Source of the DNA: Brevundimonas sp. NIBR10
GTDB taxonomy: Bacteria > Pseudomonadota > Alphaproteobacteria > Caulobacterales > Caulobacteraceae
Reading direction: 5' to 3'
DNA length: 64,000 nt
NCBI RefSeq assembly: GCF_027912515.1
Contig: NZ_CP115464.1
Location: 1,240,001 to 1,304,000 of the forward strand
Shown piece by piece: positions 1 to 64,000 of the stretch. Every line of letters begins with the position of its first letter. The stretch's first letter is position 1. The notes under the pieces are model-generated. The model had not been told where the DNA came from, did not search any database, and saw only the letters and a program-made list of their open reading frames with translations. A program made the position numbers and the translations under genes.

Positions 1-381
1 CACGCCGCGCCCTCACAGCCGGGCGCAAGTCGGGTTCAGCCCGCAGTGCTGACCTTCCGCGACGCCACGTCCCGGTTCGAGCGCGAGATGGCGCGTATGG
101 GTCTGGAAATGAGCCATGCCCGCAGCGTCAACGAAACCCGCGCCATCGCCGCCAAATACCAGCCCGAGGCCGACGCCCTGGCCAATCTGATCGACGCCCG
201 TCTGGCCGCCGAGGGCGATGTCGGCGGCCGCTATCGCGATGCCGGTAAGGTGCGCGAATTCCCCGACGACATCCGCCGTCAGGTCGACCGCGAGCGTCTG
301 GCCGCTCTTCGCGGTCCAGGCGTCCGGCCCTTCCCCGGTGCGCCGTCGAACCCCGTGCCCGCGGTCGAGCGTCAGTTCTGA
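1..381 (+). CDS. C-terminal part of an unidentified protein (5' end outside window)
   Basis: The frame is open from the first base and stops at 379-381, so this is the end of a longer gene. A GTG at 46 is in frame, but nothing marks it as the real start. The visible ~126 residues are charged and Ala/Arg-rich, probably helical (for example IAAKYQPEADALANLIDARL), with a Pro-rich tail. No catalytic motif, signal peptide or membrane segment is visible. I do not recognise the family. Coding is inferred from the long open frame with GC-rich third positions. Confidence 0.5.
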   Translation, partial: HAAPSQPGASRVQPAVLTFRDATSRFEREMARMGLEMSHARSVNETRAIAAKYQPEADALANLIDARLAAEGDVGGRYRDAGKVREFPDDIRRQVDRERLAALRGPGVRPFPGAPSNPVPAVERQF

Positions 382-481
382 TCTACATAGGCCGCGCCGC
401 TCGCCTTAACGCGAAGTAACTTGAGGTCGAGCGGCGTTCGGCAGACCTTGGGGGCATCAGATCCCCCCCAGGAGCCGCGCC

Positions 482-1045
482 ATGATCCGCATCCTCAGCC
501 TCGCCGCCGCCCTCGCCGTCCTGCCGCTGTCGGCCGCCCTCGCCGCGGAAGGTCCGTACGTTCAGGCCGACAGCCCCGCCGAAGCCGCCATCGAGGCGGC
601 GGCCGAGGCCTTCGAGGCGCGGATGGAGACCTTCGGCGACCGTGCCGAGGTCATCGCCGAGGATGAAAGCCTGACCGAGGGCCAGCGCGAGGCGCGTATC
701 GCGGCCCTGTGGTCCGAATACCAGCCCGAGATCGCCGCCTTTACCGCCACGGTCAGCCAGCACGCCGGCGCCATCGCCCAGGCGGCGCTGGCCGACATCG
801 ACGTCGACGCCCTGGTCCAGGACGCGCTCAGCGACCCGGAAGTCCAGGCGGCGGTCCAGTCCGGCATCGCCGGCGGCATGGGCATCGCCCGCAACAGCGC
901 CTGGACCAACCCCGACCCCGAACAGATCCGCACCTATGGGCTGATCGCCCAGTATGCGCTCGATCAGGCCGCCGACGCCGTTGAGGACGCGGATGCGGCG
1001 GCGGCTGAGGCTGAAGCTGAAGCTGAAGCGCCAGAGACCCGCTGA
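482..1045 (+). CDS. Exported Ala/Glu-rich hypothetical protein
   Basis: 187 residues. The start is a typical signal peptide (MIRILSLAAALAVLPLSAALAA, cut after about residue 22), so the product is likely periplasmic. The mature part is predicted helical, with repeated Glu/Ala segments (AAAEAFEARMETFGDRAEVIAE) and an end made of EAEAEAEA-type repeats. AGGAG at 471-475 lies 6 nt before the ATG. No enzyme motif is visible and I do not recognise the family. It stands alone, followed by a palindromic repeat that may end its transcript. Confidence 0.75.
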   Translation: MIRILSLAAALAVLPLSAALAAEGPYVQADSPAEAAIEAAAEAFEARMETFGDRAEVIAEDESLTEGQREARIAALWSEYQPEIAAFTATVSQHAGAIAQAALADIDVDALVQDALSDPEVQAAVQSGIAGGMGIARNSAWTNPDPEQIRTYGLIAQYALDQAADAVEDADAAAAEAEAEAEAPETR

Positions 1046-1046
1046 C

Positions 1047-1185
1047 CCTCTCCCTCCCTCTCGGGGGAGGGTGGTCGTAGCGCAGCGGAGACCGGGTGGG
1101 GCGGGAAAGGCGATGCAATGCTGTTTTGCCTAACGCCCCCATCCGATCGCTTCGCGATCTGCCCTCCCCCGCGGGGGAGGGAGAC
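1047..1185. repeat. Intergenic inverted repeat, CCTCCC/GGGAGG family
   Basis: Two divergent copies of one unit face each other. The left unit reads CCCTCTCGGGGGAGGG, then GGTCG...CGG, then GGTGGGGCG. The reverse complement of the right unit reads CCTCCCCCGCGGGGGAGGG, then ATCGCGAAGCGAT, then GGATGGGGGCG. Each unit has its own internal hairpins. Elements of this look are common between genes in Caulobacterales (family knowledge). It fills the gap between the exported protein and the LysE gene and contains no reading frame I would call. Confidence 0.75.
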
Positions 1186-1239
1186 GTCCTTGGCCCTTCA
1201 AGCTTGACCTGACCTCGGCCGCCGTCGAAAGCGGCTTCC

Positions 1240-1866
1240 ATGCTACCGGTCGATCCCCACCTCTATGTCGCCTTCCTGGGCGTGATGGCCGTCATGGCCG
1301 TGACGCCGGGACCGGCGAATCTGTTCGCGGTCGCCACCGGGGCCGAGCGCGGCCGTCGGGCGGCCCTGGTCGGGGTGCTGGGGATGAATGCGGCGACCCT
1401 GGTCTGGTTCGGGGCGGCGGCCCTGGGGCTGGGGGTTCTGGTCGCGGCCTTTCCGCTGGCGTTCAAGGCCGTCGCGGTCGGCGGGGCCCTCTATGTCGCC
1501 TGGCTGGGCGTGCAGGCGATCCGCGCGGCGCTGAAGCCCGCTCATGCGGCCCACGCCGTCGCCGTGCGTCGCGATCGCGGGGCCTTCGTGAACGGCTTCA
1601 TGGTCCAGATCGCCAACCCCAAGGCCATATTGTTCTTCACCGCCGTCCTGCCGCCCTTCCTGGACGTTCAGCGACCGGTGGCCCCGCAACTGGCCCTGTT
1701 CGCGGCCGCCACCATCGGCATGGATGTGCTGGCGATGAGCGCCTATGGCCTCGGTGGCGCGGCCTTGGCGCGGCGGATGAGCGAGCCCCGGTTCCGGCGC
1801 GGGTTCGGCGTCTTCGTCGGACTGCTGCTGCTTGCGGCCTCGGTCTTGATTGTGTCGCGATTATAG
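1240..1866 (+). CDS. LysE/RhtB-family amino acid exporter
   Basis: 208 residues with about six hydrophobic segments, matching the usual ~205-residue LysE/RhtB translocators of the inner membrane. The N-terminal signature MAVTPGPANLFAVATGAERG is the conserved P-G-P-N motif of the family, and a second conserved stretch, VNGFMVQIANPKAILFF, lies near residues 110-126. Members export amino acids or derivatives such as homoserine, threonine or lysine; the substrate cannot be read from sequence. It appears to be a single-gene unit starting at ATG after a palindromic repeat. Confidence 0.9.
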   Translation: MLPVDPHLYVAFLGVMAVMAVTPGPANLFAVATGAERGRRAALVGVLGMNAATLVWFGAAALGLGVLVAAFPLAFKAVAVGGALYVAWLGVQAIRAALKPAHAAHAVAVRRDRGAFVNGFMVQIANPKAILFFTAVLPPFLDVQRPVAPQLALFAAATIGMDVLAMSAYGLGGAALARRMSEPRFRRGFGVFVGLLLLAASVLIVSRL

Positions 1867-1948
1867 GCGTTCTTGGCCATACGGAACGACCGTACGCACG
1901 GCCCGTTACGACGAAAAGGCCCGTGACCGGGCCAAAGGAGATTTTCCC

Positions 1949-2527
1949 GTGAGAACCCTGTCCCTTAGACCCATATTGCTGGCGGCCACAGCGGCCCTGG
2001 CCCTGTCGGCCTGCGCCACGGCGACCCCGTATCAGCCGGCCGGCACCGGCGGCGTGCGCGGCGGCTATGCCGAGCAGCGGCTGGAGAGCGACCGTTTCCG
2101 CGTCACCTTCGCCGGCAACTCCGTGACCTCGCGCGAGGACGTCGAGATGGGGCTGCTGCTGCGCTCGGCCGAACTGACGACCCAGAACGGCTTCGACTGG
2201 TTCGCCACCGTCAACCGCGCCACCGATCGCGACACCCGTTATTCCAGTTTCGGATCGCCCCGACCCGGGTTCGGCTACAGCCCCTATTACGGCCGCTACA
2301 GCCCGTTCTGGGGCCCGTCGTGGCGCTGGTACGGTCGCGGGTCTTGGAGTTCGTGGAACGACCCGTTCTGGGGTCGCGACGACTTCGACGTCCGCCAGAT
2401 CGACCGTTACGAAGCCACGTCCGAGATCGTCATGGGCAAGGGCCCCAAGCCCGCCAACGACCCCAACGCTTTCGACGCCCGCGAAGTGATCGACAACCTC
2501 GGCGGCCGCGTCACCCGCCCGATGTAA
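1949..2527 (+). CDS. Lipoprotein, CC0125/CC1285-like family
   Basis: I chose the GTG at 1949 because AAAGGAG (1934-1940) sits 8 nt upstream. From there the protein is 192 residues and opens with a lipoprotein signal ending in LSAC, so Cys about residue 21 is the lipidated residue. The middle is rich in Tyr, Gly, Trp and Pro (GYSPYYGRYSPFWGPSWRWY), and the end reads DAREVIDNLGGRVTRP. The lipobox and this C-terminus resemble a lipoprotein family of Caulobacterales named after CC0125/CC1285; that assignment is from memory. Function unknown; envelope location is likely. Confidence 0.8.
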   Translation: MRTLSLRPILLAATAALALSACATATPYQPAGTGGVRGGYAEQRLESDRFRVTFAGNSVTSREDVEMGLLLRSAELTTQNGFDWFATVNRATDRDTRYSSFGSPRPGFGYSPYYGRYSPFWGPSWRWYGRGSWSSWNDPFWGRDDFDVRQIDRYEATSEIVMGKGPKPANDPNAFDAREVIDNLGGRVTRPM

Positions 2528-2589
2528 AAGTCTCGGCCCCGTCGCTAACCAGCGGCGGGGCTGATTTCTTGGTGACGCGACGTTGGACG

Positions 2590-2683
2590 CGCTCAAGCAG
2601 CGAGCGACCGCGTCGCAAGCGTTAGCGCACCAAGCCCGCGCTCAAGCAGCAAGCCGCCGCGCGGCGAGCGATAGCGCAACAAG
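2590..2683. repeat. Two tandem copies of a short hairpin repeat (CTCAAGCAGC ... AGCGC)
   Basis: Copy 1 is 2590-2634 and copy 2 is 2639-2683. Both read CGCTCAAGCAGC, a 5-bp stem around a CGC loop, then AGCG(T/A)TAGCGCA and CAAG. The stems differ but stay paired: GCGAC-CGC-GTCGC in copy 1 and GCCGC-CGC-GCGGC in copy 2. A third copy (GGCTC-CGC-GAGCC) lies at 17761. These two lie 3' of both the convergent lipoprotein gene and the SRP RNA gene. Confidence 0.7.
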
Positions 2684-2691
2684 GAAGGAAA

Positions 2692-2788
2692 AGTAGAGAC
2701 CGCGACCCGAAGGGGAATTCGTTGTGGCTGCTGCCTTCCGGCCCTGACCAGGTTGGCGAAGCCTTCGCCCGCGATCTCCGAGGTCCAT
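2692..2788 (-). ncRNA. ffs: Signal recognition particle RNA (4.5S, small bacterial type)
   Basis: Read on the minus strand the sequence contains TGGTCAGGGCCGGAAGGCAG followed by CAGCC, the conserved helix 8 tip that binds the Ffh M domain. The flanks pair over a long stem (GAGATCGCGGGCGAAGG with CCTTCGGGTCGCGGTCTC). The 3' side runs into a T-rich tract (CTTTTCCTTCCTT), fitting an intrinsic end near 2692. The ends are estimated from the pairing. The RNA forms the SRP with Ffh and targets nascent membrane proteins. Confidence 0.92.
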
Positions 2789-2855
2789 ATCGCGAATCCC
2801 GGCGGCGAGATCAAGGCCTCTCCCCGTTGTGCGCCGCACCCGCTAAGAACGGCTC

Positions 2856-3779
2856 ATGACCCTCGCCCCGCTCAACACCTTCGCCGGCAACCCGCTCGAC
2901 CGGGGTGGGGACCTGCGCGCCGATCCGACGTGGTTGGAGGAACAGGCGGCGAGCGCGGATGCGCTGGCTCTGGTGCTGTGGGAGGGCCAGCCCCTGCTGG
3001 AGGATCATGCCGAGGGGCCGCGTCTGGTCTGGCTGGGCATGGAACAGGCGCGCGATGTCGCGCCGACGCACGAGCTGTTCCTGGGTCTGTGGAAGGATGC
3101 GCCGGTTTTTGCGGTCGAGATCCAGGGGCCCAATGACCCCGCCGACGGGCCCGTGCGGGGGCTTGGGGCATTCTCCGGGATGCGCGAGGCGGCGGCGGTG
3201 CTGTCCGGGGTCGAGGCGGCGATGGCGGGGACCGCCAAGTCCCTGTTCGACTGGCGCAGGCGGCACGGGTTCTGCGCCGCCTGCGGTCAGCAGAGCGAGA
3301 ACGCCAACGGAGGCTGGAAGCGGATCTGCCCGGCCTGTGGCACCGAGCATTTCCCGCGCGTCGATCCGGTGACGATCATGCTGCCGATCTATTCGGGCGG
3401 GCCTGAGCCCATCTGCCTGCTGGGGCGTCAGGCGGCCTGGCCAGCGGGGCGGATGTCGGCCCTGGCCGGGTTCCTGGAGCCCGGCGAGACGATCGAGGAG
3501 GCCTGCGCCCGCGAGATCAAGGAGGAGAGCGGCCTGACCGTGACCAGCGTCCGCTATCACTCCAGCCAGCCCTGGCCGTTTCCGTCGCAGCTGATGATCG
3601 GTCTGTTCGCCGAGGTGACCGACGATCAGGCCACGCCGGACCAGACCGAGCTGGAAGCCGTCGCCTGGCTGACGCGGGGCGAGGCGCGGGCGGTTCTGGC
3701 GGGCGAACACCCCATCAAGGCCCCGCCGCCCTTCGCCATCGCCCACACCCTGCTCAAGGCCTGGGCCGAGGAGGAGTGA
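2856..3779 (+). CDS. nudC: NAD+/NADH diphosphatase NudC (NUDIX hydrolase)
   Basis: 307 residues. A zinc ribbon (CAACG ... CPACG, about residues 142-168) precedes the NUDIX domain. The Nudix box GFLEPGETIEEACAREIKEE (then SG) is intact, and SQPWPFPSQLM downstream is the motif that separates NADH pyrophosphatases from other Nudix enzymes. The family hydrolyses NAD(H) to NMN(H) and AMP and can remove NAD caps from RNA. The start lies directly after the SRP RNA gene on the opposite strand. Length is typical for alphaproteobacterial NudC, which carries an extra N-terminal domain. Confidence 0.95.
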   Translation: MTLAPLNTFAGNPLDRGGDLRADPTWLEEQAASADALALVLWEGQPLLEDHAEGPRLVWLGMEQARDVAPTHELFLGLWKDAPVFAVEIQGPNDPADGPVRGLGAFSGMREAAAVLSGVEAAMAGTAKSLFDWRRRHGFCAACGQQSENANGGWKRICPACGTEHFPRVDPVTIMLPIYSGGPEPICLLGRQAAWPAGRMSALAGFLEPGETIEEACAREIKEESGLTVTSVRYHSSQPWPFPSQLMIGLFAEVTDDQATPDQTELEAVAWLTRGEARAVLAGEHPIKAPPPFAIAHTLLKAWAEEE

Positions 3780-3896
3780 CCGCTGCGGCAGTTGTGGAGC
3801 ATCACGCCCTCGCCGGTTGCCCCCTCGCGCCAATACGCTAGTGTCCACAGCCATTGTATCGCGCGGCTTCGATTCCGCGCTGGGCCTTGAGACACC

Positions 3897-5015
3897 ATGC
3901 AGCTGACCATCGAACGTTCCGCGCTTCTGAAGGCCCTCGGGCACGTCCAGAGCGTGGTCGAGCGCAGGAACACCATTCCGATCCTGTCCAACGTCCTGCT
4001 GAGCGCCGGGCGCGACAGCCTGTCGTTCGCCGCGACTGACCTGGACATGGAGATCGTCGATCAGGCCGATGCGACGGTCCAGGTCGAGGGATCGATCACG
4101 GCACCGGCCCACACCCTGTACGAGATCGTGCGCAAACTGCCGGACGGGGCCGAGGTGTCGCTGACCTACAACGGCGACGATCCGCGCCTGACGGTGGCGG
4201 CGGGGCGGTCGCGGTTCAACCTGCCGGTCCTGCCGGCCGGGGATTTCCCGGTCATGTCGACGGATACGTCGGGCGTGCGTTTCACCCTGATGAAGGATGA
4301 TCTGGCGCGGCTGATCGACAAGACCCGGTTCGCGGTCTCGACCGAGGAGACGCGGTACTATCTGAACGGCCTGTATCTGCACACGGTGGCCGAACAGGGC
4401 ATCCCCCTGCTGCGCGCCGTGGCCACCGACGGTCACCGCCTGGCCCTGGCCGAGACGCCGGCTCCGGAAGGGGCGGCGGGCGGTCCGGGCGTGATCGTGC
4501 CGCGCAAGACCATCGACCAGGTCCGCCGCCTGCTGGATGACGGTGCCGGCCCCGTCGAGGTCCAGGTCAGCCCCCAGAAGATCCGCTTCCAGTTCGGGGC
4601 CGCGTCCCTGACCTCCAAGGTGATCGACGGCGCCTTCCCCGACTATATGCGGGTGATACCCAAGGGGAACGACAAACAGGCCGACATCGACAAGGCCATC
4701 TTCGCCTCCGCCGTCGACCGCGTCGCCACCATCTCGGCCGAGAAGAGCCGGTCGGTGAAGCTGGCCTTCGAGCTGGACCGCGTCACCCTGACGGTGCGCA
4801 ACATGGAGGCCGGCCAGGGTGTGGAGGAGGTCGAGATCGGCTATTCCGACGACCCCTTCGAGATCGGCTTCAACGCGCGGTATCTGCTGGATGTCGCCGG
4901 CCAGATCACCGGCGACAACGCCACCTTCATGTTCGCCGACCCGGCTTCGCCGACGCTGGTGCTGGATCCGGGGGATCCGGGGGTGCAGTACGTGCTGATG
5001 CCGTTGCGGGTTTAG
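3897..5015 (+). CDS. dnaN: DNA polymerase III beta subunit (sliding clamp)
   Basis: 372 residues, the standard length for the ring-shaped processivity clamp built from three repeated domains. The N-terminal MQLTIERSALLKALGHVQSV and RRNTIPILSNVLL, the central VSTEETRYYLNGLYLH, and the C-terminal YVLMPLRV that forms part of the peptide-binding pocket are all conserved. It loads onto DNA with the clamp loader and tethers polymerase III and repair proteins. dnaA is not adjacent. The stop codon shares bases with the stop of the convergent lipoprotein gene. Confidence 0.97.
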   Translation: MQLTIERSALLKALGHVQSVVERRNTIPILSNVLLSAGRDSLSFAATDLDMEIVDQADATVQVEGSITAPAHTLYEIVRKLPDGAEVSLTYNGDDPRLTVAAGRSRFNLPVLPAGDFPVMSTDTSGVRFTLMKDDLARLIDKTRFAVSTEETRYYLNGLYLHTVAEQGIPLLRAVATDGHRLALAETPAPEGAAGGPGVIVPRKTIDQVRRLLDDGAGPVEVQVSPQKIRFQFGAASLTSKVIDGAFPDYMRVIPKGNDKQADIDKAIFASAVDRVATISAEKSRSVKLAFELDRVTLTVRNMEAGQGVEEVEIGYSDDPFEIGFNARYLLDVAGQITGDNATFMFADPASPTLVLDPGDPGVQYVLMPLRV

Positions 5016-6316
5016 AGCACCGGGCGGTACTCAAGTCGGATTTCGCCATCGTCCCCGAGCCCGGGCGCTACCTGGGCAGGCCATTGGCAAACTGCGGAGG
5101 CGGTCGCCCCATTTATGACCGTGCGGGAAATCGCGTTCGCCCGGTTGGCCCGGTAGACCTTTAGACGGGCGGTTATCTGGTCGTTTGTCGGTTCGTGCTC
5201 GAATATCTCAATCGTTGCTCGCTCTGCGCAGTTGAACGCGTCGAGAAACCAACTTCCTTCCAAGCTGCCAGCCGTGCCGTGCCGGGTCAGTTGATAAGCT
5301 TCAAGTCGTGCCGGCTCGCCGTCGATCACCAACGTCTTCAAGCTATAGATGTTCGGAAAACTCTGTCTTGGTCGATCAATAATCACCAAGGTCGCAGTGT
5401 CCAAAGGGCGGGTCTCGATATTTCGCGTTTCAAAGTTTGCCTTGGTCTTCAGCGCGGCCAGTGACGCCGCCGCTAGGGCGGTGCGCGCCATAGCAGCTTC
5501 ATCGGGACGGCTCAAAGCGTTCAGAGCGGCGATCCGCACCAGTTCGCCGTAGGCACCGATTGGATAGGGCGGAGGGCTTGGCACCGGTTCCATCAGGGCC
5601 AGGGCCAGGCCACCGTCACCGTCTGCGAGTGCCAGGGTCGCGCGCATCACACGGGCGTGCCATGCGCGTTCGTCCTGTCCACACAGGGCGATAATGCGAT
5701 CGGCCGCCAGGGCCGCACCCACCCTGTCGTTCCGGCCCATGCGGCGAGCCGCGTCGGACCAGAGGGACTCGACCGCCGCACATTCGCTGATCGACTGGGG
5801 ATCGACTGGAGGCGGGCCGGCCTGAGCGGATTCCGCCATCTGCGCCCTCAACGCGACGGCGCTGGGCAGCAGGTCGATATAGGCGGCCGGCGACCCGCAG
5901 ACCTGGCCACCCATCGCGGGCTGGCCGAGGATCACGGTGAAGGCGCACAGATCCAGTCGACGGGCCTCGGTATCGCTGACGCCGGGATCGGCGTGCTGGG
6001 CGTAGATCAACGACCCGGGCCCGCCATTGACCCCCGGCACATAGATGGGCTGGGTCGTGGTCTTCATTTGCCCGGCCTGAGCCCTCAAGCCTTCGGCGCG
6101 GATCGGGTCGCGGGTGACACCGCGCAAGCCGTGTGCGGCGAGAAACGACACGGCGTACTGTGCCTGGCGATCGCCCGTGGCGGCCCGCGTCTCCAGCGCA
6201 TCGACAGGCTCGGTCATAGCCATTTTGAGGGGCAGATTGCGCGTCACAGGATCGACGACGGTCACACAGCCCGCCGTCATCATGCAGCCCAAAATCACAG
6301 CCGCGAACTTTTTCAT
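5012..6316 (-). CDS. Putative lipoprotein with a Sel1-like segment
   Basis: I start it at the ATG at 6316, giving 434 residues. The N-terminus MKKFAAVILGCMMTAGC is a lipoprotein signal with the lipidated Cys at about residue 17. Residues ~40-75 (ATGDRQAQYAVSFLAAHGL) resemble one degenerate Sel1 repeat; the rest matches nothing I recognise. Upstream in-frame codons run into antisense recF territory and look like shadow. The gene sits on the opposite strand between dnaN and recF, and its second half is somewhat less GC-rich than its neighbours, suggesting a later insertion. Function unknown. Confidence 0.72.
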   Translation of the reverse strand: MKKFAAVILGCMMTAGCVTVVDPVTRNLPLKMAMTEPVDALETRAATGDRQAQYAVSFLAAHGLRGVTRDPIRAEGLRAQAGQMKTTTQPIYVPGVNGGPGSLIYAQHADPGVSDTEARRLDLCAFTVILGQPAMGGQVCGSPAAYIDLLPSAVALRAQMAESAQAGPPPVDPQSISECAAVESLWSDAARRMGRNDRVGAALAADRIIALCGQDERAWHARVMRATLALADGDGGLALALMEPVPSPPPYPIGAYGELVRIAALNALSRPDEAAMARTALAAASLAALKTKANFETRNIETRPLDTATLVIIDRPRQSFPNIYSLKTLVIDGEPARLEAYQLTRHGTAGSLEGSWFLDAFNCAERATIEIFEHEPTNDQITARLKVYRANRANAISRTVINGATASAVCQWPAQVAPGLGDDGEIRLEYRPVL

Positions 6317-6469
6317 GACCCACCCGTCCAAATAAATGGAAGCTTTTCTGCCGCGAGATGGGCTGAGGGTCCACAACCATATCCTGATGAAGACGACCAA
6401 CTCGCCAGTAAGCTGCCGAAGGGGCTTGGGGTCTGGGATCGGCACGGGAAACTGGGCTATGTCGATGCC

Positions 6470-7612
6470 TTGATCACTACCCTCGCCCTCACCGACTTCC
6501 GGTCCTATGCCTCCGCGACCCTGCCCGTCGGCAGCGGGCCTGTGGTGCTGCATGGGCCGAACGGGGCGGGGAAGACCAATCTGCTGGAGGCAATGAGCCT
6601 GTTCACGCCGGGTCGGGGACTGCGGTCGGCGACGGCGCAGGAGATGGGGCGCAGAGAGCCCGGTGAAGCGGTCGGGCGGGCCTGGGCGGTGGCGCTGACG
6701 CTGGATGGCGGAGACGGCGAGGAGATCAGGCTCGGCACGGGAACCCAGGCGGCGGGGGCATCCCGGCGGATCGTGCGGATCGACGGGGAGACGGCCCAGC
6801 CGGGGCGGTTCCTGGATTATCTGCGGCCGGTGTGGGCGACGCCGGAGCAGGACCGGCTGTTCTCGGACGCGCGGGCGGATCGGCTGAAATTCTTCGACCG
6901 GCTGGTGTTCGCCGCCGACCCCGATCATGCCGGGGTGGTGTCGGGATACGAGAAGGCGCTGCGCGAGCGGTTGCGGCTGCTGACCGACGGGGTCGAGCAC
7001 GGGCGCGCGGCGGACCCGTTGTGGCTGGATGCGCTGGAGGCGCGACTGGGCGAGACAGGCGCGCGGGCGGTCGTGGCGCGGGCCGGGGCGCTGGGCGCGC
7101 TTCAGGCCGGGATCAACGACCGGGGCGACCGGCCGTTTCCTCAGGCCGATCTGGGCCTGGCCGGCGAGGCCGAACAGGCGGCGCTGGACGGGGTGGGCGA
7201 GGACGCGATCGCCGCCGCCATCCGGGACGGCATGGCGCGGTCGCGGGGCCGGGACGCGGCGTCCGGCCGGTCCCTGTTCGGGCCGCACCGCTCGGACCTG
7301 ACCGCCCTGCACCGCGAGAAACGCCGCCCGGCCGCCGAGGGGTCGTCGGGCGAACAGAAGGCCCTGGTGCTGAACCTGATCCTGGCCCAGGTGACGCGGC
7401 TCAAGGCAGCCGGGGGTGCCCCGCCGGTATTGTTATTGGATGAGGCACCCGCCCACCTCGATACGCGCCGTAGAGCCGCCCTGTTCGACGAGATCGAGGC
7501 CCTGGGGTTGCAGGCCTTCATGACGGGCACGGAGGCGGTGCTGTTCGAGGAGCTGAAGGGTCGGGCGCGGTTCGTGCGGGTCGAGGGCGGGGCGTTGGTC
7601 GAGGACGCCTGA
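6470..7612 (+). CDS. recF: DNA replication and repair ATPase RecF
   Basis: 380 residues from the TTG at 6470, the first usable start before the conserved LALTDFRSYASATL. No ATG or GTG fits better, and the ribosome site is weak, so the start is uncertain. Walker A is GPNGAGKTN (about residues 30-38), the ABC-type signature is SSGEQKALVLNL and Walker B is VLLLDEAPAHLD near the end. RecF is an SMC-like ATPase that helps load RecA at gaps through RecOR. It lies downstream of dnaN as in related genomes but is separated from it by an opposite-strand gene. Confidence 0.93.
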   Translation: MITTLALTDFRSYASATLPVGSGPVVLHGPNGAGKTNLLEAMSLFTPGRGLRSATAQEMGRREPGEAVGRAWAVALTLDGGDGEEIRLGTGTQAAGASRRIVRIDGETAQPGRFLDYLRPVWATPEQDRLFSDARADRLKFFDRLVFAADPDHAGVVSGYEKALRERLRLLTDGVEHGRAADPLWLDALEARLGETGARAVVARAGALGALQAGINDRGDRPFPQADLGLAGEAEQAALDGVGEDAIAAAIRDGMARSRGRDAASGRSLFGPHRSDLTALHREKRRPAAEGSSGEQKALVLNLILAQVTRLKAAGGAPPVLLLDEAPAHLDTRRRAALFDEIEALGLQAFMTGTEAVLFEELKGRARFVRVEGGALVEDA

Positions 7613-7651
7613 AGCGCGTCGCTCGCTGTGAGGCCCCCTTAGGTGATGGAG

Positions 7652-7864
7652 GTTCATCACAACGAGCACAACGAGGTCACAAAGGACACGACGGGACCGA
7701 GTTCGCGGGGGCTGCCGGTCATTTCGTCAGAGGCGGAGGCAGAAAAGGCCGCTTCGCGGCGAAGCCGCCGTCTTTAGTGGAATGGCGGATTTCCGGTGGG
7801 CCTCGTGAAGTCCCATCGGTCTCGTCGTGTCCCTTGTGTCTTCGTTGTGTTCGTTGTGACGAAC
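7652..7864. repeat. Long inverted-repeat element with 49-nt arms
   Basis: The left arm (7652-7700) begins GTTCATCACAACGAGCACAA. The right arm (7816-7864) in reverse complement begins GTTCGTCACAACGAACACAA. The two match at about 43 of 49 positions. The ~115-nt centre contains a further small hairpin (GGCCGCTTCGCGGCGAAGCC). No transposase frame fits inside. It fills the 307-nt gap between the convergent recF and grpE genes. It may be a MITE-like remnant or a structured intergenic element. Confidence 0.75.
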
Positions 7865-7919
7865 CTGTCCCTCGCCAAATACACGGCTCAGCCAGATCGA
7901 CGAGAGGCCGCGTCGGCCC

Positions 7920-8555
7920 TTACGCCTTCGAGTCGTACGACCCGCCGTTGGCCGCATCGGCGGGGGCGTAGGCGGTGGAGGCCGCAGCCTTGGCACCCGA
8001 GCCCTTGGCGGCGACGACGACCATGGCCGGGCGGATGGTGCGGCCGAACAGTTCGTAGCCGGCCTGCATGGTCTGGAGCACGGCACCGCCGGCGACCGTC
8101 TCGGACGGCTGTTCCATCATGGCCTGGTGCAGGTGGGGATCGAAGACATCGCCGGGGCCCGGCGCGACCTGTTTCAAGTTGTTGGTGGCGAACGCGCCTT
8201 GAAGCGCCTTCTCGACCAGTTCCAGCCCGGTCACCAGGGCGGCGGCGGGGCCTTCGGAATCCTTGGGCGCAGCCTGCAGCGCGCGTTGCAGGCTGTCGGC
8301 GACGGGCAGCAGGTCCTTGGCGAAGCGCTGGATCGCAAAGGCGCGGGCGTCGTTCTGTTGCGTCTCCGAACGGCGCTTGAGGTTTTCCATCTCGGCGGCC
8401 ACGCGCAGGGCGCGGTCCTTCCATTCGTCGCGCTCGGCGATGACCTGATCGAGCGGCGCGAGGCTTTCGGCATTGGCTGCGTCAGCGTCGAGGATGGCGT
8501 CGGCTTCGGCCTCGATCGCGTCGAGTTCGGCCTGTGTGGGATGATTGTCGCTCAA
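7920..8555 (-). CDS. grpE: Nucleotide exchange factor GrpE
   Basis: 211 residues. A charged N-terminal coiled-coil segment ([20 protein letters not shown]) is followed by the beta-domain with the family signature ([20 protein letters not shown], and [24 protein letters not shown]). GrpE releases ADP from DnaK. The start codon is TTG; it overlaps the hrcA stop as TTGA, so grpE is likely translationally coupled to hrcA. The Ala-rich C-terminal tail is a lineage extension. Confidence 0.95.
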
Positions 8556-9658
8556 GTGTCCTGTCCGTCCAGCATTCGCCCCAGCACCCGGGCGGTGTAA
8601 TCCACCAACGGAATGATGCGGGCGTAGTTCAACCGCGCGGGTCCGATCACGCCGATGGCGCCCAGGACCCGCTGTCGGCCGTTCATATAGGGCGCCGCGA
8701 TGACAGCGGAACCCGAAAGCGAAAACAACCGCGTTTCCGCCCCGATAAAGATGCGCACCCCTTGCGCCGCATTGACCCCGTCGAGCAAGCCGATCAGCTG
8801 TTCCTTCTGCTCCAGGTCGTCGAACAGGACGCGCACCATCTCCAGATCAGCGGCGGTCTCATTGTTCTGCAACAGGTTGGCGCGGCCGCGGACGATCAGG
8901 CTGCGCTCGCGGTCCGGGCCGCCGGACCAGGCGGCCAGACCGTCCTCGACCAGACGGGCGGCGGCTGCGTCGAGCTGTTGCCGGGCGGCATCGAGCTCAG
9001 CCCGCATCTCGGTGCGCGCCTCGGCCAGGGGACGGCCCTTGAGCCGGGCGTTGAGGAAGTTCGACGCCTCCTGAAGCGTGGAGGGGGTGACCCCCGCCGA
9101 CAGGGGCATCAGCCGGTTCTCGACCGTGCCGTCGTCCCCGACCAGCACCGCCAGGGCCTGATCGTGGCCCAGGGCGACGAACTCGACGTGTTTGACCCCG
9201 GCGTCGCGCACCGGGCTGGCCACGATGCCGGCACCGCCTGCCAGGCCGGACAGCAGGGACGATGCCGCATCCAGCGCCTCGTCGAAGCCGCGACCCTTGC
9301 CTGCCAGCCGCGCGTCGATCTCGCGGCGTTCGTCGGCCCCGATGTCGCCGATCTCGAGGAAGCCGTCGACGAACAGGCGCAGGCCCGCATGGGTCGGGAT
9401 CCGCCCGGCCGAGGTGTGGGGCGCGGCCAGCAGGCCGGCCAGGGTCAGGTCCTGCATGGTGTTGCGGATCGAGGCGGGCGACAGCTGGACCCCGCCGCGC
9501 GAGATGGTCCGCGACCCGACGGGCTCTCCGGTTTCCAGATAGGTCTCGACGATGCGGCGGAAGATGTCGCGCGCCCGGGCGTCCAGCGCAGTCAGGCCTC
9601 CGCCGGACGAGGCGGTTCCTGTTCCGAACGGAAGCGGGTTGGGGGCATACAGGCTCAC
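8552..9658 (-). CDS. hrcA: Heat-inducible transcription repressor HrcA
   Basis: 368 residues from a GTG at 9658. In-frame ATGs further up would overlap the rph start. Conserved parts include [20 protein letters not shown] and the helix-turn-helix [20 protein letters not shown], then [20 protein letters not shown], and near the end [20 protein letters not shown]. HrcA binds CIRCE operators of groE-type genes. I see no CIRCE (TTAGCACTC-N9-GAGTGCTAA) next to hrcA itself. It is the first gene of the hrcA-grpE pair, divergent from rph. Confidence 0.93.
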
Positions 9659-9716
9659 GGTTTCACGATAAGCAGCGCGGCCCCACTCTCCAAGCCGTTC
9701 CTTGAAGGCCACCGAC

Positions 9717-10457
9717 ATGACCGCCACCCCCCGCCACTCCGGCCGCACCCCCGAACAGCTCCGTACCGTGACGCTGGAGACCGGGGTGAACCGCTATGCC
9801 GAGGGGTCGTGCCTGGTCTCGTTCGGCCATACCAAGGTCCTCTGCACCGCCTCGATCGAGGACAAGGTGCCCGGCTGGATGCGCAACTCGGGTCAGGGCT
9901 GGGTCACCGCCGAATACGGGATGCTGCCTCGCGCCACCCATACGCGCGGCCGTCGCGAGGCTGCGGCGGGCAAACAGTCGGGGCGGACCCAGGAGATCCA
10001 GCGGCTGATCGGGCGGTCCCTGCGGGCCGTGGTCGATCTGAAGGCCCTGGGCGAGCGGCAGGTCCTGATCGACTGCGACGTGATCCAGGCCGACGGCGGC
10101 ACCCGCACCGCCTCGATCACCGGGGCCTGGGTCGCGATGGCGGCGGCGCTGGGATATCTGAAGGCCGAGGGCGTGCTGAAGGCGGACCCGATCCTGGACC
10201 AGGTCGCGGCGGTGTCGTGCGGCGTATGCAGCGACCAGCCGGTGCTCGACCTCGACTACGAAGAGGATTCGAATGCCGAGGCCGACAGCAATTTTGTCCT
10301 GACCGGATCGGGCACCATCGTCGAGATCCAGGCGACCGGCGAGAAGCGCGGCTTCTCTCGTGCTGAATTCGACCGGCTGTTCGAACTGGCCCAGGGCGGC
10401 TGTGACGACCTGTTCGTGCTGCAACGCGCGGCGCTGGAGGCCGCGCTGAAGGGCTGA
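9717..10457 (+). CDS. rph: Ribonuclease PH
   Basis: 246 residues from the ATG at 9717 (a TTG five codons upstream is less likely). It is a 3'-5' phosphorolytic exonuclease that trims tRNA 3' ends. Family signatures are [20 protein letters not shown] near the start, [20 protein letters not shown] with the phosphate-binding region, and [20 protein letters not shown]. Length is normal (E. coli 238). It is divergent from hrcA, with only ~60 nt between the two starts. Confidence 0.96.
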
Positions 10458-10532
10458 CCTCGACGCCGTGGGCCCTTTCCCGAGGCTGCGGATCGGCGCA
10501 TCGTCACGGTCTGATCCGGATCGGAGATGTCC

Positions 10533-10933
10533 ATGCGTGCCGTCTCAACCTCTCTTGCCTTGCTGCTGGCCGCCCTGACGCTCACGGCATGCGACGGCCC
10601 GCCCGACCCTTCGTCGCCGTAGCGGCGGACTCGCAACCGTCCGCTGCGCCGCCCATCCTCATGCCGCTCGACGCCCCGCCGCAGGAAGAGCCCCTGCCCG
10701 ATTCCGCCATCGGTTCGGGCGAGAAGGCGGAATGCGAGGCCGAGATCGGCGCGGATGCCGCCGCCCGCCTCGTCGAGCGCTGCATCGCGGTCAGCCCGGC
10801 GACGCGGCCGCCGTGCAACGCCGCCAACCCCTGTGCACTGATCCGGGACGAGATCGACCGCTCCTGCGCCATGTACGAAGCGGGTGAGACGCGCCCTGCG
10901 GAGTGTACGCCATCCGACACACCGGCAAGATGA
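10533..10933 (+). pseudogene. Small lipoprotein gene apparently broken by a one-base deletion
   Basis: An ATG at 10533 opens a convincing lipoprotein signal (MRAVSTSLALLLAALTLTAC) that hits TAG at 10620 after 29 codons. A different frame, open through the same spot, continues to 10931-10933 and encodes a coherent Cys-rich domain (AECEAEIGADAAARLVERCI, PPCNAANPCALIRDEIDRSC). Joining the two needs a -1 shift near 10600-10620, as after loss of one base. It could be a real inactivating mutation, a sequencing error, or two separate short frames. The intact form would be a ~132-residue envelope lipoprotein of unknown role. Confidence 0.5.
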
Positions 10934-11009
10934 ACGGTCGCTGAATTTCGCCCCGCCACAGTGCAAACAAATTTCGTGACATGCCGCGAAGCTTGAGTAG
11001 TCTGACGTA

Positions 11010-11045
11010 GTTGCGTTCTCGCAACCTTGAATGGGGGACTACCTA
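11010..11045 (+). promoter_or_regulatory. Structured 5' leader: hairpin plus GGGGGACTACCT (copy 1)
   Basis: GTTGCG-TTCT-CGCAAC (11010-11025) forms a perfect 6-bp hairpin. Seven nucleotides follow, then GGGGGACTACCT (11033-11044), one base, and the ATG of the acidic exported protein. The G-run can serve as ribosome binding site 8 nt from the ATG. The same layout with the same 7-nt spacing and a different hairpin sequence precedes another small exported protein gene near 27.2 kb, so this looks like a shared post-transcriptional control element. Inferred, not known. Confidence 0.55.
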
Positions 11046-11366
11046 ATGAAGCTCTTGAAGACCTCATCCGCCCTGGCAGTCGTGATGCTGCTGGGCGCCT
11101 GGACCTCGGCGGCCGACGCCGACGTGGTCATCGTCAACGACGACGCACCCGCCTGGGTCGCCGGCATGGCTGACATCGCCGACGGCTCCGCTCCGGCCTT
11201 CCAGGACGCTGAAGACGACGACGAGTGCGACGACGAAGAGGATGACGAGGAAGACGACGAAGAAGACGACGAGGAAGAAGACGACGAAGACGAAGAGGAC
11301 GACGAAGAAGACGACGAGGACGAGGAAGACGACGAGTGCGAGGACGACGAGGACGAACTCGTCTGA
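11046..11366 (+). CDS. Small exported protein with an extreme Asp/Glu tract
   Basis: 106 residues from the ATG at 11046; an ATG at 11031 lies before the ribosome site and is disfavoured. Residues 1 to ~25 (MKLLKTSSALAVVMLLGAWT then SAADA) form a signal peptide. After a short segment (VVIVNDDAPAWVAGMADIAD) the last ~53 residues are almost only Asp and Glu, with two Cys in DDECDDEE and DDECEDDE bracketing the tract. Such chains are disordered and bind Ca2+ or other cations, which is inference here. No family recognised. It has a strong terminator downstream. Confidence 0.8.
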   Translation: MKLLKTSSALAVVMLLGAWTSAADADVVIVNDDAPAWVAGMADIADGSAPAFQDAEDDDECDDEEDDEEDDEEDDEEEDDEDEEDDEEDDEDEEDDECEDDEDELV

Positions 11367-11370
11367 GCTC

Positions 11371-11392
11371 ACGCTTCACCGTTGTGAAGCGT
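11371..11392 (+). other. Perfect 9-bp hairpin after the acidic protein gene
   Basis: ACGCTTCAC-CGTT-GTGAAGCGT starts 5 nt after the stop codon. It has no T-run of its own and precedes the true terminator by 5 nt. It may protect the mRNA 3' end from exonucleases; that role is a guess. Confidence 0.6.
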
Positions 11393-11397
11393 CAGGA

Positions 11398-11426
11398 GGG
11401 CGGTGGCTTCGGCCACCGCCCTTTTT
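11398..11426 (+). terminator. Intrinsic terminator of the acidic exported protein gene
   Basis: GGGCGGTGGC-TTCG-GCCACCGCCC is a perfect 10-bp stem with a stable TTCG loop, followed by TTTTT. It ends the plus-strand transcript before the convergent pnp gene. Confidence 0.9.
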
Positions 11427-11449
11427 CGTGGCCGGGAAGGCCGCGCATG

Positions 11450-11480
11450 AAAAAGGCCCCGCTGTTTCCAGCGGGGCCTT
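11450..11480 (-). terminator. Intrinsic terminator of the pnp transcript
   Basis: On the minus strand AAGGCCCCGCTG-GAAA-CAGCGGGGCCTT is followed by TTT. It lies 26 nt beyond the pnp stop and most likely ends the rimP-to-pnp transcription unit. Confidence 0.88.
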
Positions 11481-11506
11481 CGTCATTTCAGCGATGATGC
11501 CGAGTC

Positions 11507-13741
11507 CTAGTCGCGACGGGGACGACGACCACGGTCGCCGCCGCCGCCTTCACGCTTCTTGCCGCCGCCGCCGGTGTCTTCGGTCAGGGGGGCCTCACCG
11601 CGTTCGGCGCGTTCCGCGTTGATCTTGTCGGTCAGGTCTTCACCCGTCGACTGATCGACGACCTTCATCGACAGCTTGGTCTTGCCGCGATCGTCGAAGC
11701 CCAGGAATTTGACCTTGACCTCTTGACCCTCGGACAGGACGTCGGCCGGGTTGGCGACGCGTTCCAGGGCGATCTGTGACACGTGGACCAGACCGTCCTT
11801 GGCACCGAAGAAGTTCACGAAGGCGCCGAAGTCCACGACCTTCACGACCTTGCCGGAGTAGATCATGCCGGGCTCGGGCTCGGACACGATCGACGAGATC
11901 CAGTTCTTGGCGGCGTCGATCTTTTCCTGGTCCGAAGCGGCGATCTTGACGGTGCCGTCGTCCTCGATGTTGACCTTGGCGCCGGTCTTTTCGACGATCT
12001 CGCGGATGATCTTGCCGCCAGTGCCGATGATGTCGCGGATCTTGTCGACCGGGACCTTGATGGATTCGATCTTGGGCGCGAACTCACCGAGCTCGGTGCG
12101 GGCGCCGTCGATGGCCTTGTCCATCTCGTCGAGGATGTGCAGGCGGCCGGCCGAGGCCTGGGCGATCGCCTTGCGCATGATCTCTTCGGTTATGCCCGTG
12201 ACCTTGATGTCCATCTGCAGGGACGTGATGCCCTCGCGCGTGCCGGCCACCTTGAAGTCCATGTCGCCCAGGTGATCTTCGTCACCCAGGATGTCGGACA
12301 GGATGGCGAACTCGCCGGACGGCTCGAGAATCAGGCCCATGGCGATGCCCGAGACCGGACGGGTCAGCGGCACGCCCGCGTCCATCAGCGCCAGCGAGGC
12401 ACCGCAGACCGAGGCCATGGAGGAGGAGCCGTTGGACTCGGTGATCTCCGACACGATGCGGATCGTGTAGGGGAAGTCTTCCGCCTTGGGCAGCATCGGA
12501 CGGATCGCGCGCCAGGCCAGCTTGCCGTGGCCGATTTCGCGACGGCCCGCGCCGCCCATGCGGCCGGTTTCACCGACCGAATAGGGAGGGAAGTTGTAGT
12601 GCAGCAGGAACTTCTCTTTGTAGGTCCCGGCCAGCGAGTCGACGTATTGCTCGTCTTCGCCGGTGCCCAGGGTGGCGACGACGATGGCCTGGGTTTCACC
12701 GCGGGTGAACAGGGCCGAACCGTGGGTGCGCGGGAAGACGCCGACTTCCGAGACGATGTCGCGGACCTTGTCGAGAGCGCGGCCGTCGACGCGGTGGCCG
12801 TTGTCGATGATGTCGCGACGCAGGACGTGGGCTTCGCATTCCTTGAAGGCCGTGCCGAACTTGGCGGAATCGACGCCGTCCGGATTTTCGTCGGTCTTCA
12901 CCAGGGCGGCCGAGGCCTTCTTCTTGGCGGCGCCGACGGCTTCGTGGCGAGCATGCTTGCCGACGTGGGTATAGGCGGCCTTGATGTCCTCGCCGACCAG
13001 CGACTGGATGGCGGTGACGACGTCGGAGTGATCCTCGGCCTGGAAGTCGAAGGGCTCTTTCGCAGCGTGTTCGGCCAGTTCGATGATCGCGTCGATCACC
13101 GGCTGCATGCCGCGATGTGCGAACATCAGGGCGTTCAGCATGACCTCTTCCGACAGCTCCTTGGCTTCGGATTCGACCATCATCAGGGCGTCCTGGGTGC
13201 CGGCGACGACCAGATCGAGCTGGCTGTCAGGCAGTTGGTCCAGCGTCGGGTTCAGCACGAACTCGCCGTCGATATAGCCGACGCGCGCGGCACCGATCGG
13301 CCCCTGGAACGGCACGCCCGAGATGGTTAGGGCGGCGGAGGTGGCGACCATGCCGACGATGTCGGGATCGTTTTCCAGGTCGTGCTGCAGCACGGTGATG
13401 ACGACCTGGGTCTCGTTCTTGAAGCCCTTGACGAACAGGGGGCGGATCGGACGGTCGATCAGGCGGCTGACGAGGGTTTCCTTCTCGGTCGGACGGCCTT
13501 CACGCTTGAAATAGCCACCCGGGATCTTGCCGGCGGCGAAGGTCTTTTCCTGGTAGTTGACGGTCAGCGGGAAGAAATCCAGGCCCGGCTTGGGCGCGCG
13601 ACCGTAGACGACGGTGGCGAGGACGACGGTCTCGCCGTAGGTGGCCAGAACGGCGCCGTCGGCCTGGCGGGCGATGCGGCCCGTTTCCAGGGTCAGCGGG
13701 CGGCCGGCCCAGTCGATCGTCTTGCGTTTGATATCGAACAT
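11507..13741 (-). CDS. pnp: Polynucleotide phosphorylase (PNPase)
   Basis: 744 residues. Two RNase PH-like domains are separated by a helical domain, then KH ([20 protein letters not shown]) and S1 ([20 protein letters not shown]) domains. The end is a Gly/Arg/Lys-rich tail, which in alphaproteobacteria resembles the RNase E-binding segment of PNPase. It degrades RNA 3'-5' with phosphate as part of the degradosome. Last gene of the superoperon, downstream of rpsO, with a 300-nt gap that may hold its own promoter or a processing site. Confidence 0.97.
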
Positions 13742-13990
13742 GTTTCGTCTTTCGTGTTCCGGCGGGCGTATTCCCGGCGGAGTCCCATCAGTGGGTGCGG
13801 ATGCGTCGGGCGTTCAGTCCTTCGATCCAATGGACCGGCCGCCCCATGGCGATCGATCCGGAAGTGGAGAGGACTGTTCTCGAGCCCTCGCGTCATTCTT
13901 TGGGACCTGACTCGCGGCCTCGGCGAAGAGCCTCGACCGATCAGGATCCCTGCGCCGTTTCGTCCGGCGGCGCGCCGGTCTCTAGGTACG
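13742..13990. other. pnp upstream region, no gene recognised
   Basis: This stretch lies between the rpsO terminator and pnp. The open frames crossing it lack a credible start and codon signature. It is where a pnp promoter and 5' leader should lie. In enterobacteria the pnp leader is the site of autocontrol with RNase III (known there), but I cannot point to a specific hairpin here. Confidence 0.4.
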
Positions 13991-14019
13991 GAAAGAGGCG
14001 CGGACATGGCCCGCGCCTC
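13991..14019 (-). terminator. Intrinsic terminator after rpsO
   Basis: On the minus strand GAGGCGCGG-GCCATGT-CCGCGCCTC is followed by TTTC, 24 nt past the rpsO stop. The T-run is short, so termination may be partial, allowing some read-through into pnp. Confidence 0.7.
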
Positions 14020-14042
14020 GAAACCGTTGTCGTGGGATGCGC

Positions 14043-14312
14043 TTAGCGGCGCAGGCCCAGCTTGGTGATCAGAGCGGTGTAACGCTCCTTGTCGACCTTG
14101 GTCAGGTGATCCAGAAGACGACGACGCTGCGAGACCATCTTGAGCAGGCCGCGGCGCGAGTGGTTGTCCTTCTTGTGGGTCTTGAAGTGTTCGGTGAGGT
14201 TGGCGATGCGTTCCGACAGGATCGCGACCTGGACCTCGGCCGAGCCGGTGTCGCCGGCGGACCGGGCGTTCTCGGCGATGACTTCGTTCTTGCGTTCAGC
14301 AGTAATCGACAT
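14043..14312 (-). CDS. rpsO: 30S ribosomal protein S15
   Basis: 89 residues, the exact family size. Conserved sequence includes [36 protein letters not shown] and [17 protein letters not shown]15 binds the central domain of 16S rRNA and helps bridge the subunits. The order truB-rpsO-pnp is conserved across proteobacteria. Confidence 0.98.
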
Positions 14313-14360
14313 CGGTATTCTCCAGTTGGAGTCCCCTGACCAACCCCTTTTGATGGGGGG

Positions 14361-15293
14361 TCAGGAAAGATTGAAAACGCGGTCGGGTTCTAGCCGGCCG
14401 GCCCGCAACTGACCGAGAGCGACGAGGGTCTGTCCGTGAAAGGCGGAAACGGTACGAGAGCCATCCGTGAGGAGGCTCTTTAGCGTCTCGACCTGTCGGG
14501 GGAGCAGAACGATCGGTCGTCCCTGACGAAGCGAGAAGGCGTCCTGGTCCGTAATGGCCAGCTCCGGGATGTCGTCCAGGGCGGTCGCTACGGGCAGCAG
14601 GCCTTCAAAGGCGGCGTCCCTATGCACCAGATCGGTCAGGAAATCCAGAGTGACCGCGTTCTCGACGGAAAATGGACCCACCCGCTCGCGGCGCAACGCC
14701 GAAACATGCCCCTCGGCCCCCAGCATGACCGCCAGATCGCGCGCCAGCGACCGGACATAGACGCCCTTTCCGGTGCGAATGGTCAGCTCGACGTGATCCG
14801 GGTCGGGTGCATCGGTGACCTCGGCCTCGTGGATCGTCACCTTGCGGCTGGCCAGTTCGAACTCCACGCCGTCGCGGGCCAGGTCATACGCACGCTGGCC
14901 GTCCACCTTGATGGCGCTGAACTGGGGCGGGGTCTGGTCGATCTCGCCGACGAAGGACGGCAGGGCGGCGCGCACGGCCTCCACGCTCGGCCGGACGTCG
15001 GAGCGGCCGATGATCTCGCCCTCGCGATCGACACTGGCGGTCGAGATGCCCCAGTGGATGGTGAAGCGATAGACCTTCTGCGCCTCCATCATGAAGGGCA
15101 CCGTCTTGGTCGCCTCGCCCAGGGCGATGGGCAGAATGCCGCTGGCCAGAGGGTCGAGCGTGCCCGCGTGTCCCGCCTTCTGGGCGTTGAACAGGCGGCG
15201 GACCCTGGACACGGCGTCGGTCGAGCCCAGCTCGAACGGCTTATCGAGACAGACCCAGCCGTTGACCGGATCTCCCTTCTTACGACGGCCCAT
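14361..15293 (-). CDS. truB: tRNA pseudouridine-55 synthase TruB
   Basis: 310 residues. The catalytic motif [20 protein letters not shown] is near residues 42-61, with the nucleophilic Asp in [19 protein letters not shown] and the [18 protein letters not shown] start are also conserved. It makes pseudouridine 55 in the T-loop of tRNAs and acts as an RNA chaperone. Its start overlaps the preceding lipoprotein gene by 14 nt, so translation of the two is likely coupled. Confidence 0.96.
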
Positions 15294-15768
15294 GTGTCAC
15301 CAAGGTCAAGGTTCCGAGGAATCTACCGTCCGGCGTCATCTCGCTAAAGTCGATGCGCGTTCTACCGTCGTCATAGCCAATGCTGCTCGCAACAACCGCC
15401 ATGCGACCTGAAGGAGGAGCCGGGCAGCCTTCAGCTCGCACGCCGGTGACCTGTGCGCTTGGGAACCGATAGACCAGATTATGAAAGCCAGTTCGGAGAC
15501 TCGTTGCGACACTCACGACTTCGGGTTGGACTACGGGCGCTCGTACTCGATAGCAGCGCAACACTGCAGTCATGACGCCATTGTCTACGGTCAGCGTTCC
15601 GTCCTCACCCGCTTGCCTGCCATTCACGGAAAGCGCGCCATAAGCCTCGTTGCCGTTTCTAGGCTCGGCGTTGACCGGGGTCAGGTTCAGCTGCGTGTCC
15701 TGTTTGATTGTGCAGCCCGTAAGAAGGATCACGGCTGCTAAGGCGAGGCATGAAAGCGAGATACGCAC
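15280..15768 (-). CDS. Putative lipoprotein between rbfA and truB
   Basis: 162 residues starting [19 protein letters not shown], a lipoprotein signal with Cys about residue 19. The mature part is predicted mostly beta ([40 protein letters not shown]). I do not recognise the family. GC content is visibly lower than in rbfA and truB, and the gene sits inside an otherwise universally conserved gene order, so I infer it was inserted. It abuts rbfA by 2 nt and overlaps truB by 14 nt, so it is transcribed with them. Confidence 0.75.
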
Positions 15769-15770
15769 GC

Positions 15771-16220
15771 CTATTCCTCATCCTCGACCGGCGGCACGAA
15801 CACGTCCGCGCGCACGCGCGGATCGTCCAGCAGACGGTTCAGCCGCTCGGCGGCCTCGAAGCTCTCGTCGTGGCGGAAGCGCAGGTCGGGGGTGAAGCGC
15901 ATGTCGATGTGACGGCCCAGGGCGCCGCGCAGGAATTTGGCGTGGGCGTTCAGTGCCTTGATGATCTCGTCGATATGGCCGGCGGTGTCCGAGGTCTCGA
16001 CGCCGGCCCCAAGCGGCTCGACGAAACAGGTCGCGTGTTTCAGGTCGGGCGACAGCCGCACCTCGCTGACCGTGATCGAGACCCCGACCAGGGCCGGGTC
16101 GCGGATCTCATTCTCGCGCATGACCTCGACCAGGGCGTGGCGGATCATTTCGGAGGCGCGCAGCTGGCGCTGGCTGACCAGGCCGGCGGTGGCCTTCGTC
16201 TTGGGTTTGCGGTTGCTCAT
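15771..16220 (-). CDS. rbfA: Ribosome-binding factor A
   Basis: 149 residues from the ATG at 16220; the open frame continues upstream but without the conserved fold. Typical segments are QLRASEMIRHALVEVMRENE, GVSITVSEVRLSPDLKHATC and RGALGRHIDMRFTPDLRFRH. The KH-type fold binds the 30S subunit and assists maturation of the 16S 5' end. It is normally directly behind infB; here two envelope genes and repeats lie between. Confidence 0.95.
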   Translation of the reverse strand: MSNRKPKTKATAGLVSQRQLRASEMIRHALVEVMRENEIRDPALVGVSITVSEVRLSPDLKHATCFVEPLGAGVETSDTAGHIDEIIKALNAHAKFLRGALGRHIDMRFTPDLRFRHDESFEAAERLNRLLDDPRVRADVFVPPVEDEE

Positions 16221-16302
16221 GAGGTGGTCTCCGGCGCTTGCCGGGGATCGGACCCGGCGCAGGGCTGAAATAGAGGGGGCTGAACTGGAAAAGGGAGGCG
16301 GT

Positions 16303-17055
16303 CTAGGCCTGTGGGGCCGCCCTGTCCAATTGCGCGCGGTCGATGGTGCGGCCGATCTCCGACGACAGTATGGTCTGGACCGGCCGGATCGGCAGGCCGG
16401 CGGCGTCCAGAACCTCGCCGACCCAGTGATTGCACAGGTGCAGGACCGAGAAGGTCTCGCGGCTGGCGAAGAAGCGGACGGGATCGCCGGGGCGGGTCGC
16501 CGCCACGCGCGGGGTGCCGGTCGACAGGTCGAGACTGGCCTCGATGCGTCGGGCCATGCCGTCGAAGGCCGCGTCGGAGAGCACCAGTCGGCGACGGCCC
16601 TCGGCGACGAAGGCCTGTTCCGGGGCAATGGTCTCGGGGCGCAGCATCAGGACGGAGGGATTGCCGGGCCGGAAGAAGGCACGGGCACCGTCGGGCAGGC
16701 GATCGGCGATCGGGCTCTGATCGACGTAGAATCTGGCATCGCCCCAGCCGATCAGGATCCAGTCGCCGGGTTCAAGGGTGGCGACGGCGTCGGCCAGGGG
16801 GCCGGGCCGCGATGCCAGCGCCGCGCGCGGTACGACCATGTCGGTGTGGAAGCCGTTGTCGAGCAGGGTGACGGGCACCTGCCTGTCTGTCTCGTCTGCG
16901 GGCCAGAGCGCAGGATCGCCGGGGGTGGTCCAGGTCCACAGGGCGGCGAGGCTGCCGAGGACGCCGGCAAGGATCAGGCCGCGCAACACGATCGTCAGGG
17001 CCGTGCGGGCAGGCCGTCGCCCTCGCCCGGCGCGGCGCGCGGCGGAAGGGCCCAT
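16303..17055 (-). CDS. DUF2459 family membrane-anchored protein
   Basis: 250 residues from the ATG at 17055. A GTG at 16989, just past the upstream stop, is an alternative that removes the 60-nt overlap. A basic N-terminus and one membrane segment (LRGLILAGVLGSLAALWTW) precede a domain with LLDNGFHTDMVVPR, LIGWGDARFYVDQ and LHLCNHWVGEVLDAAG. These Asn/His, Gly-Trp-Gly-Asp and Cys-Asn-His/Trp motifs match DUF2459 (family known, function not); the Cys and His may be catalytic. Likely periplasmic face. It overlaps the exported gene upstream, and both sit between infB and rbfA. Confidence 0.82.
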   Translation of the reverse strand: MGPSAARRAGRGRRPARTALTIVLRGLILAGVLGSLAALWTWTTPGDPALWPADETDRQVPVTLLDNGFHTDMVVPRAALASRPGPLADAVATLEPGDWILIGWGDARFYVDQSPIADRLPDGARAFFRPGNPSVLMLRPETIAPEQAFVAEGRRRLVLSDAAFDGMARRIEASLDLSTGTPRVAATRPGDPVRFFASRETFSVLHLCNHWVGEVLDAAGLPIRPVQTILSSEIGRTIDRAQLDRAAPQA

Positions 17056-17513
17056 TCGCCGCGATAGCTGTAGTTGAGCTCGACGCAGTGGCGATAGCGC
17101 CCGTCGGGCCAGCGGCCCACCGCGTGCATGGTCAGGGGGCGCACGGCGCGCACCAGGCCTACGACCAGATAGGTCTGGTCGGCGCCGGGGCACAGGGCGC
17201 GGGCGAGGGGGCGGCCGTCACCCTCGGTGGGGATGGTGTAGACGGTGCTTTCGCCGGCACCCTCGGGCAGGGCGTCGCGCGCCTCATAGGGCCCGCCGCG
17301 CCGGATGTCGGCCGAACCGCGCGAGGACGTCGAGATGATCCGCCGGATCGACACCGCCCCGAACAGCCCCTTGTTGACCTCGAGCGTCAGGCCGCGCGTC
17401 AGGGCCGTCGTGATCCGGTCGGACGGATTGTAGGCGAGATAGCTGGTCCCCGCGAAGGCCGGGGTGGCGATCGTGGTGGCGGCGAGGACGGCGGGGATCA
17501 GGCGGCGGAACAT
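16995..17513 (-). CDS. Exported hypothetical protein
   Basis: 172 residues from the ATG at 17513. The start MFRRLIPAVLAATTIATPAF with AG is a signal peptide, so the product is periplasmic or outer-membrane associated. The mature part includes SYLAYNPSDRITTALTRGLT and ends VELNYSYRGEWALPPRAAPG. No known domain recognised. Its 3' end may overlap the DUF2459 gene by up to 61 nt, suggesting a two-gene envelope unit. A long palindromic repeat separates it from infB. Confidence 0.72.
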   Translation of the reverse strand: MFRRLIPAVLAATTIATPAFAGTSYLAYNPSDRITTALTRGLTLEVNKGLFGAVSIRRIISTSSRGSADIRRGGPYEARDALPEGAGESTVYTIPTEGDGRPLARALCPGADQTYLVVGLVRAVRPLTMHAVGRWPDGRYRHCVELNYSYRGEWALPPRAAPGEGDGLPARP

Positions 17514-17559
17514 GACGGTTTGATCGACGACCTGTGCGGCGGAAGCGTGGCGCATTGGT

Positions 17560-17747
17560 CTCCTCCCCGTCGCGCAGCGATGGGGAGGTGGCGCGGCGCT
17601 TCTTCAGCGCCGTGACGGAGGGGGCGACACGCTATCGACGGTGAGGCACCGCTCGCCCTCACTTTCGAGACCCAGTCGCCCCCTCCGTCACGGCCCGAAG
17701 CCGGGCCGCGCCACCTCCCCATTCGCCAAGCGGCGAACGGGGAGGAG
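17560..17747. repeat. Paired inverted copies of the CTCCCC ... GTGACGGAGGGGG intergenic repeat
   Basis: The left copy (17560-17627) reads CTCCTCCCCGTCGC..GGGGAGGTGGCGCGG and ends GTGACGGAGGGGGCGAC. The right copy (17675-17747) is the same unit on the other strand. Internal hairpin tips differ between copies but remain paired (GGCGCTTCTTCAGCGCC against GGCCCGGCTTCGGGCC). Such units are common in alphaproteobacterial intergenic DNA (general knowledge). It fills most of the 306-nt gap downstream of infB. No gene fits inside. Confidence 0.8.
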
Positions 17748-17760
17748 AAACAACGTCTCG

Positions 17761-17800
17761 CGCTCAAGCAGCGAGGCTCCGCGAGCCGAGCGTTAGCGCG
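17761..17800. repeat. Third copy of the CTCAAGCAGC hairpin repeat
   Basis: CGCTCAAGCAGCGA, then GGCTC-CGC-GAGCC, then GAGCGTTAGCGC. It is the same frame as the tandem pair near 2.6 kb, with a different but perfectly paired stem. It lies 20 nt beyond the infB stop, so like the other copies it is just 3' of a gene. Confidence 0.7.
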
Positions 17801-17819
17801 GCGGCGAAGCCGCCCCAGA

Positions 17820-20800
17820 CTACAGCGTCCGCTGGATCTCTTCGACGGTGAAGCACTCGACGTAGTCGCCGACCTTGATGTCGTGGAAGCCCTGGAAATG
17901 CATGCCGCACTCCTGGCCCGACGGCACCTCGTTGACCTCGTCCTTGAAGCGCTTGAGCGTCGCCAGCGTACCCAGTTCCAGCACGACGATGTCGTCGCGG
18001 ATGATCCGGACCTTGGCACCCTTGCGGACCACGCCTTCCGACACCCGGCAACCGGCGATCTTGCCGGTCTTGGAGATGTCGAACACCTGGAGAACCGCCG
18101 CGTTGCCGAGGAAGGTTTCGCGTTGCAGCGGGGCCAGCATGCCCGAAAGCACGCCCTTCATGTCGTCGAGCAGGTCGTAGATGATCGAATAGTAGCGGAT
18201 CTCCACGCCTTCACGCTCGGCCATGTCGCGCGCCTGTTTCGAGGCACGGACGTTGAAGCCCAGGATCGGGGCACCGGCCGACTTGGCCAGCTGGACGTCC
18301 GACTCGGTGATACCGCCGGCGCCGGAATAGACCACGCGGGCGCGGACCTCGTCGTTGCCCATCTTCTCCAGCGAGCCCTGAATGGCCTCGCCCGAGCCCT
18401 GGACGTCCGACTTGATGAGGACGGGCAGTTCCGAGATCTTCTTGGAGCCCAGCTTGGCCATCATGTCGACCAGGCTGACCTGGTTGATGCCGCCGGTGGC
18501 CTTCTCGCGCTTGGTGCGGGCGCGGTATTCGGTCAGCTCGCGTGCGCGGGCCTCGGATTCCACGACGGCCAGCGGTTCGCCGGGCGACGGTGCCTCGTCC
18601 AGACCCAGGATCTCGACCGGGACCGAAGGCCCGGCTTCCTTGAGCTGTTCGTTGCGCTCGTTGAGCAGGGCGCGAACCTTGCCCCAGGCGGAGCCGGCCA
18701 CGACGATGTCGCCGCGCTTCAGCGTGCCGCGCTTGACCAGGACGGTGGCGACGGGGCCGCGACCCTTGTCCAGCTTGGCCTCGATGACCACGCCTTCGGC
18801 CGAGCGTTCCGGATCGGCCTTGAGGTCCATGACCTCGGCCTGCAGCAGGATGGCCTCGATCAGACCGTCCAGGTTGATCTTGGCCTTGGCCGAGACCTCG
18901 ACGATCTGGGTGTCGCCACCCAGGGCCTCGCCGATGATTTCGTATTGCAGAAGCTCGTTGATGACCTTCTGTGGATCGGCGTCCGGCTTGTCGACCTTGT
19001 TGATGGCCACGATGATCGGGGCACCGGCGGCCTTGGCGTGCTGGATGCTCTCGATCGTCTGGGGCATCACGCCGTCGTCGGCCGCCACCACCAGGATGAC
19101 GATGTCGGTGACATTGGCGCCGCGCGTCCGCATGGCGCTGAAGGCCGCGTGGCCGGGGGTGTCGAGGAAGGTGACGGTCTCACCGCCCGGCGTCCGCACC
19201 TGATAGGCGCCGATGTGCTGGGTGATGCCGCCGGCCTCGCCCGCCGCCACGTCGGTGGTGCGCAGAGCGTCGAGCAGGGAGGTCTTGCCGTGGTCGACGT
19301 GGCCCATGATGGCCACGACCGGCGCACGCGGCGTGGTCGCCTCGTCGTCGATGTCGTCGGACAGGAAGCCGGTCTCGACGTCGGATTCGGAGACGCGACG
19401 CACGGTCATGCCGAACTCGTCGGCCACCAGCTCGGCGGTATCGGTGTCGATGACGTCGTTGATCTTCATCATGAGGCCCTGCTTCATCAGGAACTTGACG
19501 ATGTCGACGCCGCGCACGGCCATCCGGTTGGACAGTTCCTGTACGGTGATGACGTCGGGAATGACGACTTCACGCGCGGTCTTGGGCGCGTCGGTCGAAC
19601 CGCCCTTGCGCTTTTCCTTCTCGCGTTCGCGAGCGCGGCGCACGGAGGCGAGCGAACGCATCCGCTCGGCCGTGTCGCCGTCACCGGCCACGGACTGGAT
19701 GGTCAGGCGGCCTTCGCGGCGCTTGGGCTCGCCGCGGGTGCGGCTGACGGCCTTGCCGGCGTCACTGAAGCGCTTGTCGCGATCGTCCTCGGGCTTGAGC
19801 GGGCGGGCGAAGCCGCCGCCGGCCGTACGGCTGGGGCGCGAGACCTCGGAGGCCACGGGAGGCGTGTTGGGGGTCGGACGACCGCCGGGGCCCGTGCGGG
19901 CACCGCCCGGACGCGCCGCGCCAGGGGCCGGACGCGGGTTCAGGGCCGAATAGCGGACAGGCTCGGCCGGCTTGACCGGGGCGCGCGACGTCGGGGCCGG
20001 ACGATCGGCATAGGCCTTGTCGCCGCCGCCCATCGCCTCTTCACGCGCCGAACGGGCACCGAAGGCGGGACGGTCGATCGGCGCACGGGCCGGATTCGGG
20101 GCCTTGGGCACGCGCTGGCCGAAGTTCACGACCGGGCGAGCCGGCGGGGCCGGACGGGGTGCGGAGGCCGGGGCCGCAGCAGCGGGGGTCGGAGCCGGCG
20201 CAGCGGCAATGGGAGCCGAAGCAACCGGCGCGGGGGCCGGAGCCGTAGCGACAGGCGCCACAGGCTTGGGCGGCAGCGGTGCGCGAGCGGCGGGCTTGCC
20301 GGGGGGCAGGGGCGCGGCGGCCGACAGCTTGGAGGCCTCGGCGCGAGCGGCCTCGGCGGCGGCGCGGGCAGCGGCGGCCTCGGCCTGGGCGGCGTTGGCG
20401 GCGGCGGCGGCGGCTGCGGCCTGCTCGCGAGCGGCGGCGTCGCGGCGCGCCTGTTCGGCGGCGGCGGCGGCGGCGCGTTCGGCCTGGGCCTGGGTGGCCA
20501 GTTCGATGGCGCGGCGACGGGCCTCCTGTTCCTCACCCGACAGCGAACCGCCGGCGGGTTGAGGGCGAGGGGCCATCGGACGCGGAGCCTGGGCCTGTGG
20601 GGCCGGGCCATCGGTGCGCGGGCGCGCGACGTCGAAGCCCTGGGCGCGACCACCGACGGGAGCACCGGGGCGGCGCTTGGTCTCGACCACCACCGTCTTG
20701 GTCCGGCCGTGGCTGAAGCTCTGGCGCACGGTGCCGGTCGAAACCGATCCCACGGCGCGCGGCTTCAGGCTCAGCGGCGCGCGCGGTCCCGTCGCCGAAG

Positions 20801-20861
20801 GGGTTCCGGTCGGGGCCGTCGGCTGCTGGCCGTCGTTGGTCTTGTCGTTCTCGTCGCTCAT
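17820..20861 (-). CDS. infB: Translation initiation factor IF-2
   Basis: 1013 residues. A long N-terminal region very rich in Ala, Pro and Arg (about residues 1-430) is followed by the IF2 N-domain ([20 protein letters not shown]), the GTPase domain (G1 GHVDHGKTS ~residue 517, G3 DTPGHAAF ~570, G4 NKVD ~618) and the C-terminal domains that bind fMet-tRNA. It positions initiator tRNA on the 30S subunit and promotes subunit joining. Preceded by ylxR and nusA on the same strand. Confidence 0.98.
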
Positions 20862-20951
20862 CCGGTCGCTTTTACTCGTGGCGGGGAAGTCCGCCCAATC
20901 TTGAAATCGTCACGCCAAACACAAAAAGCCGTGCGCTGCTCCGCGCCCTTT

Positions 20952-21698
20952 TCAGGACCCGGAACCTCGCCCGCCAAAAGCCCCGGGGGGCTCATGTCCA
21001 GGGTCTTCGTCTGACCCGCTCGCAGCGGCTCCGCCACTTTCCGGAGAAAGGGAGCCGTGACCGGTTTCGGCGCCGCGCTGCGGTCCGTCCTGGTCCCACT
21101 CCGATGGTCGGAGCGGTTTGAAACCCGCCAGCCGCTCGACCTCGACGGTCCAGCGATCGGCCCTGCCGCCATGCAGCAGGACGGCGTGTATCGCATTTTC
21201 CAGCCCAAGGGCCAAACTCAAATCGTCCGCGCTGAACATCCCGCAGACTTTCGCGGTCTGGTGGCGGGCCAGGGCCAGGAGTTTTCCGCGTCCGTCCGAA
21301 GATCCATCGGACGCCTCGATGACCCAGGCGGCCTTGCCGGCGCGGATCGCGGCGGCCGATTTCTCGAAGCCGGAGATAAGCACGCCTTCGCGTCGGGCAA
21401 GGCCCAGCTGGTCCAGACAGCGCCGGAACAGCAGGGTTTCGACCGTCGCGGCCAGGTCGGCCGAGGCGTTGAGCTTGGTCTTGGCCGAGCGCGAGAACAG
21501 GTTCTTCTTCGACGCTGTCTCGATCGAGACGCGGTCGGCGGCGACCCACATTCCGCGCCCGGGCAGTTTCCTGCCCAGGTCGGGAGCGACCGAACCGTCC
21601 GGAGCGGCGACGAAGCGGATCAGACGAGATTCCTCCATGACCTGGTGCGTGACCAGGTCGCGGCGCTCTCTATCCGATGTCGCGTCTCGCAGGCTCAT
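20952..21698 (-). CDS. ylxR: YlxR/RnpM domain fused to an L7Ae-like domain
   Basis: 248 residues. The N-terminal ~85 residues are the YlxR (DUF448) domain, with LIRFVAAPDGSVAPDLGRKL and PGRGMWVAAD. Residues ~90-190 look like an L7Ae/L30e RNA-binding fold (RREGVLISGFEKSAAAIRAG, LARHQTAKVCGMFSADDLSL). The tail is Gly/Ser/Glu-rich and disordered. In Gram-positives YlxR modulates RNase P (known there). The fused form between nusA and infB is usual in alphaproteobacteria. 18 nt separate it from nusA, so they are co-transcribed. Confidence 0.92.
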   Translation of the reverse strand: MSLRDATSDRERRDLVTHQVMEESRLIRFVAAPDGSVAPDLGRKLPGRGMWVAADRVSIETASKKNLFSRSAKTKLNASADLAATVETLLFRRCLDQLGLARREGVLISGFEKSAAAIRAGKAAWVIEASDGSSDGRGKLLALARHQTAKVCGMFSADDLSLALGLENAIHAVLLHGGRADRWTVEVERLAGFKPLRPSEWDQDGPQRGAETGHGSLSPESGGAAASGSDEDPGHEPPGAFGGRGSGS

Positions 21699-21716
21699 GG
21701 ACGGTCCGGGTCTCCA

Positions 21717-23450
21717 TCACGCGTTCTGGGGCTGGTCGGCGTCGTCGTCGGCGGCCTCGACGTCACCGTCGGCCTCCGTTTCGGGCGCTTCACCGAAGAC
21801 GGCTTCGGGGTCGTATTCACCCTCGGCGTACTCTTCCTCGTATTCCGGCTCGGGCTGCGGCAGTTCCGAGGCGTCGATCCAGCCGGCCGCGACACGGGCC
21901 TGGAGGATCAGCATCTCGGCGTCTTCCTGGGCCAAGTTGAAGCTTTCCAGCACGCCGGGGACCTTGACCCGCTCGCCGTTCTTCATCTCGTAGCCGCCAC
22001 GGATTTCGTCGGTGGCCAGGTCGGCCAGGTCCTCGACCGTCTTCACCCCGCCTTCGCCGAGCGCGACGGCGATGGCGCCGGTCACGCCGGGCACGGCCAG
22101 AACCTCGTCCAGCACGCCCAGCTCGACGCGCTTGGCGTCCAGAATGGCAGCCTGACGGTCGAGATAGTCGCGGGCGCGGGCCTGGAGTTCCTCGGCGGTG
22201 TCTTCGTCGAAGCCTTCGATCTCGGCGACTTCATAGTTGTCGACGAAGGCCAGATCCTCGACGGTCGCGAAGCCTTCGGTGACCAGCAGCTGGGCGATGA
22301 CTTCGTCGACGTCCAGGGCTTCCTGGAACAGCTGGGTACGCTCGGTGAACTCGCGCTGGCGACGCTCGGAGTCCTGGGATTCCGTGATGATGTCGATCTG
22401 CCAGCCGGTCAGCTGGGATGCCAGGCGGACGTTCTGGCCACGACGGCCGATGGCGAGCGACAGCTGCTCGTCGGGCACGACCACCTCGACCCGGTCGGCT
22501 TCTTCGTCGAGCACGACCTTGGAGACTTCGGCGGGAGCCAGCGCATTCACGATGAAGGTCGGCTCGTCCGGGTTCCACTGGATGATATCGATCTTCTCGC
22601 CCTGCAACTCGGCGACGACCGCCTGAACCCGCGAGCCACGCATGCCGACGCAGGCGCCCACGGGGTCGATGGAGGAATCGTTCGACAGCACGGCCATCTT
22701 GGCGCGCGAACCGGCGTCACGGGCGGCGGCGCGGATCTCGATCACGCCGTCATAGACCTCGGGCACTTCCTGGGCGAACAGCTTGGCCATGAAGCCGGGG
22801 TGCGCCCGCGACAGCATGATCTGCGGGCCCTTGGCCTCGGGCCGGACGTCGTAGATGTAGGTGCGGATCCGGTCGCCGATGTTGAAGATTTCGCGCGGGA
22901 TCGACTGGTCGCGGCGCATGATGCCCTCGCCCCGGCCCAGGTCGACGATGGTGTTGCCGTATTCGACGCGCTTGACGGTGCCGTTGACGATCTCGCCGAC
23001 GCGGTCCTTGAACTCTTCGTACTGGTTGGCGCGCTCGGCGTCGCGGACCTTTCCGGTGATGACCTGACGGGCCATCTGGGTCTGGACGCGGCCGAACTCG
23101 AACGGCGGCAGGTCCTCGACATATTCCTTGCCGACCACGGCTTCCGGATCGCGCTTGGACGCGTCGGTCAGACGGACCATGGCCGAGTCGTTGAACTCTT
23201 CCAGTTCGTCTTCCGGCATCCAGTCGTCCTCGACGATAGTGACGTGACGGGTCAGGGCGAGCTCGCCGGTCTTGGGGTCGATCTTGGCGCGGATGTCGTG
23301 GTGCGCGCCGTAACGCGACTTGGCGCCCTTCTGGATGGCTTCTTCCAGGGCCTCGACCACGATCTCGCGGTCGATGTTCTTCTCCTGGGCGACCGCATTG
23401 GCGATCTGCAGAAGTTCCAGGCGATTGGCGGAAATACCGGTGACGGCCAT
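21717..23450 (-). CDS. nusA: Transcription termination/antitermination factor NusA
   Basis: 577 residues. In order: the N-terminal RNA polymerase-binding domain, S1 ([33 protein letters not shown]), two KH domains ([20 protein letters not shown] and [20 protein letters not shown]), then helix-hairpin-helix-like C-terminal repeats and a very acidic end. NusA binds RNA polymerase, affecting pausing and termination. The ATG shares its A with the rimP stop (TGATG), so the two are translationally coupled. Confidence 0.97.
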
Positions 23451-24076
23451 CAGGCTTTGTCCTCAGGAGTGGTGGTCGTGTCAGTGTCTTTGTCTTCGGG
23501 CGCCGCTTCCGGCAGTCCGTCGTCTTCAGGTTCGCCGCGCTGGGCGCGCAGCTCGGCCCCGCGCTTGATCAGGGCGTCGCTCATCACGAGCTTGGCGTCC
23601 ACGATCCAGTCGAAGGGGATCAGGGCGGTGTCGGCCTCGCCGTCCAGGTCGATGGCGACCATGTCGGTCCCCGCCTCGTCCTTGTCCAACCCGGCCAGGA
23701 CGCCCTTGAAGCGCTTGCGCCCCTCGATCATCCGATCGGCTTCCATTCGCGCCTCGAACCCCTCGAACAGGTCGAAGTCGATGAGGCGGGTCAGGGGGCG
23801 GTCTATGCCGGGCGACGACACTTCCAGCAGATATTCGCCGGGGATCGGATCGGCGGCGTCGAACACCTCCGACACGGCGCGGCTCAGGCGCGCGCATTCC
23901 TCGACCGAGATGTCGTGATCGCTGGGCCGCTCGGCCATGATCTGAAGTCGCTGACGCAGGGTCCCGCCCATCAGCCGCACCCGCACGACCGCGAGCCCGA
24001 GCGACTCCGCGATGGGGTCGATCAGTTCGATCAGCTGGCGGTCCTGGACGGTCTTGGCGCGCAAGGGCGGGGTCAA
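23450..24076 (-). CDS. rimP: Ribosome maturation factor RimP
   Basis: 208 residues from a TTG at 24076; another in-frame TTG at 24064 gives an N-terminus (xRAKTVQD) closer to what I recall of Caulobacter RimP. Conserved segments are [38 protein letters not shown] and [20 protein letters not shown]. The C-terminal tail is acidic and Thr-rich, longer than usual. RimP helps 30S assembly. First gene of the superoperon. An intrinsic terminator lies 6 nt in front of the start. Confidence 0.94.
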
Positions 24077-24082
24077 CTCAAC

Positions 24083-24113
24083 AAAAAAGCGGCGGGCCCA
24101 TCGGCCGCCGCTT
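24083..24113 (-). terminator. Intrinsic terminator directly before rimP
   Basis: On the minus strand AAGCGGCGG-CCGATGGGC-CCGCCGCTT runs into six T in all. It ends 6 nt before the rimP TTG. It may simply close the upstream toxin-antitoxin transcript. But a plausible rimP promoter (TGACAA ... CTATAG at about 24160-24185 on this strand) would lie upstream of it, making it an attenuator in the rimP-nusA leader. Confidence 0.82.
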
Positions 24114-24184
24114 GGAAACGCGGCGCCGTCGGACGCCGGTGTCTAACGATGTGGGACGCCCTATAGACCCGCCGGACGGCGTTG

Positions 24185-24508
24185 TCAGCCCTGTTTGTCG
24201 TCGTCGAGGTAGAAGGCCTCGTAGTCGCGTCCGGCACCGAAGATATTGAGGATCTCGACCACGTCTTCGATCTCGCGATAGGCGATCGTTGCGCTGCGTT
24301 CGAAAGTGATCAGGCGCAAACCCGGCAGCAGATCATTTCTTGCTCGCCCAGTGCTCGGCGCGCTTCCGATGTCATTGCACCGGTCTTCTATTCGACGGGT
24401 GTATCGTTCAGCGGTGATTGGGCCGGCACCGTTTGACGCGATCCAGGCATAGATGTCTTTTAGGTCCGTCAATGAATCGCGGCTGAAGACGACCTCAAGC
24501 CGCCGCAA
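24185..24508 (-). CDS. parE: ParE/RelE-superfamily toxin
   Basis: 107 residues, typical for the family. The start LEVVFSRDSLTDLKDIYAWI, the central APSTGRARNDLLPGLRLITF and the end EILNIFGAGRDYEAFY fit ParE-type toxins, which poison DNA gyrase, rather than RelE mRNA nucleases, but the two cannot be firmly separated by eye. The start codon appears to be TTG, overlapping the antitoxin gene by 14 nt. GC content is below its neighbours, consistent with horizontal gain. Confidence 0.88.
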   Translation of the reverse strand: MRRLEVVFSRDSLTDLKDIYAWIASNGAGPITAERYTRRIEDRCNDIGSAPSTGRARNDLLPGLRLITFERSATIAYREIEDVVEILNIFGAGRDYEAFYLDDDKQG

Positions 24509-24788
24509 GTCGAGCCGCCTCCGTCATTTGATCGGCGTGGAACTCTTCCATACTGCGACGGAATTCTCCGGCCGTCAGCCGAGGCCTCGTGTCCTCTGCC
24601 GAGGCCTTCAGCCGCGCCCTGATCGCCGCCAGTCGCTCGGCGCGTTCCTCGCGGGCGTCGCGCCACATCCGTACGGCGTCGCGCAGTGCCTCGCTGGTGG
24701 AGGCGAACTCCCCGGCGGCGACGCTGGCCTCCAGGTCGCGCACCATGGCGGCGGTGAGGGTGACGCTGAGCTTTTCGGCGGCGGCCAT
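24495..24788 (-). CDS. parD: ParD-family antitoxin
   Basis: 97 residues. The N-terminal part, AEKLSVTLTAAMVRDLEASV, AAGEFASTSEALRDAVRMWR, is the ribbon-helix-helix DNA-binding domain of ParD/CopG-type antitoxins. The Glu/Arg-rich second half should wrap the toxin. GGAG lies 6 nt before the ATG. Encoded upstream of and overlapping parE, as usual. Expected to repress its own operon through the palindrome just upstream. Confidence 0.9.
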   Translation of the reverse strand: MAAAEKLSVTLTAAMVRDLEASVAAGEFASTSEALRDAVRMWRDAREERAERLAAIRARLKASAEDTRPRLTAGEFRRSMEEFHADQMTEAARLAAA

Positions 24789-24802
24789 GTCGGACTCCTG
24801 TA

Positions 24803-24819
24803 GTAGGATTTTATCCTAC
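24803..24819. promoter_or_regulatory. Palindromic operator of the parDE operon
   Basis: GTAGGAT-TTT-ATCCTAC is a perfect 7-bp inverted repeat 15 nt upstream of the parD start. Ribbon-helix-helix antitoxins bind such short palindromes (family knowledge), so this is the likely autoregulatory site. Confidence 0.75.
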
Positions 24820-24845
24820 CACAGTCACGGGCATGATGTTAGCGG

Positions 24846-25343
24846 CTAAGCCGGCACGCCCATATAGTCGCGCTTGCCGATCTCGACGCCCGCCGCGCGC
24901 AGCAGCGCATAGGCCGTCGTGACATGGAAATAGAAGTTCGGCAGGGCGAAGCCGGTCAGGTATCCCGCGCCTTTGAAATCGAACTGGCCGTTAGGGAATT
25001 TCAGCACGACGTCGCGATCCTCGGCACCGGCGAAGGCCTCGCGCGGCACGGATTCGATGAAGGCAATCGACAGGGCGATCGTCGCCTGAAGCTCGGCGAA
25101 AGTGGCCTCGTCGTCCTCGGTCTTCGGCCAGTCCTGGCCGGTCAGGCGGGCGACACAGCCGCGCGCGGAAAAGGCGGCGGTGCGGATCTGGGCCGGGAAG
25201 GGGTTCATGTCGGGGGCCAGGCGCGCCTCCATCAGCGCTGCCTCGTCAAAATCCTGGGCCAGCGCCTTGTCGAGCAGGGCGGACAGGGCCTTGAGGCCAC
25301 GCAAGAAGGCGGGGACGGAGGCGTCGTAGAGATCGAAGGCCAT
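24846..25343 (-). CDS. DUF1993 family protein
   Basis: 165 residues from the ATG at 25343, preferred over an in-frame TTG four codons upstream. The sequence (LYDASVPAFLRGLKALSALL, NPFPAQIRTAAFSARGCVAR, NFYFHVTTAYALLRAAGVEI, GKRDYMG) matches DUF1993, a DinB-like four-helix fold. The conserved His in FHVTTAY and Cys in ARGC could bind metal. Function unknown; cytoplasmic. Single gene. Confidence 0.88.
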   Translation of the reverse strand: MAFDLYDASVPAFLRGLKALSALLDKALAQDFDEAALMEARLAPDMNPFPAQIRTAAFSARGCVARLTGQDWPKTEDDEATFAELQATIALSIAFIESVPREAFAGAEDRDVVLKFPNGQFDFKGAGYLTGFALPNFYFHVTTAYALLRAAGVEIGKRDYMGVPA

Positions 25344-25464
25344 GAGCGTTTCCAAGGTCAGTTTCGTTTGAGAACTTAGTCTTTGACGTCATTCCGTCAG
25401 GAAATCCAGCGGAGATGTCGAACAGGCCTTGCGGCCGACGGCCCGAACATGGTTCGCCTCGGTC

Positions 25465-26022
25465 ATGACGACAAGCCGCTCCTTCAACGCCCCTCGCAGC
25501 GTCTGGCTGATGATGTCAGGGACGGTCGGGTTCGCCCTGCTGATCGCGGTCGCCGCCCAGATCGCGATCCCGCTCTACCCCGTCCCGATGACGATGCAGA
25601 CCTGGGCCGTGCTGCTGGCCGGAGCCGTGCTGGGACCGCGCTGGGGGGTGGCGAGCGTGGTCCTGTACCTGGCCCTGGCGATGGCGGGTTTGCCCGTACT
25701 GGCCAACGGGGCGGGCGGCATGATCGCGGCGACCGGAGGCAGCGCGGGCTATCTGATGGGCTTTCCTGCGGCGGCCTTCCTGATCGGCTGGGCCAGGGAG
25801 CAGGGCGGGCTGGAACGGCCTCTGCCCGGCTTCGCCATCCTGCTGCTGGCCCACGCCCTGATCCTGGCGTGCGGGACCGGCTGGCTGATCCTCAGCATCG
25901 GGCTGGACCCCGGTCGGGCGGTACAGGTAGGGGCGACGCCCTTCCTGATCGGGGCCCTGGTCAAGGCCGTCCTGGTGCTGGCCACCCTGTGGCTATTGCG
26001 GCGTCTGCGACCCCGACCCTAG
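25465..26022 (+). CDS. bioY: Biotin transporter BioY
   Basis: 185 residues from the ATG at 25465. It is the substrate-binding S component of biotin ECF transporters, an integral membrane protein with about six helices. Signatures are IAIPLYPVPMTMQTWAVLLA, AGAVLGPRWGVASVVLYLAL and ATGGSAGYLMGFPAAAFLIG. No bioM/bioN partner is next to it, so it may work alone or with a shared energising module. I see no BioR-type TTATNNATAA site upstream. Its stop shares CTAG with the convergent trmB stop. Confidence 0.93.
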   Translation: MTTSRSFNAPRSVWLMMSGTVGFALLIAVAAQIAIPLYPVPMTMQTWAVLLAGAVLGPRWGVASVVLYLALAMAGLPVLANGAGGMIAATGGSAGYLMGFPAAAFLIGWAREQGGLERPLPGFAILLLAHALILACGTGWLILSIGLDPGRAVQVGATPFLIGALVKAVLVLATLWLLRRLRPRP

Positions 26023-26741
26023 ATCCGCTCGAATTCCAGAAACAGCGGCGCGGTGTCGCCGAGCGCCTTCTCCTCGTATCGCGTGACGACGTGGTCGGCG
26101 GGCGCGGTACGCCAGTCGTCGGCCTCCTCGGCCAGCCAGGTCAGGTGCGGCGAAGCCTGCAAACGCTCCAGCGCCCAGGAGGCATAGTCCTTCCAGTCGG
26201 TCACGAACCGCAGCCGCCCGCCGGGCTTCAGCACCCGCGTCAGCTCGGCCACGAACTCGGGCTGGATGAGCCGCCGCTTGTTGTGGCGCACCTTGTGCCA
26301 GGGATCGGGGAACAGGATCAGGATCCGGTCCAGCGAGGCGTCGGGCAGGGCCTCGACCACCGCCCGGGCGTCGTCGCCGTGGATGCGGACGTTCTTCAGA
26401 TCGCCGTCATCGACATGGCGCAACAGGGACGCCACCCCGTTCAGAAACGGCTCGCACCCCAGGATCAGAACGTCGGGCCGACGCGCCGCCTGCGCCGCCA
26501 GGTGCTCACCGCCGCCGAAGCCGATCTCGAGCCAGACCTCGGTGGCCTCGGGCATCAGGGCACGTGGGTCGATCGGCCCTGCCGCCGGATCGGGCACGGC
26601 GATGGACGGCAGCAGGCTGTCGAACAGCGCCGCCTGCAAGGGCTTGATGACGCGTGACTTGATCCGGCCGAAGGACCGCAAGGGGCCTGAGGCACGGGGA
26701 TGGGCGGGATCGCCGGGATTGCGGGGTCGGGAGGCGGGCAT
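26019..26741 (-). CDS. trmB: tRNA (guanine-N7-)-methyltransferase TrmB
   Basis: 240 residues from the ATG at 26741. A SAM-binding GFGGGEHLAAQAARRPD motif, FPDPWHKVRHNKRRLIQPEF (the TrmB signature) and TDWKDYASW are present. The enzyme methylates G46 in the variable loop of tRNAs. The frame upstream to 26807 lacks conservation-like sequence. Transcribed from the minus strand beyond the terminator of the small exported protein gene. Confidence 0.95.
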   Translation of the reverse strand: MPASRPRNPGDPAHPRASGPLRSFGRIKSRVIKPLQAALFDSLLPSIAVPDPAAGPIDPRALMPEATEVWLEIGFGGGEHLAAQAARRPDVLILGCEPFLNGVASLLRHVDDGDLKNVRIHGDDARAVVEALPDASLDRILILFPDPWHKVRHNKRRLIQPEFVAELTRVLKPGGRLRFVTDWKDYASWALERLQASPHLTWLAEEADDWRTAPADHVVTRYEEKALGDTAPLFLEFERI

Positions 26742-26758
26742 GGGCGGCCCTATAACGC

Positions 26759-26796
26759 AAAATCGCCGGCCGCGCCCCTCGGCGACGACCGGCGAT
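26759..26796 (-). terminator. Intrinsic terminator after the small acidic exported protein gene
   Basis: On the minus strand ATCGCCGG and CCGGCGAT pair as an 8-bp outer stem around ~19 nt with additional pairing, followed by TTT. It lies 20 nt past the stop of the 26817-27170 gene. Confidence 0.75.
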
Positions 26797-26816
26797 CCTG
26801 AAAGCATTGGCCTCGC

Positions 26817-27170
26817 CTATTCGGCGTAGAAGCCCTCGTCCGTGACGTAGACGTCCTCGATCTCGCAGTAGTCGATGGTCTCGTAATATTCGGTCCCGTC
26901 GGCCATGGTGACCTTGGTATTGTATTCGCATTCGTCTTCGGAATCGAAGAACCGCATATCGACGTCGTCGCCCTCCTCCAGCACCCGCGTCGGGATCCAG
27001 TCGTTGCTCCACGACCCGTTGGTCCGGGCGGTCTGGAAGGTCAGGACCGTCTGGCTGGAGGCGTTGTACAGGGTAAAGGTGTAGTCGTCGCCGTCCGGCT
27101 CGGCCGACGCCGCGCCGCCGACGCATGCCAGAAGGGCCGCGCCCGCAAGGGCGCCGATCATGGTTCTCAT
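26817..27170 (-). CDS. Small acidic exported protein, two Cys
   Basis: 117 residues from the ATG at 27170; earlier in-frame starts lie before the ribosome site. Residues 1 to ~23 (MRTMIGALAGAALLACVGGA then ASA) are a signal peptide. The mature protein is acidic (FFDSEDECEYNTKVTMADGT, YCEIEDVYVTDEGFYAE) and probably beta-rich, with Cys in DECEY and DYCEI that could form a disulfide. No family recognised. Its leader matches the leader of the Asp/Glu-tract protein at 11.0 kb, suggesting common control. It has its own terminator. Confidence 0.78.
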   Translation of the reverse strand: MRTMIGALAGAALLACVGGAASAEPDGDDYTFTLYNASSQTVLTFQTARTNGSWSNDWIPTRVLEEGDDVDMRFFDSEDECEYNTKVTMADGTEYYETIDYCEIEDVYVTDEGFYAE

Positions 27171-27205
27171 AAGGTAGTCCCCCGCTACGCCGGTGACGAT
27201 CACCG
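27171..27205 (-). promoter_or_regulatory. Structured 5' leader: hairpin plus GGGGGACTACCT (copy 2)
   Basis: On the minus strand CGGTGA-TCG-TCACCG (27205-27191) is a perfect 6-bp hairpin. Then come 7 nt (GCGTAGC), GGGGGACTACCT (27183-27172), one base, and ATGAGA. The layout is base-for-base that of the leader at 11010-11045, while hairpin and spacer sequences differ. This points to selection on structure plus the G-run. Confidence 0.55.
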
Positions 27206-27274
27206 ATTGATAGCGAGGGGATTAAGCCGACGAACCCTGTGTTCCGTCAACGAAAATCAGGCTTTACGGCCCGA

Positions 27275-28474
27275 TTACGCCAGGGCCTTGAGCTGATCGA
27301 CCAGGTCGGTCTTCTCCCAGCTGAAGCCGCCGTCGGCGTCCGGGGTCCGGCCGAAATGACCATAGGCGGAGGTGCGGGCGTAGATCGGCTTGTTCAGACC
27401 CAGGTGCTCGCGGATCGCGCGCGGCGTGGCGCCGCCGATCAGGCCCAGAATCTTGTCTTCCAGGACCGCCTCGGTGATCGCGCCCGTGGCCGTACCGTGC
27501 AGGTCGACGTGGATCGACTGGGGTTTGGCCACGCCGATGGCGTAGGAGATCTGGATGGTGCAGCGGTCGGCGATGCCGGCGGCGACCACGTTCTTGGCCA
27601 GGTAGCGGCAGGCATAGGCGGCCGAGCGATCGACCTTGGTCGGATCCTTGCCGCTGAAGGCACCGCCGCCGTGGGGGGCCGCGCCGCCGTAGGTGTCAAC
27701 GATGATCTTGCGGCCGGTCACGCCCGCGTCACCATCCGGTCCGCCGATCTCGAAGATGCCGGTCGGGTTGATGTGCCAGACGGTGTTCTCGTCGGTGAAG
27801 CCCTCGGGCAGGACCGAGAGGATGTGCGGCTTGACGATGTCGGCGACGTCGGCCGACGACAGGCCCGGTGCGTGCTGGGTCGAGAGCACGATCGAGGTGG
27901 CGCGGACCGGCTTGCCGTCCACATACTGGATCGTCACCTGCGACTTGGCATCAGGCTCCAGCTTGGAGCCGCCGGCGTGACGGACCTCGGCCAGTTTCTT
28001 GAGGATGTTGTGGCTGTATTGCAGGGTCGCCGGCATCAGCTCGGGCGTCTCGTTCGAGGCATAGCCGAACATGATGCCCTGGTCGCCCGCGCCCTCGTCC
28101 TTGTTGCCGGCGGCGTCCACGCCCACGGCGATGTCGGCCGACTGGGTGTGCAGGCGGTTGATGAACTCGAAGGTTTCCCAGTGGAAGCCGGTCTGCTCGT
28201 AGCCGATGTCCTTGACGGCCGCGCGCACGGCGGCCTCGATCTCGTCCTGGACCCCGGGGGCCCAGTTGCCGGCCGTGTCCATGATGCCTTCGCCGCGGAT
28301 CTCGCCGGCCAGGACCACCAGGTTGGTCGTGGTCAGGGTTTCGCAGGCGATACGCGCATAGGGGTCCTTGGCCAGGAACAGATCGACCACGGTGTCCGAG
28401 ATGCGGTCGGCGACCTTGTCGGGATGGCCCTCGGACACGCTTTCCGAAGTAAAGAGGAAGGACGAACGGGACAA
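27275..28474 (-). CDS. metK: S-adenosylmethionine synthetase
   Basis: 399 residues. Signatures: [39 protein letters not shown] (variant of GAGDQG) and the P-loop [20 protein letters not shown]. It makes SAM from methionine and ATP. A 22-bp palindrome lies 45 nt before the start and likely controls it. GC-rich leader; single gene, with the membrane protein gene upstream on the same strand. Confidence 0.97.
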
Positions 28475-28518
28475 GGCAGGCTCCTGGATGGCTTCGCGGT
28501 CCGCGAGTTGGAGCGAGA

Positions 28519-28540
28519 CATATAAGGATGTCCTTATATG
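28519..28540. promoter_or_regulatory. SahR-like palindromic operator upstream of metK
   Basis: On the minus strand CATATAAGGA-CA-TCCTTATATG is a perfect 10-bp inverted repeat. It resembles the ATATAAAGA-type operators reported for SahR, an ArsR-family regulator of the SAM cycle in proteobacteria that responds to S-adenosylhomocysteine (from memory). It is AT-rich in a GC-rich region and sits 45 nt before metK, so a control site is very likely; which protein binds is inferred. Confidence 0.8.
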
Positions 28541-28546
28541 TTCAAG

Positions 28547-28996
28547 TCAGGTTTGCGGCGCGGGTGTCCGGAACAGCGCGGGGCTAGCCGCACGCTCCCC
28601 GGACAGATGACGCTCGAGGATGCCGCTGAACAGGGCATAGAGGGAGACGAGGCCGAACACCCACTGGGCCGCGACCGCTTCACGGGTGCTCAGGTCCGGG
28701 GTCAGCAGGATGGCCGCGTGCGACAGCACGTTCAGGCTCTGGGCTCCCGAGGCCAGGAGCAGCCACCACCGGTCGTATCGGAGCGCCAATCCGACGAAGA
28801 CCGACCAGACGACCAGGTCGCAAAGCGCGACCGCCACCATCACGTCACCGACCTGGTAGCCTTGCAGGAAGGGCCCGGACACATAGGCACCGATGAACAG
28901 CGCCACCCCCGCCCGCTCCGGATGCCCGCCTTTGACCCATGCAAGCGGCAGGATCAGCAGCGCCGAACACAGGAAGAAGAGCTGTACGGGGGGCAA
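28547..28996 (-). CDS. Small integral membrane protein, unknown function
   Basis: 149 residues with about five hydrophobic segments (LFFLCSALLILPLAW, VGDVMVAVALCDLVVWSVFV, AQWVFGLVSLYALFSGI). No polar residues suggest a transport mechanism. It begins 15 nt after the stop of the LuxR-type regulator gene on the same strand, so it is probably co-transcribed and possibly its partner or target. I do not recognise the family. Confidence 0.72.
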   Translation of the reverse strand: MPPVQLFFLCSALLILPLAWVKGGHPERAGVALFIGAYVSGPFLQGYQVGDVMVAVALCDLVVWSVFVGLALRYDRWWLLLASGAQSLNVLSHAAILLTPDLSTREAVAAQWVFGLVSLYALFSGILERHLSGERAASPALFRTPAPQT

Positions 28997-29011
28997 GTCG
29001 GCGGCTCCTGA

Positions 29012-29632
29012 TCACTTGGCCTCGGGGTCGAACCTCTCGACCACATGGTGGAACTCGCTGACAAGTCCGCCGACGGTGATCAGCATGGCGACCAGAATGA
29101 TAGCGGTGACGCCGATCAGGATCAGCCGAAGGAGCGATCCTCGCGGTGGAGCGCGGTAACCGAACCGGGCGTTTGCGCCAGCAGCGCCGCCATCGACAGG
29201 ACCGACGTAAGAAGGTCCGTCGACGATGTCGCTACGGCTGCCTCGGCCTTCAGGGCGCGCATCAGGTGCAGGCGCACCGGATGGTCCCGATCCGCCGTTC
29301 CCAGCCGATCCAGTGCGATCTCCAGTTCGTCCCAGCTCCACTGCGGCAGCGGGCCCACCGACTTGGCCATTGTTCGATTTCCCCTCGACAGCCTCATCGG
29401 AGCGCGGGGGGACCGTTTCGGCTATGGGGTCATTCGGCCCTGGTCCCATTTGGTCCAGGATCGCCAGGGCCGCCTTGCGCCGGTTCACGCCCAGGCGCTG
29501 GCAGGCCTCATGGACGTGTTTCTTGACCGTCGCCTCTGAGATGCCGAGATGGGCGGCGATCTCCTTGTCCGTCCGAAAGGCGGTCAAGCGGATGCACTGG
29601 TCCTGACGTGCGCTCAGTCGGGGGGGCATCAT
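29012..29632 (-). CDS. LuxR-type HTH regulator with C-terminal membrane segment (frame ambiguous in the middle)
   Basis: 206 residues from the ATG at 29632. A second ATG at 29629 has better spacing to GGAG. The N-terminus carries a LuxR/GerE helix-turn-helix (RLTAFRTDKEIAAHLGISEA, TVKKHVHEACQRLGVNRRKA). The C-terminus has one membrane helix (LLRLILIGVTAIILVAMLIT) and ends FHHVVERFDPEAK. HTH plus C-terminal membrane helix recalls short regulators of caulobacters and sphingomonads (from memory). The middle ~80 residues have poor third-position GC in this frame, while another frame looks coding. It may be a membrane-tethered regulator, or two indels may cross the gene. Confidence 0.6.
   Translation of the reverse strand: MMPPRLSARQDQCIRLTAFRTDKEIAAHLGISEATVKKHVHEACQRLGVNRRKAALAILDQMGPGPNDPIAETVPPRSDEAVEGKSNNGQVGGPAAAVELGRTGDRTGSAGNGGSGPSGAPAPDARPEGRGSRSDIVDGPSYVGPVDGGAAGANARFGYRAPPRGSLLRLILIGVTAIILVAMLITVGGLVSEFHHVVERFDPEAK
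29122..29370 (-). CDS. Overlapping reading frame with strong coding signature
   Basis: 82 residues, ATG at 29370, in another frame of the same strand inside the HTH regulator gene. About 82% of its codons end in G or C, against roughly half in the regulator frame over the same bases. The peptide reads like a folded helical domain (LPQWSWDELEIALDRLGTAD, HPVRLHLMRALKAEAA). GAGGGG lies about 10 nt before the ATG. I do not recognise it. It is either a nested gene or the true middle of the regulator, entered and left by compensating frameshifts. Confidence 0.45.
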   Translation of the reverse strand: MAKSVGPLPQWSWDELEIALDRLGTADRDHPVRLHLMRALKAEAAVATSSTDLLTSVLSMAALLAQTPGSVTALHREDRSFG

Positions 29633-29814
29633 ACGCTCCGGGACAAGACTCCATGCCTTAGTGCGATTGGCGCACTGCCGTCCAGCAGGGACGCGCGCTG
29701 AGATCACATTCCGGAGCATTTCGCCGGGATCGAGCCGGTCCTGGACGTGGCGCACCGCGCGCGGCCGCCCTATCAGGGGTCAGACGACATCAACCGGCCA
29801 CAGGATCCCACACC

Positions 29815-30783
29815 GTGCAGACGCGAAAGGTCGAGACCGACGGCAGACGCCAGGCCGTTCTGGAGGCCGGCCAGGGCCCTCTCGTGCTGCTGATCCACGG
29901 TTTCCCCGAACTTGCCCTGAGCTGGCGCGACCAGATCGCCGCCCTTGCCCAGGCGGGCTATCGCACGGTCGCCCCCGACATGCGCGGCTATGGTGACAGT
30001 GCCGGACCGGACCGGCCGGACGGCTATTCCATCCTGCACCTGGTCGGCGACATGGTCGATCTGGTCCGGGCGCTCGGCGAGACGCGGTGCATCGTCATCG
30101 GTCATGACTGGGGTGCGGCGGTGGCCTGGCACTGCGCCCTGATGCGACCCGACATGTTTCGCGCCGTCGCCGGCCTGTCGGTGCCGTTCCAGCCGCGCAG
30201 AGCGAGCGGCCCGCCGATCCCCGCCATGGCCGCGATCTCGACGCGGGCGGGACTGGGCGACCTCTATATCTCGCGGTTCCAGGCCGATGATGCCCACGCC
30301 ATCTTCGACGCGGATCCGGCAGCCGCCCTGCGCAAATGCTTCTATGGCTATGACGGCGCGACGCCGACAGAGCGCCAGTCGACGGGGTTCATCCCGCCGG
30401 GCGAAGACATGCTGTCGGTCGTCCCCGAGGACGCGACCCTGCCGCCGTGGATGAGCGAGACGCATTTCGCGGAGTATGTCGCGGCCTTCTCGACGTCCGG
30501 GTTCAAGGCACCGATCGACTGGTATCGCTGCCTGGATCTGAACTGGTCGCTGACGGCCTTCGTGCAGGACCTCCGGATCGACCAGCCGTCACTGTTCATC
30601 GTCGGCGAACGCGACCCGGTGCGGAACTATTCCGGAAAGCATGAGGCGGAACAGCCCCTGTGGCTGACCGACCTGCGCGGCCAGATCGTCCTGCCGGGTG
30701 CCGGCCACTGGATCCAGCAGGAGCGGCCGGATGCGGTCAACGCTGCCCTGTTGAATTTTATCGGAAGTTCAGGGGTTCTTTAG
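29815..30783 (+). CDS. Alpha/beta hydrolase, epoxide hydrolase-like
   Basis: 322 residues from a GTG at 29815. HGFPE (about residues 28-32) forms the oxyanion hole. The nucleophile is Asp in IGHDWGAAVAWH, as in epoxide hydrolases and haloalkane dehalogenases. The acid is Asp in VGERDPV and the base is His in GAGHWIQQE. The cap contains DWYRCLDLNW with the Tyr expected to activate an epoxide. HGFPE and the cap Tyr favour epoxide hydrolase over dehalogenase; the substrate is unknown. Cytoplasmic, no signal peptide. Confidence 0.87.
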   Translation: MQTRKVETDGRRQAVLEAGQGPLVLLIHGFPELALSWRDQIAALAQAGYRTVAPDMRGYGDSAGPDRPDGYSILHLVGDMVDLVRALGETRCIVIGHDWGAAVAWHCALMRPDMFRAVAGLSVPFQPRRASGPPIPAMAAISTRAGLGDLYISRFQADDAHAIFDADPAAALRKCFYGYDGATPTERQSTGFIPPGEDMLSVVPEDATLPPWMSETHFAEYVAAFSTSGFKAPIDWYRCLDLNWSLTAFVQDLRIDQPSLFIVGERDPVRNYSGKHEAEQPLWLTDLRGQIVLPGAGHWIQQERPDAVNAALLNFIGSSGVL

Positions 30784-30799
30784 AGGCTGTGATCTAGGG

Positions 30800-32365
30800 A
30801 TGTCGTCCAGTGACACCGCGGGACACCGCATGACGACCAGATCTCCCGATGCGCTTCTGCGCAATGTCGCCGGCCACACGATGGACGTGCTGACGCTTGC
30901 CGCCCTGGTCACCCTGGCGTCGCTGGTGATCTTCCTGGTGCTCCAGGCCTCGGCCATCCCGACGCTGGCCCCCTCGATGCCGACGATCAACGCTGGCCTG
31001 ATCGCCTCGACCCTGCTCCTGCTGCGGCAGTGGAAAAAGGGCCGCGATGCCGAACTGGCGGCGCGTGCGGGGGCTTCGCACCTGCGCCGACGCGATCCGG
31101 TGACCCAGCTTCCCAATACCGAAGGGTTCGTCGAAGCGCTGGGCCATCAGGCCTCGACCCAGCCCAGGGTCGCCGTCGTCTGCATCAGCCTGGAACGTCT
31201 GCGCGATGTCTATGACCGGCTGGGCGCGGGCTGTGGCGACGAGGTCCTGAGGGAGCTCAGTCTGCGACTGTGCTCGGCCCTCGGGCATACCGGGACTGTC
31301 GCGCGCATCGGCGACAACACCCTGGCCCTGTTCCATCCTTCGTCGAGCGAGATCAAGCTCGCCCTGGTGGGCGGTCAGATCGGCAAGCTGATGGCCCTGC
31401 CGGTCGCGACTCCGGCGGGAGAGGTCGCGGTCGGTGCCACGATCGGGGTCAACTTCGCCGACCTGTCGGTCACGGACCCGCGCGAGGCTCTGCGTCAGGC
31501 CCGGCTGGCCTGTTCGGCGGCCCGGACCGCCGGTGGGGACCTGGCCTTCTTCGACGCCTCTCTGGACGAAGCCCAACGGCTGAAGCTCGACCTGGAGATC
31601 GAACTGCGTCAGGCCCTGGCCGACGGTGTGCTGCGCATGGTCTACCAGCCCCAGATCGACGAGCGCGGCGTGACCATCGGGGTCGAGGCCCTGATGCGCT
31701 GGCCCCACTCGACCCGGGGCGCCATCCCGCCCAGCCTGTTCGTGCCTCTGGCCGAGGCGGCGGGCCTGGGCGAGGCGCTGGGCCGCTACGCCATGGACCA
31801 TGCGTTCGCCGATTCCGTCCTGTGGCCCAATCTCAAGGTCGCCATCAACGTCTCGCCGATCCAGCTGCAGTCGCCCGGTTTCATCACCACGGTGCGCGAC
31901 CTGCTGAAGAAGCATGACGTCAAGCCGCAGGGCTTCGAGTTCGAGATCACCGAGGGGCTGTTGCTTGAGGCGGGAACCACGGTGCTGGGCAACCTGGAGC
32001 AACTGCGCAAGCTGGGCTTCCAGATCGCGCTCGACGACTTCGGCACCGGCTATTCCAGCCTCAGCTACCTGGGTCAGTTCCCGATCGACAAGATCAAGAT
32101 CGACCGGTCGTTCGTGACGCCCCTGGGGGTGCGAGAGGACGCCGCCTCCATCATCCGCGCGATCAGCGACCTGTCGGGCGCCATCGGGGTCAAGGTGCTG
32201 GCCGAAGGGGTCGAGACCCGCGCCCAGCTCGACATGCTGCGCGCCGAGGGTTGCAACCAGGCCCAGGGCTATTTCGTCGCCCCACCGATGGCCCGCGCCC
32301 AGATCCTCCAGCATTTCGGCCAGGTCGAGACCACGGTGCGCGAGCGCCGGCTTCGCGCCGCCTGA
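30800..32365 (+). CDS. GGDEF/EAL protein with degenerate GGDEF, probable c-di-GMP phosphodiesterase
   Basis: 521 residues; the ATG at 30830 is an alternative start. Two membrane segments (VLTLAALVTLASLVIFLVLQ; INAGLIASTLLLL) are followed by a GGDEF-type domain whose active loop reads GDNTL instead of GGDEF, so cyclase activity is unlikely. The EAL domain is complete: VEALMRW, INVSPIQL, FEITEGLLLE, DDFGTGYSSLSYL, KIDRSFV and AEGVET all hold the metal and catalytic residues. It likely degrades c-di-GMP at the inner membrane, perhaps with GTP sensed by the degenerate domain (inferred). Confidence 0.93.
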   Translation: MSSSDTAGHRMTTRSPDALLRNVAGHTMDVLTLAALVTLASLVIFLVLQASAIPTLAPSMPTINAGLIASTLLLLRQWKKGRDAELAARAGASHLRRRDPVTQLPNTEGFVEALGHQASTQPRVAVVCISLERLRDVYDRLGAGCGDEVLRELSLRLCSALGHTGTVARIGDNTLALFHPSSSEIKLALVGGQIGKLMALPVATPAGEVAVGATIGVNFADLSVTDPREALRQARLACSAARTAGGDLAFFDASLDEAQRLKLDLEIELRQALADGVLRMVYQPQIDERGVTIGVEALMRWPHSTRGAIPPSLFVPLAEAAGLGEALGRYAMDHAFADSVLWPNLKVAINVSPIQLQSPGFITTVRDLLKKHDVKPQGFEFEITEGLLLEAGTTVLGNLEQLRKLGFQIALDDFGTGYSSLSYLGQFPIDKIKIDRSFVTPLGVREDAASIIRAISDLSGAIGVKVLAEGVETRAQLDMLRAEGCNQAQGYFVAPPMARAQILQHFGQVETTVRERRLRAA

Positions 32366-32451
32366 CCCGATCTGATTGCCGCCCTGATCGCGGCAGAGTA
32401 GTCTGATCATCCGAAGGATCGCGCCGCGATCGCATTCGTCAGGCCAGTAAA

Positions 32452-33390
32452 ATGCTTTCTCTCGCCCTGTCCGCCGCCCTCCTGATGGCGCAACCCGCGC
32501 AAGTTCAGGTCCAACCCCAGCCCATGCCCGCGCCACCAGCCGCGACCTCTGATCCCGGCGCAGTCGATCTGGGTGACATCGTCGTCGAGGGCGGACGACT
32601 GGACGAGGCGACCCAGGCCTTCGTCCGCGAGGTCGGGGCGCCGGCGCGGGGACGCGGCCTGGCCCGCTGGCGCGACGGTGTCTGCGTCGGCGCCGCCAAC
32701 CTGCGCAACGAAACGGCCCAGTATATCGTCGACCGGGTGTCCACCGTGGCCCAGGACCTGGGCCTGCGCGCCGGCGCACCCGGGTGCGAGCCCAGCGTCC
32801 TGATCATCGCCGTCACCGACGCGAATGCCTTCACCGAACAGTTCGTCGCGATGCGGCCGCGCCTGTTCATCGTCGGCGGAGGCGGTATGGATCTGGGCCG
32901 GACCGGTCTGCAGCGCTTCAAGACCAACGACCAGCCCGTCCGGTGGTGGAACGTCAGCATCCCGGTGGACAGCGACACAGGCGCCATCGCGGTGAGGTTA
33001 CCGGGCGAAGAGGCCCCGTATGTCCGCAGCACGGGATCGCGGATCACCACCAACCTCGTCGACGACACCAAACGGGCCTTCGTGATCGTCGACGTGGACA
33101 AGATCTCAGGCGTGTCGCTGCAACAGCTCGGCGACTATCTGTCCATGGTCGTCCTGGCCCAGGTCGACCCCGATGCGGACACCAGCGCCTATGCGACCGT
33201 GCTGAACGTGTTCAAGGACCCCGGCCAGACCGACGGCCTGACCGACTGGGACATGGCCTATCTGCAGGGTCTTTATGACGCCCAGCGGAACTATCAGAAT
33301 CCGGGCGCGCACCGGAACGAGGTGGCCGGCTCGATCGTCCGCGCCCACCACCGCATCACTGAGGCGCGTGACGCAGAGCCCGAAAACTAG
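32452..33390 (+). CDS. Conserved exported protein, unknown function
   Basis: 312 residues. A short N-terminal hydrophobic stretch (MLSLALSAALLMAQ) is a probable signal peptide, followed by a Pro/Gln-rich linker. The domain has DIVVEGGRLDEATQAFVREV, ARGRGLARWRDGVCVGAANL, a Cys pair (VCVG ... GCEPSVLIIA), RPVRWW-like QPVRWWNVSIPV and LTDWDMAYLQGLYDAQ. I recall similar uncharacterised proteins in sphingomonads and caulobacters. No catalytic motif is clear. Its stop shares CTAG with the convergent oxidoreductase gene. Confidence 0.8.
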   Translation: MLSLALSAALLMAQPAQVQVQPQPMPAPPAATSDPGAVDLGDIVVEGGRLDEATQAFVREVGAPARGRGLARWRDGVCVGAANLRNETAQYIVDRVSTVAQDLGLRAGAPGCEPSVLIIAVTDANAFTEQFVAMRPRLFIVGGGGMDLGRTGLQRFKTNDQPVRWWNVSIPVDSDTGAIAVRLPGEEAPYVRSTGSRITTNLVDDTKRAFVIVDVDKISGVSLQQLGDYLSMVVLAQVDPDADTSAYATVLNVFKDPGQTDGLTDWDMAYLQGLYDAQRNYQNPGAHRNEVAGSIVRAHHRITEARDAEPEN

Positions 33391-34145
33391 ATCCCCGCAT
33401 ACCACTCATAGCCCTGGTCTTCCCAGTATCCGCCCCGGCCACCCTGGATGTGATCGAAGCTTTCGACGGCCTCGATGCGGCGAATGTATTTTGCGTGCTT
33501 GTAGCCCAGCTGGCGCTCGACCCGCAGCCTGAGCGGCGCGCCATGGGGCACGGTCAGGACCTCGCCGTTCATGTCATAGGCCAGGATGGTCTGGGGATGG
33601 CGGGCATCGATCAGGTCGATGCTCTCGTAATACCGAGGTCCGTCCTCGGTCTGGGTCAGGGCGTCGAAACAGTGAAAGACGAGGTAGCGGGCCTCCGGCT
33701 TCAGGCCGGCCTCGTCGATCAGGGTTTCAAGCCGCACCCCGGTCCATTGACCGATCGAGGTCCAGCCCTCTACGCAGTCGTGTTTGGTGATCTGGGTGCG
33801 GCTGGGCCGGGCGCGCAGGTCGTCCAGGGACAGATTTAGCGGCCGCTCAACCAGACCGTCGATGACCAGCCGATAGTCGGAAAATCCACCGTCCCTCAGC
33901 GCCACATAGTCGGCCGCCGCCGGATCGACCGAGCCGTTGGCGCGGAAGTCGGGCGAGATGTCGGCAACGGCGTATTCGGGCGCGAGAGCCTCGCGCGGAA
34001 CCAGCAGCCGCTGCGCGCGTCGGGTCAGACCCTCAGCCATCCGCAGGGCCTGAAGAACCACCGGCGGGGTGGTCGGGCTGCAGGCGGACAGGGCGGCGGC
34101 TCCCAGAGTGGCGAGCGCACCGGCCAGCCAGCGACGGCGGTTCAT
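33387..34145 (-). CDS. Molybdopterin-dependent oxidoreductase (sulfite oxidase/MsrP-like), exported
   Basis: 252 residues. The N-terminus MNRRRWLAGALATLGAAALS plus AC has a twin-arginine-like motif and a possible lipobox. The catalytic domain has ITKHDCVEGWTSIGQWTGVR, where Cys is the expected molybdenum ligand, then YYESIDLIDARHPQTILAYD and GAPLRLRVERQLGYKHAKYI. Family members are periplasmic molybdopterin enzymes such as the MsrP methionine sulfoxide reductase. It overlaps the cytochrome b gene by 4 nt (ATGA), which should supply electrons. Confidence 0.9.
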   Translation of the reverse strand: MNRRRWLAGALATLGAAALSACSPTTPPVVLQALRMAEGLTRRAQRLLVPREALAPEYAVADISPDFRANGSVDPAAADYVALRDGGFSDYRLVIDGLVERPLNLSLDDLRARPSRTQITKHDCVEGWTSIGQWTGVRLETLIDEAGLKPEARYLVFHCFDALTQTEDGPRYYESIDLIDARHPQTILAYDMNGEVLTVPHGAPLRLRVERQLGYKHAKYIRRIEAVESFDHIQGGRGGYWEDQGYEWYAGI

Positions 34146-34924
34146 CGGTCGTCTCCCTTAGGCCTGGGGGTCGGCTCGATCACGAACCAGCCGGTGATCA
34201 TCGCCCGCATGTTGTTGAACAGGCCCGTCCAGATCACCAGCCCGACATGAATGACGATGAAGGCGACGATCAGCCCGGCCGAGATGAAATGCAGGGTCCG
34301 CGCCGACTGACGGCCGCCCATAAGGTCCAGCAGCAGCCCGCCGATCGCATTGAACCCCGGCGACATCGACAGGCCGGTGATCAGCATCATCGGCAGGACG
34401 ATCAGAACCATGGCCAGATAGGTCAGCTTCTGGATGACGTTATAGACTCGCGCGTGGTCGTCCTTGGGGAAGTGGAACCGGGCATGTTCGACCACCGAGG
34501 GCCAGAACCCCTTCAGGTCGGCGACGGTCGGCCACAGTCGCCGTCCGAACCGGCCCGAGATAAATCCGTAGATCAGGTAGATCAGCCCGTTCAGCACAAA
34601 CACCCAGGCGAAGGCGAAATGCCAGGTTCGGGCCTCGGCCAGGTTCCGCCCCTGCGGGAGCATCAGCCAGTCCGGCACCGTCGCGATCCGCACCCAGGGG
34701 TCCTCGAAGGTCGAACGCAGGCCCCAGTACAGGGCCGGATGCGCCATCAGGATATTCAGCCCGCTCATGATGAGCACGATTACTGCGATGACGTTCAGCC
34801 AGTGGGTGATTCGCACGAGCACGGGATGCCGCCAGGTATCGACCCGCCCGCCGGGCAGGGGCCGGTCGGCGTGGCGGCCGGAGGCCTCTGGTCCCGCAGC
34901 CGCATCGGCCGTCTGATCCGTCAT
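34142..34924 (-). CDS. Cytochrome b561-type membrane subunit partnering the molybdoenzyme
   Basis: 260 residues from the ATG at 34924, with GGAG 7 nt upstream. Four to five membrane helices carry heme-ligand candidates: ITHWLNVIAVIVLIMSGLNI, TWHFAFAWVFVLNGLIYLIY, ARTLHFISAGLIVAFIVIHV. It matches the cytochrome b561 / hydrogenase cytochrome b family. It is expected to pass quinol electrons to the periplasmic molybdopterin protein encoded directly downstream. This role comes from gene pairing, not direct evidence. Confidence 0.9.
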   Translation of the reverse strand: MTDQTADAAAGPEASGRHADRPLPGGRVDTWRHPVLVRITHWLNVIAVIVLIMSGLNILMAHPALYWGLRSTFEDPWVRIATVPDWLMLPQGRNLAEARTWHFAFAWVFVLNGLIYLIYGFISGRFGRRLWPTVADLKGFWPSVVEHARFHFPKDDHARVYNVIQKLTYLAMVLIVLPMMLITGLSMSPGFNAIGGLLLDLMGGRQSARTLHFISAGLIVAFIVIHVGLVIWTGLFNNMRAMITGWFVIEPTPRPKGDDR

Positions 34925-35033
34925 CGCCCGCTCCCTTGCCCCGCCGACGCTCCCACGTCGAAGTGGGCCGCGCAATGTGGGCTTGCGGGAGAGATACGCT
35001 GGCGGCGGGGAAAAGGTTACGCCGGCTGACGCC

Positions 35034-35321
35034 TCAGGCGTCCTCGTCGAACTTCCGCGCGACCAGATCGAGCAGAGCCTCGACTGCCTCTGGGGCGTCG
35101 GAGCCCTCGGCCGAGATGTCGATTGTGCAGCCGTTGCCGGCACCCAGCATCAGCAGGCCCATGATCGAGCGGGCATCAACCGTCTGGCCGTCGCGGGTGA
35201 CCTGGATTTCGGCTTCGAAGCCCGAGGCCAGCTTCACGAACTTGGCCGAGGCGCGAGCGTGCAGGCCGCGGGTGTTGCAGATGTTTGCGGTCGCCGTGAC
35301 CGGGGCCGTGGTCGTGCTCAT
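35034..35321 (-). CDS. ptsH: Phosphocarrier protein HPr of the regulatory PTS
   Basis: 95 residues. His21 in NTRGLHARASAKFVKLAS is the residue phosphorylated by enzyme I, and Ser52 in VDARSIMGLLML is the target of HPr kinase. The protein passes phosphate to EIIA. It overlaps the EIIA gene by 4 nt and is the last gene of the chvI-chvG-hprK-EIIA-HPr block. No sugar permease is nearby, so the role is regulatory. Confidence 0.96.
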   Translation of the reverse strand: MSTTTAPVTATANICNTRGLHARASAKFVKLASGFEAEIQVTRDGQTVDARSIMGLLMLGAGNGCTIDISAEGSDAPEAVEALLDLVARKFDEDA

Positions 35322-35722
35322 TTCTCGCCCGCCAGAACCCAGGACGCGACCGAGATATATTTGCGCCCCGCATCCTGGGCATGGGCGACGCAGGCCTCGA
35401 GGCTCTCGCGGCCGCGCACCGAGCCCAGCTTGATCAGCATCGGCAGGTTCAGCCCGGCGATGACCTCGGCATGGGTCTGTTCCATTACCGAGATGGCCAG
35501 GTTCGACGGTGTGCCGCCGAACATGTCGGTCAGCAGGATCACGCCCGAGCCGTCGTCGACGGCAGCGGCGGCGTCCAGGATGTCGCGACGGCGACGTTCC
35601 ATGTCGTCCTCGGGGCCGATGCAGATGGCCGCGACCGCGCTCTGCGGACCGACGACGTGCTCCATCGCCGCCAGGAATTCAGAGGCCAGGCCTCCGTGGG
35701 TGACGATCACCAGCCCGATCAT
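35318..35722 (-). CDS. PTS EIIA component, mannose type (regulatory)
   Basis: 134 residues from the ATG at 35722. His9 in MIGLVIVTHGG is the phosphorylation site. LLTDMFGGTPSNLAISVME is the family signature. In alphaproteobacteria this stand-alone EIIA-Man works with HPr and EI in the nitrogen-type PTS rather than in sugar uptake (family knowledge). 4-nt overlap with ptsH. 116 nt separate it from hprK, and rapZ, often found in that place, is absent. Confidence 0.95.
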   Translation of the reverse strand: MIGLVIVTHGGLASEFLAAMEHVVGPQSAVAAICIGPEDDMERRRRDILDAAAAVDDGSGVILLTDMFGGTPSNLAISVMEQTHAEVIAGLNLPMLIKLGSVRGRESLEACVAHAQDAGRKYISVASWVLAGEK

Positions 35723-35838
35723 GAAGGCTTCACCGCTCAACGCCCCCGCGTCTGCGCCCTGACCGGAGGGGAGCACCGGATGGGCCGCAAGCCGGCCTAG
35801 ATAGAGGAAACCGCACGGGGTTTAAAGCGGCACCGACG

Positions 35839-36285
35839 TCAAACTTGTCGCACGCCCGAGGACAGCGCCAGGGCGAGCGTCCGCGTCGCCGAAGCGGGCC
35901 GGATATCGAGCGCCAGACGGGGCAGGCGAACCCCCGCGATCTCGACATCATCGGCCTCGGGCAGGCGCTCCACCGGCGTCCTGCCGCAGGCGACGACCAG
36001 GGAGATACGGCTGATCCAGCGCGATGGCGTGGCCACGATGCCCAGGCCCCGCGCCTCGATCCGGCCCGCGATCCGCTCCGGCACCGTGGCGAACACCGCC
36101 CCACCGGAGCGCCAGACATGGACATAGTCGTCGCCGATCAGCCGCCAGCCCTCGCCGATCAACCTCAGCGCCAGATCGCTCTTTCCTGAGCCGGACGCGC
36201 CGGTCAGCAGGACGCCCCGCCAGTCCCCGGCGATCTGCGTCGCGACGGCGGTGCCATGGATCGCTCCGGCGTCTGCGCCGGTCAC
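35839..36285 (-). CDS. hprK: HPr kinase/phosphorylase, short alphaproteobacterial form
   Basis: 148 residues, only the C-terminal catalytic domain, as usual in alphaproteobacteria. The P-loop GASGSGKSDLALRLI is at about residues 29-43. DDYVHVW and the family signature AGRIEARGLGIVATP follow. It phosphorylates the regulatory Ser of HPr and can reverse this. The start overlaps the chvG stop by 4 nt (ATGA), linking it to the two-component system. Confidence 0.94.
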   Translation of the reverse strand: MTGADAGAIHGTAVATQIAGDWRGVLLTGASGSGKSDLALRLIGEGWRLIGDDYVHVWRSGGAVFATVPERIAGRIEARGLGIVATPSRWISRISLVVACGRTPVERLPEADDVEIAGVRLPRLALDIRPASATRTLALALSSGVRQV

Positions 36286-37940
36286 GGGCGACGCACCACC
36301 GCCAGATGGGTGGCGGGCAGATCGACCTGGAAGCGCGCGCCGACGACGGTGCCCGATGGATCGGTGCGGTTCTCGGCGCGGACCCGTCCTCCGTGGGCCT
36401 CGACGATCTGGCGCACGATCGACAGGCCCAGGCCCGAGTTGGCCCCGAAGGCCGTGCCTCTAGGCCGCGAGGTATAGAACCGCTCGAACACCGTCTCCAG
36501 ATTGTCGGGCGGGATGCCGGGGCCGTCGTCCTCCACCGACACGGTGACGATGCGGCCTGTATCGGTCTCGTCGCGCCCGATCGTGACCCGGACCTCGCCG
36601 CCCGTCGGGCTGAAGGAGCGGGCGTTGTCGATCAGGTTCCGGAACACCTGACCCAGCGGCCCGTCGCGCCCCAGCACCCGCGCATCGCCGCCGGGCGTCA
36701 GCACGACCGAGGCCTCGCCAGGCTTGGACGTCGTCTCATAGACCTGGACGATGTCGCCCAGCAGCGCGTTCAGATCGACCGGTCGCGGCCGGTCGCGCGA
36801 CAGTTCGGCATCCAGCCGCGAGGCATTGGAAATGTCGGTGATCAGCCGGTCCAGCCTGCGTACGTCGGCCTGCAACAGGGCCGTCAGCCGATCCCGCTGG
36901 GACTTCTCCTTGACCAGATCCAGCGTCTCCAGCGCTGACCGGATCGAGGTCAGGGGATTCTTGATCTCGTGCGACACGTCGGCGGCGAAGGCCTCGATAG
37001 CGTCCATCCGGTCCGACAGGGTCTCGGTCATGGTCTCCAGCGACCGCGCCAGGTCGCCGATCTCGTCCTTGCGGTGCTCGAGGTCAGGCAGGGAGATGGC
37101 GCGGGCCCGGCCCTGTCGCACTTCTTCGGCCGCTGCCGACAGCCGCATGACCGGCCGGGCCACGAACAGGTGCAGCAACAGACTGGCCAGCAGATTCACC
37201 GCCAGGGCCACCACCGCGAAGGGCAGCAACGCGCGCCGCTGGGCATCCAGGATCTGGTCGACGTCGCCGGCCTCCAGCGTCAGCACGCCCAGCACCTGCC
37301 GGACGTGGCGGACGGGCAGGGAGACCGAGATCACGCGTCGGCCATCCTCGGCCATGCGGACATTGGCCTGGGGCTGGCCTTCCAGGGCCCCGGCAACCTC
37401 GGCCGACAGTTCGGCGTTGGCGCGGGCCAGGTCGCTGCTTTCGCGCGCGATCGCCTTGCTGTCGTCCTCGACCGGTGTACCGGCCGGGCGGGCGGGCGGC
37501 AGGGCCTCGCCGGGGATGGCCTCGGTCAGCACATAGGAATCGGCGATCGGCTGAAGCGGCAGGCCCGGCGCGCTGTCGGCGACGGCCAGTCCGTCCACAT
37601 CGAACAGTCGCGCCCTCTGGCCGGCGGGGATGAAGTTGTCGGTCAGCCAGCGCGGCGCCTCGATCGGATCGAGGTAGGGGGTCGGCACGCCCTGGGTCAC
37701 CCCCACGCGCGGCTCTCCCAGGACCCGCACCAGCAGCTCGGCCTGGGACGTCAGGGCTTCCTGCCGTGCCTCGACCAGACCCTGACGCAGTTCGTTCAGG
37801 GCCAGGGCCCCGCCGAACAGGATGAACAGGCTGACCAGGTTCAACGCCAGGATCAGCCCGCCCAGACGCGAAAAACCGAACCGCTTCACTCTGCGGGTGT
37901 CGGGCTCCTCGGGGCGCTGGCCGTCCTCCGCATCGCTCAC
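36282..37940 (-). CDS. chvG: Sensor histidine kinase ChvG (ExoS)
   Basis: 552 residues from a GTG at 37940, 4 nt after the chvI stop. TM1 is GGLILALNLVSLFILFGGAL. A periplasmic sensor region of ~200 residues follows, then TM2 (FAVVALAVNLLASLLLHLFV), HAMP, the dimerisation box FAADVSHEIKNPLTSIRSAL with the phospho-His, and an ATP-binding domain (NLIDNARSFSP, DDGPGIPPDN, GLGLSIVRQIVEAHGG). In relatives ChvG senses acid or envelope stress. Co-transcribed with chvI and hprK. Confidence 0.95.
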   Translation of the reverse strand: MSDAEDGQRPEEPDTRRVKRFGFSRLGGLILALNLVSLFILFGGALALNELRQGLVEARQEALTSQAELLVRVLGEPRVGVTQGVPTPYLDPIEAPRWLTDNFIPAGQRARLFDVDGLAVADSAPGLPLQPIADSYVLTEAIPGEALPPARPAGTPVEDDSKAIARESSDLARANAELSAEVAGALEGQPQANVRMAEDGRRVISVSLPVRHVRQVLGVLTLEAGDVDQILDAQRRALLPFAVVALAVNLLASLLLHLFVARPVMRLSAAAEEVRQGRARAISLPDLEHRKDEIGDLARSLETMTETLSDRMDAIEAFAADVSHEIKNPLTSIRSALETLDLVKEKSQRDRLTALLQADVRRLDRLITDISNASRLDAELSRDRPRPVDLNALLGDIVQVYETTSKPGEASVVLTPGGDARVLGRDGPLGQVFRNLIDNARSFSPTGGEVRVTIGRDETDTGRIVTVSVEDDGPGIPPDNLETVFERFYTSRPRGTAFGANSGLGLSIVRQIVEAHGGRVRAENRTDPSGTVVGARFQVDLPATHLAVVRRP

Positions 37941-37944
37941 GCGA

Positions 37945-38649
37945 TCAGCTTTCGCGATAGCGGTATCCGACGCCGTACAGGGTTTCGATGGCGTCGAATT
38001 CGCCGTCGACCACGCGGAACTTCTTGCGCATCCGCTTGACGTGGCTGTCGATGGTGCGGTCGTCGACATAGACCTGATCGTCGTAGGCGGCGTCCATCAG
38101 GTTGTCGCGGCTCTTCACGAAGCCGGGCCGCTGGGCCAGAGCCTGAAGCAGCAGGAACTCGGTGACCGTCAGCTTGACCGGCTTGCCGTCCCACGTGCTC
38201 TCGTGCCGGGCCGGGTCCATGACCAGCTTGCCGCGCCGGATCGCCTTGCCCGACACCTCGGCCGAGGGCTCGGGCTCGCCGCCGTCGGCGCCGGTCCGTC
38301 GCAGCAGGGCCTTCACCCGCTCGATCAGCAGCCGCTGGCTGAAGGGTTTGTGGATATAGTCGTCGGCGCCGAGGTTGAAGCCCAGGATCTCGTCGATCTC
38401 CTCGTCCTTGGAGGTCAGCATGATGACCGGGATCTGGCTGGTCTGACGCAGGCGGCGCAACACCTCCATCCCGTCCATCCGGGGCATCTTGACGTCGAGG
38501 ATGGCGAGGTCGGGCGGCGAGGCTTCCAGCGCCTCCAGTCCCGTCGCGCCGTCGTGATAGGCGACCACCGTGTGGCCATGGCTTTCGAGCGCCAGCGACA
38601 CGGAGGCGACGATGTTCTCGTCGTCGTCCACCAGGGTGATATTGGCCAA
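37945..38649 (-). CDS. chvI: Response regulator ChvI (OmpR family)
   Basis: 234 residues. The receiver domain has the acidic pocket VDDDENI and phospho-acceptor Asp52 ([17 protein letters not shown]), with LTSKDEEID and YIHKPF further on. The C-terminal winged helix ([47 protein letters not shown]) binds DNA. First gene of the minus-strand block, divergent from the gene at 38.8 kb. In Caulobacter and rhizobia it controls envelope genes. Confidence 0.96.
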
Positions 38650-38803
38650 GCAGGGCCTCCTCGAAGGTTCAGGTCAGGCGTGATCAACGCACGGCAAGCG
38701 TAACCGTTCGCCCGCAATCGCGGTGACATTACGGCCACAGTGCGCGGGCCGCCAGCATTAACGCGCAAACCTCGCCTTAAGTCCTGTCGTGCAGAGTGTC
38801 GTC

Positions 38804-40516
38804 ATGGCCGGGCCCGTTCATTACGAAGTCTATGTACGCAAGACGGCACCCTCGCCGTGGACCCTGTTGATGGCCACCGAGGACCGGGCGAATGCGACCG
38901 AAACGGCCGAGGACGTGCTGCGCGACAAGCGTGCGGTCGCCGTCCGGGTCACCAAGGAAACCCTCGATCCCGAGACCATGGCCTTCAACAGCGTCACGGT
39001 CCTGACCCGGGGCATGCCCGAAGGCCCCAAGAAGCGGCTGGTCGATCCCGATCGACAGGCGTCGAACTGCCTGGCCCCCCAGGATCTGTACGCCCCCCAT
39101 GCCCGCGACCTGGTGGGCCGGGTGCTGGAAGACTGGCTGATGCGCAACAATGCCACGGCCTGGGAGCTGCTGCACCGGCCCGACCTAGTCGAGCGTCTGG
39201 AGGCCTCGGGCGTCGAGGTCCAGCACGCCATCCAGAAAGTCGCCATCCCGGAAAGCCAGGCCACGGGCCAGGCCACGCACGAGCTGATCCGGCACTACCA
39301 GAAGCTCTCGGAGCAGGCGATGGAGCGGGTCATCGCCGCCGGGCGTCGCCGTGTCTTTGCCAACCTGGCCGAGCAGCCCCTGGCCGAGGTGGCCCAGAAG
39401 CTGGCAGGCACCCCCGATCGCGCCTTCGTCATGGGCGGGGTCCTCTGTGTCGCCCTGTCGGCCGGAAAGGGAGCCCGGTCGCGACTGGGCCTGGCCATGG
39501 ACCTGGTGGATATCGCGCCGAAGGACGGCCCCGGGCGTGCCCTGATCCTGGTCGCCATGGAACAGTTCCTGTGCGAACTGCTGGCCGTCCGGACCAGTCT
39601 GGCCGACGTTCTGGGCCCGTCTCTCGATCAGGGGGCCAGTCTGGCGGCCGTGGTGCGGATGGTGGCCCCGCGCGAGATCGAGGCCCTGATCGCGCGAGAT
39701 CCGCGCTTCGCCCTGCTGATGCCGACGGTCGAGGGGCCGGCGGCCCGGCTGGCCGAGCATCTGGCGGTCGGGGAGTTCCCGCTGCTTGCCAACAGCCTGG
39801 CCCGGATGGTGCTGCGCGAACTGATGGGCCCGCGTCGTCTCAGGCCCAGCGACGCCGCCGGCGAGATCGACATTCTGCGCGTCCTCGCCACGGCCCTGAC
39901 GGCGACGGCAGGGCGTCTGCTGAGCCTCGAGGAGGTTCAGGCGGCCTTCACCGAACGGTCCAAGAGCCTGGTCACCGCCGACTTCGTCCAGGCCTATGTG
40001 GTGCCCTGCGACACGGTGCTGTGCGAGGCCGAGAGCCTGACCCGGCTTTGCGAGAACGTCATGGGACCTGCGAACAAGCGGGCCGCCTCCCGCTGGCTCA
40101 GCGCCTGCGTCACCTCGTTGCGGTTCGAGACCGAGATGCGGACCTCGCCCCAGCGCATTACCCAGAAGCTGCACATTCTGGCGGGGCTGCAACGCTCGGT
40201 GCGTGCCTCGGCCCTGTCGGAGACTGATGAGGCCCAGATCAACGGTGCCATCGGCGCAGTCGGCGGTACGCTGGAGGGCGAGGCCAGGCTCATCGCCCAG
40301 ATGGGCCGCGCCGCCGCGCCCGTGCCCCAGAAGCTGATCGCCCTGTTGCGGATGGCGGCGGGGGAGACATCCACCACCGGCCCGGTCGCCGACCGCGCCA
40401 AGGCCGAGACCCTGCGCCTGCTCCGCGCCCCCGAGGCCCGCGCCGCCCTGGGTGCCGCGCCCGAGGCCGTGGCGACCCTAAGGCCGCTGATGAAGGCGAT
40501 CGGTCTGGCCGCCTGA
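38804..40516 (+). CDS. Large conserved protein of unknown function
   Basis: 570 residues from the ATG at 38804 (a GTG at 38789 is possible). No signal peptide or membrane helix. The N-terminus looks like a small alpha/beta domain (PVHYEVYVRKTAPSPWTLLM, AVAVRVTKETLDPETMAFNS). The rest is helical and Ala/Leu-rich (HELIRHYQKLSEQAMERVIA, ARSRLGLAMDLVDIAPKDGP). No catalytic motif seen. I believe close homologues occur across Caulobacterales, without known role. Divergent from chvI with ~150 nt between. Confidence 0.82.
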   Translation: MAGPVHYEVYVRKTAPSPWTLLMATEDRANATETAEDVLRDKRAVAVRVTKETLDPETMAFNSVTVLTRGMPEGPKKRLVDPDRQASNCLAPQDLYAPHARDLVGRVLEDWLMRNNATAWELLHRPDLVERLEASGVEVQHAIQKVAIPESQATGQATHELIRHYQKLSEQAMERVIAAGRRRVFANLAEQPLAEVAQKLAGTPDRAFVMGGVLCVALSAGKGARSRLGLAMDLVDIAPKDGPGRALILVAMEQFLCELLAVRTSLADVLGPSLDQGASLAAVVRMVAPREIEALIARDPRFALLMPTVEGPAARLAEHLAVGEFPLLANSLARMVLRELMGPRRLRPSDAAGEIDILRVLATALTATAGRLLSLEEVQAAFTERSKSLVTADFVQAYVVPCDTVLCEAESLTRLCENVMGPANKRAASRWLSACVTSLRFETEMRTSPQRITQKLHILAGLQRSVRASALSETDEAQINGAIGAVGGTLEGEARLIAQMGRAAAPVPQKLIALLRMAAGETSTTGPVADRAKAETLRLLRAPEARAALGAAPEAVATLRPLMKAIGLAA

Positions 40517-40522
40517 CCTTCG

Positions 40523-40555
40523 TTTCCTCCCCGTCGCTTCGCGGCGGGAAGGAAA
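40523..40555. terminator. Hairpin between convergent genes, possible bidirectional terminator
   Basis: TTTCCTCCCCGTCGC-TTC-GCGGCGGGAAGGAAA forms a nearly continuous stem whose outer ends are T-rich on one side and A-rich on the other. It separates the 38.8 kb gene from the zinc-ribbon gene, with 1-6 nt to each stop. It may be a degenerate half of the CTCCCC repeat family. Confidence 0.6.
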
Positions 40556-40894
40556 TCAGTCGAAGATGTCGAAGATGCTGTCGCGCTTCTTCTTCTTGTA
40601 CCGATAGTCGTCGTCGCGGTGGCGGTCGTCGCTGCGGTAGGGGTCGCGCGGCCGCTCCTCGCGATAGCCGCCTCCGCCCCAGGGCGACGGTTGCTGAGGC
40701 GGCGGAGCATAGGCCTGCGGCGCGACCTGCGGGGCCGAGGCGCGGCCCTCTGCCGTGGCACCCTCCATCAGCTTTTCGAGCTCGCCCCGGTCCAGCCAGA
40801 CGCCGCGGCAGGTCGGGCACATGTCGAACTGGACGCCGCCCCGTTCCAGCGTCTGCATCGGGGCGTCGTCGTTGGGGCACATCAGAAGGGGCAT
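40556..40894 (-). CDS. Zinc-ribbon protein (TFIIB-type zinc finger family)
   Basis: 112 residues. The N-terminal ~45 residues carry one CxxD/CxxC ribbon (MPLLMCPNDDAPMQTL, FDMCPTCRGVWLDRGELEKL), matching the small bacterial zf-TFIIB family. The rest is Pro/Gln/Gly-rich, then Arg/Asp/Lys-rich (RDDDYRYKKKKRDSIFDIFD), and looks disordered. The role of these proteins is not known; the basic end could touch nucleic acid (inferred). Single gene. Confidence 0.88.
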   Translation of the reverse strand: MPLLMCPNDDAPMQTLERGGVQFDMCPTCRGVWLDRGELEKLMEGATAEGRASAPQVAPQAYAPPPQQPSPWGGGGYREERPRDPYRSDDRHRDDDYRYKKKKRDSIFDIFD

Positions 40895-41180
40895 GGGGCG
40901 CGGTCCTCTCGTTTCAGTGGGGAAACGGGCGCGCCCAGGGACGGGCTCATCACGAAGACGAGCCTATCGCCGGGCGCACCCGCTGCGGTCCGACATCACG
41001 CTGTCGTCCGGTTCCGCGCGGCGGACTTGGGGGAAAGCCGCCGGGGAAGCGTTCCGGACAATGGCGCCAGAGGGGCCCGTCCCGCTGAACCAAGGTATGT
41101 GCAGAACCGGGTTGCCGCAACCCGCCGGGGCACCACAGCTGAGTTAACTCTTGGTTACTCTTCGGCTTTCGTTGAGATCG
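40895..41180. other. Intergenic region, no gene recognised
   Basis: 286 nt between two minus-strand genes. No frame has both a start and a coding signature. It should hold the promoter of the zinc-ribbon gene. GTTAACTCTTGGTTAC (41143-41158) loosely resembles a CtrA box but deviates in the second half. No terminator was evident downstream of the flavoprotein gene. Confidence 0.4.
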
Positions 41181-42383
41181 TCAGCAGGCTTGTCCGGCGG
41201 CCCATCCGGACGACCAGGCCCACTGAAAGTTGTAGCCGCCCAGCCAGCCGGTGATGTCCACGACCTCGCCGATCAGAAACAGTCCCGGTACCGAATTCGC
41301 CTGCATTGTCTGTTGATCCAGGCCTTCAGTCGCGACTCCGCCCAGGGTGACCTCGGCGGTACGATAGCCCTCCGATCCCACCGGCTTGACCGTCCAGCGG
41401 TTGACGGCCTCGGCCAGGGATTTCAGCCGTTTGTCGCCGATCTCGGCCAGCTTGCCCGCGACCTCATGCCGCGCCGCGATCGACTCGGCCAGCCGCCGCG
41501 GGAGGATCTGCGACAGGGCCGTATGCACCGCCTGCTTGCCGTTGGCCTCCTTGGCGACCTTGAGCTCACCATAGACGTCCCGGTCGGGCGCCATGGCCAG
41601 GGTGATCGCCTCCCCCTCGCGCCAGTATGAGCTGATCTGCAGGATGGCCGGACCCGACAGGCCCCGGTGGGTGAACAGCATGGCCTCGCGGAAGGTCGCC
41701 CGCTCCCGCTCGGTCGTCACATTGGTCGCCGCCACATCGACCGCGACCCCCGCCAGGGGCGACAACTGCTCCAGCAGCCCGGCCTCGAAGGTCAGGGGCA
41801 CCAGGGCCGGCCGGGTCTCGGTGACCCTCAGGCCATGTCGCCGCGCCAGGTCATAGCCCCAGCCCGTCGCGCCCATCTTGGGAATCGACTTGCCACCCGA
41901 AGCGACGACCAGCGACGCCGCCGTCACCCTCACCCCGTCCGACAGGGTCGCCGACCAGCCCTCGCCCGCGCGATCGACCTCGGCGACGCCGGTTCCGAGC
42001 TTCAGCGTCACCCCCGCCGCACGCATGGCGTCGGACAGCATCCGCACGATCTGCTTTGCGCTGTCGTCGCAGAACAACTGGCCCAGGGTCTTCTCGTGCC
42101 AGGCGATGCCCGCCCGATCGACCATGGCGATGAAGTCCCGCTGGCTGAACCGCTTCAACGCCGAGGTCGCGAAGCGGGGGTTCTCGCCCAGGAAGTTCGC
42201 TGCGGTCGTGCCGGTATTGGTGAAGTTGCACCGCCCCCCGCCCGAGATGCGGATCTTCTCGCCGGGCTTGGCGGCATGATCCACGACCAGCACCCGCCGT
42301 CCGCGCCTGCCGGCCTCGATGGCACACATCATCCCGGCCGCGCCCGCGCCGACGATCAGGACGTCATACGGCTCCGCCTTCAT
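41181..42383 (-). CDS. BaiN/HI0933-family flavoprotein
   Basis: 400 residues. The FAD-binding Rossmann motif is at the start (VLIVGAGAAGMMCAIEAGRR). RISGGGRCNFTNTG, TLGQLFCDDSAKQIVRML and the C-terminal LIGEVVDITGWLGGYNFQWA are signatures of the HI0933/YhiN/BaiN family. One member acts on bile acids; general substrates are unknown. No NAD-binding domain is obvious. It starts 20 nt after fabB and may be co-transcribed with it. Confidence 0.92.
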   Translation of the reverse strand: MKAEPYDVLIVGAGAAGMMCAIEAGRRGRRVLVVDHAAKPGEKIRISGGGRCNFTNTGTTAANFLGENPRFATSALKRFSQRDFIAMVDRAGIAWHEKTLGQLFCDDSAKQIVRMLSDAMRAAGVTLKLGTGVAEVDRAGEGWSATLSDGVRVTAASLVVASGGKSIPKMGATGWGYDLARRHGLRVTETRPALVPLTFEAGLLEQLSPLAGVAVDVAATNVTTERERATFREAMLFTHRGLSGPAILQISSYWREGEAITLAMAPDRDVYGELKVAKEANGKQAVHTALSQILPRRLAESIAARHEVAGKLAEIGDKRLKSLAEAVNRWTVKPVGSEGYRTAEVTLGGVATEGLDQQTMQANSVPGLFLIGEVVDITGWLGGYNFQWAWSSGWAAGQAC

Positions 42384-42402
42384 GCCAGCAGAGCCCGGCG
42401 CA

Positions 42403-43632
42403 TCAGACCTTCGACAGGATCAGCGTCCCGTTGGTGCCGCCGAAGCCGAAGCTGTTGGACATGACGGTGGTCAACTCGACGTCCTTGCGCGCGCGCAGGA
42501 TCGGCATGCCCTCGAACTGGGGGTCGAGGGTCTCGATATGGGCGCTCTCGGCGGCAAAGCCGTTGGCCAGCATCAGCAGGCTGTAGATCGCCTCCTGGGC
42601 CCCCGCCGCGCCGAGCGAATGCCCCGTCAGCGACTTGGTCGAGGAGATCAGGGGCATGGCGTCGCCGAACACGGCGCGAACGGCGTCCATCTCCTTGGAG
42701 TCGCCGACCGGCGTCGAGGTGCCGTGCGGATTCAGATAGTCGATCTTGCGACCGCCGGCCTGGTCCATGGCGATCTTCATGCACCGTTGGGCACCCTCGC
42801 CGGACGGCGCGACCATGTCGTAGCCGTCCGAGTTGGCCCCATAGCCGACGATCTCGGCGTAGATTTTCGCCCCGCGCGCCACGGCCCGCTCATATTCCTC
42901 GACCACGACGATCCCCGCCCCACCGGCGATGACAAAGCCGTCGCGGGCGACGTCATAGGCCCGGCTGGCTACGGAAGGGGTCGCGTTGAAGTCGGACGAC
43001 ATGGCCCCCATCGCGTCGAACATGTTGGACATGGACCAGTCGATGTCCTCGACGCCGCCGGCGAAGACCACGTCCTGCTTGCCCAGTTGAATCTGTTCGG
43101 CGGCCGCCCCGATGCAGTGGGCGCTGGTCGCGCAGGCGGAGCTGATCGAATAGTTGACGCCGCGCATCTGGAACCAGGTCGACAGCACGGCCGACGGCCC
43201 CGAGGCCATGGCCTTGGGCACGGCGAACGGCCCGATCCGCTTGGGCGCGCCGCGTTCGATCGTGGTCTGGGCGGCTTGCAGGATGACCTGGGTCGAGGGC
43301 CCGCCCTCGCCGACGATCAGGCCGATCCGGTCGTCGCGGATTTCCTCGGCCGTCATGCCGGAGTCCTTCAGCGCCTCTTCGAAGGCGATGTGACCCCAGG
43401 CCGTGCCGTTGGCCAGGAACCGCGCGGCGCGGCGATCGACCAGGGGTGCCCAGTCCTCGGCCGTGACACCCAGCGACGGGGGGGCCCAGACCTGGGAGCG
43501 GAAGCCGTATTTGATGTGGTCGGGAGCGGCGACGACGCCGGAGCGCGCCGACCGCAGGGAGGCCGTGACCTCTTCCTGTCCGGTTCCGATGGAGGAGACG
43601 ATACCCAGCCCGGTGACGACGACACGCCGCAT
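42403..43632 (-). CDS. fabB: Beta-ketoacyl-ACP synthase I
   Basis: 409 residues. Active Cys in [20 protein letters not shown], His in [20 protein letters not shown] and second His in [20 protein letters not shown] complete the Cys-His-His triad. It extends acyl chains, including the unsaturated branch that needs FabA. It lies 60 nt downstream of fabA on the same strand, the usual fabAB operon for unsaturated fatty acid synthesis. Confidence 0.97.
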
Positions 43633-43692
43633 GGAGGTTTCCTTCGCTTAGTCTCTAGGGTCCGCGTTGGCCGCGGTATGGTTTACGACGGA

Positions 43693-44235
43693 TCAGCCGC
43701 CGACCGGCTCCGACGCGGACTGATCCGCCTGGAACAGGCCGACCCGCATGTCGGTCGCGGTATAGATGGGGACGCCGTCGGCTTCCATCACCCCGTCGGC
43801 GATGCCCATGACCAGGCGACGGTTGATGACCCGCTTGAGCGTGATCTTGTAGGTGACCTTCTTCACGTCCGGCTGGACCTGGCCCGTGAACTTGACCTCG
43901 CCGACGCCCAGCGCACGACCGCGCCCAGGGCCGCCGATCCAGCCCAGATAGAAGCCGACCAGCTGCCACATGGCGTCCAGGCCCAGGCAGCCGGGCATGA
44001 CCGGGTCGTTGATGAAGTGGCACTGGAAGAACCACAGGTCGGGATGGATATCCAGCTCGGCCTCGACATAGCCCTTGCCGTGCTCGCCGCCGTCGCCGTT
44101 GATCTGGGTGATCCGGTCGAACATCAGCATCGGCGGGGCCGGCAGCTGGGCGTTGCCCGGACCGAACAGCTCGCCCCGGCCCGAGGCCAAAAGGGCCGCG
44201 TGGTCGAACGAGGACGGATATTGCGACTGACTCAA
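43693..44235 (-). CDS. fabA: 3-hydroxydecanoyl-ACP dehydratase/isomerase
   Basis: 180 residues, typical. The hot-dog fold helix carries the catalytic His and Asp ([32 protein letters not shown]). Start motif [10 protein letters not shown] and [20 protein letters not shown] are conserved. It dehydrates and isomerises the C10 intermediate to begin unsaturated fatty acids. First gene of fabAB; an irr-type regulator often found upstream in alphaproteobacteria is not here. Confidence 0.97.
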
Positions 44236-44300
44236 GGCGGAAGGCTCCGATTGCGTCGCGTGGGCCTACACGACGAAGGGAACCGGCTCAACCTTCTCGA

Positions 44301-44936
44301 TCAGCGAGCCGGTGCCGCTCCCGCCGCCCGGTTCGCGTCGCACAGCGCCCGGGTGGCCCCGCCGAAGATGCGGGCTTCCGACACCCAGCCGCTGGCCTGG
44401 CGCCCGCCGACATGGCACCAGCCCCCCTCGCAGTCGTCCAGCGAAACGACGGAGCGGGGCGAGAGCCGGGCGCGGACGGGCGAGGTCTCGGATCGGCCGG
44501 CATGCACCGGCGTCTCCTCGGCGGAGAGGTTGAACGCGCCCCGGCGGCCCGACAGGACGCTGCGGTGGATCCAGGCGACGGCCCCGTCCGGGTCGCAGAC
44601 CTTGCGCCACTCGCGGGTCTCGGCGACCACCTGAACGGGCAGGCCGGCGGCGCGATATTCCCAGAGGATGCGATAGTCAGAGCCCGGCCCCTGGCGGGCA
44701 CGGACCTCGTCGGACTTGAGGGTCAGCCAGCGCGGCACGGGCTGGCGGCTGGGGGTCGGGCGGCCGTCGGGCATGACGGCGGCGGCTTGGGCGGCGGCCA
44801 GACACATCAGGGCCATGGCACCCACCACCACGGCCGGAACGGCGGCCCGGGCGGGGCGACGAGCCGCCGAATCGACGGTTTCGGAGGCGTCGGCCTCATC
44901 GGCGCTTTGGAACCGTGGCGATGCTTTGCTAGACAC
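44301..44936 (-). CDS. Exported SH3-domain protein
   Basis: 211 residues if the GTG at 44936 is used. ATGs at 45005 and 44816 are alternatives; the former would overlap the divergent dehydrogenase start. One membrane or signal segment (VPAVVVGAMALMCLAAAQAA) precedes a bacterial SH3 region: LKSDEVRARQGPGSDYRILW, EWRKVCDPDGAVAWIHRSVL, then a second copy with SPRSVVSLDDCEGGWCHVGG and GWVSEARIFGG. Such domains bind cell-wall peptides, so a periplasmic wall-associated role is likely (inferred). Confidence 0.82.
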   Translation of the reverse strand: MSSKASPRFQSADEADASETVDSAARRPARAAVPAVVVGAMALMCLAAAQAAAVMPDGRPTPSRQPVPRWLTLKSDEVRARQGPGSDYRILWEYRAAGLPVQVVAETREWRKVCDPDGAVAWIHRSVLSGRRGAFNLSAEETPVHAGRSETSPVRARLSPRSVVSLDDCEGGWCHVGGRQASGWVSEARIFGGATRALCDANRAAGAAPAR

Positions 44937-45003
44937 CCTTGTCGATCCGTCGCGGCGGGCGGGGCCGGATGCCGACCCTCGCCTCGTGAAACCTAGGGAA
45001 TCC

Positions 45004-45990
45004 ATGTCCACCCGCAAGCTTAAGGTCGTGTTAACCAGGCGGCTCCCCGACGCGGTCGAGACGCGGATGCGCGAGCTGTTCGACGCCGAGCTGAACCTCA
45101 AGGACGTGCCCATGGACCGCGCCGCGCTGGAGGCGGCGGTGCAACGCGCTGACGTCCTGGTCCCCACCATCACCGACGAGATCGACGCCGCCCTGATCAA
45201 CGGCGCCGGCGAACAGCTGAAGATGATCGCCAATTTCGGGGCCGGGGTGGATCACATCGACATCGACGCGGCCGTGGCGCGCGGCATCATCGTCACCAAT
45301 ACCCCCGGCGTCCTGACCGAGGACACCGCCGACCTGGGCATGGCCCTGATCCTGGCCGTCAGCCGACGGATCGTCGAGGGGGCCCAGGTCGTCGCCGCCG
45401 GTCAGTTCGAGGGCTGGACCCCGACCTGGATGTGCGGACGCAAGCTGTGGGGCAAGCGGCTGGGCATCGTCGGCATGGGCCGGATCGGCCAGGCCCTGGC
45501 CCGGCGCGCCAAGGCCTTCGGCATGCAGGTCCACTATCATAACCGAAAGCCCGTCAGCCCCCGGATCGAGGAGGAGCTGGGCGCGACCTGGTGGGACGAT
45601 CTGGACGAGATGCTGGCCCGGATGGACGTCGTGTCGCTGAACTGTCCGGCGACGAAGGAGACGCATCACCTGCTGAACGCTGAGCGCCTGGCCCGGCTTC
45701 AGCCCCACGCCATCCTGATCAACACCGCGCGCGGCGAACTGATCGACGAGGCCGCCCTTTCCGAGGCGGTGGCCCGGCGCGGGGTCTATGGCGTCGGCCT
45801 GGACGTGTTCGAGAACGAACCGGCCATCCATCCCGGCCTGCTGGCCCATCCCAATGTGGTCCTCCTGCCCCACCTCGGCTCGGCGACGCTGGAGGCGCGC
45901 CAGGATATGGGCGACCGGGTGATCCTGAACGTCATGACCTACCAGAATCAGCACAGGCCGCCAGATCGGGTCATCCCGGCGATGCTCTAG
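45004..45990 (+). CDS. 2-hydroxyacid dehydrogenase (glyoxylate/hydroxypyruvate reductase type)
   Basis: 328 residues from the ATG at 45004. ANFGAGVDHIDIDAAVARGI and the NAD(P)-binding GKRLGIVGMGRIGQALARRA define the D-isomer-specific family. The catalytic Arg is in NTARGELIDEAAL, Glu in ENEP and His in LLPHLGSAT. It most resembles D-glycerate dehydrogenase/glyoxylate reductase of alphaproteobacteria, but the exact substrate cannot be fixed from sequence. Divergent from the SH3 gene. Confidence 0.93.
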   Translation: MSTRKLKVVLTRRLPDAVETRMRELFDAELNLKDVPMDRAALEAAVQRADVLVPTITDEIDAALINGAGEQLKMIANFGAGVDHIDIDAAVARGIIVTNTPGVLTEDTADLGMALILAVSRRIVEGAQVVAAGQFEGWTPTWMCGRKLWGKRLGIVGMGRIGQALARRAKAFGMQVHYHNRKPVSPRIEEELGATWWDDLDEMLARMDVVSLNCPATKETHHLLNAERLARLQPHAILINTARGELIDEAALSEAVARRGVYGVGLDVFENEPAIHPGLLAHPNVVLLPHLGSATLEARQDMGDRVILNVMTYQNQHRPPDRVIPAML

Positions 45991-46061
45991 GACGGGGCTT
46001 TCGAGCTTGACGTGGTGCCCGCCTTGCGGCTCGTTGCATCCATGAGTTGAGGGGGTGTCAG

Positions 46062-48089
46062 GTGTCCTTGCGTAAACCGAGGCCGGGTCTGTCCCGGCGC
46101 GACATGGTTCTGGCGCTCGCGGTCGGCGGCGTGGGGATCACACAGGTCGGTAGGGTTGAGGCCGCGCCCATGCAGAGGGGTGCGCCCTACGTCCTTGCGG
46201 ACTTCTTCAAGCCCGATCGGACCCGCGGCGTGGCCATGTCGCCGTCGGGCACCCGCATCGCCGTGGTCGAACAACTCGGGACGACGGAGGCCCCGCACGC
46301 GGTCGTCGACGTTCTCGATGCCGCCGATCCTGAAGGCCAGGCCCGCCGTATCGACCTGGGCCCGATCGACGTCGAGCGGGTCTACTGGGGCAACGACCGC
46401 CGCCTTCTGATCCGCGTCGTCACCAAGCTGGAGATCGGGCGACGCACGTCGGCGGGTTCCAATATCCGTACCGGCGGCGGCGAGCTGTGGAACCGGCGCA
46501 TCGTCTCGATCGACATCGACAGCGGGGCCCGGGTCACCCTGTTTGAAGGCGAGCGCAGCCGCGCGCGGGGCAACCTCGACCTGGGTCAGATCGTCGATCT
46601 TTTGCCGCGTGATCCCGACCACGTGCTGATGCTGGCCTATGAGCCCGGCGGCTTCCTGGCGCTCTATCGGGCCGACATCAACGACGGAACCGCCGAGCGG
46701 CTGGAGCGGGGCAATTCCGGCACCTTCCGCTGGGACACCCTGAACGGTCAGGCGGTGCTTCGCCACGACATCAACGCGCGCGGCACGCTGGAAAGCGTCT
46801 ACGCCCGCGCCCCCGGCCAGACCGAATGGACCCTGGTTCGACGCACCCGATTCATCGACGCGCCCGACTTCTCGTTCGTGGGGGGCACTGACCGGCCGGG
46901 CGTCGTCCTGGTCAGCGCCCGGACCGGCGAGGAGGATGTGGAGACCATCCGGGAACTGGATCTGGCCACCCTGGCCTTCGGGCCGCCCATCTCGGCCAAG
47001 GCCGGACGCGATGTTCTTTATGGACTGAGGGACTCGGCCGGGCGCTATCTGGGGGCGGCCTATTACGGGGACCGGCTGGAGTACGCCTTCGCCGAGCCGG
47101 CTCTGGCCGCCCATCACCGCGCCCTGAACCGCTTCTTCGAGGATGACTGCGACGTCTACTTCACGGATGTGGATGTGTCGCGCAACCGCCTGATCGCCCG
47201 TGTCACGGGCCCCCGGGAACCGGGTGCCTGGTATTTCTACGATCGAGCGGCGCAGAGGATCGTCAATGTCGGCGCGCGCCAGGATCTCGACCCTGCGCGC
47301 CTGGGACCGGGTGAGGTCCTCAAGGTCCGCACACGGGACGGTGCCGAGATCGAGGCCTATCTGACCGCCCCGCCGTCCCGGCGACCTGGGCCGCTCGTCG
47401 TCCTGGCCCACGGCGGGCCCGAGGCGAGGGATATGAGAAACTGGGATCGACAGGCCCAGGTCCTGGCCGCCCAGGGCTGGTGGGTGCTGCAGCCGAACTT
47501 TCGGGGGTCGGGCGGCTATGGCCTGGCCTTCGCCAAACAGGGCTGGGGCCGCTGGGGCGACCGGATGCAGGAGGATGTCGAGGACGCCGTGGCTCATGCG
47601 ATTTCGGCGCGCGGCCTGGACGGCCGCAGGGTCGCCATCATGGGAACCAGCTACGGCGGCTACGCGGCCATGATGGGGGCGGTGAAGACGCCGGGCCTGT
47701 ACAGGGCCGCCATCTCGATCTGCGGCGTTTCGGACCTTCCCGATATCCTCGAATGGGAGAAGCGACAGGACGACTCGCCGGGCCAGGAGATCTTCGATTT
47801 CTGGTCAAAGCGGATCGGCGTGCTGGGCGTCGATGACGACAGGCTGTCGGCCGCCTCACCGCGTCGGCGCGTTGCCGAGATCGCCTGTCCCGTCTTCCTG
47901 GTTCACGGCACCGACGATCCGATCGTGCCGGTGACGCAGACCCGTCGCCTGAACGCCGCCCTGCGCGACGCAGGAAAGCGGGTCGAGTTCGTCGAGGTCA
48001 ACGACGCCGGCCACGCCGATTGGGAGGACGACAAGGAGCAGGAGCTGATGGGCCGCTACGTCGCTCTGCTGACCCGGGCTTTCGCCTGA
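46062..48089 (+). CDS. Prolyl oligopeptidase family (S9) peptidase with TAT-like signal
   Basis: 675 residues from a GTG at 46062, preferred because GAGGGGG lies 7 nt upstream. The N-terminus LSRRDMVLALAVGGVGITQV resembles a twin-arginine signal. A beta-propeller region spans ~40-410. The alpha/beta hydrolase domain has Ser in GTSYGGYAAMMG (~residue 530), Asp in HGTDDPIVP (~615) and His in DAGHADWE (~650), with the oxyanion stretch NFRGSGGYGLAFAKQGWGRW. Likely a periplasmic dipeptidyl or acylaminoacyl peptidase. Confidence 0.93.
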   Translation: MSLRKPRPGLSRRDMVLALAVGGVGITQVGRVEAAPMQRGAPYVLADFFKPDRTRGVAMSPSGTRIAVVEQLGTTEAPHAVVDVLDAADPEGQARRIDLGPIDVERVYWGNDRRLLIRVVTKLEIGRRTSAGSNIRTGGGELWNRRIVSIDIDSGARVTLFEGERSRARGNLDLGQIVDLLPRDPDHVLMLAYEPGGFLALYRADINDGTAERLERGNSGTFRWDTLNGQAVLRHDINARGTLESVYARAPGQTEWTLVRRTRFIDAPDFSFVGGTDRPGVVLVSARTGEEDVETIRELDLATLAFGPPISAKAGRDVLYGLRDSAGRYLGAAYYGDRLEYAFAEPALAAHHRALNRFFEDDCDVYFTDVDVSRNRLIARVTGPREPGAWYFYDRAAQRIVNVGARQDLDPARLGPGEVLKVRTRDGAEIEAYLTAPPSRRPGPLVVLAHGGPEARDMRNWDRQAQVLAAQGWWVLQPNFRGSGGYGLAFAKQGWGRWGDRMQEDVEDAVAHAISARGLDGRRVAIMGTSYGGYAAMMGAVKTPGLYRAAISICGVSDLPDILEWEKRQDDSPGQEIFDFWSKRIGVLGVDDDRLSAASPRRRVAEIACPVFLVHGTDDPIVPVTQTRRLNAALRDAGKRVEFVEVNDAGHADWEDDKEQELMGRYVALLTRAFA

Positions 48090-48836
48090 TCAGCGCGATC
48101 CCGAACAGACCGGGCAGTCCGGGTCGGCGGTGATCCGCACGGTGCGCGCGGTCGCTGACAGGCCTTCGTAGAGCAGCAGCCGCCCGGTCAGGGGCTCGCC
48201 GGCGCCGGTGATGAGCTTGATCGTCTCAAGCGCCGCCATCGCACCGACCACCCCGGCCAGGGCACCTACGACGCCGACGCGCGCGCAGGTCTCGGCGTCG
48301 GGGGGAATCTCGGGGACCAGGCACTGATAGCAGGGGCGACCGGCGAAGACCCCGACCTGACCCGACCAGCGGCCCAGGGCGCCGGACACCAGGGGCACGC
48401 CTTCGGCGACACAGGCGGCGTTGACGGCGAACCGGGTCTGGAAATCGTCGGTGCCGTCCAGAACGACGTCGTGACCGGCGATCAGCGTGCGGGCGTTGTC
48501 GGCGGTTAGCGGCCCGGCGACTGTCTCGATATGGACCCGGGGGTTGAGTGCGGTCAGGCGCTCGGCCCCGGCCTCGACCTTGGGGCGGCCTAAGTCGTCG
48601 CCGGTGAACAGGATCTGGCGTTGCAGGTTGGAGAGGGCGACCGTGTCCGGATCGACGAGGGTCAGGGTTCCGACACCGGCCGCAGCCAGATACAGGGCCG
48701 CTGGTCCTCCGACCCCGCCAGCGCCGACGATCAGCACCCGGGCGGCGGCCAGCTTCTGCTGCCCCGGACCGCCGATCTCGGCGAGCACCAGATGGCGGGC
48801 ATAGCGTTCGACGTCGTCATCGGTGAACTGGGGCAC
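48090..48836 (-). CDS. moeB: HesA/MoeB/ThiF-family adenylyltransferase
   Basis: 248 residues. Nucleotide-binding VLIVGAGGVGGPAALYLAAA, the Arg/Asn stretch LSNLQRQILFTGDDLGRPKV and VLDGTDDFQTRFAVNAACV are hallmarks. Zinc ligands are CYQC and the final CPVC. It adenylates the C-terminal Gly of a sulfur carrier such as MoaD or ThiS. MoeB is my first choice, given no rhodanese domain, but ThiF is possible. It ends directly next to the convergent peptidase stop. Confidence 0.92.
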   Translation of the reverse strand: MPQFTDDDVERYARHLVLAEIGGPGQQKLAAARVLIVGAGGVGGPAALYLAAAGVGTLTLVDPDTVALSNLQRQILFTGDDLGRPKVEAGAERLTALNPRVHIETVAGPLTADNARTLIAGHDVVLDGTDDFQTRFAVNAACVAEGVPLVSGALGRWSGQVGVFAGRPCYQCLVPEIPPDAETCARVGVVGALAGVVGAMAALETIKLITGAGEPLTGRLLLYEGLSATARTVRITADPDCPVCSGSR

Positions 48837-48892
48837 GCCTGCTTCTAGGGCGTGGCGGGCGCGATGTCAGGCCCCGCTGCGACAGGGGTGGC

Positions 48893-49282
48893 TCAGGCCG
48901 CCTGACGATAGTCCAGCATGGCTTCGACGTCGCGCACGGTCAGCAGTTCGAGATCGGCCAGGCCGACCTTGGACAAGGTCTCGGCCGGTTGGTGGCAGTA
49001 GCCCGCCGCCTCGGCCAGGAGACGGCTGTGGATCGGGGTGTCGGCCAGGACCTGGAGGTCCTTCATCCTGGGATCGGCCTGCATCCGGCGCAGCATGCGA
49101 TCGACGTCGAGACGCTTGCCTTCGACGACCTGAACCATACGGCCTTCAAACAGGAGCATGGCGCTGCAGATGTGGTCGCGACGATTGTTGGCGTCGGACG
49201 CGCCGAGAATCTCGGCGATCGACCAGTTGGACCGGCCCGCCAGGCCGACCATTTCGGCGGTCAGCATCAAGCGCGTAAGCAT
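48893..49282 (-). CDS. BLUF-like protein lacking the photoactive tyrosine
   Basis: 129 residues; AGGAG lies 7 nt before the ATG at 49282. The fold markers of BLUF (FAD blue-light) domains are there: SIAEILGASDANNRRDHI, FEGRMVQVVEGKRLDVDRML and MQADPRMKDLQVL, including the flavin-site Asn and Gln. But the N-terminal strand reads MLTRLMLTAE, where photoactive BLUFs have Tyr (RLVYVS type), and ITG is ICS. So photochemistry is doubtful; it may have become a ligand-binding or protein-protein module. Single gene. Confidence 0.8.
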   Translation of the reverse strand: MLTRLMLTAEMVGLAGRSNWSIAEILGASDANNRRDHICSAMLLFEGRMVQVVEGKRLDVDRMLRRMQADPRMKDLQVLADTPIHSRLLAEAAGYCHQPAETLSKVGLADLELLTVRDVEAMLDYRQAA

Positions 49283-49424
49283 ATAGTTTCTCCTGCCTGA
49301 ATGGTCTGGTGGATGTTATTGCTAAGGTAGCGCTCACATGGGGCTATTTTAAGCCTACCAGCGGTCGTTGAAATTGCTCGGCAACCCGCTTGCACCGCCC
49401 CATTTCGGTCGCCATCTGAGCAGC

Positions 49425-49988
49425 ATGACCCAGAACGAAACCCCCTCCGGCCCCGGATGGCACGGCACCACTATCCTGGCGGTGCGCAAGGACGGCCGCA
49501 CGGTCATCGCCGGCGACGGCCAGGTCTCGATGGGGCCGACCATCGTCAAGGGCGCGGCACGCAAGGTCCGCGTCCTGGCGGGCGGCAAGGTCCTGGCGGG
49601 GTTCGCGGGAGCCACGGCCGACGCCTTCACCCTGATCGAGCGGCTGGAGGCCAAGCTGGAGCAGTACCCGGACCAGTTGGCGCGGGCCTGCGTCGACCTG
49701 GCCAAGGACTGGCGGACGGATCGGTATCTGCGGCGGCTCGAAGCGATGCTGCTGGTCGCCGATTCGACGTCGATCTTCACCGTGACCGGGGTCGGCGATG
49801 TGCTGGAGCCCGAGCACGGCGTGGCGGCGGTGGGGTCAGGCGGCAACTATGCCCTGTCGGCGGCCCTGGCGCTGTTGCAGAACTCGGACCTCGACGCCGA
49901 GGCGATCGCGCGGAAGTCGATGGCGATCGCGGCGAGTATCTGCGTCTATACGAACGGGAATCTGACGGTCGAAACCCTACAGAGTTGA
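49425..49988 (+). CDS. hslV: ATP-dependent protease proteolytic subunit HslV
   Basis: 187 residues from the ATG at 49425. A ~14-residue propeptide precedes the catalytic Thr15 ([20 protein letters not shown]), as in other alphaproteobacterial HslV. The end NLTVETLQS is typical. It forms the peptidase core that works with the HslU unfoldase. hslU is not next to it; the next gene is a small membrane protein 3 nt downstream and then the strand changes. Confidence 0.96.
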
Positions 49989-49991
49989 CGA

Positions 49992-50375
49992 ATGACACAG
50001 ACTATCTCGGCGAAACGGGCAGTGGGCCACGGCCTTCTCACCGTGAATGGAACCGTGATGTTGATGATGTTCGGGCCGCCCGCGATCGTCGGTGTCGTCT
50101 TCTGGCTGTTGGGAATGCAAGACATCGGTGGCTTGATCGCGCTGATTGTCATTGTCCCCTCATGGATCGGTGCCTGGATTGCATGGTCGATCCTGACGCC
50201 CCGATGGCGGATTTGGGCCTATGAGCGGGTTGAAAATCTCGACGAGCTCAAGGGGCACGCTGTCGCCGCCGGCGTGATCTGGCCCGAAGGCCATTTCCTC
50301 GAGCGCACCGAGATCCGGTCACCCGCCCAACGTGCGCGCCTTCGCGAACTCGAAGAAGCTCATCGCCGGGGCTGA
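49992..50375 (+). CDS. Small membrane protein, unknown function
   Basis: 127 residues. Two membrane helices (MLMMFGPPAIVGVVFWLLG; GGLIALIVIVPSWIGAWIAW) are followed by a charged cytoplasmic tail (WAYERVENLDELKGHAVAAG, RSPAQRARLRELEEAHRRG). GC is lower than in hslV, suggesting an accessory gene. It starts 3 nt after the hslV stop and should be co-transcribed with it. No family recognised. Confidence 0.7.
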   Translation: MTQTISAKRAVGHGLLTVNGTVMLMMFGPPAIVGVVFWLLGMQDIGGLIALIVIVPSWIGAWIAWSILTPRWRIWAYERVENLDELKGHAVAAGVIWPEGHFLERTEIRSPAQRARLRELEEAHRRG

Positions 50376-50377
50376 AT

Positions 50378-50806
50378 TCAGCCCCCCGCGCCGAAGTCCA
50401 GATCCTTGCGCGCTGCGATGATGGTCACGATGAAGCCGGCCAGGACGTCCAGCATGACCATGGTCACGATCAGGAAGAAGGTCGAGGTGGCGAATCCGCG
50501 GATCAGCAGGAACTCGACCAGACAGACCACGAAGACGATCAGCGACAGGGCGTGATTGACGATCGCCACCTTCTGGCTGGACGTCGATTTCAGCAGCTCG
50601 AAGAACAGCAGGATCAGCGACAGGAACAGGATCAGGTCGCCGACCCCCACGTTCCAGTTGGCACCCGAGGTCATCGGCACCGAGAAGATCGGATCGCGCA
50701 GGATCGCATCGGCCTGGGCCATGCCGCCCCCGCCCGTCGCGCCGAACAGGATGACGATATTGTAGAGCACCACCGGGATCAGCAGCAGCGGCAGGGCGAT
50801 CAGCAT
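50378..50806 (-). CDS. Four-helix membrane protein, unknown function
   Basis: 142 residues from the ATG at 50806, with AAGGA 7 nt upstream. About four membrane helices (MLIALPLLLIPVVLYNIVIL, VGDLILFLSLILLFFELL, IVNHALSLIVFVVCLVEFLL, TFFLIVTMVMLDVLAGFIVT). The loop DPIFSVPMTSGANWNVGVG is likely periplasmic. It resembles uncharacterised membrane proteins of Caulobacterales. It is transcribed in the same direction as the glycosyltransferase gene upstream. Confidence 0.78.
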   Translation of the reverse strand: MLIALPLLLIPVVLYNIVILFGATGGGGMAQADAILRDPIFSVPMTSGANWNVGVGDLILFLSLILLFFELLKSTSSQKVAIVNHALSLIVFVVCLVEFLLIRGFATSTFFLIVTMVMLDVLAGFIVTIIAARKDLDFGAGG

Positions 50807-50890
50807 GGCGGCATCCTTCGAGAGGGTCGATTGACGATAACCCGGTTCCATCCGAACCGCTACGGTTGGTCGCCTGGGAGGGGAATGCCC

Positions 50891-51622
50891 TCAGAACTCG
50901 CTGACTGCCCCCGGCCGCCGCGACCGCGTCTTCAGCCACATGACGCCCAGCAGGTCCGAGAACGACGCCATCAGCCGTCCCCAGTTGGTGTATTTCGACC
51001 GGCCCACCTCGCGGTGACGGTGGTCGACGTCGAGATAGCGGTTCTCGAAGCCTTCGCGGATCATCAGGGCCGGCAGATAGCGGTGGACGTGATCGAAATA
51101 GGGCAGGCGCAGGAAGACCTCGCGGCGAAAGGCCTTGAGCCCGCAGCCGGTGTCGTCGGCGTCGTCGCCCAGTAGGTTCTTGCGGATGCGGTTGGCCCAC
51201 AGCGAGGCCCAGCGCTTGGCGCCCGTGTCCTGGCGCTTGGCGCGGACGCCGCCGACCAGGGAGACATTGGCGGGGGCGGCCAGCAGGGCGTCGACCAGGC
51301 GCGGGGCGTCATGGGGCGGGTTCTGGCCGTCGCCGTCCAGGGTGACGACGATGTCGCCGCGCGCGGCCAGGACGCCGGTGCGCACCGCCCGGCTCTGGCC
51401 CGCATTGGTGCTGTGGGCCAGGACGCGAAGGGCCGGCAGTTCGGCCTGAAGGGCGCGCAGTTCGGCCAGGGTCGAATCGCGGCTGGCGTCGTCGACGAAG
51501 ATCATCTCGTAGGATCGGCCGGCGAAGGCCGTGGCAATCTCGCGCGCCAGGGGCCCGGCGGCACCGGCCTCGTCGTGGACCGGCACGACCACGGAAATCT
51601 GGGGGTTGGCGTCGCTGTTCAT
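50891..51622 (-). CDS. Family 2 glycosyltransferase, polyprenyl-phosphate sugar transferase type
   Basis: 243 residues from the ATG at 51622. GT-A fold motifs: ISVVVPVHDEAG, EMIFVDDASRDSTLAELRAL, VVTLDGDGQNPPHDAPRL (the DxD metal site) and CGLKAFRREVFLRLPYFDHV. No C-terminal membrane helices. It resembles dolichol-phosphate mannosyltransferase and ArnC-like enzymes that load sugars on undecaprenyl phosphate. It is divergent from an ArnT-like gene, which could use its product (inferred). Confidence 0.9.
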   Translation of the reverse strand: MNSDANPQISVVVPVHDEAGAAGPLAREIATAFAGRSYEMIFVDDASRDSTLAELRALQAELPALRVLAHSTNAGQSRAVRTGVLAARGDIVVTLDGDGQNPPHDAPRLVDALLAAPANVSLVGGVRAKRQDTGAKRWASLWANRIRKNLLGDDADDTGCGLKAFRREVFLRLPYFDHVHRYLPALMIREGFENRYLDVDHRHREVGRSKYTNWGRLMASFSDLLGVMWLKTRSRRPGAVSEF

Positions 51623-51665
51623 GTTGGCTGTGTAAACGATATTGGCGCGTGTTAGGAATGGCCCC

Positions 51666-53351
51666 ATGACGCGCCCGAACCTGGATCGCCATATCGCCGG
51701 CTGGCGCGGACCCCTGCTGGCGGCGCTGCTGACCCTGATCGCGGGGTTGCCCAGCCTGTTGCTGCTGCCGCCGCTGGATCGCGACGAGAGCCGCTATGCC
51801 CAGGCGACGTCGCAGATGCTGGAGAGCGGCGACTATGTCGACATCCGCTTCCAGGACGAGCCGCGCTGGAAGAAGCCGGTCGGGATCTACTGGATGCAGG
51901 CGGTCGCCGTATCCCTGACCTCGGACCCGGAGGCGCGCCAGATCGCGCCCTACCGTTTGCCGTCGCTGCTGGGGGCCATGCTTGCGGCCTTCGCCTGCGC
52001 CTGGGCCGGGGCGGCGTTGTTCGGCCAGAGGGCCGGATTCCTGGCCGGAGCGATCCTGGGGACCTGTTTCCTGCTGTCGTCCGAGGCCGGGATCGCCAAG
52101 ACCGACGCCATGCTGTGCGGGGCCGTGACCCTGTCGATGGCGGCCCTGGCGCGGATCTATATGGCGACGCGGGCCGGGGATCTGCCGAAGCGACATCACA
52201 AATTCCTGTTCTGGGCCGGGCTGGGTCTGTCGATCCTGATCAAGGGACCGATCGGGCTGATCGTGGTGGCCCCGGCCATGGCCATGCTGTCGATCTGGGA
52301 TCGCGACGTGACGTGGATGCGCCGTCTGGGCTGGGGCTGGGGCCTGCCGCTGGTGGCCCTGATCGTGGGGCCCTGGGCCATCGCCATCACCATCGCGACG
52401 GATGGCGGCTTCTGGCGCGAGGCGGTCGGTCACGATCTGGGTGGCAAGATCACAGGGGCCCAGGAGAGCCATGGCGGCTTCCCCGGCATGTATGTGGTGC
52501 TGGCACCGCTGCTGCTGTTTCCCGCGACGCTTCTGCTTCCGGCCGCCCTGTCGACCGGCTGGCATCGGCGGGCGGAGCCGGCGGTGCGGTTCATGGTGTG
52601 CTGGCTGGTTCCGGCCTGGCTGATCTTCGAGATCGCCCCGACCAAGCTGTGGCACTATACGCTGCCGACCTTCGGGGCGATCGCCCTGCTGATGGCGGCC
52701 GCCCTGACCCGGCCGATCGGGACGATCAGCCGACGGATCGGGGCGGGGCTCGGCGTCTGGGCGGCCTTCCTGATCTGCGGTGTCACCGTCTATGGCCTGA
52801 CCGTCTATGGCACCTCGACGGCCCAGACCTGGGCGGCCCTGACCATCCTCTGCGCCGTGGCGGCAGGGGCGGGGGGTGCCTTCGTGCTGATCAACCGGGC
52901 GGCGGTTTCGGCCCTGCTGGTGTCCATCGTGTTCGGTGTCCTGGCCCATGCGGCCCTGGCCGGGACGCTGAGGCAACTCCGGCCGCTGTCCGTCTCGCCC
53001 CAGCTCGAGAAGGCGCTGGACAAGGCCGGGCTCGCTCCGGACCAGGGTCTGACGCCCGGGCCGGTGGCGATCACCACCTTCCACGAGCCGTCGTTCGTCT
53101 TCCTGACCGGACGCGACACCGAACTGACCGACGCGGCCGGGGCGGCGAAGGCGCTGTCGGAGGGCCGGCCTGCCGTCGTCGAGGCCCGGGATGCAGAGGC
53201 CTTCCGCGTGGCGATGGCCGACATGGGCGCGGTCGGCCGGGCGGTCTCGACCGTGCGGGGGCACAACTATTCGACCGGCGACGACGTGGCCCTGACCATC
53301 TATGCCCCTCAACGTCCGCCCGCCACGACGGTGCTGGAGCCTGGCCGGTGA
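51666..53351 (+). CDS. ArnT-like family 39 glycosyltransferase
   Basis: 561 residues from the ATG at 51666. The first loop has the acidic motif PPLDRDESRYAQATSQMLES, whose Asp-Glu is the catalytic site of GT39/ArnT enzymes. Then FQDEPRWKKPVGIYWMQA and about 11-12 membrane helices, with a soluble C-terminal region. Such enzymes move a lipid-linked sugar to lipid A or proteins on the periplasmic side. The stop overlaps the next start (GTGA). Confidence 0.92.
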   Translation: MTRPNLDRHIAGWRGPLLAALLTLIAGLPSLLLLPPLDRDESRYAQATSQMLESGDYVDIRFQDEPRWKKPVGIYWMQAVAVSLTSDPEARQIAPYRLPSLLGAMLAAFACAWAGAALFGQRAGFLAGAILGTCFLLSSEAGIAKTDAMLCGAVTLSMAALARIYMATRAGDLPKRHHKFLFWAGLGLSILIKGPIGLIVVAPAMAMLSIWDRDVTWMRRLGWGWGLPLVALIVGPWAIAITIATDGGFWREAVGHDLGGKITGAQESHGGFPGMYVVLAPLLLFPATLLLPAALSTGWHRRAEPAVRFMVCWLVPAWLIFEIAPTKLWHYTLPTFGAIALLMAAALTRPIGTISRRIGAGLGVWAAFLICGVTVYGLTVYGTSTAQTWAALTILCAVAAGAGGAFVLINRAAVSALLVSIVFGVLAHAALAGTLRQLRPLSVSPQLEKALDKAGLAPDQGLTPGPVAITTFHEPSFVFLTGRDTELTDAAGAAKALSEGRPAVVEARDAEAFRVAMADMGAVGRAVSTVRGHNYSTGDDVALTIYAPQRPPATTVLEPGR

Positions 53352-54268
53352 ATCCGCGTCCGATACAGATCGTCGAGGTCGGGCCACGCGACGGCTTGCA
53401 GAACGAGAAGGCGATCCTCGAACCCGCCGTCCGGGTCGAACTGGTCCGGCGGCTGGAGGCGGCGGGAGCCAAACGGATCGAGGCGGTCAGCTTCGTCCAT
53501 CCGAAATACGTGCCCCAGATGGCCGGGGCCGAGGAGGTCATGGCCGCCCTGCCGAAGACGCCGGGGCGCAGCCGGATCGGCCTGGTTCTGAACGGCAAGG
53601 GCTATGATCGGGCCCTGGGCACGGCGGTGGACGAGGTCAATGTGTCGCTCAGCGCCAGCGACGGCTTCGGGCTCAAGAATGCGGGCCTGTCTGTGGCCGG
53701 GCAGGTCGAGATGCTGGCGGGGATCGTCGCCGGACGAGCCAATTCGGGTGGTGATCGCGATGCGACGCCGTCCCTGTCGGCGACGATCAGCTGCGTCTGG
53801 GGCTGTCCGTTCGACGGCGAGGTCTCGGTCGAACAGGTCGCCGATCTGGTCGGCCGGATCGGCGAGCTGGGGGTGGACGAGATCGCCCTGGCCGACACGA
53901 TCGGTGTCGCCGATCCCTGGGCCGTGACCCGCGTCGTCGAAGCGGCCCGCAAGGCAGCGCGCGACACGCCCTTGAGGCTGCATTTCCACGACACGAGAAA
54001 CACCGGCCTGGCTAATGCCTATGCGGGGGTCGAGGCCGGGATCGACGTTCTGGACGCCTCCGTCGGCGGCATCGGCGGCTGTCCGTTTGCACCCGGGGCG
54101 ACCGGCAATGTGGCGACCGAGGACCTGGTCTATATGCTGGAGCGGGCGGGGTATTCGACGGGTTACGATCTGGATGCGCTGATCGAGACCGCCCGCTGGA
54201 TCGGCGACAAGATCGGCCGCCCGGCACCGAGTGCTCTCAGCCGGGCAGGGGGTTGGCCCAAGGCCTGA
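53348..54268 (+). CDS. Hydroxymethylglutaryl-CoA lyase
   Basis: 306 residues from a GTG. TIM-barrel enzyme of the HMGL-like family: IVEVGPRDGLQNEKAILEPA at the start, SFVHPKYVPQMAGAEEVM, LHFHDTRNTGLANAYAGVEA with metal-ligand His residues, and the signature SVGGIGGCPFAPGATGNVAT with the active Cys. It splits HMG-CoA to acetoacetate and acetyl-CoA in leucine breakdown. The 4-nt overlap with a glycosyltransferase gene is unusual; the usual leucine-catabolic neighbours are absent. Confidence 0.94.
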   Translation: MNPRPIQIVEVGPRDGLQNEKAILEPAVRVELVRRLEAAGAKRIEAVSFVHPKYVPQMAGAEEVMAALPKTPGRSRIGLVLNGKGYDRALGTAVDEVNVSLSASDGFGLKNAGLSVAGQVEMLAGIVAGRANSGGDRDATPSLSATISCVWGCPFDGEVSVEQVADLVGRIGELGVDEIALADTIGVADPWAVTRVVEAARKAARDTPLRLHFHDTRNTGLANAYAGVEAGIDVLDASVGGIGGCPFAPGATGNVATEDLVYMLERAGYSTGYDLDALIETARWIGDKIGRPAPSALSRAGGWPKA

Positions 54269-54282
54269 TCCGGATCGACCTT

Positions 54283-54310
54283 CACCCCGTCGTCCTTCGA
54301 CGACGGGGTG
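54283..54310. terminator. Perfect 12-bp hairpin between convergent genes
   Basis: CACCCCGTCGTC-CTTC-GACGACGGGGTG lies 14 nt after the HMG-CoA lyase stop and 25 nt before the stop of the DUF2807 gene. No T-run follows on either side, so it is a terminator-like or mRNA-end hairpin rather than a textbook intrinsic terminator. Confidence 0.55.
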
Positions 54311-54335
54311 AGAGCCTGTGTGCCGTTGGCGGTGC

Positions 54336-55097
54336 CTACCTCTGGCTGATGTCGCCGGAGCCGGTGATGGTCTGGTTCAGGGTCGTCGGACGGGTGGTCA
54401 GGTCGATGTCACCCGAACCCGAGATGCTGAGGTCGGCGCGGCCGGTGGGGGCGACGGTGGCGTCGCCGGAGCCGGAGATGTCGACCGTGGCGTCGACGGT
54501 CTGAAGCGCGCCGAGGTCCGCCTCGCCCGAGCCGTTGATGTCCACGCTGAGCGCGCGGGTCTTGCCGGACGCGGTCACCTCGCCCGAACCCGACAGGTCG
54601 ATGTCCAGGGTGTCCTGATCATAGTCGCGGATGTCGAGGTCGAGCGATCCCATCAGGTCGAAGGTGGTCACCGAAGGCGCGGTGACGACGATGCTGAGGC
54701 GATCGTCGTTGGACCAGCCGAAGACGACATGGGTTTCATCGTCGGTGTCCGACATGGTCAGGCGGTTACCGTCCAGGCGGACGCGGTCGGCGAGGCTCTT
54801 GGGGCCTGTCACGACGATTCCGGCCTGATCGCCCTGGACGTAGGTGACATCGGCCGACAGGTCGACGGCCAGGGTCGAGCCGCCGGTCCAGGCCAGGGTG
54901 CGGGTGATCGGCGGGCCATTGTCGCGGCCGACGCGCTCGAAGCGGATGGTCTCGTCGCCGCCGTCGCCGTGGCCGGGGAAGGTCCATTCCCAGCCGTTGG
55001 CGGCCAGGTCGCGTCCGCCGATGGCGGCGGCACCGCCCAGGGTGGCCAGGGCCAGCACGAAGGCGGCCCCGGCGATGATCAGAAGAGTGCGGGTCAT
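54336..55097 (-). CDS. DUF2807 (GIN domain) exported or anchored beta-helix protein
   Basis: 253 residues. An N-terminal membrane or signal segment (LLIIAGAAFVLALATLGGAA) is followed by repeated strands with the SGSG signature: LSGSGEVTASG, INGSGEADLGAL, ISGSGDATVAP, ISGSGDIDL and ITGSGDI. This is the DUF2807 beta-helix. Such proteins are often encoded with PadR regulators and DUF1700 proteins, as here. It overlaps the DUF1700 gene by 4 nt. A role in envelope stress is inferred. Confidence 0.88.
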   Translation of the reverse strand: MTRTLLIIAGAAFVLALATLGGAAAIGGRDLAANGWEWTFPGHGDGGDETIRFERVGRDNGPPITRTLAWTGGSTLAVDLSADVTYVQGDQAGIVVTGPKSLADRVRLDGNRLTMSDTDDETHVVFGWSNDDRLSIVVTAPSVTTFDLMGSLDLDIRDYDQDTLDIDLSGSGEVTASGKTRALSVDINGSGEADLGALQTVDATVDISGSGDATVAPTGRADLSISGSGDIDLTTRPTTLNQTITGSGDISQR

Positions 55098-55681
55098 GCG
55101 CGGTCTCCTTGCGCGGCGGTTTGATCGCCCAGGGCGGGCTTGAGCAGGCGGTAGTGAAGGCGGGCGAACCAGACGAGGCCGTTGACCAGCCAGATGGTGG
55201 CGACCGACAGCAGGGCGCCGACGGCGACCGATCCGGCCATGAGACCCAGGCCCGCCAGGAAGGCGGCGACGCCTCCGCCGGGGAAGCCTGCGAACGGTCC
55301 GGTGACCATGACCACACCGCCGGCGACGAAGACGGCGATGACGGCGACGAAGAAGCCGAACAGGGTCCCGATCACGCCCATCAGCAGGGGCAGCAAGATC
55401 AGGATGTCGATAGCACCCAGGCCCAGGACGGCGAAGACGGCGCCGGCCGCGGCCGACGGGGTCTGTTCCTGACGCCAGCGCTGGACGCCGGCCTCGGCCT
55501 TGAGCTCGCGCGCCAGCCGGTCGGGATCACCGAGCGCGGCAGCCACCTCGGCTTCCGAACGCCCGGCGTCGCGGCCGTCGTCGAAATGGGCGTGGTAGTC
55601 GTTGAGGATGTCCGCGGCGGCCGTGGTCGGCAGGCCGACGAGACCGGCCTTGAGGCGGGACATGAATTCGGCGCGCGTCAT
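55094..55681 (-). CDS. DUF1700 (HAAS-domain) membrane protein
   Basis: 195 residues. The N-terminal ~70 residues are the HAAS helical domain (MTRAEFMSRLKAGLVGLPTT, ILNDYHAHFDDGRDAGRSEA, EVAAALGDPDRLARELKAEA). Several membrane helices follow. In this family HAAS is thought to bind PadR regulators and connect them to a membrane or exported sensor (family knowledge). 4-nt overlaps at both ends mean coupled translation with padR and the DUF2807 gene. Confidence 0.9.
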   Translation of the reverse strand: MTRAEFMSRLKAGLVGLPTTAAADILNDYHAHFDDGRDAGRSEAEVAAALGDPDRLARELKAEAGVQRWRQEQTPSAAAGAVFAVLGLGAIDILILLPLLMGVIGTLFGFFVAVIAVFVAGGVVMVTGPFAGFPGGGVAAFLAGLGLMAGSVAVGALLSVATIWLVNGLVWFARLHYRLLKPALGDQTAAQGDRA

Positions 55682-56043
55682 TGGGCGACTTCCGTGATTG
55701 GGGTGGTTTCGGGAGCGGGCGAGGGGGCGTTGAGGACCGCGTCGACCGCATCGGTGAAGGTCTTCCAGTCGGTGGTCTGGACGGCAAGCGCCGCACGTCC
55801 CGCCTCGGACAGACGATAGTATTTGCGCGACGGGCCGGCGCTGGATTCGACCAGATAGGTCTCGACCAGGCCTTCGGACTGCATCCGCCGCATCAGGGGG
55901 TAGATGGTCCCCTCGCCCATGTCGATCGCGTCCGACAGCCGGCTGGCGATCTCGTAGGCATAGCTGTCGGAGCGCGACAGCAGGGCCAGGACGCAGAGTC
56001 CCAGCACCCCCTTCTTCAACTGTATCTCTATGGTTTCAGGCAC
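55678..56043 (-). CDS. PadR-family transcriptional regulator
   Basis: 121 residues. Winged helix: EIQLKKGVLGLCVLALLSRS, DSYAYEIASRLSDAIDMGEG, TIYPLMRRMQSEGLVETYLV and SRKYYRLSEAGRAALA with the typical wing. The ~35-residue C-terminal extension is Ala/Pro/Thr-rich. It is the first gene of the three-gene padR-DUF1700-DUF2807 operon and probably represses it. No operator palindrome was obvious upstream. Confidence 0.92.
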   Translation of the reverse strand: MPETIEIQLKKGVLGLCVLALLSRSDSYAYEIASRLSDAIDMGEGTIYPLMRRMQSEGLVETYLVESSAGPSRKYYRLSEAGRAALAVQTTDWKTFTDAVDAVLNAPSPAPETTPITEVAQ

Positions 56044-56293
56044 CGTGTGGCCTCCCTTTGTGATGAGAAGAGATTACGGCACGGTACTGATCGACGCAAG
56101 GTAGCTGTTCAAACATGACAGCGATTTAATCGACAGCCTCGACCCTGCTGCGTCGTCATGGCTCGCTGGACGCCTTGGCAAGCGCGAAACGAGCCGATAT
56201 GGACCGCCCACAAACGCTGTGGCTGGTGAGTCCGGCGGGCTGTTGCGACTGGGTCGCAAATGCCTGTTGCAGATGGGTTTAAGAGGATTTCGA

Positions 56294-57295
56294 ATGGGAC
56301 TGGGGATGGGCAGAATGGGCGCGAAAGCCCTGACAGCCGCCGGGGGCCTGATGGCCGCGGTGACGTACGGGCTGATGGCCACGGACGCGACCGCCAAGGC
56401 CCTGATGGGTCAGCCCACGCCGGGCGGGATCGCGCTTCAGCCTGCGGCCTCGCAGCTCAAGCACGACGCGCACTTCTTCCACGACGTCATCCTGATGCCG
56501 ATCATCGTGTTCATCTGCCTGCTCGTGCTGGCGCTGATCGTCTGGATCGCCATCCGCTACAACAAGAAGGCCAATCCGGTGCCCGCGCGCTGGAGCCACA
56601 ACACGACGATCGAGATCATCTGGACCGTGGCTCCGGTGCTGATTCTCGTATTCATTTCGCTTTTCTCGTTCCGGCTGCTTTTCGCCTATCACGACATGCC
56701 GACGCCGGACCTGACGGTGAAGGCCACGGGCAACCAGTGGAACTGGGCCTATGAGTACCCCGACCAGGGCGTGCCCGAATACATCTCCAACATGCTGCCC
56801 GAGGCCGAGGCCCGGGCCCGGAACGTGCCCTATCGCCTGGCCGCCGACGAGCCGATCGTCGTGCCGGTCGGCAAGGTGGTCCGGGTGCTGGTCACCGGTG
56901 CCGACGTGATCCACGCCTTTGCCCTGCCGGCCTTCGGCCTCAAGACCGACGCCGTCCCCGGCCGGGTCAACGAAACCTGGTTCCGCGCCGAGCGCACGGG
57001 CGTCTTCTACGGCCAGTGCTCGGAACTGTGCGGCGTCGACCACGCCTTCATGCCGATCGAGATCCGCGTCGTGACCGAGGCCGAGTTCGCCGCCTGGGTC
57101 GTGTCCAAGGGTGGATCGATGACGCCCAAGACCGCCGCCGAAGCGCCGGGCGGCACCGCCGCGCAAGTCGCCGCCGGGACGTCCGACGCCCCCGTGACCA
57201 CGACGGCCGACGCCGCGACTTCGATCCCGACCGCCCAGACGGCAACCACACCTACGGCCCCCGCTGCGGCTCCCGCCGCCGCGCCGGCCCAGTAA
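56294..57295 (+). CDS. ctaC: Cytochrome c oxidase subunit II
   Basis: 333 residues from the ATG at 56294, chosen because AAGAGGA lies 6 nt upstream. A signal-like start is followed by two helices (MPIIVFICLLVLALIVWIAI; IIWTVAPVLILVFISLFSF). The CuA domain has DVIHAFALPAFGLKTDAVPG and YGQCSELCGVDHAFMPIEI with the Cys2-His-Met set. The last ~38 residues are an Ala/Thr/Pro tail not usual for the family. Takes electrons from cytochrome c to subunit I. Confidence 0.96.
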   Translation: MGLGMGRMGAKALTAAGGLMAAVTYGLMATDATAKALMGQPTPGGIALQPAASQLKHDAHFFHDVILMPIIVFICLLVLALIVWIAIRYNKKANPVPARWSHNTTIEIIWTVAPVLILVFISLFSFRLLFAYHDMPTPDLTVKATGNQWNWAYEYPDQGVPEYISNMLPEAEARARNVPYRLAADEPIVVPVGKVVRVLVTGADVIHAFALPAFGLKTDAVPGRVNETWFRAERTGVFYGQCSELCGVDHAFMPIEIRVVTEAEFAAWVVSKGGSMTPKTAAEAPGGTAAQVAAGTSDAPVTTTADAATSIPTAQTATTPTAPAAAPAAAPAQ

Positions 57296-59005
<1,710 letters not shown>

Positions 59006-59012
59006 CCGCACA

Positions 59013-59152
59013 CCCGTCACCCTCGGGCTTGACCCGAGGGCCAGACGTGGAGCGATAAGAAAAGCAAGTCGGGGCCCCGGACGTTCGTGCGTCCGGGGCT
59101 TCGTCCTTCGCGCACGACGTCCGGCCCTCGGGTCAAGCCCGAGGGTGACGGG
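59013..59152. repeat. Inverted repeat with perfect 30-bp arms around a terminator-like hairpin
   Basis: Left arm 59013-59042 begins CCCGTCACCCTCGGGCTTGA; right arm 59123-59152 is its exact complement and ends AGGGTGACGGG. Each arm contains the small palindrome CCTCGGG-CTTGA-CCCGAGG. Between them GCCCCGGACG-TTCGTG-CGTCCGGGGC (about 59074-59099) forms a strong hairpin. This GTCACCCTCGGG family is common in alphaproteobacteria. It separates ctaD from ctaB; no gene lies inside. Confidence 0.85.
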
Positions 59153-59168
59153 ACAAAAATCGAAGACC

Positions 59169-60164
59169 ATGACTCAGAACGAAGCCACACCCGCCCTGAC
59201 CACCGCCCAGCCGGAAGACTATTTCCAGCTGTTGAAGCCGCGCGTGATGTCGCTGGTGGTATTCACCGGCGCGACCGGGCTGGTCGTGGCGCCCGGTTCG
59301 ATCAATCCGTTCGTGGCGGCCATCGCCATCCTGTGTATCGCTGTCGGCGCGGGCGCGGCGGGGGCCCTGAACATGGCCATCGAGGGCGAGACCGACGCCC
59401 TGATGCGGCGCACGCGCGGTCGGCCCGTTGCGGCCGGACGGGTCAACAAGAACGACGCCATGGCGTTCGGCGCGGTGCTGAGCCTGTTTTCGGTCATGCT
59501 GCTGGGGATGAACACCAACTGGCTGGCGGCCGGTCTGCTGGCCCTGACCATCGTCTATTACGCCGGCTTCTATACGGTGATGCTGAAGCGGCGGACGCCC
59601 CAGAACATCGTCATCGGCGGGGCGGCCGGGGCCCTTCCGCCCGTGATCGGCTGGGCGGCGGCGACCGGGTCGGCCCCGTGGCAGGCCTGGCTGCTGTTCC
59701 TGATCATCTTCCTGTGGACCCCGCCGCACAGCTGGGCCCTGGCCCTGTATTCGGCCGGAGACTACGCCAAGGCGGGGATTCCGATGATGCCGGTGGCGCG
59801 AGGCGCGAAATCCACGCGGCTGCAGATCCTGATCTACTCGTTGGTGTTCGTGCCGGTGGCGATCGCCCCGGCCGTGGTCGGGCTGGGGGGCTGGCTCTAT
59901 CTGGCGGTCTCGGTATTGGGCGGACTGGGGTTCCTGGGGCTGGCCTATCGGCTGTTCCGCTCGCGGGCCGGCGATCCCGTCGGGACCGAGGGACCGGACA
60001 AGGCCGACACCGTGGGGCGAGAGGCCGCATTGTATGATGTGAAGGCAGAGGCCAAACCTGCGCGAAACCTGTTCGCCTTTTCGATCGTCTATCTGATGTC
60101 GTTGTTCGCCGCCCTGCTGATCGAGGCCCTGACCGGGGCCGCGTCGATCAGCCTGATCGGCTGA
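59169..60164 (+). CDS. ctaB: Protoheme IX farnesyltransferase
   Basis: 331 residues from the ATG at 59169. YFQLLKPRVMSLVVFTGATG, the prenyl-diphosphate site NMAIEGETDALMRRTRGRPV and the loop LWTPPHSWALALYSAGDYAK are UbiA/CtaB hallmarks. About nine membrane helices. It makes heme O from heme B, the first step to the heme A of the oxidase. Followed after 11 nt by the CoxF-like gene. Confidence 0.96.
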   Translation: MTQNEATPALTTAQPEDYFQLLKPRVMSLVVFTGATGLVVAPGSINPFVAAIAILCIAVGAGAAGALNMAIEGETDALMRRTRGRPVAAGRVNKNDAMAFGAVLSLFSVMLLGMNTNWLAAGLLALTIVYYAGFYTVMLKRRTPQNIVIGGAAGALPPVIGWAAATGSAPWQAWLLFLIIFLWTPPHSWALALYSAGDYAKAGIPMMPVARGAKSTRLQILIYSLVFVPVAIAPAVVGLGGWLYLAVSVLGGLGFLGLAYRLFRSRAGDPVGTEGPDKADTVGREAALYDVKAEAKPARNLFAFSIVYLMSLFAALLIEALTGAASISLIG

Positions 60165-60175
60165 GGAAGCCTGCC

Positions 60176-60394
60176 ATGTCCGAACCCCAGTCCACGCCTC
60201 CCCTTGCTGCTCCCCGCCAGTATGTGACCCTGACGCCGGTCGAAATGGCCGCGCGCAAGCGTCGCAACGTCTGGCTCGCATTGGGACTGGTGGCCTTCAT
60301 GATGCTGCTGTTCACCACCACCTTCCTGCGCATGATGCACAATCAGTCTGAAGCTCGCGCTCAGATGGTGCCCGTCGGGTCGATCGACCGGTGA
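60176..60394 (+). CDS. CoxF-like small membrane protein of oxidase assembly
   Basis: 72 residues. A basic segment and one membrane helix (RKRRNVWLALGLVAFMMLLF) precede a short periplasmic tail. Small single-helix proteins (CoxF) occupy this place between ctaB and ctaG in alphaproteobacteria (family knowledge). The stop overlaps the ctaG start (GTGA). Function is inferred from position only. Confidence 0.82.
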   Translation: MSEPQSTPPLAAPRQYVTLTPVEMAARKRRNVWLALGLVAFMMLLFTTTFLRMMHNQSEARAQMVPVGSIDR

Positions 60395-60966
60395 AGCGCA
60401 ATCATCTGATGGGGGCGATCTGCGCCGGGGGCGTGGTGTTCATGACCGGTGCGGCCTTCGCCGCCGTGCCGCTGTACAAGATGTTCTGCCAGGTGACCGG
60501 CTTTGACGGCACGGTCCGGCGGGCCGAGGTCGCACCGGCCGCCGAGGACGTGCTGGACCGCCAGATCACCGTCCGGTTCGACACCAATGTGCGCGACCTG
60601 CCGATGCGGTTCCGGGCCGAGCAGACCTTGCAGAAGGTCCGGATCGGCGAGACCGGCATGGCCTATTTCGACGTGACCAACACCTCGGGCAAGCCGATCC
60701 AGGCCCGCGCCGCCTACAATGTCGTGCCCGAGAGCACCGGTCCCTATTTCCAGAAGCTGCAGTGTTTCTGTTTCGAGACCCAGACGATCCAGCCCGGCCA
60801 GACGATCAAATTCCCGATCCAGTATTTCGTCGCCCCCGAACTGGCCACCGACCGCGAGACGCGCGGGGCCAGCGAGATCACGCTCAGCTATACCTTCTAT
60901 CCGGCCAAGGACGGCGCGCCGACGGCGGCCGCCAACGGCCTGATCGCGCCCGCCCGGGCGCGGTAG
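60391..60966 (+). CDS. ctaG: Cytochrome c oxidase assembly protein CtaG (Cox11)
   Basis: 191 residues from a GTG. One N-terminal helix, then VPLYKMFCQVTGFDGTVRRA, AAYNVVPESTGPYFQKLQCF and CFETQTIQPGQTIKFPIQYF. The Cys-Phe-Cys-Phe motif binds copper, and the upstream FCQVTG Cys is also conserved. It delivers copper to the CuB site of subunit I. Translationally coupled to the CoxF-like gene. Confidence 0.96.
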   Translation: MKRNHLMGAICAGGVVFMTGAAFAAVPLYKMFCQVTGFDGTVRRAEVAPAAEDVLDRQITVRFDTNVRDLPMRFRAEQTLQKVRIGETGMAYFDVTNTSGKPIQARAAYNVVPESTGPYFQKLQCFCFETQTIQPGQTIKFPIQYFVAPELATDRETRGASEITLSYTFYPAKDGAPTAAANGLIAPARAR

Positions 60967-61075
60967 ACCGATCGCCTGCACGGGACCGCCGCTTTTTCGC
61001 CGCGGTGGCCTCGACGACTTTGAAAAATGGGCTATAGCCCGTCCCTAGACTCTTCGCCTGACGAGACCTCCCAAG

Positions 61076-61954
61076 ATGGCCGACAACCACGCCGCCCCGC
61101 ATCACGATTACCACCTGGTCAACCCCAGCCCGTGGCCGCTGTTCTGTTCAGCGACCGCCGTGGTGATGATGGTCGGGGCCGTGATCTGGATGAAGGGGCT
61201 GTTCGGCCTGCCCGAGGGCACCAGCTGGGTCTTCTTCCTCGGTCTGGCCACGACAGTGCTCGGCATGGGTCTGTGGTGGGCCGACGTGGTCAAGGAAGCC
61301 AACGCCGGCGACCACACCCCCGTCGTCGCGATCGGCCTGCGCTACGGCATGGTGCTGTTCATCGCATCGGAGATCATGTTCTTCGCGGCCTTCTTCTGGA
61401 TGTTCTTCGAGATGGCCGTGTTCAACGAGGCCCGCGCCGGCATCCCGGAGATCAGCGCCTGGGCCGATACGGCCGCCGCCTGGTCGACCTGGCCGCCCAA
61501 GGGGGTCGAGGTCCTGTCGGCCTGGCAACTGCCGCTGCTGAACACCGTGACCCTGCTGCTGAGTGGCTGCACCGTCACCTGGGCGCACCATGCACTGCAA
61601 CAGGGTGACCGCAACGGGGCCAAGCTGGCCCTGGTCCTGACCATCGCCCTGGGCGCGATATTCACGGCGGTTCAGGCCTATGAGTATTTCGAGATCATCC
61701 ACGAAAACCTGTTCTTCAACGAAGAGGCCGTGAACTCGGGCCTGTACGGGTCGATCTTCTTCATGGCCACGGGCTTCCACGGCTTCCACGTCCTGGTCGG
61801 CACCATCTTCCTGGCCGTCTGCCTGATCCGCCTGCTGAACGGTGCCTTCACCCCCGAGCAGCATTTCGGGTTCGAGGCGGCCGCCTGGTACTGGCATTTC
61901 GTGGACGTGGTCTGGCTGTTCCTGTTCGCCTTCGTCTACGTCGTGTTCGGCTAA
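61076..61954 (+). CDS. ctaE: Cytochrome c oxidase subunit III
   Basis: 292 residues with about seven helices. Signatures: YHLVNPSPWPLFCSATAVVM, GMVLFIASEIMFFAAFFWMF, FFMATGFHGFHVLVGTIFLA and AAWYWHFVDVVWLFLFAFVY. It supports stability and proton uptake of the oxidase core. The 109-nt gap before it contains GGGCTATAGCCC (61029-61040) and may hold an internal promoter. Confidence 0.97.
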   Translation: MADNHAAPHHDYHLVNPSPWPLFCSATAVVMMVGAVIWMKGLFGLPEGTSWVFFLGLATTVLGMGLWWADVVKEANAGDHTPVVAIGLRYGMVLFIASEIMFFAAFFWMFFEMAVFNEARAGIPEISAWADTAAAWSTWPPKGVEVLSAWQLPLLNTVTLLLSGCTVTWAHHALQQGDRNGAKLALVLTIALGAIFTAVQAYEYFEIIHENLFFNEEAVNSGLYGSIFFMATGFHGFHVLVGTIFLAVCLIRLLNGAFTPEQHFGFEAAAWYWHFVDVVWLFLFAFVYVVFG

Positions 61955-61962
61955 GGACGGCG

Positions 61963-62346
61963 TTGGACCCAGTCCTGCCTCTCGAACCTGCAAAGCCGGC
62001 CCGGATCAATGCGATCCGGGCCGGACTGCTTTGTCGATGCCCGAACTGCGGCAAGGGCAGGCTGTTCGCCGGCTTCCTGAAGGTCGTGGATCGGTGCGCC
62101 GTCTGCGGCTTCGACTACAGCCGCATGAACACCGGCGACGGGGCGGCGATCTTCATCATGCAGATCGCCGGCGGGCTGGTGGTGTTCTCGGCCCTCTATG
62201 TGCAGATCGCCTTCGATCCGCCGATCTGGCTGTTGCTGCTGGTGTCGCTGCCGCTGGTGGCGGGACTGTCGATCGGGCTGATGCGGCCGGGCAAGGGACT
62301 GATGATCGCGCTGCAGATGCGGGGCAAGATGGACGGCGCGCGGTGA
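61963..62346 (+). CDS. DUF983 family protein
   Basis: 127 residues from a TTG at 61963, with AAGGA 5 nt upstream. A zinc-ribbon-like start (GLLCRCPNCGKGRLFAGFLK, CAVCGFDYSRMNTGDG) precedes two membrane helices (AIFIMQIAGGLVVFSALYVQ; WLLLLVSLPLVAGLSIGLM). DUF983 genes sit between ctaE and surf1 in alphaproteobacteria, suggesting oxidase biogenesis, but the role is not known. The stop overlaps the next start (GTGA). Confidence 0.92.
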   Translation: MDPVLPLEPAKPARINAIRAGLLCRCPNCGKGRLFAGFLKVVDRCAVCGFDYSRMNTGDGAAIFIMQIAGGLVVFSALYVQIAFDPPIWLLLLVSLPLVAGLSIGLMRPGKGLMIALQMRGKMDGAR

Positions 62347-63056
62347 GCCGCTTTCCGTGGCTGCTGACCCTGTTCACGGCCCCCGCCCTGGCCCTGCTGA
62401 TCGGACTCGGGGTCTGGCAGGTGCAACGGCTGGCGTGGAAGGAGGGCCTGATCGCCCGGTCCGAGGCGGCGGCAAAGGCCGCGCCCGCTGCGCTTTCCGA
62501 CGTGCTGACGGCACCCGATCCGGAGTTCCGGCGGGCGCTCGTGGTCTGTCCGGGACTGGCGACCGCGCCGTTCGTGGAGCTTCAGTCGATCCATGACGGC
62601 GAGCCGGGGTCACGGCTGATCTCCCTGTGCCGGGCGCCGGGCGTTGAGACACCCCTGCTGATCGACCGGGGCTTCGCGCCCGAAGGCGTTTCGGCCCGGC
62701 CCCGGGTGATCGAATCGACCATGCCCCTGTCGCTGCTGGTCGAGCTCAGGCGGACGCCGGGGGCGGGCAATGCGATGACGCCGCCGCCCGCCGGTAACCG
62801 CTTCTATGCTCGGGACAGCGCGGCGATGGCGCAGGCACTGGGGGCTCCGGCCGTGTCGGAGTTCACCCTGTTCGCCCTGACCTCGCCCAATCCCGAGATC
62901 GGGGCCCTGACCGCTTCGGCTCCCCCGGCGGCGTTTTCCAACAACCACCTCGGCTATGCGATGACCTGGTTCGGACTGGCGATCGCCCTGGTGGGTTTCT
63001 ATGTGGCCATGCTCTGGCGCCGGATGCGCCGGGAGCCTGAGAAAGACCCGTCCTGA
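62343..63056 (+). CDS. SURF1 family oxidase assembly protein
   Basis: 237 residues from a GTG at 62343. Two terminal helices frame a periplasmic domain: FPWLLTLFTAPALALLIGLG, WQVQRLAWKEGLIARSEAA at the start, and FSNNHLGYAMTWFGLAIALV, GFYVAMLWRR at the end. These are SURF1 hallmarks. It helps heme A insertion into subunit I. Overlaps DUF983 by 4 nt, and its stop overlaps the presumed CTG start of the next gene. Confidence 0.93.
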   Translation: MSRFPWLLTLFTAPALALLIGLGVWQVQRLAWKEGLIARSEAAAKAAPAALSDVLTAPDPEFRRALVVCPGLATAPFVELQSIHDGEPGSRLISLCRAPGVETPLLIDRGFAPEGVSARPRVIESTMPLSLLVELRRTPGAGNAMTPPPAGNRFYARDSAAMAQALGAPAVSEFTLFALTSPNPEIGALTASAPPAAFSNNHLGYAMTWFGLAIALVGFYVAMLWRRMRREPEKDPS

Positions 63057-64000
63057 CCACACTTCATACCCTGTCCAACGGCGTTCGCGTCGTCTGTGAT
63101 CCGATGCCGGGCCTGCGCACCCTGGCCCTGTCCGTCGCCGTGCGCGGAGGCGCGCGCTGGGAGGCCGAGGCCCAGTCCGGCTGGTCGCACCTGCTGGAAC
63201 ACCTGGTCTTCAAGGGCGCAGGCGAGATGGCCGCGCGCGACATCGTCGAACGGATCGAGGCCGAGGGCGGATCGATCAACGCCGCCACCGGTTACGAGCG
63301 GACCAGTTTCGAGGTTCGGGCCCTGGACGGGTCACTCGGCCTGGCCATGCAGGTGGTGTCGGACCTGGTGTTCCGCCCCACCCTCGATCCCGTCGAGATC
63401 GAGCGCGAGAAGGACGTGGTGGCCCAGGAGATCGCCGAGGCCTTCGACACCCCTGACGACCAGGTGTTCGAGATGGCCCAGACCAGGGCCTTTGCCGGCC
63501 AGTCGATGGGGCGGCCGATCCTGGGTTCGGTCGAGAGCCTGAAGCCGGTGAAGCGCGAGTCGATCGGCGATTGGCGCGCGCGACTGTATTCGCCCGACCG
63601 GATGGTGGTGTCGGTGTCGGGCGCGGTGGACGCGGCCGAGCTTCTGGCCCTCGCCGAGCGCTGGTTCGGGGATGCGGTGGCGCGGGCGGCGGATGCGCCG
63701 GAACCGGCGAGCTTCGTGGGCGGGACGGCGACGCTGAGCCGCAAGATCGAACAGGCCAATCTGGTGTTCCAACTGCCGGCCCTGTCGGCGACCGATCCGG
63801 ACCTGCCGGCCATGCGGCTGTTCACCGAGATCCTGGGCGGCGGGATGGCGTCGCGGCTGTTCCAGAGCGCTCGCGAGGAACGGGGCCTGGCCTATGCCGT
63901 CGACGCCTATCACGAGGCCTATGAGGATACGGGCGTGCTGGGCATCTATGCCGGGGCGGCGGCGGACCGGGCGGTCGAACTGGCCCAGGTCTGCGCCGAC
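63053..64000 (+). CDS. M16-family zinc peptidase (3' end outside window)
   Basis: The frame opens after a stop at 63038-63040 and stays open to the window end (316 codons). The zinc site HLLEH (about residues 46-50, context SGWSHLLEHLVFKGAGEMAA) and the downstream Glu in EREKDVVAQEIAEA place it with the pitrilysin/processing-peptidase family. The natural N-terminus (xTTLHTLSNGVRVVCDPMPG) requires CTG at 63053, overlapping the surf1 stop as CTGA. The first downstream ATG would remove a conserved strand. Often follows surf1 and thrC; thrC is absent here. Confidence 0.9.
   Translation, partial: MTTLHTLSNGVRVVCDPMPGLRTLALSVAVRGGARWEAEAQSGWSHLLEHLVFKGAGEMAARDIVERIEAEGGSINAATGYERTSFEVRALDGSLGLAMQVVSDLVFRPTLDPVEIEREKDVVAQEIAEAFDTPDDQVFEMAQTRAFAGQSMGRPILGSVESLKPVKRESIGDWRARLYSPDRMVVSVSGAVDAAELLALAERWFGDAVARAADAPEPASFVGGTATLSRKIEQANLVFQLPALSATDPDLPAMRLFTEILGGGMASRLFQSAREERGLAYAVDAYHEAYEDTGVLGIYAGAAADRAVELAQVCAD

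Follow-up and report, generated by a model that had tools for sequence, protein, structure and literature searches.

Hairpin and G-run leaders in a multi-copy family of small exported-protein genes of Brevundimonas

With a short leader in which a stem-loop at the 5' end is followed by a strong Shine-Dalgarno site, the ompA and papA messages of Escherichia coli and the aprE message of Bacillus subtilis are the closest described counterparts of the leaders considered here, and this layout has been published, in the available excerpts of the two reports, as an mRNA stabiliser (PMC7509114, PMC3997798). The excerpt of one of these reports also describes a B. subtilis message in which a stem-loop placed too near the Shine-Dalgarno site lowered stability (PMC7509114). 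As excerpted from a further report, the small RNA GsrN of Caulobacter pairs with the G-rich leader of katG and activates this gene, and GsrN homologs occur in Brevundimonas (PMC5869019).

Here, we analysed a stretch of 64,000 nucleotides from Brevundimonas sp. NIBR10 (contig NZ_CP115464.1, positions 1,240,001 to 1,304,000; hereafter the window), in which two genes, designated A and B, are each preceded by a hairpin and a G-run. As with ompA, papA and aprE, the leader is short, a stem-loop stands at what is here the predicted 5' end and a strong Shine-Dalgarno site lies downstream (PMC7509114, PMC3997798, in the excerpts available), and as with ompA, the gene served codes for an envelope protein. 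In contrast to these three, the hairpin often abuts the ribosome site, the stabiliser role is a prediction, and the layout recurs across an entire set of paralogues within a single genus. The initial annotation of the window knew of no described element of this form; the claim that there is none is too strong, given the published layout of ompA-type stabilisers in the excerpts at hand (PMC7509114, PMC3997798). Within the reach of our search wording, no title among the open-access literature listed concerned a Brevundimonas leader of such form. The element is real and conserved within a single genus, and we regard it as most suitably classed with the known 5'-terminal stem-loop leaders, as a variant of them.

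Genes A and B and their leaders

On the forward strand, leader A reads GTTGCG (11010-11015), TTCT, CGCAAC (11020-11025), CTTGAAT, GGGGGACTACCT (11033-11044), A, and ATGA from 11046; on the reverse strand, leader B reads CGGTGA (27205-27200), TCG, TCACCG (27196-27191), GCGTAGC, GGGGGACTACCT (27183-27172), T, and ATGA from 27170. Both layouts are as first annotated, with stems that are unlike in sequence yet form perfect 6-bp hairpins, each followed by 7 nt, the 12-mer GGGGGACTACCT, 1 nt and ATGA. Our reading of the translations also agrees with the earlier description of the products as small acidic exported proteins with two Cys: both begin like a signal peptide, and the two Cys fall within the mature part. 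The features are collected in Table 1.

Table 1. Features of the two leaders and their genes, with a candidate small RNA gene located elsewhere in the genome. Positions refer to the window unless stated otherwise.
Feature	Position	Strand	Basis
Predicted -35 box of gene A, GTGACA	10976..10981	+	Sequence; TGACA starts 33 nt 5' of the hairpin in A and in its G282 relative
Predicted -10 box of gene A, TAGTCT (TAATCT in the relative)	10998..11003	+	Sequence, inferred
Leader hairpin A, GTTGCG-TTCT-CGCAAC	11010..11025	+	Sequence, folding; kept in the G282 relative
7-nt spacer A	11026..11032	+	Sequence; 6 nt in the G282 relative
GGGGGACTACCT of leader A, G-run Shine-Dalgarno-like site and downstream spacer	11033..11044	+	Sequence, motif scans
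Gene A, 106-aa exported-looking Asp/Glu-rich protein P0001	11046..11366	+	Translation
Possible -35 box of gene B, TTGACG	27245..27250	-	Sequence, inferred; 44-45 nt 5' of the hairpin
Possible -10 box of gene B, CTTAAT	27221..27226	-	Sequence, inferred; alternative GCTATC at 27214-27209
Leader hairpin B, CGGTGA-TCG-TCACCG	27191..27205	-	Sequence, folding
7-nt spacer B	27184..27190	-	Sequence
GGGGGACTACCT of leader B, G-run Shine-Dalgarno-like site and downstream spacer	27172..27183	-	Sequence, motif scans
Gene B, 117-aa exported-looking protein P0002, multi-copy genus family	26817..27170	-	Translation, homolog searches
GsrN-like candidate	L116, starting at about base 5920 (close to C1:251,919 of the genome)	+	Place, promoter, C-run; no alignment

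The C-terminus of the gene A product is made of about 48 Asp and Glu residues interrupted by two Cys (11208-11363, forward strand). Searches of Pfam and NCBIfam gave no match above cut-off for the proteins of genes A and B, and the proteins of two further loci, L042 and L117, had no Pfam match. P0002 has no sequence relative in the PDB; its structure model is a small beta-sandwich with a mean pLDDT of 74, for which the fold search returned a single match below E 0.001, the uncharacterised protein 2mca (TM 0.52). The open reading frames next to gene A, recognised by eye, we take to be rph and pnp, and those next to gene B are presumably metK and trmB.

Across the 131 genus genomes searched, gene A has one close relative (G282, 97%) and one weak match among the 130 others, and matches to gene B were found in 69 of the 131, many of them in several copies. 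Nearer relatives of P0002, at 74-89%, were obtained as proteins only, and a scan of contigs gave four loci in the 47-53% tier. One of seven protein relatives of gene B is named Brevundimonas sp., and the named loci of the wider family include Brevundimonas assemblies.

Taken one leader at a time, folding energies are ordinary, with z values of -1.14 for A and +0.81 for B. Predicted folds of leader A and of its relative contain an additional pairing of the G-run with CUACC, and a pseudoknot between loop and G-run, judged by eye only, fits A and does not fit B. Four leaders were searched against Rfam 15, and none had a match even with E values of up to 1 allowed; the sole Rfam match above cut-off in the window is a small SRP RNA (2689-2782, reverse strand). 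Neither hairpin is an intrinsic terminator: what comes next is in each case a short spacer and then the G-run, with no run of T. Elsewhere in the window, a lipoprotein-like gene (1949-2527, forward strand) repeats this layout, except that its ribosome site is an ordinary one: the stem-loop GGCCCG-TGAC-CGGGCC abuts AAAGGAG.

The 12-mer and the ribosome site

Exact matches to GGGGGACTACCT number two in the window, and the whole genome of 4,006,378 bases has the same two. When two mismatches were allowed, the window again held two matches, which is not above the 4.9 expected in shuffles. An exact copy occurs in 27 of 249 genomes of the bacterial family, this one included. Thirty of the 31 places listed in the family were fetched, two of them being the window's own, which left 28 other loci. 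Among these, 25 lie inside a long open frame, and an ATG in a real frame follows 12-23 nt downstream at one only (L009, with an exported-looking protein). Since these other loci fall mostly in open frames and the family leaders keep the G-run only, the 12-mer was rejected as a shared signal.

The leader of the G282 relative bears on the same point. It retains the stem, as GTTGC-GTTCGA-GCAAC, together with the 12-mer, and it has 6 nt instead of 7 between hairpin and 12-mer and 2 nt instead of 1 ahead of the ATG. Thus, the spacing is not fixed. Overall, what is conserved is the layout and neither the 12-mer nor the distance, and a fixed 12-mer and spacing are not supported as the signal. Because the frame shifts between 12-mer and ATG in this relative, a coding reading of GGGGGACTACCT, which gives G-D-Y-L in frame upstream of both ATGs, is likewise unsupported.

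The shorter word GGGGGACTA with an ATG within 8 nt was found six times in the genome as against none for the reversed control. Five of the six sites precede exported-looking products, recognised by a signal peptide or, in one case, by a TonB-receptor Plug domain: gene A, gene B, a gene B paralog (C1:3158394), an unrelated 162-aa protein (C1:8364) and a TonB-dependent receptor (C1:836944). The last of the six, with an intracellular-looking product, overlaps another gene's end. At four of the five exported genes, a hairpin lies 2-7 nt ahead of the G-run, the receptor being the one without a hairpin that close; this receptor gene (L299) has the start GGGGGACTACC ATG. These site counts suggest that ribosome sites spelled in this way are found preferentially at genes for exported proteins. 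GACTACC, also tried as a general ribosome-site word, showed no excess ahead of ATG (12 matches, and 10 for the reversed control). The identity of the 12-mer in A and B would reflect a common ribosome-site spelling and no separate recognition element, and is a side issue here.

Hairpins in the leaders of gene B's family and beyond

Fifty leaders of gene B's family were read, and 39 were kept once near-duplicates had been removed. With a qualifying hairpin defined as one that ends within 10 nt upstream of the ribosome site, 25 of these 39 non-redundant leaders have a hairpin, where 200 shuffles averaged 5.5 and never exceeded 12. At the three stem-score limits applied, 25, 23 and 15 leaders pass; the shuffles averaged 5.5, 3.0 and 1.2 at these limits, with highest values of 12, 8 and 5. 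Examples of the family stems are GCCGAC-ATGCC-GTCGGC, GCTGAC-ATTTC-GTCGGC, GACGTCG-CAT-CGGCGTC and CGCGGGC-ATTCC-GCCTGCG. As a genus background, non-exported genes with their own leader were sampled from three Brevundimonas genomes, and 101 of 602 had a hairpin (31/239, 30/178 and 40/185 per genome at the first stem limit). Gene B's family stands far above this background (Fisher p 3.6e-10), in a comparison where background gene starts came from our simple caller and family starts were picked partly by ribosome-site quality. The background itself reaches 1.4 to 2 times the shuffles (about 60 expected for the 101 of 602), so that hairpins before ribosome sites appear as a mild general habit in the genus.

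Once the leaders of gene A and of its relative were added, those with a called hairpin numbered 47. The hairpin ends 0-9 nt before the ribosome site in 42 of them and further away in five; in 32 of the 47 the gap is 0-4 nt. Ribosome sites of the GGGG type occur in 28 of the 39 family leaders versus 32 of 260 leaders of the NIBR10 genome (G000), G-run counts being inflated by the choice of starts. Two variants were noted within the family. In the gene B paralog L097 (C1:1402929), the ribosome site lies, by eye, apparently inside a small hairpin, GGGT-GGA-ACCC, and in loci L050-L064, which form the GGGAGAGGAAACAATG subfamily, a longer inverted repeat, built around ATCGCG...CGCGAT, lies at a greater distance upstream of the ribosome site.

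Covariation was assessed in nine leaders that were chosen by similarity, aligned without gaps over the 23-nt hairpin and trimmed to it, a selection that favours structure. In this alignment, 84% of the cells pair, compared with 27-47% in slid registers, and both sides have changed at six of the nine pairs, a number not attained in any of 500 shuffles. Two of 500 shuffles attained the covariation score of 0.42, and further pair types were not above shuffles (92 of 500 reach the number). Among stems of gene B's family with exactly one mismatch, the odd pair is G-U in ten cases and A-C in two (p 0.04), and ordinary G000 leaders gave 6 versus 7. An earlier, looser count stood at 12 G-T and 2 A-C, of which one case of each was judged spurious. 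The second family described below, taken alone, showed no G-U bias (1 and 1). The preference for G-U over A-C, together with the covariation, indicates that pairing is kept as RNA, not as a DNA palindrome; in gene B's family, the pairing of the hairpin is under selection as RNA.

Two other G000 genes, from an unrelated exported family, show the same layout. A second, unrelated exported family, of 162 aa, has matches in 113 of the 131 genus genomes; 29 of its 30 leaders were kept as non-redundant, and hairpins are present in 10 of the 29, where shuffles averaged 2.9 and did not exceed 8. Leaving out the member that led to its discovery, the count is 9 of 28 (p 0.07 versus the genus background), so the excess of the second family above that background is only suggestive. 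Among small exported genes, hairpins were found in 6 of 19 in G000, three of which are leaders discussed here, in 4 of 14 in G305 (1.3 expected from shuffles) and in 3 of 17 in G286 (2.0 expected). For large exported genes, two other Brevundimonas genomes gave 5 of 23 and 4 of 17 (shuffles 2.6 and 1.4), and their non-exported genes, at 30 of 178 and 40 of 185, compare with shuffle values of 19.1 and 19.5. Exported genes at large are thus not clearly different from non-exported ones, given the hairpins that the latter reach, and a general exported-gene feature was rejected. The 171 places in the genome where GGGGGA precedes an ATG were also considered: 100 were listed, 70 loci were examined and 49 rows were kept, of which at least 13 have a hairpin, at least four a signal peptide and at least three both.

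Outside the genus, a hairpin was present in 1 of 17 leaders of gene B relatives, compared with 1.4 in shuffles. The element is specific to Brevundimonas and has its centre in the family of gene B. Of the shared structured leader initially annotated for A and B, the structure has stood, being enriched and covarying in gene B's family and kept in the gene A relative, while the fixed 12-mer and spacing have not. Copies in related genomes, proposed at the outset as a check, follow the same division: hairpin and G-run recur in most family leaders of the genus, whereas the 12-mer does not, and outside the genus the hairpin is missing.

Interpretation of the leaders

The position of the hairpin within the message was approached through promoter-like elements. 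In all 12 close relatives of gene B (L039-L046, L093, L091, L092 and L094, which belong to one related subfamily and are non-independent), TTGAC begins 36-39 nt upstream of the hairpin, as against 3 of 276 ordinary leaders with TTGAC in a comparable span. More broadly, one of five -35-like words lies at 33-39 nt in 14 of 31 leaders, a set picked for having a hairpin. The -35 box of gene A was called from the promoter consensus, and its predicted -10 box lies 16 nt past this -35 box and 6 nt ahead of the hairpin. In ordinary promoter geometry, such -35 distances put the hairpin at about +1. The TTGAC and TGACA distances would therefore place it there, and the predicted transcription start coincides with the hairpin or lies no more than about 10 nt from it. 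Gene B itself does not fit these distances, its box giving a predicted start about 8 nt ahead of the hairpin.

With a probability of roughly one half, we interpret the leaders as a 5'-terminal stabilising stem-loop joined to a strong G-run Shine-Dalgarno site, comparable to the leader of ompA. The 5' untranslated region would consist almost wholly of the terminal hairpin, a short single-stranded spacer and the G-run. By keeping the 5' end base-paired, the hairpin may slow decay that depends on this end, through pyrophosphate removal and RNase E entry; the exposed G-run would recruit ribosomes, which could protect the rest of the message. The combined effect would be long-lived and well-translated messages for small exported proteins, and the hairpin would be free to drift in sequence because only its pairing matters. 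The gaps of 0-4 nt counted above tell against a stabiliser, since a stem-loop lying too close to the ribosome site made the B. subtilis message less stable. The arrangement also differs from thermosensors and riboswitch platforms that mask the Shine-Dalgarno site: the hairpin is near the ribosome site and ends before the G-run. The leaders do not fit masking of this kind, the ribosome site lying outside the hairpin, with the 0-9 nt interval seen in 42 of the 47 leaders.

That the leaders share nothing beyond an ordinary ribosome-site spelling and chance hairpins is rather unlikely. GGGGGA is frequent in the genome with an ATG 3-10 nt downstream (171 versus 46 in the reversed control), leaders of the genus have a general excess of hairpins (101/602 against about 60) and single-leader folding energies are ordinary. 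Yet gene B's family lies far above both shuffles and genus background and covaries, and for this family the chance reading is already disfavoured. Another reading is a DNA operator, in which the inverted repeat would be bound by a repressor at the transcription start. The repeat does sit just past the predicted promoter, but its arms vary between leaders while the pairing stays, and one-off pairs on the message strand are G-T, not A-C, which leaves this reading highly improbable. Control of translation by a protein that binds the loop, whose five bases often read A-Y-N-Y-C, is also very unlikely. Read as pentaloops, 28 leaders have A as first base in 17, T as second in 16 and C as last in 20; these leaders were, however, picked for having a hairpin, which makes an arm-permutation figure from them circular, so that it was set aside; their agreement is largely between relatives, and the A-Y-N-Y-C loop is absent from gene A (TTCT), its relative (GTTCGA), gene B (ATCGT), L047, L096 and L107-L110.

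Regulation by a C-rich small RNA of the GsrN type is unlikely, though it has several points in its favour. The hairpin would present the G-run as a target, and translation of an envelope regulon would be switched on or off. As with the katG target of GsrN (PMC5869019, as excerpted), the leader is G-rich and the bacterial family is the same, and a GsrN-like candidate is present. In this genome the candidate has six tandem C and a sigma-EcfG-like promoter and lies about 1.7 kb from nepR. G-runs are favoured in the family leaders, and the predicted duplex with the GsrN-like loop has a median of -16.1 in these leaders, compared with -10.9 in ordinary ones, whose best tenth reaches -16.6. However, any C-run pairs with a G-run, the family median is what G-runs alone would give, and the loop used for the whole family was that of G000 only. 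Ordinary leaders equal or beat the pairing of A in 20% of cases, of B in 17%, of the third copy in 29% and of the C1:8364 gene in 37%. Moreover, GsrN targets the katG message at its first seven nucleotides, according to the available excerpt (PMC5869019), whereas here the target would be the ribosome site. Two other Caulobacter small RNAs, ChvR (PMC6237742) and RusT (PMC11005374), are not linked to a G-run in the excerpts available. A wider proposal is a cis-acting RNA element restricted to the genus, which would have spread among small exported proteins from several unrelated families and would be read as an envelope regulon by a dedicated RNA-binding protein or small RNA. This element would combine a stem of free sequence, often an A-Y-N-Y-C pentaloop, and the G-run ribosome site; we regard it as distinctly unlikely.

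Should the stabilising stem-loop reading be true, gene B's family would offer a natural set of many paralogous leaders, showing which parts of a stabilising 5' hairpin are selected. In Caulobacter crescentus, a relative, a Shine-Dalgarno site is found at only 24.6% of coding sequences, as stated in the excerpt available (PMC4117421). On the same reading, the leaders could serve in Brevundimonas and Caulobacter as ready-made parts with which to express exported proteins stably.
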